NCBI GenBank assembly: GCA_009778545.1
Contig: WRJO01000006.1
Coordinates: 1-37,422 of the forward strand
DNA: 37,422 bases
Source: Treponema sp.
Lineage (GTDB): Bacteria; Spirochaetota; Spirochaetia; Treponematales; Breznakiellaceae
Reading direction: 5' to 3'
A program made the translations under genes and the position numbers. This document shows, one piece after another, positions 1 to 37,422 of the stretch. A model generated the notes under the pieces. That model saw nothing but the letters and a program-made list of their open reading frames with translations, searched no databases and was not told where the DNA came from. Each line of letters starts with the position of its first letter. Positions within the stretch are counted from its first letter, which is position 1.

Positions 1-1
1 A

Positions 2-1975
2 GAATTGAATAATGATGCTCTGGGGCAGGATGAAGCGGCGATTGAACTGCGGAAAAAAGCGGCAAGCATCGAGGAAAATATCAAGTCGTTTGAGGAAAAC
101 ATCCAGCTTGCCGCGGCGCGTATCGGCGAGAACGAAAAAGCCGTGCACAAGGCCGAGGCGGAGATTCACCACATTGAGAAGGAACAGGCCGAATTCGAAA
201 AGCGCCTTGCGCTGATAACCGACGACATTGTCGCCGAACTGGACGCCGGCCTGAAAAAAGCCGGATATTCCGCCGCCGAGCGCCGCAGCATCGAGGCTGA
301 TCTGAACGAATGCCTCGGTAGGCTGCGAACGGTTCTTGCCGGAAGGGAAACCCTTATCCGCGACTTTGCCGCCGCCGCAGGGACGGCATCGTCCATGGCT
401 GAGGGCGAACTTGCCCGCATTGCCGGGACTCTGGCAGCGGAGCTTGCCGCCGCCTTGGAAGAAGCGGAAAAGGCCATTGCCCTGTTTGCAAACTACCGCA
501 GCCATTCGCCGCTGTTTCTCGACGAGTTTCTCGCGCCGGAGGGGATCATCACCAGGAAGCGCGAGCTTGACGCGAATATCCGCAGTGCGAAAGACGGCAT
601 AGAAGAACGCCGCAAACGGATCAGGGATTTGCGCAGCGATACTGCCGCCCTGACCGCGAAAACCAACGAATACCGCGCCACGCTGGAAGACCTGCGGATA
701 AACCGCGCCCACATCAACGCCCAGGCAAAGTCTGCCGAGGAACAGGCAAAGCTGATTCGGCGCGAGCTTGCCGGCCAGGAATCGATGCTGAAAAATATCC
801 GCGACGAACTGGTGCTGGACCGTAAGCGGCTTGAAGACATAGACGGGCGCATCGCCGGAACCCACGACGAAATCGCCGCAATCGATCAACAGACGATAGC
901 CCTGAATAAGGAACTGGAAGTTCTTGAAAAGGACATTATTAAGCGGAACAGCGATGTCACGGGCAAGCAGGCGGTAATCAAAAAGCGCACGGCGGAACTG
1001 GAGAAGGTGCAGGAAGCCCTGGACAAGATTCACCTGGAACTGGTGCAGTCGGAAACAGAGATAAAAAACATCCAGGACAATTTCCGCGAAACCCATTCCC
1101 GCGATCTGATGGAGTTCGAGGAGCGGATATTTACCATTACCGCGCAGAGCGCCGATCTGCGGGAAAAACTCGCTGCGGCGCGGGCGCAGCGGAACGACCT
1201 TGGCTCGGTAAACCTTATGGCGCCGGAAGAATTTACCGAGACAAAGGAACGCTATGAATTCCTCAGTAACCAGCTTGCCGACCTTGAAAAGGCCCGTAAA
1301 GACCTTGAAGACTTAACCGCCGAGATACGCACCGAATCTTCGGAACTGTTTATTAAAACCTACAACCGCATTAAAAAGAATTTTCACAACATGTTCCGCC
1401 GTCTTTTCGGCGGGGGCCGGGCGGAATTGCAGCTTTCCGACAACAACCATGTGCTTGAGTCGGGCATAGAGATCTTCGCCCAGCCGCCCGGCAAAAAGCT
1501 GGAGCACATCTCCCTGCTTTCCGGCGGCGAGCGCTCCATGACCGCCGTAGCCCTGCTCTTTGCCACCTACATGGTAAAGCCCAGCCCCTTCTGCCTGCTG
1601 GACGAAATTGACGCGGCGCTGGACGAGGCGAACGTCGGCCGTTTTGTGCAGCTTTTGCGGGAATTCGGCGGGACCAGCCAGTTCATCGTCATCACCCATA
1701 ACAAGAAAACCATCGCCGGCGCGGCCACCCTGCTCGGCGTTACAATGGAAGAATCCGGCGTTACCAAACTTATCTCCGTGCGGCTGGAACACGAAGAAAT
1801 TGCCCTTGCCGACGACCTGTCCCAGCACGAATTTTGGGAAGAGGGCGGCAGTTTAGATGAAGAGGAAGTGGAAATCGAAGAGGGCCATCAGCTTCCCCCC
1901 GGAGTAGACGACCCTGCCAAGGTCAGCGAAGCGCAGCTCCGCCCAATTCGCTCCGCCTCCACAGCCAGCGAGTAA
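2..1975 (+). CDS. smc: SMC chromosome segregation ATPase, C-terminal part (5' end outside window)
   Basis: SMC proteins dimerise into ring-shaped ATPases that organise and segregate the chromosome, usually with ScpA and ScpB. The frame is open at the left edge, so only the C-terminal ~657 residues are here. Residues 1-430 are charged heptad-type coiled coil. The C-terminal ATPase half follows, with the ABC signature LSGGERS near residue 505, a Walker B of the form FCLLDEIDAALD near 530-540, and the switch histidine in ITHNKKT near 565. A FRRLFGGGRAEL segment at about 460 is typical of the SMC C-domain. No hinge domain is recognisable in this part; it should lie upstream, although the coil visible here is long. 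The protein ends in an acidic tail (DEEEVEIEEG) before a TAA stop. The tRNA-Val promoter begins within five bases of the stop. Family assignment is secure. Confidence 0.95.
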   Translation, partial: ELNNDALGQDEAAIELRKKAASIEENIKSFEENIQLAAARIGENEKAVHKAEAEIHHIEKEQAEFEKRLALITDDIVAELDAGLKKAGYSAAERRSIEADLNECLGRLRTVLAGRETLIRDFAAAAGTASSMAEGELARIAGTLAAELAAALEEAEKAIALFANYRSHSPLFLDEFLAPEGIITRKRELDANIRSAKDGIEERRKRIRDLRSDTAALTAKTNEYRATLEDLRINRAHINAQAKSAEEQAKLIRRELAGQESMLKNIRDELVLDRKRLEDIDGRIAGTHDEIAAIDQQTIALNKELEVLEKDIIKRNSDVTGKQAVIKKRTAELEKVQEALDKIHLELVQSETEIKNIQDNFRETHSRDLMEFEERIFTITAQSADLREKLAAARAQRNDLGSVNLMAPEEFTETKERYEFLSNQLADLEKARKDLEDLTAEIRTESSELFIKTYNRIKKNFHNMFRRLFGGGRAELQLSDNNHVLESGIEIFAQPPGKKLEHISLLSGGERSMTAVALLFATYMVKPSPFCLLDEIDAALDEANVGRFVQLLREFGGTSQFIVITHNKKTIAGAATLLGVTMEESGVTKLISVRLEHEEIALADDLSQHEFWEEGGSLDEEEVEIEEGHQLPPGVDDPAKVSEAQLRPIRSASTASE

Positions 1976-1979
1976 TTTA

Positions 1980-2008
1980 TTGACAGGACTTGCGCGGGAT
2001 GGTAATGT
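1980..2008 (+). promoter_or_regulatory. Promoter of tRNA-Val
   Basis: A consensus -35 TTGACA (1980-1985) is separated by exactly 17 bp from a weak -10 TAATGT (2003-2008), about 40 bp upstream of the tRNA. The same arrangement, with identical hexamers and spacing and a similar flank (GACTGAAGC follows), recurs at 3285-3313. That conservation supports its being functional or recently functional. Confidence 0.6.
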
Positions 2009-2046
2009 TGTGACTGAAGCCCGGTAGAAGTCGCTGGCCGTTTTTT

Positions 2047-2119
2047 GGGCGATTAACTCAGTGGCGAGAGTACTACCTTCACACGGTAGGAGTCACTGGT
2101 TCGAATCCAGTATCGCCCA
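2047..2119 (+). tRNA. tRNA-Val (anticodon CAC)
   Basis: The 73-nt sequence folds into a complete cloverleaf. The acceptor stem GGGCGAT/ATCGCCC is 7 bp and perfect. The D arm is ACTC/GAGT with GG in the loop, the anticodon arm is CTACC/GGTAG with loop TTCACAC, the variable loop is 5 nt, and the T arm is ACTGG/CCAGT with TTCGAAT. The anticodon CAC reads GUG (Val). CCA is not encoded; A73 is followed by an A run. The leader and trailer are complementary over 10 bp (GCCGTTTTTT at 2037-2046, AAAAAACGGC at 2119-2128), so the precursor could extend the acceptor stem to about 17 bp. Partial copies of this gene lie downstream. Confidence 0.95.
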
Positions 2120-2141
2120 AAAAACGGCTTTTGTTTTCAGG

Positions 2142-2160
2142 CTACCTTCACACGGTAGGA
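2142..2160 (+). pseudogene. Anticodon-arm fragment of tRNA-Val
   Basis: These 19 nt are identical to 2073-2091 of the intact tRNA (anticodon stem, loop and first variable-loop base). The D arm and 5' acceptor strand are absent. The fragment runs straight into the repeat element at 2157, so it appears to be the left part of a second tRNA-Val copy that was interrupted. Its missing right part resumes at 2341. Confidence 0.8.
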
Positions 2161-2234
2161 TGGTTTCTGCCGTGCAAAACGCGATACGTTGAGCGTTTTG
2201 CGCGGATTGTCTGCGAAGGGGTACATACCCCGCC
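2157..2234 (+). repeat. Hairpin-rich repeat, copy A
   Basis: This stretch recurs, with a handful of substitutions, at 3343-3420 (copy B). It begins AGGATGGTTTCTGCCGTG and contains a perfect 9-bp hairpin: GCAAAACGC (2174-2182) with GCGTTTTGC (2193-2201). In copy B the stem has one mismatch. Copy A sits between two fragments of a broken tRNA-Val, and copy B sits between a tRNA promoter copy and a tRNA 3' tail. No protein is encoded. Confidence 0.8.
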
Positions 2235-2320
2235 CTTCAAGGCGATAAAAGGGTATGTACCCCGAGACAAATACCTTACCAAAACAACATACCCCATCCC
2301 TTCAGGGTGGAGGTATGTTG
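2218..2320 (+). repeat. Two tandem palindromes
   Basis: GGGGTACATACCC (2218-2230) pairs perfectly with 2251-2263 over 13 bp; the loop itself contains a small CGCC/GGCG hairpin. A second stem, CAACATACC (2285-2293) with GGTATGTTG (2312-2320), encloses a further CATCCC/GGGTG pairing. Neither has a T run, so they look like palindromic repeat units rather than intrinsic terminators. Together with 2157-2234 they make up the ~180 bp that separates the two tRNA fragments. Confidence 0.7.
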
Positions 2321-2340
2321 ATTGCGGAAAGGAATCATCA

Positions 2341-2372
2341 GTTCGAATCCAGTATCGCCCATCAACTGGCTT
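2341..2372 (+). pseudogene. tRNA-Val 3'-end fragment with trailer
   Basis: Positions 2341-2361 are identical to 2099-2119 of the intact tRNA (T loop to discriminator, 21 nt). The following CGCCCATCAACTGGCTT overlap (2356-2372) is repeated exactly at 3418-3434. The trailer also resembles that of the intact tRNA (ggctttcattcaggctgcc here, ggcttttgttttcaggctacc there). This looks like the right half of the interrupted second tRNA copy. Confidence 0.8.
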
Positions 2373-2411
2373 TCATTCAGGCTGCCAGGTGACCCTGCGG
2401 TATTATATCTT

Positions 2412-3164
2412 TCATTGCAAAGCAAACGTCACCAAAATATTCGTGGTTATTTCCAATTCTCCTGTCGGCACTATTGTTGAACCGGCATCGCGAGCCATTT
2501 CTACAGATGCTAGCTGATTGGTGAACTTATTGCTTATTGGGGAATTTTGCTGAAACCCCTCATCTGATACGCTTAATACTCTTGATATTGTGAGGTTTGA
2601 AAGTTCAGCATATTGATTGGCTTTTTCGACTGCTTTTTGAAATGCAAGTTCACGGGATTTGAAAAAATATTCAGTGTTATTTTTTACACTAAAATTAACT
2701 TGATTCAATTCTATTCCGTTAATCCCGATAAGTTGATCTATTATTCTGGAAACCTTCTCATTTTCATTGTCTTCATTGATATTTTCAATAGAAAAGACCA
2801 GTTTTTGTTCAGCCCGTTGTCCAACTAAAATACGCCTGTTTGTATATTCATATTCCGAACGAAACGTCAACGAAGCGGTAGCTATATTTTTATCCTCAAT
2901 ATCTTCATCTTTTAATATTGACATAGCTTGCTTAACCATTCTGCTAACTGTTTCTTGTGCTGTTCTGGTTGTTTGGGCCACATTACTTAATGTGATACTC
3001 ATTTGAATCACATCAGGCTGAACTAAAACCGTGCCTGTGCCAAAAACCGATATGGTGCTTTGATTTTGCGGGATATTATCTTTGCCGCAACTTGATAATA
3101 AAGAAACGGTTGACATTAAAATCAATGCCCAAAAATGCTTTGGCTCTATTGAATGAAATTTCAT
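2412..3164 (-). CDS. SIMPL-domain (DUF541) lipoprotein
   Basis: This is a 250-aa predicted lipoprotein. The signal peptide ends in the lipobox LLSSC (Cys near residue 26). The rest matches the SIMPL/DUF541 pattern: an early GTGTVLVQPDVIQMSITL strand, a central region of alternating strands and a helix rich in A, K and E (ELAFQKAVEKANQYAEL), and a C-terminal ITTNILVTFAL strand. SIMPL proteins are periplasmic or surface proteins of unclear role; some are linked to stress. The ATG has an SD-like GAGAGG 8 nt upstream. The gene is clearly more AT-rich than smc or uraA and is bounded on both sides by tRNA-Val-derived debris, which suggests acquisition as part of an island. Family call good; cellular role unknown. 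Confidence 0.8.
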   Translation of the reverse strand: MKFHSIEPKHFWALILMSTVSLLSSCGKDNIPQNQSTISVFGTGTVLVQPDVIQMSITLSNVAQTTRTAQETVSRMVKQAMSILKDEDIEDKNIATASLTFRSEYEYTNRRILVGQRAEQKLVFSIENINEDNENEKVSRIIDQLIGINGIELNQVNFSVKNNTEYFFKSRELAFQKAVEKANQYAELSNLTISRVLSVSDEGFQQNSPISNKFTNQLASVEMARDAGSTIVPTGELEITTNILVTFALQ

Positions 3165-3284
3165 AATATTACCTCTCGTAAACTTATCCTATACCATTTG
3201 GGGGTATTTGTAAAGGTTGTCTCTGTTCTAAAAGCGGCGCATTAGTTATTAATTATTGAAACCGCTGTATTTTTGTATTGTTAC

Positions 3285-3313
3285 TTGACAGAACTTACTT
3301 GGAGTGGTAATGT
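3285..3313 (+). promoter_or_regulatory. Second copy of the tRNA-Val promoter
   Basis: TTGACA (3285-3290), 17 bp, then TAATGT (3308-3313), followed by a TGACTGAAGC flank as at the genuine tRNA promoter (1980-2008). No intact tRNA follows. The next gene is the unknown membrane protein at 3459, about 145 bp downstream, so this duplicated promoter may now drive that cassette. Confidence 0.55.
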
Positions 3314-3342
3314 TTTGACTGAAGCACTACAGTGTCGCACGA

Positions 3343-3434
3343 AAGGATGGTTTCTACCGTGCAAAACGCGATATGTTGAGCGTTTTACGCGGATTGTCTG
3401 CGAAGAGGTGCATACACCGCCCATCAACTGGCTT
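3343..3434 (+). repeat. Hairpin-rich repeat copy B fused to a tRNA-Val tail
   Basis: 3343-3420 is copy B of the element at 2157-2234. It passes directly into CGCCCATCAACTGGCTT (3418-3434), which is identical to 2356-2372, the end of the tRNA fragment plus trailer. The unit promoter-copy / element / tRNA-tail therefore repeats the organisation around the real tRNA but with the tRNA body lost. The SD (GGAGG at 3448-3452) of the next gene lies just beyond. Confidence 0.75.
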
Positions 3435-3458
3435 CTGTTAATTCTATGGAGGTAACTT

Positions 3459-4079
3459 ATGTCTCGTAATTCATTTGTTATCGTTGCTAATACTCAGATT
3501 GAAATGGAAGTTGGGCAAACGCTCTTGCATATTATTGGCAAAAGCGGGAAGTATAAAGCAGTACTTTGGGATACAAAAGTTTATCGAGATAATATCACTA
3601 ACCTTACCTCGAATGAAAAGATAATACACATCGGAGTAAATGAATATTCTTCCCGAAGCCTGGATTCCATTGAATGGAAGTTCGATAAACTGAGTATGCG
3701 TTATGGCTGGATAGGATCTACGGCTATTCTTGAAGTGAAAAACGAAGGCCGGACAAAAGACGGAATAAAAGAATTTAAGAATATGTGTTCGCAGCGAAAA
3801 AAAGAAATTGAAGAATGGGAAAAATCAAAAAATTCACTGAACACTTCAAATATTTTTTATGTTTTAGGAGGACTTTTAGGTTTTATTTTTCCGCCTGCTT
3901 GGTTCATTGGCCTTGGTATTGCCAGTTATCTTCGGGGTTATTACGGTATTGAAGCCTTTAATGCTGGTAAAAAATTAAATACTAAATTGCTGAAAATGGA
4001 ATATAATTACCTGGTAACGGAATTTTTAATCAAAGACCTGGATGCTTTTATGGGCGCTGCCAAAAATGAGGAGCAATAA
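3459..4079 (+). CDS. Unknown membrane-anchored protein, first gene of an AT-rich pair
   Basis: I do not recognise this 206-aa protein. Residues 1-105 form a soluble, mixed alpha/beta N-terminal part (starting FVIVANTQIEMEVG). Residues 105-125 are a charged helix (QRKKEIEEWEKSKN). Residues ~128-160 contain one or two hydrophobic segments (VLGGLLGFIFPPAWFIGLG), followed by a basic, helical C-terminus. The start ATG has a good SD, GGAGG, 6 nt upstream. The gene overlaps the next one by 14 nt, so the two are probably translationally coupled and act together. Base composition is much more AT-rich than the flanking smc and uraA. A tRNA-Val promoter copy and repeat copy B lie immediately upstream. 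Horizontal acquisition is likely; function is unknown. Confidence 0.75.
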   Translation: MSRNSFVIVANTQIEMEVGQTLLHIIGKSGKYKAVLWDTKVYRDNITNLTSNEKIIHIGVNEYSSRSLDSIEWKFDKLSMRYGWIGSTAILEVKNEGRTKDGIKEFKNMCSQRKKEIEEWEKSKNSLNTSNIFYVLGGLLGFIFPPAWFIGLGIASYLRGYYGIEAFNAGKKLNTKLLKMEYNYLVTEFLIKDLDAFMGAAKNEEQ

Positions 4080-5616
4080 AACTTTTTCTGACGGGTATAA
4101 TATTTTTTTTGATGCTGTTGGCGGACAGAAAGCATACCGGGGTGCAGGCTATGTACAATCTGTTCAATCAGAAATAGCAAAGCATGAACAACATATAAAT
4201 GCTTACGATGGAAAAAAGCAAATTCCCGGTATATTAAAAGGCGACATTGCGGAATGGTGGCATTCAGATACTCTTAATATTAACTCGGTAATCAAAGATA
4301 CCCCTGATCGTACCTATGTAAATACAGCAGAAAGAAATAAATTGGGATCGGTCGATATAAGAACCAATTTCGGAAAAGATATTGGTTCAAAGTACGGTGC
4401 AAGCGGAGCTAAAACCGCACAAGAACAGGCAATATCAAATATGGAAAAGTTTAAAAGATTTCAAACACGCAATCCTTCGGCAACCCTTGAAGATTATAAT
4501 AAAATTAATAAAATAAATATCAACGACAGCAATAAACACGATCCCTTATATGAAGGCCAGGAAAGGCTGGTACCTGCAGACCAATTGGAAGAAGCGGCAG
4601 AATTTTTAAAACGCCGAATAGCAAGAAATTCCGTGAGCCATCCTGAATTGGTTAAAAAGGATTTGGAAACACTGGATCGGTTAACCGACAGAATAAAAAG
4701 CGGCAGAGGAGTAGGGTCCGACCCCCTGACAAAATCGGATGCAGAAGAAATTGCCCGACTGGGTAAAATGGGTGAGTATAAGGCAAGTGATTTTGGAATT
4801 TCTGAAGAAGAAAAAATAAGATTTCAAAATATAATGCAGCAGTCCCTGAAAGCGGGACTCTCGGCAGTTACCATATCCATGGTTCTGCGGTTGGCACCGG
4901 ATTTATTCAAGCTGCTGCAAAAAGTAATTCAGGATGAGGAGATTGAAGCTAAAGATTTTATAAAGCTTGGTTCCTCCGCTGTAATGGGAGGGGCGGAGGG
5001 CTTTGTACGCGGCGGAATAGCGGCGGGTATAACCATAGCCTGCAAGAGCGGCAAGCTGGGATCCTTTTTAAAATCCGCCGACCCGACAATTATAGGATTA
5101 GTAACAGTACTGACACTCAATGCAATAAAAAACAGCATAAGAGTAGCGCGGAAGGAAATGACCAGCCGGGAATTTGCCAATGCCTGTATGAAGGATCTTT
5201 TTGTATCAACCGCTTCACTCGCGTTAGGCGGGGCAGCCCAAAGCTTTATTCATATTCCTGTTTTTGGATATATGCTGGGAAGTTTTGTCGGTTCAATTGC
5301 CGCCTCTTTTATTTATGATACCGCCTATAAAAAAGCCTTGTCGTTCTGCTGTGATACAGGATTTACTTTTTTTGGCCTGGTAGATCAGAATTATACATTG
5401 CCCGATGAAATTATTCGTGAAATAGGACTTGATGTATTTGAATTTGACAAATTCGAATTTGATGAATATGAGTTTGATGAGAATAAATTTGATAAGTATG
5501 AATTTGATGAGTATGAGTTTGACAAATTTAATGAGGAATCATCAGATCAGGGCAGACTTAATATAACCATTCTCCGAAGAGGAGTAATAGGTATAAACAA
5601 AATAGGTTATGTGTAA
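4066..5616 (+). CDS. Unknown protein with glycine-rich hydrophobic core and acidic pentapeptide-repeat tail
   Basis: 516 aa from ATG 4066 (MRSNKTFSDG); an in-frame ATG at 4042 would add eight residues. The N-terminal half (1-270) is hydrophilic and helical (GYNIFFDAVGGQKAYRGAGY; VPADQLEEAAEFLKRRIAR). Residues ~275-410 hold several amphipathic or hydrophobic glycine-rich segments (KAGLSAVTISMVLRLAP; GGAEGFVRGGIAAGITIACK; GYMLGSFVGSIAASFIYD) resembling glycine-zipper membrane modules. Residues 458-487 are six pentapeptides of the type (Y/F)-E-F-D-(E/K), followed by a short basic tail. From memory, similar uncharacterised proteins occur in Firmicutes, but I cannot name a family. The overlap with the upstream gene implies a functional pair. 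The gene is AT-rich and island-borne; membrane insertion or pore formation is only a hypothesis. Confidence 0.75.
   Translation: MRSNKTFSDGYNIFFDAVGGQKAYRGAGYVQSVQSEIAKHEQHINAYDGKKQIPGILKGDIAEWWHSDTLNINSVIKDTPDRTYVNTAERNKLGSVDIRTNFGKDIGSKYGASGAKTAQEQAISNMEKFKRFQTRNPSATLEDYNKINKININDSNKHDPLYEGQERLVPADQLEEAAEFLKRRIARNSVSHPELVKKDLETLDRLTDRIKSGRGVGSDPLTKSDAEEIARLGKMGEYKASDFGISEEEKIRFQNIMQQSLKAGLSAVTISMVLRLAPDLFKLLQKVIQDEEIEAKDFIKLGSSAVMGGAEGFVRGGIAAGITIACKSGKLGSFLKSADPTIIGLVTVLTLNAIKNSIRVARKEMTSREFANACMKDLFVSTASLALGGAAQSFIHIPVFGYMLGSFVGSIAASFIYDTAYKKALSFCCDTGFTFFGLVDQNYTLPDEIIREIGLDVFEFDKFEFDEYEFDENKFDKYEFDEYEFDKFNEESSDQGRLNITILRRGVIGINKIGYV
5437..5526 (+). repeat. 15-bp tandem repeat, six units, inside the coding region
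   Basis: Six in-frame 15-bp units encode FEFDK, FEFDE, YEFDE, NKFDK, YEFDE and YEFDK. Third codon positions vary between units (gaa/gag, gat/gac), so the protein repeat is maintained while the DNA has diverged. This argues for selection on the peptide rather than very recent slippage. Confidence 0.85.
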
Positions 5617-5670
5617 GCGTACCGCTGCCAACCGGTAATGTTCAGCACTTTTTCATAATACTTTGTATGT

Positions 5671-6951
5671 TTACGAATCCGTACCAACCGTCTCCTTGCT
5701 TTTGGGGAAAACCAGGTTCAGGATTATGCCGACGACGGTGGCAAGGGCAACGCCGGCAAGTTCAAATTGAAGGTCTCCGGTGATTTTAAAGGCGAGCTTG
5801 CCGCCGCCTATGCCGATAACCAGGATTACCGAAGTGATGGTGAGGTTGCGCTTTTCACGGTAGTCAACGCCGCTTTCAACAATGGTGCGAAGGCCGCTGG
5901 AGGCGATAATGCCGAAGAGCAGCATGGATATGCCGCCAAGGACAGGCGTGGGAATGGTGCGGATTAGCGCGCCGAACTTTCTGAAAAACGAAAGCAGTAC
6001 CGCTATCAGCGCGGCTCCGCCGATGACCCAAACCGAATAAACGCGGGTTATCGCCATAACGCCGATGTTTTCGCCGTATGTGGTATTGGGCGGCCCGCCC
6101 CACAGCGCGGCCCAGGAAGTGGCAAGCCCGTCGCCGACAAGGGTACGGTGCAGGCCGGGGTTCTTATAAAAATCCTGGCCGACAACTTTGCTTGTTACCA
6201 GCGTGTCGCCCAAATGCTCGCAGATCGTCGCAAGCGAAACTATCACAAACGTTAAAATCGGCACAAAGCTGAAACTGGGAATTTGGAAACCGGGCATCCC
6301 CAGCCAGGGGGCATCCCTGACTATCTGAAAATCAATAAGGGCATACGCAGGAAAAAAGAACCCCATTATCAGGGTAAAGAAGTACCCGGCAAGCATACCG
6401 ATCAGAATCGGTATGGTGCTGAAAAAGCCTTTCAGGAAAATGTTAGACGCGACCGTAACGCACAGCGTTACCGCGGCGATGGATAGGTAAACCAAGCTGT
6501 AGTTTCCATCCGAGTCGTTCATCGCCATGTTAATGGCGACCGGGGCCAGCACAAGGCCGATAACCATGATCACCGAACCGATGACCACGGGGGGCAGGGC
6601 AATGTCCAGCCAATTTTTTCCGGCAAAGCGAATAATGATCCCGACAAAACAGTAGAAAAGGCCCGCCGCTATTGCGCCGCCCAGAGCATACGAAAGCCCG
6701 TGGCTTGCCGTAATTCCGATTAGGGGAGGAATAAATGCAAAGGAAGAACCCAAAAACGCGGGAACCTTTGCACCGGTACAGAGGATGTAGATCAGCGTGC
6801 CGGTTCCTGCGGTAAAGAGCGCGGCCGCCGGATCCAGGCCCGTCAAAATGGGGACCAGGATGGTCGCTCCGAACATCGCGAACACGTGCTGAAAAGAAAG
6901 GGGAATCCAGTAGCCTAACTGCGGCCTGTCCTGCGGACGGAGTATTTCCAT
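5671..6951 (-). CDS. uraA: Uracil permease, NCS2/UraA family
   Basis: Inner-membrane uracil:proton symporter, 426 aa, the usual UraA length. The N-terminus follows the family closely (LSFQHVFAMFGATILVPIL, then KVPAFLGSSFAFI). The two substrate-contacting acidic motifs are present as TICEH (about residue 240) and TTYGENIGV (about residue 290). There are about 14 hydrophobic segments. The ATG has an SD-like GAGAGGG 7 nt upstream. It lies 27 bp downstream of the LPP20-type lipoprotein genes on the same strand, so it may be cotranscribed with them, though no functional link is evident. No PyrR-type attenuator is visible in the short leader. A xanthine/uric-acid specificity is less likely, since the motifs resemble UraA rather than UapA/XanQ. 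Confidence 0.92.
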   Translation of the reverse strand: MEILRPQDRPQLGYWIPLSFQHVFAMFGATILVPILTGLDPAAALFTAGTGTLIYILCTGAKVPAFLGSSFAFIPPLIGITASHGLSYALGGAIAAGLFYCFVGIIIRFAGKNWLDIALPPVVIGSVIMVIGLVLAPVAINMAMNDSDGNYSLVYLSIAAVTLCVTVASNIFLKGFFSTIPILIGMLAGYFFTLIMGFFFPAYALIDFQIVRDAPWLGMPGFQIPSFSFVPILTFVIVSLATICEHLGDTLVTSKVVGQDFYKNPGLHRTLVGDGLATSWAALWGGPPNTTYGENIGVMAITRVYSVWVIGGAALIAVLLSFFRKFGALIRTIPTPVLGGISMLLFGIIASSGLRTIVESGVDYREKRNLTITSVILVIGIGGGKLAFKITGDLQFELAGVALATVVGIILNLVFPKSKETVGTDS

Positions 6952-6978
6952 AAAGACCCTCTCTATGTTTCGTTATAT

Positions 6979-8043
6979 TTAGGGCAGCAGCCGGGAAAAA
7001 TAGTCATTCAGGGCCTGCGAAAAACCTTCGGCAATTGTTTTTTCCGCAGCAGAAAAGACCCGGTTTTCCGCGTTTGCCAGGCTGGTATGCCCCTCCCTGC
7101 CGGAAATATTATACGGCACCAGCACCCTGTTTCCGTCTGTATCAATAAAATTGGCATTAATTTCATACCGGACAAAAATGTTTTGCGCGCTGGGGGCTTC
7201 CGAAAGGTTTACCTCGGCAGCTACGCGGTACCGGGAATTGGTGCCGCCGCTTTGGAATCCCAGGTCGGAGAGGGCCTTGGAAAAAGCACCCTGTATCCGG
7301 TTGTTTCTGTCGCCCTTCACAGACACGCTGACCGGAATTGCCTTAATGATATTGCTCGCGTCTGCCAGGTATTGGTTTTCCGATCTTAGTCCTGCCGGAA
7401 CGCTCCCGCTTCCGCCGACAAATCGCAGGATATTTACACAGGTGTCGATGTCTTTTGCAATGACGGCCGCAGCCCTGTAGCGGGTGTACCCTTCAATGGT
7501 ATTTATGTTGGGTACGTTAATCACTTCCTCAATATCCCGCTGCAAACGTGCGATTATGTCGTTATAAATAGATATGGTCTTTGCCCTCTCCATTACCGCC
7601 AGGGCATAGTATTCATTTCCCCTTTCATTTTTCCAGCTTTCCTTAATTTCGCAGCCCGCCAAAATTCCTGCCGCGCTTGAAGAAATTCTTCTGTCGCTGG
7701 TAACTGTTTCAGACCAGGAGGTATTGCCGTCGGCGGTTGTCTGCCGGAATACGTCGGCTATTACCGATTCGTCGGTAAGCCGTATCTCGAAAACTCTGAG
7801 AAGGTTCGCCCTCGCCTTGTGTTCGGCTTCTTCAGCGGCTATTCCGCTTCCCGTTGCAGCTACGTACAGGCTGTCCGGATAATGTGCGTTCGGTTTGCGA
7901 ACCCACTCCGGCGCTCCTGCCGGAAAGGCCCCTCCCGAATTTTCTGCGGGGGAGGATGAGGCCGACGCACAGCCGGAGAAAACAAGAAACAAATAAACCG
8001 CAGCCGATAGATTTAAACAGAAGAATTGTATGTTTTTTTTCAT
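6979..8043 (-). CDS. LPP20-family lipoprotein (third of a run of three)
   Basis: 354-aa predicted lipoprotein; the signal peptide ends LVFSGC. The mature part begins PEWVRKPNAHYPDSLYVAATGSG, the typical W-V-x-x-P ... VGxG start of LPP20-like domains. An AEEAEHKARANLLRVFEIR helix follows, matching the domain's conserved A-x-x-A-R helix. The C-terminal half carries a second domain with strands such as VSVSVKGDRNNRIQGAFSKAL, resembling a lipoprotein-type GNA1162/LpoB-like fold, but this is uncertain. ATG 8043 is preferred over GTG 8049 because GGGAG lies 5 nt upstream. It is 21 bp after the preceding lipoprotein gene, in the same orientation. LPP20 relatives sit in the outer membrane; a precise role is not known. 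Confidence 0.8.
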   Translation of the reverse strand: MKKNIQFFCLNLSAAVYLFLVFSGCASASSSPAENSGGAFPAGAPEWVRKPNAHYPDSLYVAATGSGIAAEEAEHKARANLLRVFEIRLTDESVIADVFRQTTADGNTSWSETVTSDRRISSSAAGILAGCEIKESWKNERGNEYYALAVMERAKTISIYNDIIARLQRDIEEVINVPNINTIEGYTRYRAAAVIAKDIDTCVNILRFVGGSGSVPAGLRSENQYLADASNIIKAIPVSVSVKGDRNNRIQGAFSKALSDLGFQSGGTNSRYRVAAEVNLSEAPSAQNIFVRYEINANFIDTDGNRVLVPYNISGREGHTSLANAENRVFSAAEKTIAEGFSQALNDYFSRLLP

Positions 8044-8064
8044 TGCCACTCCCTTGTTTTGCGG

Positions 8065-8850
8065 TTACTCCGCACTTTTGGCAACTGCCAAAGTCCAAAC
8101 GTCTCCATTATCCGGATTAATCCAGATTTCAATAACGGTAAAGTAGCGAAGTTCGCCTTCGCTTTTCCGGGTAATACTCGAATCAATATGGTATGTATTG
8201 GAATCCGACGTATAATTCGCCGTTACCGAAGTAGAAATCTGCGAAACAATCGCGGCGGCGGCTGACCCATAGGATTTTAGAACGGTATCTCTGAGCTTTT
8301 GCTGTTTGCCCGAATGGCCAACGCCAGCAATGAAGTCCCCGATATTTGACGGCGGGCGGGTAGTCCATTCGGGGCTGCCGTCCGCTTTTTTGTTTCCCGG
8401 TACGCCGCCTATTGCCCCGGGGAAAACAGCGGGATAGGCAAAGCGGACAAATATGGCGCCGTCATCCTGAATGACATCGCGCTTCGGATCATAGGTTAAT
8501 TTTTCTGCGTATTTTTCCAATTGCTGATCATATTCGAGGTCGGCATGGGAAGAGACATAATAATCCAGAAAACCGGCGCCGATGCTTTCTACATTCTCTG
8601 AAGTGACCTTAACGCCGTGATACATGGCAATTTTTCTTGCAGCATCGTCAAGGGCGATGTCAATTTCCTTTTTACGCGTGCTTTGCCGGGCTGATATACC
8701 GATAACTGTCAGATACCCCGGCTGCGGCAGGGCTACCCAATGGCTGAACTCGGAATTATTTTTCCGGGCTGCCGGCTGAACAGCAGAGCCGGAACTTGAA
8801 CAAGCGCACAATATTAATGCCGCACATACAGCGCTTATGTTTTTTATCAT
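8065..8850 (-). CDS. LPP20-like lipoprotein (second of three)
   Basis: 261-aa predicted lipoprotein with signal peptide ending LILCAC. The mature protein starts with a WVALPQPGYLTVIGISARQ segment and a helix DIALDDAARKIAMYHGVKV. This is the same W-V ... G-I-x ... A-R layout as its two neighbours but more divergent. A second WTTRPPSNIGDFIAGVGHSG motif at about residues 160-180 looks like an internal duplication of the LPP20 start motif. The ATG start has no strong SD. It lies 61 bp downstream of the first LPP20 gene and 21 bp upstream of the third. The tandem arrangement suggests paralogues with a shared envelope role, unknown in detail. Confidence 0.72.
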   Translation of the reverse strand: MIKNISAVCAALILCACSSSGSAVQPAARKNNSEFSHWVALPQPGYLTVIGISARQSTRKKEIDIALDDAARKIAMYHGVKVTSENVESIGAGFLDYYVSSHADLEYDQQLEKYAEKLTYDPKRDVIQDDGAIFVRFAYPAVFPGAIGGVPGNKKADGSPEWTTRPPSNIGDFIAGVGHSGKQQKLRDTVLKSYGSAAAAIVSQISTSVTANYTSDSNTYHIDSSITRKSEGELRYFTVIEIWINPDNGDVWTLAVAKSAE

Positions 8851-8879
8851 GGGTTTTCTTTGGCGCTCGCAGGAAGACA

Positions 8880-8899
8880 GGGTGCAGAAGCCCGCACCC
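8880..8899. repeat. GGGTGC/GCACCC hairpin between lipoprotein genes
   Basis: GGGTGC (8880-8885) and GCACCC (8894-8899) form a 6-bp stem with an 8-nt loop in the gap between two LPP20 genes. A near-identical hairpin, CAGGGTGC..GCACCC, occurs at 10577-10594 between the metalloprotease and lpoB. No T run follows, so it looks like a small palindromic repeat or processing site rather than an intrinsic terminator. Confidence 0.45.
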
Positions 8900-8911
8900 C
8901 GCCAGCCTTCT

Positions 8912-9478
8912 CTAGAAATTGCTCACCCATTCCTCTTGGGCGGCCTGCCTGAATTTCTCTTCCATCCGCTCTTCGGCAATAAAGGCTGCCGCTGCCGGAA
9001 CAGCCAGCCTTGCCGCAGCCTGGGCCTGGCTGATTTCCCTGGTTACATCTGCCTTGCTCAGGTAGATAACAGTCCACCAAATGCCGCTGGGATCGGAATC
9101 CTGATCCTTAATTACTGCGCCGGTTAGCTGGGCCTTTCCGAGCGCTACGGTTACTTCCTGCTGGAAAGAAATTGCCGCAGAAGTATCAACCTCGCTGGAA
9201 GCGGTATAATCTTCGATCATGTTTTTTACCATGGAATCCATCGCCCGGACAATTTGCGCCCTGGCCCGGGTTTCAGATGCATTCATGGACTGATTCGGCG
9301 TGGCAAGCTTGGCTTGTCCGATGCCTACCAATACGTCTTCCGGCGCGTTCCTCCTGAGCTCCCGTACCCAGGCGGGCTGGCCGTTGCTTTCGGGCGCGGG
9401 GGCAGGTTTTGATCCGCAGCCGGCAAAAACAAGCGCCATTGCTGTTACGACAACAAGGGTCAATGCAATTTTCTTCAT
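8912..9478 (-). CDS. LPP20-family lipoprotein (first of three)
   Basis: 188 aa from ATG 9478 (MKKIALTLVVV). A longer frame exists but would put the signal peptide in the interior. The signal peptide ends LVFAGC. The mature part has the full LPP20 signature: PAWVRELRRNAPEDVLVGIGQAK, then ASETRARAQIVRAMDSMV, then a strand region ending WWTVIYLSKADV. The C-terminus is an alanine/glutamate-rich helix. An SD (AGGAG) sits 9 nt upstream. A promoter-like TTGAAA-18-TATATT lies at 9527-9556. It is the promoter-proximal gene of the LPP20 run. LPP20/FlgP-type proteins are outer-membrane lipoproteins; in some bacteria relatives support flagella, which would be relevant in a spirochaete but is not shown here. 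Confidence 0.85.
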   Translation of the reverse strand: MKKIALTLVVVTAMALVFAGCGSKPAPAPESNGQPAWVRELRRNAPEDVLVGIGQAKLATPNQSMNASETRARAQIVRAMDSMVKNMIEDYTASSEVDTSAAISFQQEVTVALGKAQLTGAVIKDQDSDPSGIWWTVIYLSKADVTREISQAQAAARLAVPAAAAFIAEERMEEKFRQAAQEEWVSNF

Positions 9479-9526
9479 ACAATACACTCCTGTATGGTTG
9501 TTGTGGGGACATACATCCTCTGTGAT

Positions 9527-9556
9527 AATATACCACATTTTTGTCTCATATTTCAA
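9527..9556 (-). promoter_or_regulatory. Promoter for the LPP20 lipoprotein run
   Basis: Reading the minus strand, TTGAAA (9556-9551) is followed after 18 bp by TATATT (9532-9527), about 50 bp upstream of ATG 9478. It is divergent from the metalloprotease promoter at 9633-9661. Confidence 0.5.
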
Positions 9557-9632
9557 GATATTTTTGCGTTATCAGGTAATAAATATTTTTTGACAATATT
9601 TTGGAATATGCCGTTTCCCTGTAACCAAATGA

Positions 9633-9661
9633 TTGGAATATTGTTTTACATGTGCTATAGT
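9633..9661 (+). promoter_or_regulatory. Promoter for the M48 metalloprotease gene
   Basis: TTGGAA (9633-9638), 17 bp, then TATAGT (9656-9661). Transcription would start about 20 bp before the ATG at 9690, leaving the SD GGAGG (9681-9685) in a short leader. Confidence 0.5.
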
Positions 9662-9689
9662 ATTTCCAATATCCATATCAGGAGGACTT

Positions 9690-10574
9690 ATGAGGCGGCA
9701 GTTTTTTTTCTTCTTTTGCTTGCTCTTGCCATTATCGTTGTCGTTTGCGGGCGGACAATCCGAGGCAAACAAGCCGGCGGCAGGCAAGCCCGCAGCAAAC
9801 CGGGATTTTATCGGAGAAGCTTTCTCCAACATGGACCGCGCATTTAATGATTCGGAACTGACGCTCGAGGATACATACTATTTGGGCAGGGCGGTAGCCG
9901 CCAATATCCTTGGCGTGTACAGGCCCTATACCCTGAATCCGGAGCTTACCCGTTATGTGAACCAAATTTGCCAAACCCTGGTAATAAATTCCCCCCGACC
10001 GGCGGTTTCGTTTATCGGGTTTTATGTTACGATTCTTGACAGCCCCGAATTTAACGCGTTCGCCAGCCCGGGCGGGCATATTTTCCTGACAAAGGGGCTT
10101 GTGGAAGCGGCGTCATCCGAGGATATGCTTGCAGCGGTTATTGCCCATGAGCTGGCCCATGTCATTCTCCGGCATGGCCAAAGCATGATTAGCGACATGA
10201 GTTTTATCAATGAAACGGCATCCATCCAGAACAAGGCGGCTGATTTTGCCGGCAATTCGCCTGCAGCCCAAAAGCTTACGGAATTCCGCAATGCGGTCTC
10301 GGAAATAATAGATGCGATGGTTTTAAGCGGCTATTCCCAGGCCCAGGAATTTGAGGCAGACAGGGAAGCGCTTAAGATACTTGCCGCTTCGGGGTACGAT
10401 CCCGGCTCGCTAACTGAAATGCTGCAAATACTGCAGCAGGTGCAGGGTTCCCGCCAGGGCGGGTTTAATACCACCCATCCATCGCCGGCCCAGCGGATAG
10501 CAAATATCCAGGGGCAGGAGGAAGCTGTTGAAGACAGCCGCTCTTTCCGTGCGCCGCGCTTCAGGAACAGATAG
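9690..10574 (+). CDS. M48-family periplasmic zinc metalloprotease (BepA/YggG-like)
   Basis: 294 aa. The signal peptide (MRRQFFFFFCLLLP...SFAGG) lacks a lipobox cysteine at the cleavage site. The catalytic zinc motif HELAH is at residues 153-157 and the third ligand is the Glu in EFEADREAL further on. The domain ends in the THPSPAQRIANI motif typical of M48 proteases. The upstream region (ELTRYVNQICQTLV ... EFNAFASPGGHIFLTKGL) also follows BepA/YcaL-like enzymes, which degrade misassembled outer-membrane proteins. It lacks the C-terminal TPR domain of BepA, so it is a short-form M48 protease. Start chosen for the SD GGAGG 4 nt upstream. It is divergent from the LPP20 genes and convergent with lpoB, consistent with an envelope-maintenance neighbourhood. 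Confidence 0.9.
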   Translation: MRRQFFFFFCLLLPLSLSFAGGQSEANKPAAGKPAANRDFIGEAFSNMDRAFNDSELTLEDTYYLGRAVAANILGVYRPYTLNPELTRYVNQICQTLVINSPRPAVSFIGFYVTILDSPEFNAFASPGGHIFLTKGLVEAASSEDMLAAVIAHELAHVILRHGQSMISDMSFINETASIQNKAADFAGNSPAAQKLTEFRNAVSEIIDAMVLSGYSQAQEFEADREALKILAASGYDPGSLTEMLQILQQVQGSRQGGFNTTHPSPAQRIANIQGQEEAVEDSRSFRAPRFRNR

Positions 10575-10576
10575 CA

Positions 10577-10594
10577 GGGTGCAAAAGCGCACCC
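10577..10594. terminator. Possible hairpin between convergent genes
   Basis: GGGTGC (10577-10582) pairs with GCACCC (10589-10594) across a 6-nt loop, exactly between two convergent stop codons. There is no T run on either strand, so termination is only a positional inference. The same hairpin recurs at 8880-8899. Confidence 0.35.
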
Positions 10595-10598
10595 GGAA

Positions 10599-11207
10599 TT
10601 ACAATCTGTTTTTTGGCTGAATGATCATTTTTTTTATTTCGCTGTTTTCGCCCATCCATACCCGCGTGTTGGTTTCGATGTTTGTCATTTGGGCGGAAAC
10701 AAAATACGTCCGAACGGTTTGGTTGCCTGCCCTGTCGACGATCGTCTTTACCGATCCGGTAAGCATAAAGTCGGCGCCGGTTTCGTTTCCCAAAGCGCTT
10801 GCGGTACTGTCGCTGGCATTGTACAGCTGATCCTGCCGCTCGATGCGGAGTTCGTCCCTCGTATCGCCGCCGGCGACAAAGTCCATTTTGCCGTTGTTGA
10901 ATATTGTCCGTTCCATGATTGTTGAAATAATGGACGTGTCGATATGTTCGCTTGATTCGTTTCTGAATCTGCCGACAATGACAACCGGCGTTCTGCTGCC
11001 CATTGCACGTATTGCCTGGTCGACCCTCGGCGAATTAAGGCAGTCATTAATGAGCGATTCGCATACGATTCTTACGTCGGTGTCGTTCCAGTAACCGCTC
11101 AAGTCGGTCTGCGTACGGGCATCTACCCGCTTAACCTTCGGACCGGATACACAGGAAGACAGCAGGAGAACCGCTATTGCCCCGAATACAAAAAAATTCC
11201 TTTTCAT
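10599..11207 (-). CDS. lpoB: LpoB-like lipoprotein, putative penicillin-binding-protein activator
   Basis: 202-aa predicted lipoprotein (lipobox LLSSC). The mature sequence matches the LpoB/COG3417 family: SGYWNDTDVRIVCESLINDCL, then TPVVIVGRFRNESSEHIDT with ISTIMERTIFNNGKM, then a GADFMLTGSVKTIVD...VRTYFVSAQMTNIET strand block ending in a W-x-G-E motif. In Enterobacteria LpoB reaches through the periplasm to activate the peptidoglycan synthase PBP1b. A spirochaetal homologue may do something similar, but its PBP partner is not in the window. It lies 45 bp downstream of the COG3014 gene in the same orientation. From family knowledge, COG3014, LpoB and LPP20 genes often cluster in Proteobacteria, so the grouping here is meaningful. 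Confidence 0.85.
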   Translation of the reverse strand: MKRNFFVFGAIAVLLLSSCVSGPKVKRVDARTQTDLSGYWNDTDVRIVCESLINDCLNSPRVDQAIRAMGSRTPVVIVGRFRNESSEHIDTSIISTIMERTIFNNGKMDFVAGGDTRDELRIERQDQLYNASDSTASALGNETGADFMLTGSVKTIVDRAGNQTVRTYFVSAQMTNIETNTRVWMGENSEIKKMIIQPKNRL

Positions 11208-11252
11208 GTCAATGCTCCCTAAAAATTAAAACCCGGCATACCGAATCCGGAT

Positions 11253-12623
11253 TTACCTTAAGCTTACAACGTCGACAAGGTTAACGGCGTTCGCCTTTAC
11301 CTCGACGGCAATTTCCCTGGTGTGCCCGCCGGGAAACCGGACAATCATGTCGTAGGCGCCGGGGGCAAGGTTTATGCCGCCGACATATGCCTTGTTGGGG
11401 AAAAACCTCCCCATTCTAATATCGGCGCTTTCGCTTGCATACACGGTTGCCCTTGCGCCGTTGGCGGTTAAAAACCGGGCAAGTTCGCCGTACTGTTCAG
11501 ACTGGGCAGCCGCCAATGCGGCAATGTCGGCCGCAACGTACTTAATCATAACACGTATATAGGTCTTGAGAAACAGGTTCATAAATTTGGCGCTAAAGGT
11601 TTCCTTCATTACCAGGCCCATGTCTTCAAGAAGCTCAAGCTCAAACTTTTCACCGTTAACGGTAACTTCAATTCTTTGTATTCCTGAATGATCCCTGTCG
11701 ATGAATGCCGGAAGCTTAAAAACGGGGGTTCTTAATTCGGGGTTCTGCATCAACGGCCAGTACTGGACAAATTGTTCTTCAATTTTTACCGGGGATAGTC
11801 CGGTAAAGGCTATTACGTTAAGGCGCGCTTTTCCGTCCGGAACGTCTATTATGCCGGCAATTGCTCCCGGGATGCTGTGCCTATACATTTTTCTGTTGGA
11901 AAATGCATCCACAAGCCGGCCCAGCTCTATGCGGGCGCTGTCCTTGTTTCCATCGGCAAGGTAGAACAGAACGGACAGGTACCGGGCCAGCGCAGAATTG
12001 GAAAATTCCACCGGACCTTTTCCTTCGGGAATTGCAATGTCTATGTCGCCGAATTCTTTCTTTGCATATTCTCCGGCGTTTCTGCCGGCATCTTCATATT
12101 TGCGGGAAAGCATATCCAGTTTCCCGCTTGCCATTGTAAGTTTGCGGATCTCTACCAGCGCCCCTTCGACATCGCCCTGTTTGTAATAGTTCAGCGCGTT
12201 AAATACGCTGAGGTATATGTCCTCAAAATCTTCGCCCGGGTATTCTTTGGTATTATCGTTGGCAATATATGAAGCAATGTCGGCGGTGACGCTTTTGGTA
12301 AAGGCTTCCTGGATAAGCCGTTCCGCTTCCTGCAAATCCAGGGCGGACTGGGCATAATTTCCCGCATAATATTCCAGCATCCCCTTGTCCAGGAACAGCG
12401 AAACGGCATTTCGCTCGGGATATGCCGGTACTTTTTTTTGCTGCCCCTCCCTGATGGCGCTGATTGCCGCTTCAAACTCGTTATTGATTACGGTATTGTC
12501 GAGCCCCCTGAAAAAATCCCTTCTTGACGCGCAGGAAAGGATCGATAGCCCCAGGCTGCACAATAGCAGCCCAGATCGAATCTTTCCGGCCAATCCGGGC
12601 GGAATTTCCCTTTTTTTATCCAT
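11253..12623 (-). CDS. COG3014-type lipoprotein
   Basis: 456 aa from ATG 12623; an upstream start would add 28 residues before the signal peptide. The signal sequence is preceded by a basic stretch and ends SILSC. Residues ~60-220 are helical and TPR-like (EFEAAISAIREG; NYAQSALDLQEAERLI; YLSVFNALNYYKQGDVEGALVEIRKL). The centre contains GKGPVEFSNSALARYLSVLFYLADGNKDSARIELGRL, typical of COG3014. A C-terminal beta domain ends in GAYDMIVRFPGGHTREIAVEV. The protein probably sits in the periplasm on the outer or inner membrane. It precedes lpoB by 45 bp and the two are probably cotranscribed, supporting a peptidoglycan or envelope role by association. No biochemical function is known to me. Confidence 0.78.
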   Translation of the reverse strand: MDKKREIPPGLAGKIRSGLLLCSLGLSILSCASRRDFFRGLDNTVINNEFEAAISAIREGQQKKVPAYPERNAVSLFLDKGMLEYYAGNYAQSALDLQEAERLIQEAFTKSVTADIASYIANDNTKEYPGEDFEDIYLSVFNALNYYKQGDVEGALVEIRKLTMASGKLDMLSRKYEDAGRNAGEYAKKEFGDIDIAIPEGKGPVEFSNSALARYLSVLFYLADGNKDSARIELGRLVDAFSNRKMYRHSIPGAIAGIIDVPDGKARLNVIAFTGLSPVKIEEQFVQYWPLMQNPELRTPVFKLPAFIDRDHSGIQRIEVTVNGEKFELELLEDMGLVMKETFSAKFMNLFLKTYIRVMIKYVAADIAALAAAQSEQYGELARFLTANGARATVYASESADIRMGRFFPNKAYVGGINLAPGAYDMIVRFPGGHTREIAVEVKANAVNLVDVVSLR

Positions 12624-12738
12624 TGGCAGGTCTTCCGGGCAGCTTGAAAATATATCCGCAAAAAAACGAATATAGCTATTGTATGGGATAATTGTAAGTT
12701 TTGTCAATCAAAACCGGAATGGCAGAAATATTTCCGAT

Positions 12739-14106
12739 TTAGCCGTCGTCGGAGATTACTTTTTTGCCCTGCCACCTGCCGCCGACCCAGCGCACGCAGT
12801 AAAGGGTGCCGCGAACGATAAAGTCCGCTCCCATTGCAAGCCATACCCCCAGCGGCCCCAGGCCGAGGGCAAAGGTAAAGATGTATGAGGTGCTTACCCG
12901 CACAAGCCACATGGGGGTGCTTGCGGCAATCATCACATAGCGGACATCTCCGGCGGCGCGCAGGGCGTTGGGGAGCACAAAGCCCATCGACCAGCCGAGA
13001 GCCATTGAGATGCAATGGATGCGAAGGAACGATACCGCCATCTCATGGGCCTGGGGACTCAGGTTAAAGAGGCCGGTCAGCGGCCGCAAAAAGATAAAGA
13101 TCAGCGTGCTGATGATAAACAGCGTAAGGTACGCGAGCTTCATGATCTTGAAGGTCTGCTTCTTTGCCTCCACATAATCGCCCGCGCCGATGCACTGCCC
13201 GACAATGGTTAATAATGCCAGCCCGAAAGCCATTCCGGGCATAAACGAGTAGGAAATGATAACGCTGGCTATGGCGTTGGCGGCAATGGCAGAGGTTCCG
13301 AAATAGGTAAATATCCGCTGCGTCATGAGCCTGCCCGTCTGAAACATCGAATTTTCAATGGCGCTGGGTATTCCCACAAAGAGGATGTTTTTTATCATGG
13401 AGCGGACCGGGCGGAGCCTGAACATTCCCGAAAGGGAGACAGGTATGTTCCCATTCCGGTTAAGCATGATGGTTGTAATTGATGCTGCGACCATTCTGAA
13501 TATCAGGGTAGAGAGCGCCACGCCCATTACGCCGATTTTTAGAACATAGATAAAAAAGGCGTTGCCGCCGATGTTCATGATGTTTACCATCAGCGCTATC
13601 TTCATGGAAACCTTGCTGTTGCCGATTGTGCGGAACAGGGCGGCGTTGGCGTTGTAAACGGCGAGAAAGGGGTAGGACAGGCCGGTAACGAACAGGTAAA
13701 CGGCTGCGGCTTCCATAACGTCGTGTTCGATTCTGCCGTAGAGCAGATTGATTATGGGGTAGCGGAGCAGCAGCGCCCCCGTCATCATTACGATTGAGAT
13801 TACGGCAACGATATACACCAAATGCTTCGCGGCAAGTTTTGAATTGGCATAATCCCGCCTGCCGATGTACTGGCTGACCACCACCGTGCCGCCTGTGCAG
13901 AGGGCGGTAAAGGCGATAATCAAAAGGTTGTTGATGTTGTCGATAATGTTAACGGCGGAGACGGCATACTCTCCCACGGTGCTTACCATTATGGTGTCAA
14001 TCGCGCCCATGGTGACGGCGAGTATCTGTTCGATGACCAGCGGCGCCAGCAGGCCGAACAATGCCCGGTTATTCCATCGCTCGCCTATTGCCAGTTCGTG
14101 ACTCAC
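12739..14106 (-). CDS. MATE-family multidrug/sodium efflux transporter
   Basis: 455 aa with 12 hydrophobic segments in two similar halves, the usual MATE architecture and length. The N-terminal half has LAPLVIEQILAVTMGAIDTIMVSTVG, matching the conserved MATE P-x-x-x-x-Q-x-x-x-x-x-x-D motif, and CTGGTVVVSQYIGR. The second half begins IPSAIENSMFQTGRLMTQ. Start is GTG 14106; no strong SD is present, so the start is uncertain. The gene begins just 10 bp after the outer copy of a 26-bp repeat derived from the aspS 3' end. Substrate cannot be predicted. It lies downstream of aspS on the same strand. Confidence 0.9.
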   Translation of the reverse strand: MSHELAIGERWNNRALFGLLAPLVIEQILAVTMGAIDTIMVSTVGEYAVSAVNIIDNINNLLIIAFTALCTGGTVVVSQYIGRRDYANSKLAAKHLVYIVAVISIVMMTGALLLRYPIINLLYGRIEHDVMEAAAVYLFVTGLSYPFLAVYNANAALFRTIGNSKVSMKIALMVNIMNIGGNAFFIYVLKIGVMGVALSTLIFRMVAASITTIMLNRNGNIPVSLSGMFRLRPVRSMIKNILFVGIPSAIENSMFQTGRLMTQRIFTYFGTSAIAANAIASVIISYSFMPGMAFGLALLTIVGQCIGAGDYVEAKKQTFKIMKLAYLTLFIISTLIFIFLRPLTGLFNLSPQAHEMAVSFLRIHCISMALGWSMGFVLPNALRAAGDVRYVMIAASTPMWLVRVSTSYIFTFALGLGPLGVWLAMGADFIVRGTLYCVRWVGGRWQGKKVISDDG

Positions 14107-14115
14107 TAAAGCTAA

Positions 14116-14320
14116 GGCTCCACTCTCTTTCTATCCCGCGGAGCCGCGTTTAGGCGCCCGCATGGGCGTCCACCCGATACAGCAGCATGGGCCGACGCAG
14201 AGAAAATGCCGCAGTCTCCGATAATGCGGGACAGCTTTAGCTGTACCAGCTGCGGCGGGCCAATAAGAGTAACACTGTTAAAAAAAATAATCACGGTTCC
14301 ACTCTCTTTCTATCCCGCGG
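14116..14320. repeat. 26-bp direct repeat of the aspS 3' end flanking a 153-bp insert
   Basis: GGCTCCACTCTCTTTCTATC continuing to 14141, and the same from 14295 to 14320 with a single C/T difference. On the minus strand both copies encode RDRKRVEP followed immediately by a stop (TAG for the outer copy, TGA for the current aspS end). Between them are 153 bp that include the palindrome ACAGCTTTAGCTGT (14231-14244) and no convincing gene. Arrangement and size resemble an attachment-site duplication in which an insertion regenerates the gene's 3' end. Confidence 0.8.
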
Positions 14321-15580
14321 GAAAAGGCTCGCCTCTTTTACGTTGGCAAGGCCAAGAATGCGGGCGGTGAGCCGTTCGAGGCCGATGGCAAAACCGCCGT
14401 GGGGCGGGCAGCCGCAGCGGAGCAGGGCGGCGTAGTTCTGCATATTTTCGAGTTTCAGGCCGAAACGGGGCAGCACTTCGACAAAGGCGTCGTAATTGTG
14501 CTGACGCCGCCCGCCGGTGGTTATCTCCAGCCCCCGGAACAGCGCGTCGAAACTCATCGTGCGGTTCGCGTCCGAGGGATATGTGTAGAAGGGGCGGTAG
14601 CGGCGGGGAAATTCGTTGACGAACACCAGATCGCTTGAGTGCTGTTCTTTTGCCCACTCGCAGAGGAAGCGTTCCGCCTCGGGGTTGATGTCGAAGATCC
14701 TCGCCCCGCCGGCTTTGGCCGAAAGTTCCGAGGCGAGTTTTACCGCGTCCTCGTAGCCGATCACCGGGGCTGCCGCCACTGCTTCGCCGTTTGGCACGGA
14801 GGCGTTCCACAGCGCAAGGTCGGCGGCGTTTTTTTCGGCGACCTGGGAAAAGATATGGGCCAAAAGCCCCCGCTCCAGTTCGATAAGGTCCATTTCGGAT
14901 TCGATAAAGCCCATCTCGACATCGAGGGAGATGTATTCGTTAAGGTGGCGGGGGGTGTCGTGCTTTTCTGCGCGGTAGGCCGGGGCAACCTCGAACACCC
15001 GCTCCATGCCGCTTGCCACCATCGCTTCCTTGTAGAACTGCGGCGACTGGGCAAGGCACAGCTTTCGGTCGAAGTACTCCACCTCGAACAGCTCAGTGCC
15101 GCCTTCGGTTCCGCCCCACACCAGCTTGCTGGTCTTGATCTCGGTAAAGCCCTGTGAACGCAGCCACGCGGAGAAAGCCTCGACGATGGTCGCCTGCACG
15201 TTAAAGACCGCGCGGATTTTGGGGCTGCGGACGCTGAGCAGGCGGTTGTCAAGAATCGTCTCGATGCCGAGCTTGGCGATGTCGCCGTTAACCTGGAAGG
15301 GAAGGTCTGGCTCCGCGCGGCTCAACACTTCGATTGCGCTGACGCGGATCTCCGTGCCGCCGGGGGCTTTTTCGTTCGGGGCGGGGAAGCCTTGCACTTT
15401 TATCACGGACTCAAGGGTAATGTCGGGCTTTTCATTCAGCACAAGCTGGACGATTCCCGACCTGTCGCGGAGGATTATAAAGCACACCCCGCCCATGTCC
15501 CGAATCCTGTGCACCCAGCCGCACGCCTCTATTGATGTATCGGCCCCTTTTCCGGCTATATCTTTCGCTAAAACCCGCAT
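14291..15580 (-). CDS. aspS: Aspartyl-tRNA synthetase, archaeal-type, possibly non-discriminating
   Basis: 429 aa from ATG 15580 (MRVLAKD), chosen because GGAGG lies 10 nt upstream. The size fits the short archaeal-type AspRS rather than the ~590-aa bacterial form with its GAD insertion. The N-terminal OB fold has ACGWVHRIRDMGGVCFIILRD. Class II motifs are present: motif 2 around FEVAPAYRAEKHDTPRHLNEY and motif 3 as GCPPHGGFAIGLERL. In the anticodon-binding region it has His in GWVHR and Pro in the KAPGG loop. From family knowledge these residues go with non-discriminating enzymes, which charge both tRNA-Asp and tRNA-Asn and need GatCAB. The C-terminal RDRKRVEP is duplicated downstream. Position after the toxin-antitoxin island is probably incidental. 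Confidence 0.9.
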   Translation of the reverse strand: MRVLAKDIAGKGADTSIEACGWVHRIRDMGGVCFIILRDRSGIVQLVLNEKPDITLESVIKVQGFPAPNEKAPGGTEIRVSAIEVLSRAEPDLPFQVNGDIAKLGIETILDNRLLSVRSPKIRAVFNVQATIVEAFSAWLRSQGFTEIKTSKLVWGGTEGGTELFEVEYFDRKLCLAQSPQFYKEAMVASGMERVFEVAPAYRAEKHDTPRHLNEYISLDVEMGFIESEMDLIELERGLLAHIFSQVAEKNAADLALWNASVPNGEAVAAAPVIGYEDAVKLASELSAKAGGARIFDINPEAERFLCEWAKEQHSSDLVFVNEFPRRYRPFYTYPSDANRTMSFDALFRGLEITTGGRRQHNYDAFVEVLPRFGLKLENMQNYAALLRCGCPPHGGFAIGLERLTARILGLANVKEASLFPRDRKRVEP

Positions 15581-15627
15581 TAAAACCATGCCTCCGATAG
15601 TTACTGTACTTAAAAATCGGCGGGGGT

Positions 15628-16335
15628 TCAAGGGAAGGGGAGGGGTTTTGGGATCATTTCTTCAATGATAATTTTGATTTTGCTGATTATTATTTCTATG
15701 ATAGATTCATTGTTGATTTTTATCAGGAACAAACATGGTATTATTGCCAGCGGTAAAATATATTTGAGCATGTTATTTTCATGATTCTCCCGGGCAAATA
15801 TCACATTCGGCTTTTCTTCTTCGAATTCCTGTATTTTTGCAGTATTTTGTGTATTTTGCCGGTTTAGTATTTTCAGCGCTGCATCTTTATCTTCCGGGTC
15901 CACAAACAATAAGTAGTTGTCAATATTCGGAAAAATATCGCCGCATTGTATATTATTATTTCTCAGCAGCAAATAAACTTCAAAAACCTCATCATAATTA
16001 CCGGATGTAAAAATACAGTCATCAAAAAAAGTTTCTTCGATACAGTTTTCTATCAGGCTTATTGCCGAATTTTCATGCCGTTCATCGGTATAGAGTTCAA
16101 ATGTCTGTGCGTCGTTTAGTTTTTCATTAAAATCTTCTATTGGTATGAGTATCTCATCACGTCGTTCTCTTGTTTCCCTGAACATTTTTTCGACGCCTCC
16201 TCTTCCTCCCCCAAAACTCCAGTTTACAAAAATGTGGATTTTAATACTTGTTACCGGAATATTGTTTTTTACCAGAAGATCTTTTATGGCAACAATCCTG
16301 TGTTTCTTTGGCGACTGATATACCATCTTCTCCAT
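15628..16335 (-). CDS. Unknown protein with two DUF2007-like repeats and a C-terminal membrane segment
   Basis: 235 aa from ATG 16335 (MEKMVYQSPKKHRI). Residues ~4-75 look like a DUF2007-type (putative signal-transducing) ferredoxin-like fold: a chain of HRIVAIKDLLVKNNIPVTSI and then ELYTDERHENSAISLI. A second, similar unit spans ~85-150 (CIFTSGNYDEVFEVYLLLRNNNIQ ... NYLLFVDPEDKDAALKIL). A hydrophobic segment (LPLAIIPCLFLIK) follows near 205-218, then a short tail. The gene is AT-rich. It starts 4 bp after the stop of the DUF3791 gene, so the two are probably coupled. The long upstream frame is spurious because it overlaps DUF3791. Function is unknown; the domain reading is tentative. Confidence 0.6.
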   Translation of the reverse strand: MEKMVYQSPKKHRIVAIKDLLVKNNIPVTSIKIHIFVNWSFGGGRGGVEKMFRETRERRDEILIPIEDFNEKLNDAQTFELYTDERHENSAISLIENCIEETFFDDCIFTSGNYDEVFEVYLLLRNNNIQCGDIFPNIDNYLLFVDPEDKDAALKILNRQNTQNTAKIQEFEEEKPNVIFARENHENNMLKYILPLAIIPCLFLIKINNESIIEIIISKIKIIIEEMIPKPLPFP

Positions 16336-16339
16336 AGGT

Positions 16340-16555
16340 TTATTGTATACTATCTTCCTTACGGTAGGAAATGAATTCGTCAATATCTGCGATAATGTAT
16401 TGCGGGCCGGTGGTATGCAGGGAATCATAACAGGCTACAATATATTGCGGAATTTCGTATTGGTTAAACAGCTTAATAACCTCTCTGCCATTTAATTTAC
16501 GAGCGGTTTTATATATTTCTATGCAATGCACCAGGAATTTGGTTTCATTGTCCAT
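16340..16555 (-). CDS. DUF3791-family small protein
   Basis: 71 aa. The sequence ETKFLVHCIEIYKTARKLNG, then YEIPQYIVACYDSLHTTGPQYI, then DIDEFISYRK follows the DUF3791 pattern: helix, hydrophobic core, (Y/F)-I-x-x-(C/S)-Y-x-x-L-H-T, and D-I-D-E-x-I. It is clearly paralogous to the protein at 17058-17282, with the same Y/S-C-Y-D-x-L-H-T and G/A-D-I-D-E-F-I-S motifs. SD GGAGG lies 10 nt upstream of ATG 16555. In other genomes DUF3791 genes usually accompany a DUF3990 ADP-ribosyltransferase-like gene; this copy instead precedes the DUF2007-like gene by 4 bp and may be an orphan. AT-rich, in the accessory island. Confidence 0.72.
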   Translation of the reverse strand: MDNETKFLVHCIEIYKTARKLNGREVIKLFNQYEIPQYIVACYDSLHTTGPQYIIADIDEFISYRKEDSIQ

Positions 16556-16648
16556 GCTATGCTTCCTCCGAGGTCATGGCAATTTGCGGCAAATTGGGTG
16601 CCTGACACCCAAGCGTCGGCCATGCCTCACACAGAGGCACAGAGAGAA
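16556..16648. other. Short gap with two overlapping hairpins and a repeat remnant
   Basis: CAATTTG-CGG-CAAATTG (16580-16596) and TTGGGTG-CCTGA-CACCCAA (16594-16612) are mutually exclusive hairpins. They lie after the truncated toxin stop on the minus strand; no T run follows, so termination is doubtful. TCACACAGAGGCACAGAGAG at about 16626-16645 is a degraded copy of the interspersed CACGCAGAGGCGCAGAG repeat. Confidence 0.5.
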
Positions 16649-16810
16649 TTATAAATGCTTGGGCAAATCCCATGAAGCCCTTAATATACGATAAATGGAT
16701 ATTTGCTTTTTTTCTTCGTCGATTTTATAAAATACAAAATAATTGCCAACTAACATACGGCGGTATTCAATATTTTCCGGATATTCAGAATATATTTCAA
16801 TTACTTTCAT
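16649..16810 (-). pseudogene. N-terminally truncated RelE/ParE-type toxin
   Basis: The frame encodes about 53 residues from ATG 16810 (MKVIEIYSEYPENIEYRRML). EYRRMLVGNYFVFYKIDEEKKQISIYRILRASWDLPKHL is the C-terminal half of a RelE/ParE toxin (strands, then the basic R-I-L-x-x-x-x-D end). The N-terminal ~40 residues that normally form the two helices are absent. The start overlaps the antitoxin stop in the usual way (ATGAAAGTAATTGA), so the deletion seems to have removed codons just after the start and left the junction intact. It may be inactive or may still bind antitoxin. Alternatively it is a separate short protein. Confidence 0.65.
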
Positions 16811-17000
16811 TCCAAAATTCGTTCTCATCAAGCCACACAGCATTTGGTTTAACTGCTTCGCGTTCAGCTTCAATTAGCTTTTCTGTAAAATAAGCAGATT
16901 GTGCTTTTTGTGATAGGTAATCTACATAATGTACCGCTTCTTCAAATAAAGAATGGGGTAATGTTTCAGCTTTTCTTATTAATAATTCCGTGTCCAGCAT
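16797..17000 (-). CDS. DUF2281-like antitoxin of a RelE/ParE module
   Basis: 67 aa from ATG 17000. The SD AGGAGG is 7 nt upstream, so the longer frame is rejected. LLIRKAETLPHSLFEEAVHYVDYL matches the L-P-x-x-x-x-x-x-V-x-x-(F/Y)-V-x-(F/Y)-L core of DUF2281-type antitoxins. The C-terminal tail AVWLDENEFWNE is the kind that wraps the toxin. The next frame is a truncated RelE/ParE toxin, overlapping by 14 bp. The antitoxin looks intact while its toxin is not, a common decay state of such modules. DNA binding and autoregulation are expected for the family, but no clear operator is seen upstream in the 57-bp gap to the DUF3791 gene. Confidence 0.65.
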   Translation of the reverse strand: MLDTELLIRKAETLPHSLFEEAVHYVDYLSQKAQSAYFTEKLIEAEREAVKPNAVWLDENEFWNESN

Positions 17001-17057
17001 AAAATTGCCTCCTGTATATAATATACCAGTTTTCAAATTGTTTGTAAAACGATTTGG

Positions 17058-17282
17058 TTAAAAAAGTTCTTTTTCTTCTATATTATCCCGGCAGGAAATG
17101 AATTCGTCAATATCGCCAACTAGATATAGTCTTCCGAATGTGTGGAGAACGTCATAGCAAGAGCCAATGTAATCGAATACTTTGTATTTTAGAAATACAT
17201 CAAGGGCCGCTTTTCCGCTCAGGCTGTGTGCCGCTTTATAACTTTCCAGACAAAAGACCTTAAAGGCCAGTAGTTTTTCCAT
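17058..17282 (-). CDS. DUF3791-family protein, third gene of the DUF3990 operon
   Basis: 74 aa from ATG 17282 (MEKLLAFKVFCLESYKAAH). The long frame adds residues that overlap the preceding gene. It has the DUF3791 motifs FDYIGSCYDVLHTFGRLYLVGDIDEFIS. It starts 1 bp after the stop of the preceding gene, so the three genes 18013-17058 are one translationally coupled unit. From family knowledge DUF3791 proteins are routinely encoded with DUF3990 ADP-ribosyltransferase-like proteins, where an antitoxin or immunity role is plausible but, to my knowledge, not settled. The paralogue at 16340-16555 shows the gene has duplicated within this island. Confidence 0.75.
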   Translation of the reverse strand: MEKLLAFKVFCLESYKAAHSLSGKAALDVFLKYKVFDYIGSCYDVLHTFGRLYLVGDIDEFISCRDNIEEKELF

Positions 17283-17283
17283 G

Positions 17284-17520
17284 CTAACACTCCGGCAGTT
17301 CAAAGGTACCGGTGTTCAGCTCTTCTTCAAAAAGCTGAAACAGTTTTTCTGCACTGTAATGCCACACCTTTGTCCTTTCATCGTCAAGTAAAAAATACAA
17401 TTGGGAACCATAGAGCCGGGAAAACGCTTCGTCCTGGGACATTCCTTTTCTTTCAATAATTTTTTGCATAAGGGCGGTTACAATAATGGGAAGTATTGCC
17501 TCGAATTTTGCTTTATCCAT
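17284..17520 (-). CDS. Small helical protein, middle gene of the DUF3990 operon
   Basis: 78 aa from ATG 17520 (MDKAKFEAILPIIVTALMQKI). Its start overlaps the end of the DUF3990 gene by 8 bp. It has a helix-rich sequence: a hydrophobic N-terminal helix, a KGMSQDEAFSRLYGSQLYFLLDDERTKVWHYS segment, and a C-terminal amphipathic helix LFQLFEEELNTGTF. The S-x-x-E-A-x-x-x-(F/L)-Y-x-S-x-(L/T)-Y-x-x-L-x-D-x-x-(T/S)-x-x-(W/Y) pattern is what I recall of small DUF3791-associated proteins. It probably forms a complex with, or neutralises, the ADP-ribosyltransferase-fold protein. Function is inferred only from its location. Confidence 0.65.
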   Translation of the reverse strand: MDKAKFEAILPIIVTALMQKIIERKGMSQDEAFSRLYGSQLYFLLDDERTKVWHYSAEKLFQLFEEELNTGTFELPEC

Positions 17521-18013
17521 CAGCCTGTCCTTCAATGTGTTCATAGCCAGTGTAGACACAATACCGCAAAGCTTTAACGGTATGAAAAAGAAATTGGTCG
17601 AAAATTCGTTCAACTTTTAAACGGATGATGGCTTCTGCCTCGGAGTAGGCCCCGGCTTCAAACAACTGTATTGTACTGTATACATTATCATTGGCTACCG
17701 GTCCAATAGCCAGATCATACCTGGCACCGGTTTCTTTTCCGCTTCGGCATGCGGTGACAAAATGCAGCCATTCCGGGCTGGGCGAATCAAAGCGGATAAT
17801 ATCCAGCTCTTGTACCGCTTTATCCATGTCAAATTCATATAAACTGATTATTTCTTTGGAAGAATTCCTCACCTGCTTAATCCTTCGTGCCCACCTTATT
17901 GCTTGCTCATGGGATGAAGTCGTATAAAACCCTTCTCCAAAATCCAACATGCGGTTGGCGGCGATAATTTTGGGTTCTGCTACGGCAGTATCACTGCCAT
18001 GGTAGAGGATCAT
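17513..18013 (-). CDS. DUF3990 protein, ADP-ribosyltransferase fold, putative toxin
   Basis: 166 aa. The N-terminus MILYHGSDTAVAEPKII fits the first strand of DUF3990/ART-clan proteins (LYHGS/T carries the NAD-contacting His). DFGEGFYTTSSHEQAIRWARR supplies the second-strand F-G-x-G-F-Y-x-T motif, and YSTIQLFEAG sits where the catalytic-strand region is expected. Residues 80-135 contain YEFDMDKAVQELDIIRFDSPSPEWLHFVTACR and DLAIGPVANDNVY, both characteristic of DUF3990. By family knowledge these belong to the ADP-ribosyltransferase superfamily. It is the first of three tightly coupled genes, arranged like a toxin with two small partners. Target and activity cannot be read from sequence. Confidence 0.78.
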   Translation of the reverse strand: MILYHGSDTAVAEPKIIAANRMLDFGEGFYTTSSHEQAIRWARRIKQVRNSSKEIISLYEFDMDKAVQELDIIRFDSPSPEWLHFVTACRSGKETGARYDLAIGPVANDNVYSTIQLFEAGAYSEAEAIIRLKVERIFDQFLFHTVKALRYCVYTGYEHIEGQADG

Positions 18014-18081
18014 TGCTGAACGTAGTATATAATAGAGGGGTAAATATTGCCAGAGGCTTAAGCATTTACCTTCTAATATTT

Positions 18082-18121
18082 CACGCAGAGGCGCAGAGAA
18101 CGCAGAGAACGCAAAGAAGGG
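18082..18121 (+). repeat. Interspersed repeat copy (forward)
   Basis: CACGCAGAGGCGCAGAGAAC followed by a second GCAGAGAACGCAAAG unit. It lies between the divergent DUF3990 operon and the relB-like gene. Other copies are at 16626, 18885, 25446, 25627, 26598 and 26731-26839. Confidence 0.8.
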
Positions 18122-18171
18122 CGTGTAGTATTCAGGCGGCGCGGTTTCAGGAAAAAATTAATGTCAGGATG

Positions 18172-18200
18172 TTGAAATTATCGTGATAATTTGCTATCAT
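18172..18200 (+). promoter_or_regulatory. Promoter with internal palindromic operator for the RelB/toxin pair
   Basis: TTGAAA (18172-18177), 17 bp, then TATCAT (18195-18200). The spacer contains a perfect 6-2-6 palindrome ATTATC-GT-GATAAT (18177-18190), and TATCAT is repeated directly after the -10. RelB-type antitoxins autoregulate by binding such sites, so this is a good candidate operator. Confidence 0.6.
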
Positions 18201-18218
18201 TATCATAAGGTGCTAATT

Positions 18219-18524
18219 ATGGTCAGTGAAAAATCAAATGTAAATGTCAAAATTGATACGGACGTAAAAGAGCTTGCTACACATCTTTTGGAGCGCATGG
18301 GCCTGGATCAGACAACCGCGATAGATATCTTTTATAGGCAGATAATAGCGGAGCGGCGTCTGCCGTTCCAACCCATTGTTGCCCAAACTTACAGCGAACA
18401 GGTGCTTGACATTATCAAACGCAAGGACATTCCGCATAAGGCTGTTGAGGTAAACCCGGACGGCCATATAATTGTTGATAAGGATAAAGACCCCGAACTC
18501 TACGATTGGGCAGTGAATGGGTAA
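18219..18524 (+). CDS. RelB/DinJ-family antitoxin
   Basis: 101 aa from ATG 18219, with AAGG 8 nt upstream. NVNVKIDTDVKELATHLLERMGLDQTTAIDIFYRQIIAERRLPF is the ribbon-helix-helix DNA-binding domain of RelB/DinJ: a V-x-V-K-I-D strand, a G-L-x-x-x-x-A-I-x-x-F helix, then L-P-F. The C-terminal half (VEVNPDGHIIVDKDKDPELYDW) is an acidic tail that would contact the toxin. The stop overlaps the next start (TAATG), giving coupling. Preceded by a promoter with a palindrome. The partner is not a RelE/YafQ toxin as usual but a PemK/MazF-like protein. Confidence 0.8.
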   Translation: MVSEKSNVNVKIDTDVKELATHLLERMGLDQTTAIDIFYRQIIAERRLPFQPIVAQTYSEQVLDIIKRKDIPHKAVEVNPDGHIIVDKDKDPELYDWAVNG

Positions 18525-18850
18525 TGAATATATTTGATATTTTCATTGCCTACATTTCGTGGGGAAGCGAGGGCAAGAAACGTCCTGTCCTTATATTAGA
18601 GCAACAGCCAATGGTTATTAATGTGTTTAATATTACAACGCAATATGAAAATAAGAGCGAAGCTATTCGGAGTAAATACTTCAAAATAAACGACTGGCAG
18701 AAGGCGGGGCTCGACAAGCAATCGTATATTGATACGAATGTTGTTCGGGACTTGCCGCCAAGTGCATTGGATGGGAAAACGGCAATAGGCAAACTAACCG
18801 AATACGACGTGCAAAAGTTCCTTGAGTTCTTAACAAAACAAGATGGATGA
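18524..18850 (+). CDS. PemK/MazF-like toxin
   Basis: 108 aa from ATG 18524, overlapping the antitoxin stop. FIAYISWGSEGKKRPVLILEQ matches the first loop and strand of the PemK/MazF fold (x-G-x-K-R-P-V-L-(I/V)-L), where the Arg contacts RNA. INVFNITTQ follows, and IDTNVVRDLPPSALDGKTAIGKLTEYDVQKFLEFL corresponds to the C-terminal strand and helix (the T-x-x-(I/V)-R motif followed by a G-x-L helix). MazF-like proteins are ribosome-independent endoribonucleases. The sequence is divergent, so activity is not certain. Pairing with RelB rather than MazE/PemI would be a hybrid module. Confidence 0.68.
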   Translation: MNIFDIFIAYISWGSEGKKRPVLILEQQPMVINVFNITTQYENKSEAIRSKYFKINDWQKAGLDKQSYIDTNVVRDLPPSALDGKTAIGKLTEYDVQKFLEFLTKQDG

Positions 18851-18884
18851 CATGCTTTGCGTTATCCGATATATCCTCCCTCTC

Positions 18885-18972
18885 CCTCTGCGTCCTCTGC
18901 GTCCTCTGCGCCTCCGCGTGATGAATTATCGAGTACCTCCTCCGCGCCTTGGCGTGAGAAATTATCGAGTAA
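18885..18972 (-). repeat. Interspersed repeat, two tandem units (reverse orientation)
   Basis: Two head-to-tail units, each ending GA(T)GAATTATCGAGTA: the first is CCTCTGCGTCCTCTGCGCCT plus GCGTGATGAATTATCGAGTA, the second is CCTCCGCGCCTTGGCGTGAG plus AAATTATCGAGTA. They lie between the toxin stop and the acyl-CoA ligase stop. They fill the 126-bp intergenic gap; no gene is present. Confidence 0.8.
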
Positions 18973-18976
18973 ACCC

Positions 18977-20878
18977 CTACCTATACAGCCCGCGAATCTC
19001 CCTGGCGTAGAGCGCCGAGATGCGGTGGCGCATAAGGTCCTGCTTGGCGGAAAGTTCCCTGCCCATTTCAAACGGCTTTGTCAGCAGGGCGAATTTGTAA
19101 ATCCGCTCGAATGGTTTAAAGCCGGTTTTGGCATTGATGCGTTCGCTCAGTTCGGATGCGATAAGCTCGTTGATTTCCGGCTGCTGCAATAACAGTTCGT
19201 AGTCGACAATGGGAATGCTGTGCTCTTCGGCAAAGGCCATGATCGCCTCCTGCCGGGGAACGATAAGGGCGGCGAGGTATTTCTGATCCTGGCCCACCAC
19301 CATGCAGTGCAATATGCTGGGGCTTTCGCGCATGGTTTGCTCCAGGGGAACCGGTTCGACGTTTTCGCCGCCCCGCAGCACGATCGTGTCTTTGGCGCGT
19401 CCTGTTATGCGCAATTCGTTGTCGTGGGTAAGCATGCCGATGTCGCCGGTGTTGAGCCAGCCGTCTTCGCTCAGTACTGCGGCGGTGGCTTCGGGGTTAT
19501 TATAATAGCCCTTCATCACCTGCCTGCCCCGGACGTAGATAAGCCCGTTGCGGCCCGGCGGCAGGGAATTGCCGTTCCTGTCAACAATTTTCGCTTCGGT
19601 TTCAAGCAGCAATTGGCCGATGGTTCCCCGCCGCGAACGCTTGTACTGCCGCACGCTGATAAGGGGGGCAGTCTCGGTAAGGCCGTAGCCCTCCTGCAAA
19701 CGGAATCCCGCCGAATTGAAAAACATGTCCACCCGCGCAGGCAGGCTGCCCCCGCCGGAAATTGCCGTTTTGAAACGGCCGCCCAGCCGCCGCTTTATCC
19801 GGTTGAACACCAACGCCTGGGCAAGGCCCCTGCCCGGCAGCAGCAGCAGCCAGGGAAAAAAGCCGATAACCGAATCCAGCAGGCGGATGCGGCCCCGGAA
19901 ATTGGGCAAAAGGCCGAAAGTCAAATCCCTGAAATAGGTGTACATCATCGAGAGGGAAACGGCCAGATCAAAAAGCTTTTTGGTAAAGCCACGCTTGACG
20001 TTTCGGGTGATGCCGTCCATGATCGCCTCCCAAACGCGGGGAACGCTGACCATCCAGTGCGGCTTTATCGCCGGAAAATCCGCCATCAGCACCGATGAAA
20101 TGGGTTTGGAATAGGCAATGCTGTTCTGGTAATAAAAAATAATGTATTCCATTTCCCGTTCGTACACATGCCAGACCGGCAGCACGGAAAGCCAGATGTC
20201 GGCGGGCTTAAGATCAAGCACCAGAACAAACGACGGCAGTTGGCAGAGGAAGTTGCGGTGGCTGAGCATGACGCCCTTGGGCTTGCCCGTCGTGCCGGAC
20301 GTAAAAATTATCGTGGCGGTATCCTCTTCCTCCCCCAGGTCCATTTCCGCCTCGGCGCCGCCGGGATGCATGGCTTCGCTCTTTTGCCCAAGGGCGATAA
20401 CGCTGGCAAAGTAATGCACCGTTACGCCAGCCGCCGCCGCCGCGTCTTCGGTTTCCCGGTCCACCGGGTCAAAGGTTACCAGGGTTTTCAGTTCGGGCAG
20501 TTCCGGCTTGCAGGACAGAATTTTCAGCGCCTGTTTCTGATTTTCGGCAAAAGAAAGCCGGCATTTGGTGAAGCCCAGGATGTAGGCAAGCTCCTGAACA
20601 GTCGTGTCGCCGCCCCTCGGCACGTCCGCCGCGCCAAGGGTAAGGATTCCAAAATCGGTGACCATCCACTCATGGCGGTTGTCGGAAATCAGCCCGACAT
20701 TGTCAAAGCGGGCGACGCCAAGCTCCTTAAGCCCGGCGGCAAGGAAGCACATCTCCTCGTAAAACTGCCGGTAGCTTTTCGATCTGAAAGCGCCGGAAGG
20801 ATCTTTATAGTACTGGATAGCAATTTCAGGGCTTTCTTTGGCCCTTGTCCTCAGCATCAGCGGCAGGGTCTTTTCCAT
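18977..20878 (-). CDS. Long-chain fatty-acid--CoA ligase (AMP-forming)
   Basis: 633 aa, typical for bacterial long-chain acyl-CoA synthetases of the AMP-binding superfamily. It activates fatty acids to acyl-CoA through an acyl-adenylate. Motifs in order: the P-loop TIIFTSGTTGKPKGVMLSHR at ~185-205; GYGLTETAPLIS at ~395; NTGDIGMLTHDNELRITGR at ~475-495; and IVLRGGENVEP, which carries the hinge and Gly-rich turn. The C-terminal AKQDLMRHRI holds a lysine near the expected catalytic position. SD GGAGG lies 6 nt upstream of ATG. A strong promoter (20920-20948) and a palindrome at its start region suggest regulation. No other fatty-acid gene adjoins it. Confidence 0.92.
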   Translation of the reverse strand: MEKTLPLMLRTRAKESPEIAIQYYKDPSGAFRSKSYRQFYEEMCFLAAGLKELGVARFDNVGLISDNRHEWMVTDFGILTLGAADVPRGGDTTVQELAYILGFTKCRLSFAENQKQALKILSCKPELPELKTLVTFDPVDRETEDAAAAAGVTVHYFASVIALGQKSEAMHPGGAEAEMDLGEEEDTATIIFTSGTTGKPKGVMLSHRNFLCQLPSFVLVLDLKPADIWLSVLPVWHVYEREMEYIIFYYQNSIAYSKPISSVLMADFPAIKPHWMVSVPRVWEAIMDGITRNVKRGFTKKLFDLAVSLSMMYTYFRDLTFGLLPNFRGRIRLLDSVIGFFPWLLLLPGRGLAQALVFNRIKRRLGGRFKTAISGGGSLPARVDMFFNSAGFRLQEGYGLTETAPLISVRQYKRSRRGTIGQLLLETEAKIVDRNGNSLPPGRNGLIYVRGRQVMKGYYNNPEATAAVLSEDGWLNTGDIGMLTHDNELRITGRAKDTIVLRGGENVEPVPLEQTMRESPSILHCMVVGQDQKYLAALIVPRQEAIMAFAEEHSIPIVDYELLLQQPEINELIASELSERINAKTGFKPFERIYKFALLTKPFEMGRELSAKQDLMRHRISALYAREIRGLYR

Positions 20879-20897
20879 GCCGAACCTCCATTTATCG

Positions 20898-20920
20898 TGA
20901 CAAAATACAATATAGTGTCA
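20898..20920. promoter_or_regulatory. Possible operator at the acyl-CoA ligase start region
   Basis: An imperfect 10-3-10 palindrome, TGACAAAATA-CAA-TATAGTGTCA (8 of 10 arm positions pair), lies just downstream of the ligase -10, over the expected transcription start. It is a plausible site for a TetR-type or FadR-like repressor; no regulator gene is in the window. Confidence 0.4.
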
Positions 20921-20948
20921 TAATAGATAATTTCGATTTTTTTTTCAA
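20920..20948 (-). promoter_or_regulatory. Promoter of the acyl-CoA ligase gene
   Basis: On the minus strand TTGAAA (20948-20943), 17 bp including an A tract, then TATTAT (20925-20920), about 40 bp upstream of ATG 20878. The A-rich spacer is typical of strong promoters. Confidence 0.6.
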
Positions 20949-20974
20949 GCGGGAAGAAAGATAATCGGGAAAAC

Positions 20975-21017
20975 AAAAAAAACCCCCCGGGAAAAGGAGG
21001 TGAGGAAACCCGGGAGG
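20975..21017 (-). terminator. Intrinsic terminator of the small RNA
   Basis: On the minus strand CCTCCCGGG (21017-21009) pairs with CCCGGGGGG (20991-20983) over 9 bp including one T-G pair, followed directly by eight T (20982-20975). The loop is 17 nt. This is the clearest intrinsic terminator in the window. Confidence 0.85.
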
Positions 21018-21113
21018 CAGTCTGACGTAACGGTGTTGCTAAACTGAGATGTTACGCTGTAGATGATTGTTAGGCTAAGCTGTAATAATTCATCTATTCC
21101 GTTTCATCATTCT
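20975..21113 (-). ncRNA. Predicted small RNA with anti-Shine-Dalgarno terminator loop
   Basis: No open frame lies between the acyl-CoA ligase and the gene at 21336, but the minus strand has a complete transcription unit: a promoter at 21120-21148, a ~135-139-nt transcript and a strong terminator at 20975-21017. The RNA would contain three stems: TAGATGA/TCATCTA (7 bp, perfect), GCGTAAC/GTTACGT (7 bp with one G-U), and the terminator stem. The 17-nt terminator loop includes UCACCUCCUUU, identical over 11 nt to the usual 3' end of 16S rRNA (positions 20993-21003 on the plus strand). A loop that copies the anti-SD could pair with ribosome-binding sites. No known RNA family was recognised (not 6S, tmRNA, SRP RNA or RNase P). 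Existence likely; function inferred. Confidence 0.65.
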
Positions 21114-21119
21114 AACTCA

Positions 21120-21148
21120 AATATATGAATTTTCTATTGAGGTTTCAA
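21120..21148 (-). promoter_or_regulatory. Promoter of the small RNA
   Basis: TTGAAA (21148-21143 on the minus strand), 17 bp, then TATATT (21125-21120). Predicted start near 21113. Confidence 0.6.
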
Positions 21149-21202
21149 GTAAATTCGTCAAATTTGTTGAAAAGAAAATCCGGGGATTCGTAATATTGTT
21201 TT

Positions 21203-21233
21203 ATTCGGAATGCCGTGTGTTATATTCGGAATG
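21203..21233. repeat. Direct repeat ATTCGGAATG, two copies 21 bp apart
   Basis: ATTCGGAATG occurs at 21203-21212 and 21224-21233, a spacing of two helical turns. It lies about 55-85 bp upstream of the small-RNA promoter, so it could be an activator-binding site for it. The rest of 21149-21335 shows no gene. Confidence 0.4.
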
Positions 21234-21335
21234 TTTTACTTTTCCGGCATAACAACAAAATTCCCGTAGCGGCCAAACGGCTCATCTTCCGATTCCGTTC
21301 CGGGTATTAAGATTCTGCAAAATCCGGCAAATTTC

Positions 21336-22205
21336 CTATCTTTCGCCCCTTTCGATAAATTCCCATACCTTACTCTGAATTTCCTCATGGGAATAGTTTA
21401 ATATGCTCAATTCTCTTATTGTTTGAGTTATACTTTCATATACATCAAACCGTTCAACTGTAAAACTAACATGTTCCCCTGGGGCCTGTCGGTCCTGATT
21501 TAGACAAACAACAGGCAAAACAAGGGTATAAACCCTCCCTGCCTCTGCGATGAATGCACAATTGGTAATCAGCGCCATATTTTGGAAATTATCATTGGGG
21601 CTGGTATACGATGTTCCCAGAATGTTCCTGATAAACAGAGTCGTTCCCGAAATATTTTCAATTGTCATTGAAATATACCTGAGGGATATGCCAGTGACAG
21701 TAATTCGCAGTTTTTCCTGCTCTAACAATGTATGCAGGTCAACAGCTTCGTCGGGTGGGACATAAAAACGAATTGGCCGTCTTGTTACCCCATGAAAAGA
21801 TAAGTGGGTTAAGAATAGGTTATACTGTCCGGCAATATGTACAAAAATAACATCAGGAACGACAGCGGTATTAAATACAAAGGTGAATCTGCCCTGCTCA
21901 ATTGTGAGTATTTCCCCGGAATAATGTTGTCCGTCTGCCATTACGTACATTTCCAGAGGCGGAATGGAATCAGAACCACGCATATCCGCTCTCAGCCATG
22001 AACTTCTTTGAATGTTGATGTTTATATATGTTTTATTTCCCTCTGTCTTTACGGAGTATATACCAACTTTGTACGAATTATTATTCCAGTGAAGAGTTTG
22101 ACTAAAGAACGGTCCGTAAAAAAGGAAAAATCCCAAAGCTAAAACAACAAAAGAAAAGAAGATGACAAAGACCACAAAAAAAATATTTCTGCTTGCTTTT
22201 CGCAT
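21336..22205 (-). CDS. Unknown membrane-anchored extracytoplasmic protein
   Basis: 289 aa. An N-terminal hydrophobic segment (residues ~9-32, FFVVFVIFFSFVVLALGFFLF) acts as signal anchor. The rest is beta-rich with no cysteine pattern or catalytic motif I recognise: strands such as GRFTFVFNTAVVPDVIFVHI, RITVTGISLRYISMTIENI and RVYTLVLPVVCLN. The alternation suggests two immunoglobulin-like or similar sandwich domains. It follows the bPH2 gene by 18 bp on the same strand, with an SD-like AGGAG 10 nt before ATG, so the two are probably cotranscribed and may share an envelope role. The gene is moderately AT-rich. Function unknown. Confidence 0.7.
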   Translation of the reverse strand: MRKASRNIFFVVFVIFFSFVVLALGFFLFYGPFFSQTLHWNNNSYKVGIYSVKTEGNKTYININIQRSSWLRADMRGSDSIPPLEMYVMADGQHYSGEILTIEQGRFTFVFNTAVVPDVIFVHIAGQYNLFLTHLSFHGVTRRPIRFYVPPDEAVDLHTLLEQEKLRITVTGISLRYISMTIENISGTTLFIRNILGTSYTSPNDNFQNMALITNCAFIAEAGRVYTLVLPVVCLNQDRQAPGEHVSFTVERFDVYESITQTIRELSILNYSHEEIQSKVWEFIERGER

Positions 22206-22223
22206 AACGGTTTTACTCCTGTG

Positions 22224-23045
22224 TTAACTGTTGTTTTGCCCTTTGTCTTTTTCCTGGCAGGCAAAAAATGTGACAACATCCCCGTAATCAAAGATATCAG
22301 GCTGAATTACTTTTTTCGGCTGTTCTATAACCACTGGTTTTGGAAAATCCTTTTGTATTACAGTAATCCTCCTGTTTTTCTCGATTACCATATCGATCTT
22401 CCTTCGCACGACATATGGTTTTCTTACTTTAATCATACAGGGACGGCTTCCTCCGAGTCCTAATATACGGATTGTCCCGTAATTAAACAGGCTGCCCCAG
22501 AATCCCTGAAAAACAGCAAGACTCTCAAGTTTCTGAATGGGAATATCCGTGATATTTTCGAAAAAGAACCCCTTTTTTATTATCAGGCGTTTATTGGTAA
22601 GGTAGTATCCCTCACTCATATATTCCGCAAGCTGCATAACCAAATGTACGGCAGACAAAATCAATATAGTCAACAGTATGGGTTTCAGGTTAAAAATTAT
22701 TTTTTGAATACAATTAAAAAAACGCGGGTCGGTCTGGTAAAGAAAGATCATAAGTAACAAGGGACATAACATTACCAGTATTATTGCTTTTTTATTTACG
22801 ATGAAATAACCTAAATCGGTAGTTTCCAAAACCTCCAAAAGGAAGTAAACTATAACCGATATGGTTAAGCATAACGTAAAAATTACCGGAAGCCTGAAAC
22901 TAAGATCACACAATGCTTCCATAAAAAGAAAGAATGAAATAACGCCAAATAACAGTAAGGGACTTACGACTTTTGCACTATGAACCTGGAAACCATAGAT
23001 TACAAATTCCCCTTCCTGAAAATTTTTCTTCTTGATAAACTTCAT
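22224..23045 (-). CDS. Membrane protein with bacterial PH (bPH2/YdbT-like) domain
   Basis: 273 aa from ATG 23045 with SD GGGAGG 5 nt upstream. The reading frame stays open far upstream, but that part is the antisense of ftsK and is not coding. Four hydrophobic segments occur within residues ~25-155. The bPH2 domain follows: GYYLTNKRLIIKKGFFFENITDIPIQKLESLAVFQGFWGSLFNYGTIRI, the conserved Y-x-(L/I)-T-N-x-R-(L/V) start and the D-I-P-(L/I)-x-(K/R)-(I/L)-x-x-(V/I) core. A basic and Pro-rich C-terminus follows. Such proteins are integral membrane proteins of unclear role. It is divergent from ftsK (gap ~100 bp) and precedes the unknown gene at 21336. Confidence 0.8.
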   Translation of the reverse strand: MKFIKKKNFQEGEFVIYGFQVHSAKVVSPLLLFGVISFFLFMEALCDLSFRLPVIFTLCLTISVIVYFLLEVLETTDLGYFIVNKKAIILVMLCPLLLMIFLYQTDPRFFNCIQKIIFNLKPILLTILILSAVHLVMQLAEYMSEGYYLTNKRLIIKKGFFFENITDIPIQKLESLAVFQGFWGSLFNYGTIRILGLGGSRPCMIKVRKPYVVRRKIDMVIEKNRRITVIQKDFPKPVVIEQPKKVIQPDIFDYGDVVTFFACQEKDKGQNNS

Positions 23046-23144
23046 GGCGGCCTCCCTAACCAGAAGGCTATTATAATCCACATGTAATTGGCTGTCAATA
23101 GAAGGGTTGAATAGGCCGATATTTGAAGGGGAGGGTTGACTCTT

Positions 23145-25433
23145 TTGCGGAAAAATGGGGTTTTTGCCCGCGTTTCGGCTTTTTTCAGAAAGGTAAAAAT
23201 GCTGTGGCGCGGATTTATCAATATCCGCGAGGATAATTTTAAGTACCGCCTGGCGGCGCTGATCTCGGCGGGGGCGCTGGCGGTATTGGCAATTGCGCTG
23301 GCTTTGTCGCTTCTCGGCGCGGTGTTCGGCCTCAAGGCGTTCAGCCCGCTTTTCGGGTCGTTTTTTTCCCATTCCTACGGCATTCTTGCTTTTTTTATCC
23401 CGTTTTACCTCGGCTACGCCGCCCTTATCCTCGCCGATCCCCGCTGGAGGCCGGATCGGATCTATATGCTTGCCGCTTCGACGGTCCCGTTCCTGACCCT
23501 TGCCGCCGGTTTTATCATTATCCGCGATTTTGAATCGTTTGCCATGGAATACAGCTTCCTGGAATCTGCCGGAAAAGCCGTCTTCGGTCTTATCATCGTC
23601 GTTCTGACCTTCATTGAGACGATAGCCCTGCTGCTGCTGAAAAATGCCCTGTTCGGACGGAAGGACGGGACAAGGGGAAGAATTCGGCGGGTTAAGGGTC
23701 CGTCGCTGCTGCCGCCCCCAAAACGCAACCTTAAGGAAGTGTACGCAGAGGCAGCCGCAACTGGGGACTGGGTTGACCTGAGCAGGCCTGCGGCGGGGGC
23801 GGATTCCGATGAAGCGGATGCGCATATCGACCTGGACCTGCCGCCGGTGAGGCCGCTGAACAGCCCCCTTGCCCTTGAATACCTGAGCGAAAAGGAAAAG
23901 AACCGGGGAAAGAACGACGCCGCCGGCAGCGTCGAGCGGGCGCTGGAAGAGGCGGAACAGGCAGCGGCGATGCACAGCGAGAAGGCCCGCAAAAAATCGG
24001 CGTCGCATGGGGGGCACAAGAGAAAGTACCGCGTGCCGCTGGAGATTCTCAACCAGTACCCCGACGGCGAATACTGGGTAATCGATCAGGCGACCCGGGA
24101 AGCGGCGGTTACGCTGAAGCAGACCCTTGAAGAATTTAAAATACAGGCCGAGGTGACCGGTATCCGCAAAGGCCCGGTAATAACGATGTTTGAGATTCTC
24201 CCCGCGCCCGGGATAAAACTTTCCCGCATCATCAATCTGCAGGACAACATCGCACTGCGACTCGCCGCCTCGTCGGTGCGCATCGTCGCCCCCATTCCGG
24301 GGAAGCACGCCGTGGGCATCGAAGTTCCCAACGCGAAGCGGAACATCGTTTCGTTCAGGGAAATTATCGAAGGCGAACTGCAGCGCGAGGGCAAGCGGCC
24401 GGAGATTCCCGTGGTGATGGGGAAGGACATTACCGGCGAGGCGCTCACCGTCGATCTTACCCAAACGCCCCACCTGCTGATCGCCGGCGCGACCGGCTCG
24501 GGAAAATCGGTCTGCGTCAATTCGATCATCCTTTCGATATTGTACCTGCTGCCGCCGTCCGACTGCCGCCTGATCCTGATCGATCCGAAGATCGTCGAAC
24601 TGAAACTGTACAACGACATTCCACACCTGCTAACGCCGGTTATCACCGAGCCGAAGCGGGCGTTCCAGGCGCTGCAGTACTGCATCTTTGAGATGGAGCG
24701 GCGCTACGCCTGCCTCGATTCGATGGGGGTGCGGGACATCCGCAATTACAACAAGCGCGTGAAGGAGCGCGACCTTGCCAATGAATATCTGCCGTATATT
24801 GTGATAATCGTTGACGAATTTGCCGATCTGATGGCGACCACGGGCAAGGAACTGGAAACGACGGTATCGCGCCTTGCCGCGATGAGCCGCGCCGTGGGCA
24901 TTCACCTTGTGCTGGCCACCCAGCGTCCTTCGATTGGCGTTATCACCGGCCTTATCAAGGCGAACATCCCCACCCGCATCGCCTTTATGGTGGCAAGCAT
25001 GATCGACTCGCGGATCATCATCGACACGCCGGGGGCGGAAAAACTTTTGGGCAAGGGCGACATGCTGTTCTCCGGCGTGGTTGACCCGTTCCCCGTCCGC
25101 ATGCAGGGGGCGTTTGTTTCCGAGGAGGAAGTTGAGGCGGTGGTCGCCCACGTCAAAACGCTCGGCGAGCCCGACTACATTGACGATGAAATTTTTTACG
25201 ATGAGGACGAAGAAGAACTCAGCCCCTCGCTGTTTTCCGACGGCGACGATCCGTTATACGACAAGGCCCTGGAGATCGTGCTGCAGCAGGGCAAGGCCAG
25301 CGCCAGCTACATCCAGCGCCGTCTGAAAATCGGCTACAACCGCGCCGCCCGCCTCGTCGAAGAAATGGAACAGCGAGGCGTAGTAGGCCCCGCGCAGGGT
25401 TCAAAGCCAAGAGAAATTTTACACCGAATGTAA
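23145..25433 (+). CDS. ftsK: FtsK/SpoIIIE-type DNA translocase
   Basis: 762 aa from TTG 23145, with GGGGAGGG about 10 nt upstream; a TTG at 23136 lies too close to that SD. FtsK pumps DNA at the division septum and supports dimer resolution. Residues ~30-180 have four hydrophobic segments (membrane anchor). A linker of about 120 residues follows. The motor holds the alpha subdomain (EFKIQAEVTGIRKGPVITMFEI), Walker A GATGSGKS at ~450, Walker B VIIVDEFADLM at ~550 and LATQRPS at ~590. The C-terminal winged-helix gamma domain (SASYIQRRLKIGYNRAARLVEEME) reads KOPS-type sequences. No CDS with the expected XerC/D partner is in the window. Confidence 0.95.
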   Translation: MRKNGVFARVSAFFRKVKMLWRGFINIREDNFKYRLAALISAGALAVLAIALALSLLGAVFGLKAFSPLFGSFFSHSYGILAFFIPFYLGYAALILADPRWRPDRIYMLAASTVPFLTLAAGFIIIRDFESFAMEYSFLESAGKAVFGLIIVVLTFIETIALLLLKNALFGRKDGTRGRIRRVKGPSLLPPPKRNLKEVYAEAAATGDWVDLSRPAAGADSDEADAHIDLDLPPVRPLNSPLALEYLSEKEKNRGKNDAAGSVERALEEAEQAAAMHSEKARKKSASHGGHKRKYRVPLEILNQYPDGEYWVIDQATREAAVTLKQTLEEFKIQAEVTGIRKGPVITMFEILPAPGIKLSRIINLQDNIALRLAASSVRIVAPIPGKHAVGIEVPNAKRNIVSFREIIEGELQREGKRPEIPVVMGKDITGEALTVDLTQTPHLLIAGATGSGKSVCVNSIILSILYLLPPSDCRLILIDPKIVELKLYNDIPHLLTPVITEPKRAFQALQYCIFEMERRYACLDSMGVRDIRNYNKRVKERDLANEYLPYIVIIVDEFADLMATTGKELETTVSRLAAMSRAVGIHLVLATQRPSIGVITGLIKANIPTRIAFMVASMIDSRIIIDTPGAEKLLGKGDMLFSGVVDPFPVRMQGAFVSEEEVEAVVAHVKTLGEPDYIDDEIFYDEDEEELSPSLFSDGDDPLYDKALEIVLQQGKASASYIQRRLKIGYNRAARLVEEMEQRGVVGPAQGSKPREILHRM

Positions 25434-25445
25434 TTTTTTCCAATT

Positions 25446-25667
25446 ATTTCACGCAGAGGCGCAAAGGCGCGGAGGACGCAGAGAGTGATTCGCTGTTCGC
25501 AAGCTGCCCGCAACCTTCAAGCTATGAGAAGAATTAGGAAGGGTTGGGTAGCGTAGTTCGAAAAAAAGCGTATTTTCGGAGTAACCCGGGTATTTCGCAG
25601 TCTAGCCCCCTACTTTTCCTTACTCCCTTTGCGTCCTCTGCGCCTCCGCGCCTCTGCGTGAGGAAAA
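25446..25667. repeat. Inverted pair of interspersed repeats around ~145 bp
   Basis: A forward copy at 25446-25482 (starting TTCACGCAGAGGCGC, ending GGACGCAGAG) and a reverse copy at 25627-25667 (TTTGCGTCCTCTGCGCCTCC to CTCTGCGTGAGG) could pair over about 35 bp. The ~145 bp between them has no gene or clear promoter. Together they fill the gap from the ftsK stop to the znuA stop, and the pair resembles a small non-autonomous element. Confidence 0.65.
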
Positions 25668-25677
25668 AACAATAAAT

Positions 25678-26613
25678 TTATTCTTCGTTGATCGTTATTG
25701 AATTTTTCAGCGCCTCTCCCATATAACGGATGTTTTCCAGCCAGTCGGGGGCGAGGGGGTCCAGGCTGATCAATTCCGCGCCCACGGCGTCGGCGACGGT
25801 CTTTGCGGCGCTTGTGGGAAATTGCGCCTGCACAAAAATTGCCGCGGGCTGTTCTTCCTTCGCCAGGGCGATCAGGCGGTTCAGGTCGCGGGGGCCGGGC
25901 GATTTGCCGCCGGTTTCTACCGCCTGCTGGCGTATGCCGAATTCGTCGAGGAAATAGCCGAAGCTGGGATGGTAAACAAAAATGTTTTTTCCGTGCAGCG
26001 GGGCAAGGTCTTCGCGCAGGGCGGCAAATTCGTCGTCGATTTCCTGCACAAGCAACCGGCAATTTTCGGCATAATGTTCCGCCCCCGCCGGGTCTGCCGA
26101 GGCAAGCGCGTCCCGTATGTGGGCGGCGAGTATCTTTGCCGGTTCGCAGCCAAGCCAGGTGTGCCGGTCGATGTCGTGGGGGAAATGGCCGCTGCCGCCA
26201 TGATGATCGTGATTATGCCCGTCATCGTCATCATCGTCGTCATTATGATCTTCCAACTGTCTGAAAATAACCCCGGCAGTCCCGTCGACAATGGGCAGGG
26301 AGGGGAAGAGCTTTTCGATTTTCGGGCGGAGGCTTATCTCGAATTCGGCGCCGGAGAGGATCCACGCGCCTGCCTGGGACAGGCCGCTTATCTGCCGGGG
26401 CGTCGGCTCGTAGCTGTGGGGGTTCTGCCCCGGCCCCGCCAAAACCAGCGCTTCGGTCCTGCCGCCGCCGATGCGTGAAACAAACCAGGCCTGCGGCAAA
26501 ATGCTCACCGCGACCACCGGCTTTTCCGGCTGCCCGTTATGCGAAACCTCATCCCGCCGCGTACAGCCGTTAAAAAGGGATATAATCCACAAAATCATCA
26601 CGCAAAGGCGCAT
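25678..26613 (-). CDS. znuA: Zinc/manganese ABC transporter substrate-binding lipoprotein (ZnuA-like)
   Basis: 311 aa from ATG 26613 (MRLCVMILWIISLFNGC), a short signal peptide with lipobox FNGC. The metal ligands of cluster A-I binding proteins are recognisable: His in GQNPHSYEP, His in DRHTWLG, His in VYHPSFGYF and an acidic residue in SLDPLAPDWL. Between the first two lies an acidic/His loop (NDDDDDDDGHNHDHHGGSGH), typical of zinc chaperoning. Permease and ATPase partners are absent here, so it is an orphan. The start codon and first codons lie inside a copy of the interspersed repeat; frames further upstream run through more repeats and heptamer DNA and are rejected. ATG 26598 is the alternative start. 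Confidence 0.85.
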   Translation of the reverse strand: MRLCVMILWIISLFNGCTRRDEVSHNGQPEKPVVAVSILPQAWFVSRIGGGRTEALVLAGPGQNPHSYEPTPRQISGLSQAGAWILSGAEFEISLRPKIEKLFPSLPIVDGTAGVIFRQLEDHNDDDDDDDGHNHDHHGGSGHFPHDIDRHTWLGCEPAKILAAHIRDALASADPAGAEHYAENCRLLVQEIDDEFAALREDLAPLHGKNIFVYHPSFGYFLDEFGIRQQAVETGGKSPGPRDLNRLIALAKEEQPAAIFVQAQFPTSAAKTVADAVGAELISLDPLAPDWLENIRYMGEALKNSITINEE

Positions 26614-26645
26614 CGTACCGCAAGCGGTACGCGCACGCAGAGATA
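26590..26645 (+). repeat. Interspersed repeat overlapping the znuA start, with inserted hairpin
   Basis: ATCACGCAAAGGCGCATC continues to CGCACGCAGAGATAG. It is interrupted by a perfect 7-bp palindrome, GTACCGC-AA-GCGGTAC (about 26615-26630). The minus-strand ATG of znuA (26613) is formed within the repeat. Confidence 0.7.
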
Positions 26646-26677
26646 GGGGACTGGGGACTGGGGACTGGGGACTGGGG
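26646..26677 (+). repeat. Heptanucleotide tandem repeat GGGGACT, 4 copies
   Basis: GGGGACT occurs four times in register (26646-26673) and a fifth GGGG follows. The reverse complement is a rotation of CCCCAGT, the type of heptamer known as STRR in cyanobacteria; that similarity is recalled from knowledge, not searched. It lies upstream of znuA and is not in its coding region. Confidence 0.85.
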
Positions 26678-26730
26678 GCGGTCATCGAGTTATCAGAGAA
26701 ATTTTCTGTAGTACGATTATTTTCTTCGCA

Positions 26731-26843
26731 TTCTCTGCGTCCTCTGCGCCTCTGCGCCTCTGCGTGAGAAATATTCAAATAATGCCTCCGCGCCTCTGCG
26801 TGAAATTTTCCGAAAGAACGCCTCCGCGCCTCTGCGTGTGAAA
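26731..26843 (-). repeat. Tandem interspersed-repeat array, three units
   Basis: The cores TGCGCCTCTGCGTG (26753-26766), CGCGCCTCTGCGTG (26789-26802) and CGCGCCTCTGCGTG (26826-26839) are 36 and 37 bp apart. Each is followed by an AT-rich AAATATTC(A/G)AATAAT-like stretch; the middle one is diverged. The first unit is preceded by extra CTCTGCGTC copies. Units are unequal and without unique spacers, so it is not a CRISPR array. Confidence 0.75.
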
Positions 26844-26856
26844 TATTCGAATAATA

Positions 26857-28062
26857 TTATCCCGCATTGGGCTTTTTCCGTTTTTTGCCGAGGTAGGCTC
26901 GGGCGCAGACGCCGACGAACCTGAGCCACGCCGGTTCCAGGCGGCGGCTTACCGTGGCAAGCAGATCCATGATGGGCAGGTTTTGCGGGCAGTGGGATTC
27001 GCACTTTCCGCATTTTACGCAGAGGCGCGAACTGCTCGAATGTTCCGACGTCAGGCCGGTGCTGGTGATAAACTGTTTTACCCCCTCAATATAGCCCATC
27101 GAATAAATCGTATTGTAGGCGGCGAAGCAGCCGGGTATGTTGACTCCTTTGGGGCAGGGCATGCAGTAGCTGCATCCCGTGCAGCGGATCTTGCAGGCGC
27201 GGTTTACGACGGCAAGGGTCTGGCGGTAAATGTCCATGTCCGAATCGCCGAGCATCCCTGCTTTGGCATTGTCGGCAAGGGCGAGGTTCTCGGTAAGCTG
27301 CGCCATGTCGCTCATGCCGGAAAGGAGCAGCGTTACTTCCTGCTGATTCCAGACCCAGTTGAGTCCCCATGCCGCGGGCGACAGGCCGGCGTTGGCTTTT
27401 TTAAAAATGCCAACCGCTTCCCTGGGCAGGTTTGAGGCGAGCTTTCCACCCAACAGCGGCTCCATGATAATAACCGGCATTTTTTCCGACGCCTTTTTCA
27501 GCCCCGTTACCCCCGCCTGGAAATTTTCGTCGGAATAGTTGTACTGAATCTGGCACATCTCCCAGTCGTAATCGTCGAGCACTTTCAAAAATTCATCGCG
27601 GCTGCCGTGGTAGGAAAATCCAATCCGGCGGATCTGGCCAGCCTTCTTTTTTTCGGCTATCCATTGTTCAATTCCCCATCCCTTGAGTTTTGCCCATTGG
27701 TCGTAGTCGGTGATCATGTGCATCAGGAAATAGTCGATGTAGCTTGTCCGCAGCCGCTTGAGCGACTGGTCGAAATAGCGGTCAAAATCCGCCGGGCCTT
27801 TCACGAAAACCAGCGGCAGCTTGGTCGCAATGTTGATTTTTTCCCTTGCCTGGTGTTTTTCCAGGATTGACCCAAGGGCTTCTTCGCTTCCCTGATAAAT
27901 CCACGCCGTGTCAAAATAATTCACCCCGTTATCAATGGCATGGGCGATTAGCTCTTCGGTTTTTTTCATGTCGATGCCGGCGATGTTCCTGGGGAACCTC
28001 ATGCACCCCATGCCCAGCACCGACAGGCTGTTGCCCGATATTTTGTCCGTTCTGTACTGCAC
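26857..28062 (-). CDS. Aldo/keto reductase with C-terminal 4Fe-4S domain (COG1453)
   Basis: 401 aa from GTG 28062 (MQYRTDKISGNSLSVLGMGCMRFP), which matches the usual family start and has GGAGGG 5 nt upstream; ATG 28077 is an alternative. The AKR barrel holds the catalytic tetrad: Asp in YFDTAW, Tyr in WIYQGSEEAL, Lys in ATKLPLV and His in YFLMHMI. The C-terminal region has two ferredoxin-like cysteine sets, CTGCSYCMPCPKG (~320) and CVKCGKCESHCPQN (~370). Predicted NADPH-dependent oxidoreductase using an iron-sulphur relay; the substrate cannot be read. The gene is divergent from the Wzi-like gene, with overlapping -10 elements. Confidence 0.9.
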   Translation of the reverse strand: MQYRTDKISGNSLSVLGMGCMRFPRNIAGIDMKKTEELIAHAIDNGVNYFDTAWIYQGSEEALGSILEKHQAREKINIATKLPLVFVKGPADFDRYFDQSLKRLRTSYIDYFLMHMITDYDQWAKLKGWGIEQWIAEKKKAGQIRRIGFSYHGSRDEFLKVLDDYDWEMCQIQYNYSDENFQAGVTGLKKASEKMPVIIMEPLLGGKLASNLPREAVGIFKKANAGLSPAAWGLNWVWNQQEVTLLLSGMSDMAQLTENLALADNAKAGMLGDSDMDIYRQTLAVVNRACKIRCTGCSYCMPCPKGVNIPGCFAAYNTIYSMGYIEGVKQFITSTGLTSEHSSSSRLCVKCGKCESHCPQNLPIMDLLATVSRRLEPAWLRFVGVCARAYLGKKRKKPNAG

Positions 28063-28086
28063 AAATCCCTCCATCATTAGTATAAT
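28058..28086 (+). promoter_or_regulatory. Promoter of the Wzi-like gene, overlapping a divergent -10
   Basis: TGCACA (28058-28063), 17 bp, then consensus TATAAT (28081-28086). The ATG at 28093 is only 6 nt after the -10, so the transcript would be leaderless. On the other strand TATACT (28084-28079) could be the -10 for the reductase gene, so both promoters share the same TATA bases. Confidence 0.5.
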
Positions 28087-28092
28087 GAAAAG

Positions 28093-29757
28093 ATGATCCA
28101 AACAAAAGCCCATTGCTTCCTGCTGATTCTGGTTATCGCATCGGCGAATATCGGGGCGCAGGAATATAATTCGGTCCCCCTGGACCACCCCGCCTATGAA
28201 ATTATTGAAATGGGAATAATGCGGGGAATCATTCCCCAGTCGTCTTCGGCAAAACCCTGGTCCGAAAGTGCAGTCAGGGAAAAATTGTGGGAGATCATGG
28301 ACGATCCCGAGCAGGTTTTGTCGACGAGGGAGCTGGATACGGTCAGCGCCATTCTTGATTTATTTGACCGGAAAACCGGATTCGACCCCGGCGGGGGCAG
28401 GTACCGCGCCGAGTATGGCGACGCTTCAATTGAGGCGGGCATAGGATGGGAAAGCGTTTTTTCGGTTGATGCGCCGAGCGGTTCAGCCGCCAGCGTCAAC
28501 ACGGCGAAATTGTATGCGGCCGGCGACGTTCTTGATTTGTTCTCATGGAACGTTACCGCGCTGGGGGAATTCCTCTACATCCGCCGGGATGACATTGTGT
28601 CCCCGTTCTTTCCCTATACCCACAGCAAATCCTGGGACGGCGGCGTTCTTTCGCTGCGCGATACCGGCGCCTATTCTCCCTGGCCCGGCAATGCCTCTTT
28701 GGCGGGCGGCTTTTTTGCGGAAGCCAGCGGCGCTTTTCTTGACGACCAGCTGCAGCTCCGCATCGGCCGGCTCCGCCGCGACTGGGGGCCCCAGGTTAGC
28801 GGCGCTTCGCTGTACATGAACGCGCAGGCCCGCCCCTTTGCCGCTCTTGAAGGAACCTACTCGCCGCTGGCATGGCTGGATATTTCGCTTATGAACGGCG
28901 CGCTGGAATATTACCGGGGCGACAGCCAGTGGCCCGATGACGGCCCATTTGTCAACATGATCTCCATGGCGCAGGTCGAGCTAAACCCCGCGCGGCTGCT
29001 TCATTTTAGCCTGGGCGGATCGGCCGTCTGGCTCAACCAGGTTAATGCGGCGTTTTTTGCCAACCTTGAACTGCGGCTGCCGGGAATTGTAAAGATATGG
29101 GGGAGTCTTTTCGTCAATCAGCTTGATTCTTTGGTCGATAATTTCACCTACCTGAACGGCAACAATTACGCCTACCAGGCGGGGCTTAAGGTGCTTGTGC
29201 ACTGGCTCCCCTTTGCCTCCTTTACCCTGCGTTATACGAAAGTCGAGCCGTATTGCTACACCAGTTCATACAACGGGCATGAAGGCGCACCGGTTCCCTC
29301 GCCGTCGGCTTTTGCCAGCGGCGGAGAAAGCCTGGGTTATTATATGCCTCCCAACTCCGACGAGCTGCTGCTGCGTTTTGAATCGAGGCTGTTCCCCGAA
29401 ATAAAAGGCCACGTCCAGTTTCAGATGATGCGCCACGGCGCCGATTTTGGGTATGGGGCGGTTCCCGGCTCTTCCCTTGCGGACAAATTAACAGGCAGCA
29501 GCCATCCCAATAAATATTTTTTAAAGGACGGCGTGTACCGATGGGACAATGTGCTGAAAGTGGGCGGCTCCTGCACTTTCAGGACCGGCGCGGTTCCGCT
29601 TTCGGTTTTCGCGGAAATGGGATTCGTCGGAACAAGCTTTACCATCAACGGCACCGCCGGCATCGGCAGCGAGGGGGAGTACGAGAGGCTGAACGACGAC
29701 GTGTACAAGGCCCGAAACGCTTTTATTTTTTCCGTGGGCTTTAGGGTGTTTCCCTGA
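28093..29757 (+). CDS. Outer-membrane beta-barrel protein, Wzi-like (capsule assembly family)
   Basis: 554 aa. The signal peptide ends ANIGAQEY. An N-terminal helical region (residues ~25-90, including HPAYEIIEMGIMRGIIPQ and ESAVREKLWEIMDDPEQ) resembles the periplasmic plug or helical bundle of Wzi-type proteins. A barrel of alternating aromatic strands follows, with an R-L-R-R-D-W-G motif at ~225 typical of the family. The C-terminus is ...NAFIFSVGFRVFP, the aromatic-terminal strand expected for a BamA substrate. The start is fixed by the signal peptide. In other bacteria Wzi binds surface polysaccharide; a spirochaetal role is inferred. No polysaccharide genes adjoin it. Confidence 0.7.
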   Translation: MIQTKAHCFLLILVIASANIGAQEYNSVPLDHPAYEIIEMGIMRGIIPQSSSAKPWSESAVREKLWEIMDDPEQVLSTRELDTVSAILDLFDRKTGFDPGGGRYRAEYGDASIEAGIGWESVFSVDAPSGSAASVNTAKLYAAGDVLDLFSWNVTALGEFLYIRRDDIVSPFFPYTHSKSWDGGVLSLRDTGAYSPWPGNASLAGGFFAEASGAFLDDQLQLRIGRLRRDWGPQVSGASLYMNAQARPFAALEGTYSPLAWLDISLMNGALEYYRGDSQWPDDGPFVNMISMAQVELNPARLLHFSLGGSAVWLNQVNAAFFANLELRLPGIVKIWGSLFVNQLDSLVDNFTYLNGNNYAYQAGLKVLVHWLPFASFTLRYTKVEPYCYTSSYNGHEGAPVPSPSAFASGGESLGYYMPPNSDELLLRFESRLFPEIKGHVQFQMMRHGADFGYGAVPGSSLADKLTGSSHPNKYFLKDGVYRWDNVLKVGGSCTFRTGAVPLSVFAEMGFVGTSFTINGTAGIGSEGEYERLNDDVYKARNAFIFSVGFRVFP

Positions 29758-29769
29758 CAGCTAAAGCTG
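29757..29769. repeat. Palindrome ACAGCTAAAGCTG shared with the aspS insert
   Basis: This 13-mer lies between the convergent stop codons of the Wzi-like gene and the ABC ATPase gene. It occurs in the opposite orientation within the insert downstream of aspS (14231-14244). No T run follows. It may be a small palindromic repeat; two occurrences may also be chance. Confidence 0.35.
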
Positions 29770-30549
29770 CTATGAGTAATGTTCCAGAAAACGCTTCATC
29801 CTGTCGCTCGAAGGATTGTCCAGCACGTCCCTGGGGGGGCCGTATTCAACGACGACGCCCTCGTCCATGAACAGGATGGTGTCGGCGACCTGGCGGGCGA
29901 ACTGCATCTCGTGGGTAACGATGATCATGGTTGTGTTTTTTTCAGCAAGGCTGCGTATTACCTTTAATACCTCGCCCGTTAATTCGGGATCAAGCGCGGA
30001 GGTTGGCTCGTCAAAGCACAAAATGTCCGGTTTTTGCGCCAAAGCCCTGGCAATGGCGACCCGCTGCTGCTGCCCGCCCGACAACTGGTACGGGTAGAAA
30101 TCACGTTTTGCCGAAAGGCCGATTTGTTCCAGCAATGCCATGCCTTCCTGGTGTATTTCGTCAATGATGTTTTTTTTGTTTTTTTTGTAGTCCGGGCGGC
30201 TTTGGGCCGATAGCTCGCGGGCCAGCACAACGTTTTGAAATGCCGTGTACTGCGGAAACAGGTTGAAGGATTGAAATACCAGCCCGAAATGCAGCCGCTT
30301 TTGCCTGATGCTCTGCTCGTCATAATGGATCTTGTCTTCCGCGTCAAACAATGTTTCGCCGCGCACAATAATCCGCCCCGCGTCAAGCCGCTCCAGAAAA
30401 TTCAGCCCGCGCAGGAGCGTGGTTTTTCCGCTGCCCGAAGCGCCGATAATGGCGAGGACTTCGGTTTCCTCAAGCGAAAAACTGATGTTGTTCAATACTT
30501 CAGCCGATCCGAATCGCTTTGCTATGTTTTGTACTTCCAGAATTGGCAT
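29770..30549 (-). CDS. Polar amino-acid ABC transporter, ATP-binding protein
   Basis: 259 aa of the GlnQ/HisP class. Motifs in order: Walker A GASGSGKTT at ~35-45; Q-loop near VFQSFNLFPQ at ~92; the ABC signature LSGGQQQRVAIARAL at ~158; Walker B ILCFDEPTSALDPE at ~180; and the switch His in VTHEM at ~210. Third gene of a minus-strand operon (substrate-binding protein, permease, ATPase), starting 6 bp after the permease stop, so cotranscription is near certain. It energises uptake of a polar amino acid; which one is not determinable from this subunit. Confidence 0.94.
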   Translation of the reverse strand: MPILEVQNIAKRFGSAEVLNNISFSLEETEVLAIIGASGSGKTTLLRGLNFLERLDAGRIIVRGETLFDAEDKIHYDEQSIRQKRLHFGLVFQSFNLFPQYTAFQNVVLARELSAQSRPDYKKNKKNIIDEIHQEGMALLEQIGLSAKRDFYPYQLSGGQQQRVAIARALAQKPDILCFDEPTSALDPELTGEVLKVIRSLAEKNTTMIIVTHEMQFARQVADTILFMDEGVVVEYGPPRDVLDNPSSDRMKRFLEHYS

Positions 30550-30555
30550 CTATTC

Positions 30556-31203
30556 CTACGCCCTGAAAAAACCAAGTCGTTTTTCCGCATATCCAAACAG
30601 CAGCGTAAGGATTCCCACAAACAGCAAATAGAACGCGCCGGTATAGAACAGCGGCCAGATCAGGGCCCTGGTTGCGGCAAAGGTTTCCGCGACCCGTATT
30701 AACTCAACAACCATGATCACCCGGGCGAGGGCCGTGTCCTTTACCAGGGTGATGATCTCGTTGGACATGGGGGCGGTGATCCGCTTAACCACCTGCAGCA
30801 GCACTACGCGGAAAAAAATCTGGGATTTTGTCATTCCCAAAACATACCCCGCTTCGTACTGGCTGTGGGAGATGCTCTCGATGCCGCCTCGGAATATTTC
30901 GCTGAAATAGCATGCGTAGTTAATGGAAAAAGCGATGATTGCCGCGTTGATTCGCGAAGATATGGGGGCGCCGAAGATGAACCCCGGCACGTAAAACACG
31001 ATGAATATCTGGAGCATGAGCGGCACGCCCCGGATTATCCATACAAAGATCTTTACAAGATACCGCAGCGGGGTGATCTTTGACATGGAACCGAAGGATA
31101 TTACAAGGCCCAGCGGAAGCGCGAACACAAGGGTAAGCGCGAAGATTAGGCACGTTGTCTGAAAGCCCTGTAATAACCTTAGCGTGACCGCCCAAAAGCT
31201 CAT
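30556..31203 (-). CDS. Polar amino-acid ABC transporter, permease
   Basis: 215 aa. It has the HisM/GlnP-type fold with about five membrane helices. The start TLRLLQGFQTTCLIFALTLVFALPLGLVIS and VWIIRGVPLMLQIFIVFY are characteristic. The coupling loop EAGYVLGMTKSQIFFRVVLLQ (x-x-x-E-A-G/A-x-x-x-G) is intact. One permease gene in a three-gene operon implies a homodimeric channel. It lies 40 bp downstream of the substrate-binding protein gene and 6 bp upstream of the ATPase gene. Confidence 0.92.
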   Translation of the reverse strand: MSFWAVTLRLLQGFQTTCLIFALTLVFALPLGLVISFGSMSKITPLRYLVKIFVWIIRGVPLMLQIFIVFYVPGFIFGAPISSRINAAIIAFSINYACYFSEIFRGGIESISHSQYEAGYVLGMTKSQIFFRVVLLQVVKRITAPMSNEIITLVKDTALARVIMVVELIRVAETFAATRALIWPLFYTGAFYLLFVGILTLLFGYAEKRLGFFRA

Positions 31204-31243
31204 TTAGATACAATCCCGAAGGGAAAAATCCTAAAAGGATCCA

Positions 31244-32041
31244 CTATCCCCTGAAGTCCGTATCCAGAACAAGCGAATTTTCCAGATTGTATTTTTTCGC
31301 CAGTTCCAGCATTTTTCCTTCGTCGTACAGTTCTTTCAGGGCCTGGTTAACCTTGTCTCTCAGGTCGCTTCCCTTTTTGAAGCCAATGGCGTACACTTCG
31401 TGATCCAGCGTGATATTTGCAATCATTAAATCGGAATAGTCTCCCGAGCCGGCAAGCCGCTGCGCCAAAAGGACATCGACCACCGCGCAATCGACCGCGC
31501 CGGACTTAACCTCAAGAAACGTGTTGATCTGCGCGGCTGTGCCGACGATCTTGCCCGTTTCCCCGACCGCGTCCTTAGCGGCGCTTTCTCCTGCCGAGCC
31601 GCTTTCCGCCGCCGCAGTTTTGCCCGCCAGGCTTTCAATGGCGGTAAATTCGCCTTCCCGCGCGGCCCTGATAACGATGCACTGCTGGTTGTGCATGTAG
31701 CTGTAGCTGAAATCCACCATGTCGCTTCGCCTGGTACCGTCCGCTTCGGAAGCGTTGGCGGTAAAGCCGTTCCAGATGCAGTTGATGGTTCCCGCTTCAA
31801 GCTCCTGGTATTTGCTTGCCCATTCAATCTCCTGGAATTCCACCTGCAGGTTCAGCTTCTGGCCGACAAGCAGCGCGAGATCGGTGTCAAACCCTGTCCA
31901 ATTTCCTCTTGAGGTCCGGAAGTTCATGGGCTCGAATTCGGTAACTCCGCAGACGAGTTTTCCGGCATCCTTTTTGCCTCCCGCAAAAACCGTTCCTGCC
32001 GCAATCAGTACGCAAAACGCAATCATTGTGATTCTTTTCAT
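31244..32041 (-). CDS. Polar amino-acid ABC transporter, substrate-binding protein
   Basis: 265 aa, a family-3 (HisJ/GlnH) periplasmic binding protein. The signal peptide ends TVFAGGKKD, the common spirochaetal style, with no lipobox Cys. The mature part starts KLVCGVTEFEPMNFR and continues GFDTDLALLVGQKLNLQVEFQEIEW, the core SBP_bac_3 pattern. Further on, the typical SAGESAAKDAV region precedes the second lobe. The SD GGAGG is 5 nt upstream of ATG 32041, preceded by a promoter TTTACA-17-TACAGT at 32058-32086. It is the promoter-proximal gene of the operon. Ligand (His, Gln, cystine or similar) cannot be fixed from sequence. Confidence 0.92.
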   Translation of the reverse strand: MKRITMIAFCVLIAAGTVFAGGKKDAGKLVCGVTEFEPMNFRTSRGNWTGFDTDLALLVGQKLNLQVEFQEIEWASKYQELEAGTINCIWNGFTANASEADGTRRSDMVDFSYSYMHNQQCIVIRAAREGEFTAIESLAGKTAAAESGSAGESAAKDAVGETGKIVGTAAQINTFLEVKSGAVDCAVVDVLLAQRLAGSGDYSDLMIANITLDHEVYAIGFKKGSDLRDKVNQALKELYDEGKMLELAKKYNLENSLVLDTDFRG

Positions 32042-32057
32042 AAGTTCCTCCGTTTTT

Positions 32058-32086
32058 ACTGTACCTTAATAAAAAAATAATGTAAA
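32058..32086 (-). promoter_or_regulatory. Promoter of the amino-acid ABC operon
   Basis: On the minus strand TTTACA (32086-32081), 17 bp, TACAGT (32063-32058), about 15 bp before the ATG. The start would leave the SD GGAGG in a very short leader. A degenerate repeat relic (CCTCGTGCCTCCGTGCGG, about 32092-32110) lies behind it. Confidence 0.5.
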
Positions 32087-32122
32087 CCGCGCCCTCGTGC
32101 CTCCGTGCGGAATAATGGGGAC

Positions 32123-33994
32123 TTACTCCTCGGCAGTGAAATTCGCTTCCAGGCGGGGGATGCTTGCCGATTTCAAAATCAGCCGCAGCGAATCGTTGGG
32201 GGCGGGATCTTTCCGCAGGGGTACCAGTGTTTCCAGGGCGAGATCGGGGATTACCGCCGCCCAGCGGCTGCCTTTTTTTTCCATGGCGACGGCGTCCCAA
32301 ACCGAATCTTTTTTGCCGGAAAGGTACACCATCTTCCAGTGGCTGCGGCTGGCGCGTTCCGCATGGGTAGTTGCCGCCGCTGCCGCTTCTCCCGCGCCGA
32401 TTCGCGCCATCACTTCGTCGGCGGAAAGGGGAGCGCCGCCCCGCAGGCTGGCGCGGATTTGGATGTGGGCAAGGAGGTCGGTGTAGCGGCGCAGGGGGCT
32501 GGTGACCTGGGTGTAGGCATCCATGCCAAGCCCCCAGTGCCGCCCCGGCTTTACCGACAGTATCCGGGGGCGCATGCAGCGGCGGAGCTGGTACGCCCCG
32601 GCAATGCCCGGCAGAATTTCGCCGGGCATGTCCCCCGCTTCCTGCGCGATGTAGGGGAAGGGCAGATTCCGCTGTATCGCCCACATCGCCGCCCCTTCGC
32701 CGGCCAGGAGCATGCATTCCCGCACCATGTCCGCCGAACGGAATTGCTCAAGCGGCTCGATTACCACCTGCCCGTCCTTCAGGCCGATGTAGATTTCCGG
32801 AATGTCTATGCTGACAGCGCCGGCGGCGGCGCGGCGTTCCATGTTGCGCTCGGCAAGGGCGTACAGATCGCGTAACGCTTTTCCGTCTGCCTCTGCCATA
32901 AGTTTGTCCGCCGCCCCGTATGTCAGCCGCGTTACGTTTACTGTAGAAGGGAAAATTTCCGTCTCTGCGATTTCGCCGTTTGAGTCCATCGTCATTTTGA
33001 ACGTCAGGGCGGGGGACGATTCCGCAAGGCCGAGGGCGAAGAGCGGCAGGGATTCCTCGGCGAGCATCCGGATGGCGCCCTCGGGAACATAGAGCGTCGC
33101 TCCCCGGTCGCGGGCCTCCCGCTCGCACGGGCTGCCGCTGCCGATTGATGATGCGGGATCGGCAACATGGACATAGAGAATCTGCCTGCCGTCCCTTATC
33201 TCAAGCGAAACCGCATCGTCGGGGTCGTGGCTCCAGGGGTTGTCGATGGCAAAGGCCGCCAGGCCGCCAAGGCTGCGGCGGTCTTCCTGGGGCGCCGGTT
33301 CGGGGATATTTTTCGGCTGCGACATGGAAACGCCGCAGCGGGCGGGGTGGGGGTTGGCATCCGCCGCCCAGAAGCCGCTTTCCACAAGCAGGGCATGGGC
33401 GTCCTCCGGCGTTTCTCCCAGTCCGATTTCCTTCATCGTCCGGCTTTTTTCCGACTTTCCGCAGGCCAGCGCCTCGACATCCTGGATAAACCGCCTGTCG
33501 TCCGGCAGGTCCGGGCGGCGGCTCTTCAGGCGCTTCAGAAAAAGTTCCCGTTCCTCGGCTGCCCGCCGTTTTTCCTCGCGCTTTTTTTCATCGGCCTCAA
33601 CCTGATCTGGCGGCCTGCACTGGATGGCGGCAACTGTCCCGGTAAAGTACAGGCCGTCCAGCAAAAGGCGGCAGGCTGCCCAGGCCGAAGCGGGGCTGTA
33701 TTCGCCGAAGGCGAGATCGGCTACTTCCCTGAGCGAAATCGGCCCCTGCCCGGCCAGAAGTTCCCAAACTTCCCGAATCGCGCCATCAGGCGCAAAAGCG
33801 CCCGGTTCCGCAGTTAGCGGCCTTTCAATCCCAGAAAAGCCGTGGACCGGCCCCGGGTGTATGATATCTATGTCTTTTTCTCTGACTTTTATCTTCCCGC
33901 CGTCCGGAAGGGCAATGACTATCCTGTCCGCCGTTGTTTCTTTTACCAGCGCAAGTTTGTTTTTAAATAGTGCAAGGGCATGTTCGCAAATCAT
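32123..33994 (-). CDS. RNase II/R-family (RNB-domain) exoribonuclease
   Basis: 623 aa. The RNB catalytic motif AIDNPWSHDPDDAVSLE at about residue 250 keeps the aspartates that bind magnesium (D-x5-D-x-D-D). The second conserved block YTQVTSPLRRYTDLLAHIQIR, near 500, has the RNB-type T-S-P-(I/L)-R-R-Y-x-D-L motif. The protein is shorter than RNase R (~800 aa); the N-terminal ~230 residues do not show obvious tandem cold-shock domains, and a basic S1 tail is not evident. It would degrade RNA 3' to 5'. It is divergent from lysC across a ~57-bp gap. There is no recognisable SD for the ATG at 33994. Confidence 0.88.
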   Translation of the reverse strand: MICEHALALFKNKLALVKETTADRIVIALPDGGKIKVREKDIDIIHPGPVHGFSGIERPLTAEPGAFAPDGAIREVWELLAGQGPISLREVADLAFGEYSPASAWAACRLLLDGLYFTGTVAAIQCRPPDQVEADEKKREEKRRAAEERELFLKRLKSRRPDLPDDRRFIQDVEALACGKSEKSRTMKEIGLGETPEDAHALLVESGFWAADANPHPARCGVSMSQPKNIPEPAPQEDRRSLGGLAAFAIDNPWSHDPDDAVSLEIRDGRQILYVHVADPASSIGSGSPCEREARDRGATLYVPEGAIRMLAEESLPLFALGLAESSPALTFKMTMDSNGEIAETEIFPSTVNVTRLTYGAADKLMAEADGKALRDLYALAERNMERRAAAGAVSIDIPEIYIGLKDGQVVIEPLEQFRSADMVRECMLLAGEGAAMWAIQRNLPFPYIAQEAGDMPGEILPGIAGAYQLRRCMRPRILSVKPGRHWGLGMDAYTQVTSPLRRYTDLLAHIQIRASLRGGAPLSADEVMARIGAGEAAAAATTHAERASRSHWKMVYLSGKKDSVWDAVAMEKKGSRWAAVIPDLALETLVPLRKDPAPNDSLRLILKSASIPRLEANFTAEE

Positions 33995-34051
33995 ATTAAC
34001 TGCTTACTGCCATTATTGCATAGACGGCGGTTTTTTGATACCGTGCAGATA

Positions 34052-35401
34052 ATGATAGTTATGAAATTTGGCGGAAGTTCCGTTGCCGACGCGCAGAGAA
34101 TCCGCCATATTATCGATATTGTACGGTCTCAGCTTGATCAAAAACCGGTTTTGGTGCTTTCGGCGATGGGGGACACGACCGATCATCTTCTGGAAGCGGG
34201 CAATGCCGCGCTGGAAAGGGGCGAAGTGTCCATTGGGCACATTGAACAGCACCACCTGGACACGATAAAGAAACTTAAGCTGCCGAATGAGGCCCGCAGG
34301 GAAATTACGGCGCTGCTTGAAGAGCTTAGGCGGCTATTGTCCGGCGTTTCCCTGATCAGGGAGATGACGCCAAGGACAAAGGATTATATGGTTTCTTTCG
34401 GCGAGCGGCTTTCGGTGCGTATTGCCGCCGCCTGCTGCAATGCGCTGGGGATAAAGGCCCTTGCCTGCGACGCCTGGGATATGGGCTTTGTTTCCGATTC
34501 GAACTTTACGTCCGCCGAACTGCTCGCGCAAAGCTGGGAACTCATTCCGCAAAAAATAATGCCCCTGCTCAGGAAGGGAGTGCTGCCAGTCGTGACCGGT
34601 TTTATCGCGAAAGATCCGGGCGGCAGCATCACCACTCTCGGCAGGGGCGGCTCCGACCTGTCCGCGACAATGATTGCTGCGGCCTGCAGGGCGGAGGAAG
34701 CGCAGGTCTGGAAGGACGTAGACGGCATTTTGACTGCCGATCCCCGCATTGTCACCAAGGCAAAGCCCGTTGAGGCGGTTACTTACGAAGAGGCCGCGGA
34801 ACTTGCCTATTTCGGCGCGCAGGTGCTGCACCCTCGCGCCATGCAGCCCTGCATCAGAACGGGAACGCCGGTGCGTGTAAAAAATTCGTATAACACCGCC
34901 GCCTCCGGAACGCGGATAATTGCCGCGCTGGACAAAAAAAGCGTTCCCGTGCGGGCAATCACCTTCCGCAGGGATGTGACGCTGGTGGACATCGTTTCCA
35001 CCCGCATGCTGGGGCAGTACGGCTTTCTTGCCGAGGTTTTTTCCTGTTTCGCCCGCCACTGCGTATCGGTGGACATGGTTGCCACCAGCGAAGTTTCGGT
35101 ATCGCTGACCATAGACGCGGCGCAGGACATTTCCGGAGTAAAGAAGGAACTTTCCCGCATTGCCGGCGTTGACGTTAAAACCGGAATGGCGATTGTCACC
35201 ATCGTAGGCAACGTCAAACGATCCTCGGAGATTCTTGCCAGGGCTTTCAAGACCTGCCAGCTTATCGGGGTGCCGGTGCAGATGGTTTCCCAGGGGGCGA
35301 GCAAGGTTAATATCAGTTTTATTGTAAACGGCGCGGAGGCGGTAGATGTTGTCCGCGCCCTGCACCTGGACTTTTTTTCGCCGCTGCACGAAAGGAGATG
35401 A
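34052..35401 (+). CDS. lysC: Aspartate kinase, monofunctional
   Basis: 449 aa from ATG 34052 (MIVMKFGGSSV); ATG 34061 would give MKFGGSS and neither has an SD. It phosphorylates aspartate, the first step to lysine, DAP, threonine and methionine. The K-F-G-G-S-S-V motif carries the catalytic Lys. GRGGSDLSATMIAAA (~225) and VWKDVDGILTADPRIV (~240) match the kinase domain. The C-terminus has two ACT domains (VTLVDIVSTRMLGQYGFLAEVF; AIVTIVGNVKRSSEILARAF), so allosteric feedback is expected. It is followed by dapB, whose preferred start is 2 bp after the lysC stop, giving an operon for DAP synthesis needed by the cell wall. Confidence 0.93.
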   Translation: MIVMKFGGSSVADAQRIRHIIDIVRSQLDQKPVLVLSAMGDTTDHLLEAGNAALERGEVSIGHIEQHHLDTIKKLKLPNEARREITALLEELRRLLSGVSLIREMTPRTKDYMVSFGERLSVRIAAACCNALGIKALACDAWDMGFVSDSNFTSAELLAQSWELIPQKIMPLLRKGVLPVVTGFIAKDPGGSITTLGRGGSDLSATMIAAACRAEEAQVWKDVDGILTADPRIVTKAKPVEAVTYEEAAELAYFGAQVLHPRAMQPCIRTGTPVRVKNSYNTAASGTRIIAALDKKSVPVRAITFRRDVTLVDIVSTRMLGQYGFLAEVFSCFARHCVSVDMVATSEVSVSLTIDAAQDISGVKKELSRIAGVDVKTGMAIVTIVGNVKRSSEILARAFKTCQLIGVPVQMVSQGASKVNISFIVNGAEAVDVVRALHLDFFSPLHERR

Positions 35402-35403
35402 AC

Positions 35404-36189
35404 ATGAAAATTGCGGTTATCGGTTACGGCAAAATGGGAAAGATGATTGAGCAGGCGGCGTTGGATCAGGATCATACCGTTGCCGCCGTAGTGGATCCGC
35501 TGTCGTTCGAACAGAGTCCGCAAAGCGGCGCGCCGCTGTACCGGGGAATGGCCGAGGCGGGAAACCTGCGCGGGGCCGAGGTTGCGATAGAATTTACCCA
35601 GCCGGGAATGGCGCTTGCCAATATCAAATTTATGGCGGAAAAGAAAATTCCTCTGGTTATCGGGACCACGGGCTGGCACGACAAACTTGACGAGGCGCGC
35701 CAAATTGTGGAATCGGCAGGCGCGAGCCTGATATGGGCGTCCAACTTTTCGCTTGGCGTTAACATTTTTTACCGCATAGCCTGGTACGCCGCGCAGCTTG
35801 CCGACTCCTTCCCCGAATACGACGTTGGCGGCTTTGAGTCGCACCACAACAAAAAACTGGACAGCCCGTCGGGAACCGCCAAGACCCTGATAAACGGCGT
35901 GCTTGAACGGCTTGGGCGCAAAGACAAAGCCGTTTGGGAAACCCTTGACCGCCGCCCGCAGCCCGGCGAGCTGCACTTTCCCAGCCTGCGCCTCGGTTCG
36001 ATTCCCGGCACGCACAGCTTGATTTTCGATTCCCCGGCAGATTCCATTGAGATTACCCACACCGCCCGCAACCGCGAAGGTTTTGCCTCCGGGGCATTGC
36101 GCGCCGCCCAATGGCTGGCAAACGGCCCTAACGGCGTCCGCGTTGGATTTTTCTCTGTCGACGATATGCTGAAGGATATTCTGGATTAG
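35404..36189 (+). CDS. dapB: 4-hydroxy-tetrahydrodipicolinate reductase
   Basis: 261 aa from ATG 35404 (MKIAVIGYGKMGKM), preferred because AAAGGAG is 6 nt upstream; ATG 35398 would overlap lysC. It reduces HTPA to tetrahydrodipicolinate with NAD(P)H in lysine/DAP synthesis. The N-terminal nucleotide-binding motif G-Y-G-K-M-G is present. The catalytic region has FESHHNKKLDSPSGTAKTL, containing the catalytic His pair, Lys and the substrate-binding S-G-T. The C-terminal part (GTHSLIFDSPADSIEITHTARNREGFASGAL) is typical. Length fits the family (~260). In operon with lysC; the other dap genes are not in the window. Confidence 0.95.
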   Translation: MKIAVIGYGKMGKMIEQAALDQDHTVAAVVDPLSFEQSPQSGAPLYRGMAEAGNLRGAEVAIEFTQPGMALANIKFMAEKKIPLVIGTTGWHDKLDEARQIVESAGASLIWASNFSLGVNIFYRIAWYAAQLADSFPEYDVGGFESHHNKKLDSPSGTAKTLINGVLERLGRKDKAVWETLDRRPQPGELHFPSLRLGSIPGTHSLIFDSPADSIEITHTARNREGFASGALRAAQWLANGPNGVRVGFFSVDDMLKDILD

Positions 36190-36226
36190 TTTTTACAGGG
36201 AAAGGTATTAACGCGCAGCAGCAAAA

Positions 36227-37003
36227 CTACAGTTCGTATATTTCCTTAAGGAACAGCGCCGCCGCCTGGGACACGTTGAGGCTTTCGATATTGCCCGTTC
36301 CCGGAACGCGCAGAAGGCACGTACAGTTGTTTTTTACCTCTGATGGCAGGCCGCTTTCCTCGTTGCCCAGCACCAGGGCGATGCCGGGACGCTTGCCGGT
36401 GGAAGGCGGCGGGTGATCTTGTACAATGCCGGGAAGGTCCCCGATGCGCCGGCGCGCGCGGGTGTCGGTTCCGATAACGATAATTTTTTTTGTCGCGTCT
36501 TTCAAAAACGCGGCTGTGCTGCCGACTTTCCGCATGGCGACATGCTCCATGCCCCCTTCTGCAACGCGGTAAGCGCTGGTGGTCAGTTGAACCTCGCTGT
36601 CGCTTTCGTTCAGGACGATAAAGTGCGCGTCAAAAAAAGCCGCCGCCCTGGCAATTGCCCCCAGGTTGTGATCGTTGCCGACATCGTGCAGCACAAGGCC
36701 CGTCTTCCCTTCGCTTGCCCAAAAATCCAGGTCTTCCCTGGTGAGCGGTTCAATTACCGGAGCGATTATCATCGCCACCACTCCCTGATGGTGAACGCTC
36801 TTGCAAATACGCTCCAGCTCTTCGCTTTCGCATATCTTGTACGGCCGCTTGCGCTGTGCAAGCTGTTTGCAGACGGCAGTAAATCCATAAAAACGATCCT
36901 CCCGCAGAAAGAGGCGGTTTATCGTTTCGGGGTGATGCTCCGCCAGGGCAAGGACGGCTTTAAGGCCGCAAACAGCAAGCTCATCGGTCAATTTGTTGCG
37001 CAT
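36227..37003 (-). CDS. SpoU/TrmH-family RNA 2'-O-ribose methyltransferase
   Basis: 258 aa. The SPOUT trefoil-knot motifs are in order: NLGAIARAAAFFDAHFIVL (motif 1, ~118-137), IALVLGNEESGLPSEV (motif 2, ~205) and NIESLNVSQAAALFLKEIYEL (motif 3, C-terminus). The N-terminal ~80 residues form a substrate-recognition domain of the RlmB/TrmH type (YKICESEELERICKSVHHQGVVAMI). It methylates rRNA or tRNA; which RNA cannot be decided. The ATG at 37003 is preceded by TTGCAC-17-TATAGT ending 5 nt before it, so a leaderless transcript is possible and no SD is present. Confidence 0.88.
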   Translation of the reverse strand: MRNKLTDELAVCGLKAVLALAEHHPETINRLFLREDRFYGFTAVCKQLAQRKRPYKICESEELERICKSVHHQGVVAMIIAPVIEPLTREDLDFWASEGKTGLVLHDVGNDHNLGAIARAAAFFDAHFIVLNESDSEVQLTTSAYRVAEGGMEHVAMRKVGSTAAFLKDATKKIIVIGTDTRARRRIGDLPGIVQDHPPPSTGKRPGIALVLGNEESGLPSEVKNNCTCLLRVPGTGNIESLNVSQAAALFLKEIYEL

Positions 37004-37008
37004 GGTTT

Positions 37009-37037
37009 ACTATAGCCGTTATTCCCCGCTTGTGCAA
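37009..37037 (-). promoter_or_regulatory. Promoter of the SpoU methyltransferase, likely leaderless
   Basis: On the minus strand TTGCAC (37037-37032), 17 bp, TATAGT (37014-37009). The ATG (37003) begins 5 nt after the -10, where transcription would normally start. Confidence 0.5.
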
Positions 37038-37057
37038 ATGCGGCGAATTTCCATGCC

Positions 37058-37422
37058 TTAATTAAAACGATTCGGATTATTCGGCTGCCCCGGAGTCGCC
37101 CCGCCGGTTATGGTGACATACCAGTCTGCGGCGGTGTTGGTGTTCGGCACAGTCTCATCTCTGGAGATGCTGCGGGTTGAAGCGGAACCGATCTTCGCGC
37201 TGCTTGCCGCGTCCGCCGGGGCGCATACCCCTCCCCCCGGTGATTTCCACGCACCCTGGGCGAACAGGAATTCGGCGGCGGCGGCAAAGTAATCCCTGTT
37301 CCACCATGCGTCGGGGGATTCGGCGATCATCACCGCATCCAGCACGCGGCCGTCCTGATCCGCCACATAGACCGCGTCGGTTTTATGCAGCAATTTTGCC
37401 GAGCCGGGTATCCAGAAATCGC
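37058..37422 (-). CDS. C-terminal part of a lamin-tail-domain-like protein (5' end outside window)
   Basis: The frame is open to the right edge, giving about 121 residues of an incomplete protein (...DFWIPGSAKLLHKTDAVYVADQDGRVLDAVMI). It contains SARTRSI-like text (GSASTRSISRDETVPNTNTAADWYVT) and ends TPGQPNNPNRFN, which matches the R-S-x-(S/Q)-R ... D-T-(D/N)-x-x-x-D-W ... (T/P)-P-G-x-x-N end of lamin-tail (LTD) domains on surface proteins. The aromatic middle section WWNRDYFAAAAEFLFAQGAW fits an inserted helix. No stop or signal peptide can be judged because the start is missing. Confidence 0.55.
   Translation of the reverse strand, partial: DFWIPGSAKLLHKTDAVYVADQDGRVLDAVMIAESPDAWWNRDYFAAAAEFLFAQGAWKSPGGGVCAPADAASSAKIGSASTRSISRDETVPNTNTAADWYVTITGGATPGQPNNPNRFN

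Follow-up and report, generated by a model that had tools for sequence, protein, structure and literature searches.

Can the loop of a transcription terminator be the working part of a small RNA, and what would such a loop do when it copies the tail of 16S rRNA? A locus in a 37,422-nt stretch of DNA from a termite-gut-type Treponema sp. (contig WRJO01000006.1, here called the window) raises this question. The original prediction placed on its minus strand a promoter and a short non-coding transcript, ending in a terminator whose loop carries an anti-Shine-Dalgarno sequence, and proposed an RNA that either binds Shine-Dalgarno (SD) sequences or mimics the ribosome. Here, we report a comparative analysis of this locus and of its relatives in the class Spirochaetia. 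We are nearly certain, from sequence comparison, that the locus holds a small-RNA gene that has been conserved and whose anti-SD loop is under selection. The best overall explanation, to which we assign a probability of roughly 0.6, is a trans-acting small RNA (sRNA) whose loop would pair with SDs and lower translation initiation. The gene architecture, a covarying stem, an invariant loop, changing neighbours and an exceptional SD ahead of rpsU are read from the sequences themselves; the conditional part of the proposal comprises transcription, stability, SD pairing in the cell, repression, the leading place of rpsU among the targets and independence of Hfq. The RNA family is apparently absent from Rfam and spread over a bacterial class, and the part under selection copies the tail with which the ribosome finds messages; a terminator loop holds this copy as the stem around it drifts. 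If the loop does pair with SDs, spirochaetes without detectable Hfq would possess a brake on initiation, with rpsU as a candidate first target, and small-RNA control would be tied to ribosome heterogeneity.

Architecture of the predicted RNA

The locus and its downstream neighbour comprise the following features.

21120–21148, minus strand: sigma-70-type promoter TTGAAA-17-TATATT (−35 box 21148–21143, −10 box 21125–21120)
20975–21113, minus strand: predicted small RNA of ~139 nt, its ends deduced from the promoter and the U tract
21099–21110, minus strand: 5′ arm of the closing helix P1 (alignment A6, helix 8–19/101–112)
21060–21096, minus strand: inner hairpin P2, UAGAUGA (21096–21090) with UCAUCUA (21066–21060), from the predicted fold
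21022–21033, minus strand: 3′ arm of P1, directly 5′ of the terminator hairpin (predicted fold and alignment)
21009–21018, minus strand: 5′ arm of the terminator stem, GCCUCCCGGG (hairpin alignment)
20992–21008, minus strand: 17-nt terminator loop, UUUCCUCACCUCCUUUU (hairpin alignment)
20993–21003, minus strand: anti-SD stretch UCACCUCCUUU, the same as the 3′ tail of 16S rRNA in relatives
20982–20991, minus strand: 3′ arm of the terminator stem, CCCGGGGGGU (hairpin alignment)
20974–20981, minus strand: U tract of the intrinsic terminator (sequence)
18977–20878, minus strand: AMP-binding acyl-CoA synthetase gene, the downstream neighbour (Pfam PF00501, 2.6e-76)

The promoter, a predicted ~139-nt transcript and the strong terminator were borne out by sequence on the minus strand between 21148 and 20975; both promoter boxes are as first described, but most homologues have a stronger −35 box, TTGAC[CTG], than the TTGAAA of the window. 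The predicted fold of the transcript (21113–20975) has an energy of −39.2 kcal/mol, compared with a mean of −27 for shuffled sequences (z = −3.29; 1 of 200 shuffles was as good). It consists of a long P1 closing stem that encloses inner hairpins, followed by a separate 10-bp terminator hairpin whose 17-nt loop is fully open. P1, which closes the 5′ end by pairing 21110–21099 with 21033–21022, is the best-supported helix of the body.

The window contains UCACCUCCUUU a single time, and none of 100 shuffles contains it; its presence in the loop is not due to chance. The host assembly, which is 67.8% complete, yielded no 16S match. In all six relatives considered (four from the host's family, two from its order), the 16S 3′ end reads ...GGATCACCTCCTTTC..., so the predicted 11-nt identity to the 16S tail is established for these relatives.

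Conservation across the family and the class

Breznakiella homolactica, the nearest named relative, carries the same hairpin with an identical loop upstream of its acyl-CoA synthetase gene (homologue L001, 64% identical). Across the family, a pattern search for the loop region with up to two mismatches matched 155 of 195 genomes, chance matches included, and model R1 at E ≤ 2.1e-12 matched at least 118 family genomes by a hand count among the matches listed for the order-wide draw. We aligned 41 of 45 distinct family hairpins (alignment A2), omitting L087, which has a loop insertion, and the near-duplicates L124, L129 and L130; L110 and L139 had been removed before the set of 45 was formed. 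Every one of the 410 cells of the terminator stem is a standard pair, and 4 of the 10 pairs show compensatory changes. None of 500 shuffles equalled the alignment in paired cells, in pairs with a change in both arms or in covariation score, whereas 61 of 500 reached its number of pair types; the signal was lost on sliding the partner arm.

In contrast to these varying stem positions, none of the 41 distinct hairpins departs from ACCUCCUUUU in the loop. Terminator loops are generally expected to be free to vary, and an invariant loop on a varying stem is therefore the reverse of expectation; a freely varying loop, which the original prediction had named as grounds for giving it up, is not what the family displays. 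Because the loop barely changes while the hairpin around it does, the RNA probably blocks the starts of messages. Separately, four genomes from three family genera (G011, G014, G010 and G015; loci L182–L185) carry, besides the main RNA, a second hairpin with a shorter loop (for example, UUUUUCUCCUUUU).

The promoter and the body are conserved along with the hairpin. Of 80 loci, the window among them, 77 are preceded by the pattern TTG[AC][CA]-N18-TAN3T; dinucleotide shuffling yields a mean of 1.75 of 80. These counts come from a set of 81 loci, which omits L085, L203 and L204 (the same places as other loci), L151–L180, and matches that failed the regular expression or the stem test, L087 among them; L114 has no upstream sequence, leaving 80 loci for the promoter. 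P1-type pairing of at least five pairs appears in 75 of 80 predicted folds, compared with 48% of shuffled bodies, and averages 12.7 pairs in the homologues and 4.9 in the shuffled bodies. In 20 aligned RNAs, 88.9% of P1 cells are standard pairs and 5 of the 12 pairs changed on both sides; RNAalifold recovers the same helix. Pairs changed on both sides are found in the terminator stem and in P1. Arms resembling those of P2 can be seen in several RNAs of the host genus, and P2 is absent from the RNAalifold consensus fold. An automatic promoter call puts the length of the predicted body 5′ of the terminator at 27 to 160 nt, although some of its extremes are probably wrong. As judged from these sequences, the length of the scaffold is free, and what stays constant is a closed 5′ end together with the terminator and its loop. 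Several genus members show, at the RNA 5′ end, a short AUG...UGA reading of 5–6 codons; it was rejected by eye as a coding sequence, as it has no SD and is missing in some other genera.

Related hairpins with varied loops occur throughout the class Spirochaetia. Model R1 matched 247 of 390 genomes of the order at E ≤ 0.01 and 172 of 394 genomes of the class at E ≤ 0.001, and model R2, built from 57 family, order and class hairpins, matched 114 of 392 genomes of the phylum at E ≤ 1e-4, 14 of these being listed outside the class. On 30 unrelated genomes, however, R1 matched 15 at E ≤ 0.01 with a best score of 35.2 bits, so R1 matches below ~36 bits, which include most of the weak ones in Treponema-type genera, count as unproven and the loose tallies are inflated; this control covers R1, and weak R2 matches likewise count as unproven. 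Four of five loci inspected in the unrelated genomes lack an anti-SD loop, and the fifth (L263, next to what looks by eye like a flagellin gene on the opposite strand) carries the loop sequence, but its stem is weak, and it was taken as chance. Some good genomes speak against the proposal: the R1 class and R2 phylum searches gave no match in the 1.1-Mb Treponema genome G204, and the order-wide search gave no R1 match in at least five g10 genomes and a weak one in G025.

Among stronger class matches, 20 of 20 loci examined (41–57 bits) carry CUCCUUU in the terminator loop. In nine of the 20 (L279, L280, L282–L287 and L291), the anti-SD motif is repeated immediately before the terminator hairpin, either within a small hairpin (for example, CAUC-GACCUCCUUUU-GAUG) or in an open stretch. 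When the 57 hairpins are aligned, 99.1% of 568 cells pair; the cells changed on both sides (109) and the covariation score exceed all 500 shuffles, and the number of pairs changed on both sides (8 of 10) was reached by 111 of 500. All 57 hairpins contain CUCCUU and 56 contain CUCCUUU, an invariance that outside the family is partly ascertainment because the search models include the loop. A model with a reversed loop (R3) matched 140 of 394 genomes at E ≤ 0.001, many at the same loci and mostly with lower scores, a few, such as those at G502:C70, G492:C11 and G641:C136, being higher than with R1; since the reversed loop still contains CUCCUUU, R3 is a poor control, and we give it no weight either way.

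Readings of the conserved loop

The reading of the RNA as SD-binding fits the comparative evidence of a promoter, a covarying stem, an invariant anti-SD loop and a standalone gene. Such an RNA would probably be stable, with its 5′ end tied up in P1 and its 3′ end formed by a strong terminator hairpin, which would present a single-stranded 17-nt copy of the 16S tail. The loop would base-pair with SD sequences and compete with the 30S subunit, resulting in less translation initiation. Predicted pairing energies of loop and 16S tail are equal on most ordinary SD strings tried (for example, −12.0 kcal/mol each on AAAGGAGG), which suggests that the RNA, if abundant, would be a competitor of 30S subunits. 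On these models, ribosome-binding sites could be masked broadly, as first proposed. Because pairing strength tracks the length of SD complementarity, messages with extended SDs would be affected first, and rpsU, which encodes bS21, is the best predicted target in the family.

The loop could instead be a decoy of the ribosome's tail that titrates a protein of the 16S 3′ end (bS21, the GTPase Era or an endonuclease), a protein-binding version of the ribosome mimic that we judge quite unlikely. Its 11-nt copy of the 16S tail would suit such a role, bS21 is present in 30 of 30 spirochaete genomes, and, in the part of PMC12054373 available to us, a complex of a non-coding RNA with bS21 is reported in other bacteria. 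Outside the family, however, the UCA near the start of the copy is often lost (loops UUUUAUACCUCC, UUUCCUCC and UUUUUUCUCCUCC) while CUCCUU is kept, and an anti-SD core without its flank is better suited to SD pairing. Proteins of the 16S tail such as Era read the UCA part, and its loss outside the family disfavours Era mimicry in particular.

We consider it very unlikely that the hairpin is a conserved intrinsic terminator and nothing else, with the loop kept for termination and the RNA lacking a role in trans. Hairpin and U tract do make a strong terminator by sequence, but promoter and body helix are conserved too, and other large-loop hairpins share no loop motif. A survey of 927 kb of spirochaete DNA found 138 distinct terminator-like hairpins with large loops, 88 of which contain CTCCTTT, as expected because most loci were chosen for it; among the 50 others, no loop 7-mer is present more than twice. 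In the surveyed DNA, an anti-SD motif is not a general habit of terminators.

That the RNA is a leader or attenuator acting in cis on the acyl-CoA synthetase gene downstream is, in our estimate, highly improbable. That gene starts ~95 bp past the U tract in the window, and a synthetase homologue adjoins the RNA in 18 of 81 loci, 15 times downstream on the same strand. In the remaining three, which lie elsewhere in the family, it is upstream and divergent, and 12 loci of the host's own genus have a different gene (by eye an AI-2E-like transporter) upstream on the other strand; many of the 81 loci have short flanks, so these neighbour counts are lower bounds. The synthetase gene has its own promoter-like site at 20948–20920 and is not counted as part of the RNA, and casual inspection revealed no conserved antiterminator. 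The RNA does not hold the fixed position upstream of the synthetase gene that would mark a cis-regulatory leader; its neighbours vary even within the genus, which indicates an independent gene. Finally, the notion that the other strand matters, with AAAAGGAGGTGA serving as a ribosome-binding site, is extremely unlikely: although the complement of the loop is a perfect SD, homologues too have their U tract and promoter on the minus strand, and no plus-strand open reading frame (ORF) of at least 60 amino acids begins just after AAAAGGAGGTGA.

SD pairing by a trans-acting sRNA thereby remains the preferred reading, and the features expected of such an RNA are in place: its own promoter and Rho-independent terminator (by sequence, 77 of 80 loci), a conserved pairing region exposed in a loop and independence of a fixed neighbour, the last assessed at many loci with short flanks. 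The mode of action would probably resemble that of known anti-SD sRNAs. Rfam 15 gives no match at the gathering score over the RNA in the window. In E-value mode, 30 relatives' loci gave, apart from TD-2 elsewhere in one locus, only sub-threshold scores: LhrC at 34.9 bits against a gathering score of 110 (L287), anti-hemB at 25.9 against 49.5 and ctRNA at 23 against 50.

The alpha-r14/cuckoo RNAs of Alphaproteobacteria (such as NfeR1), as described in the available part of PMC10746234, act in trans and expose an ultraconserved anti-SD motif unpaired in three hairpins whose stems vary. The spirochaete RNA is alike in its ultraconserved loop on varying stems. In contrast, their motif is CCUCCUCCC, which the spirochaete loop UUUCCUCACCUCCUUUU does not contain, and their three motif hairpins stand against a single CACCUCCUUU loop inside a terminator, a second motif copy occurring in some other spirochaetes only. 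They also belong to another phylum, and the spirochaete RNA has no Rfam match. In the LhrC family of Listeria (RF00616), CU-rich stretches, one of them in the terminator loop, bind the SD region of lapB mRNA, and the C-rich-loop sRNAs of the RsaE type in Gram-positives bind target mRNAs at the SD through a UCCC motif (both as given in the part of PMC4132741 available to us). LhrC RNAs are multicopy, Gram-positive and defined by UCCC; the window locus does not match them, and relatives reach at most 34.9 of the 110 bits for gathering. RsaE-type RNAs differ in that the spirochaete RNA has no Rfam match. As the defining features of each fail, the spirochaete RNA is neither an alpha-r14/cuckoo nor an LhrC RNA. 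The suggestion that an exact anti-SD loop is unusual holds only in part, given the anti-SD loops known, from the source parts cited above, in alpha-r14 and LhrC-type sRNAs. A copy of TD-2 RNA (RF03162), an sRNA family, lies near the relative of the spirochaete RNA in one Treponema-type genome (L194), and was rejected as the same RNA: at L194:397–517 (plus strand), it is a separate element ~530 nt upstream of the anti-SD hairpin (1044–1090). The text of PMC2864571 contains no occurrence of TD-1, TD-2 or Treponema.

A search for Hfq (PF17209) found it in 0 of 14 spirochaete genomes and, as control, in 5 of 14 named genomes, the host assembly being 67.8% complete; the RNA may accordingly be one that would act independently of Hfq. 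The literature searched, at the level of titles and listings, held no report of such an RNA in spirochaetes and few small-RNA studies on Spirochaetia.

Candidate targets and rpsU

In 12 genomes, the complement of the 17-nt loop with up to two mismatches occurs at 84 sites, RNA genes included, compared with 108 for the reversed pattern, and a class of full-length complementary targets was rejected because sites do not exceed this control. The RNA gene itself is the zero-mismatch site in 9 of the 12 genomes and carries one mismatch in G010, G011 and G015; the sole other zero-mismatch site, in G040, lies ahead of a 25-codon ORF. The exact 11-mer AAAGGAGGTGA, by contrast, occurs at 59 sites in the 12 genomes versus 20 for the reversed pattern, with RNA genes and 16S antisense sites included. 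We read 50 of the 59; coordinates assign the remaining nine to four RNA genes, four 16S antisense sites and one rpsU (G015). The only gene start seen to recur between genera among the 11-mer sites is that of rpsU (six genomes, four genera). A site within coding sequence also recurs (L369 and L379), and G015 has several other genes with such an SD.

Across the Spirochaetia, 28 of 29 rpsU leaders read contain GGTGA in an extended SD such as AAAGGAGGTGA or AAGGGAGGTGA (examples outside the window are G000:C1:33084–33268 and loci L331–L360; the motif used missed the rpsU of G141). The gene was found in 30 of 30 spirochaete genomes, and its starts, assigned by alignment (n = 29), are UUG in 11, GUG in 6, AUC in 4, AUG in 4, AUA in 2, AUU in 1 and CUG in 1. 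Predicted pairing of the loop with rpsU leaders, using equal 20-nt windows in 17 family genomes, ranges from −17.9 to −22.4 kcal/mol; of 295 background ORFs (best candidate start of each; background median −8.9), 0 to 2 pair at least as strongly; an earlier comparison of a 30-nt rpsU window with the 20-nt background gave the same ranks. By these models, the loop is as strong as the 16S tail on ordinary SDs and stronger on rpsU leaders than on ordinary SDs.

Among the genes examined, these comparisons put rpsU first as a predicted target, and we regard it as doubtful that rpsU is the main target of the RNA. The 16S tail is predicted to pair better than the loop with the rpsU SD in 14 of 17 family genomes, so the extended SD is explicable without the RNA and may be tuned to the ribosome alone. 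Exceptionally strong rpsU SDs are also a feature of Flavobacterium and other Bacteroidota, where they are attributed to autoregulation by ribosomes lacking bS21, and the term ‘small RNA’ has no occurrence in the available part of the source (PMC9976891). A more far-reaching idea, which we hold to be unlikely, is that a class-wide RNA, as a free copy of the anti-SD tail, would act in one circuit with rpsU, its extended SD and its weak start codon, and so set the level of bS21 and hence the share of ribosomes with open or covered tails. Were it true, the RNA would regulate ribosome composition rather than one pathway.

Other features of the window are recorded here for completeness. About 2 kb from the RNA, a RelB-family antitoxin gene is followed by a PemK/MazF-like toxin gene (Pfam; 18183–18850, plus strand); near them lie a DUF3990 protein gene (17513–18013, minus strand; Pfam 2.3e-46) and a weak, sub-cut-off ParE-like match (16649–16873, minus strand). 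At 2046–2373, a tRNA-Val (CAC) is followed 242 bp further on by a repetition of its 3′ end (44 nt, 82%). In addition, 2148–2240 and 3335–3427 form a 93-nt repeat (89%). Together, the tRNA-Val 3′-end copy and the repeat may mark an insertion at the tRNA gene.
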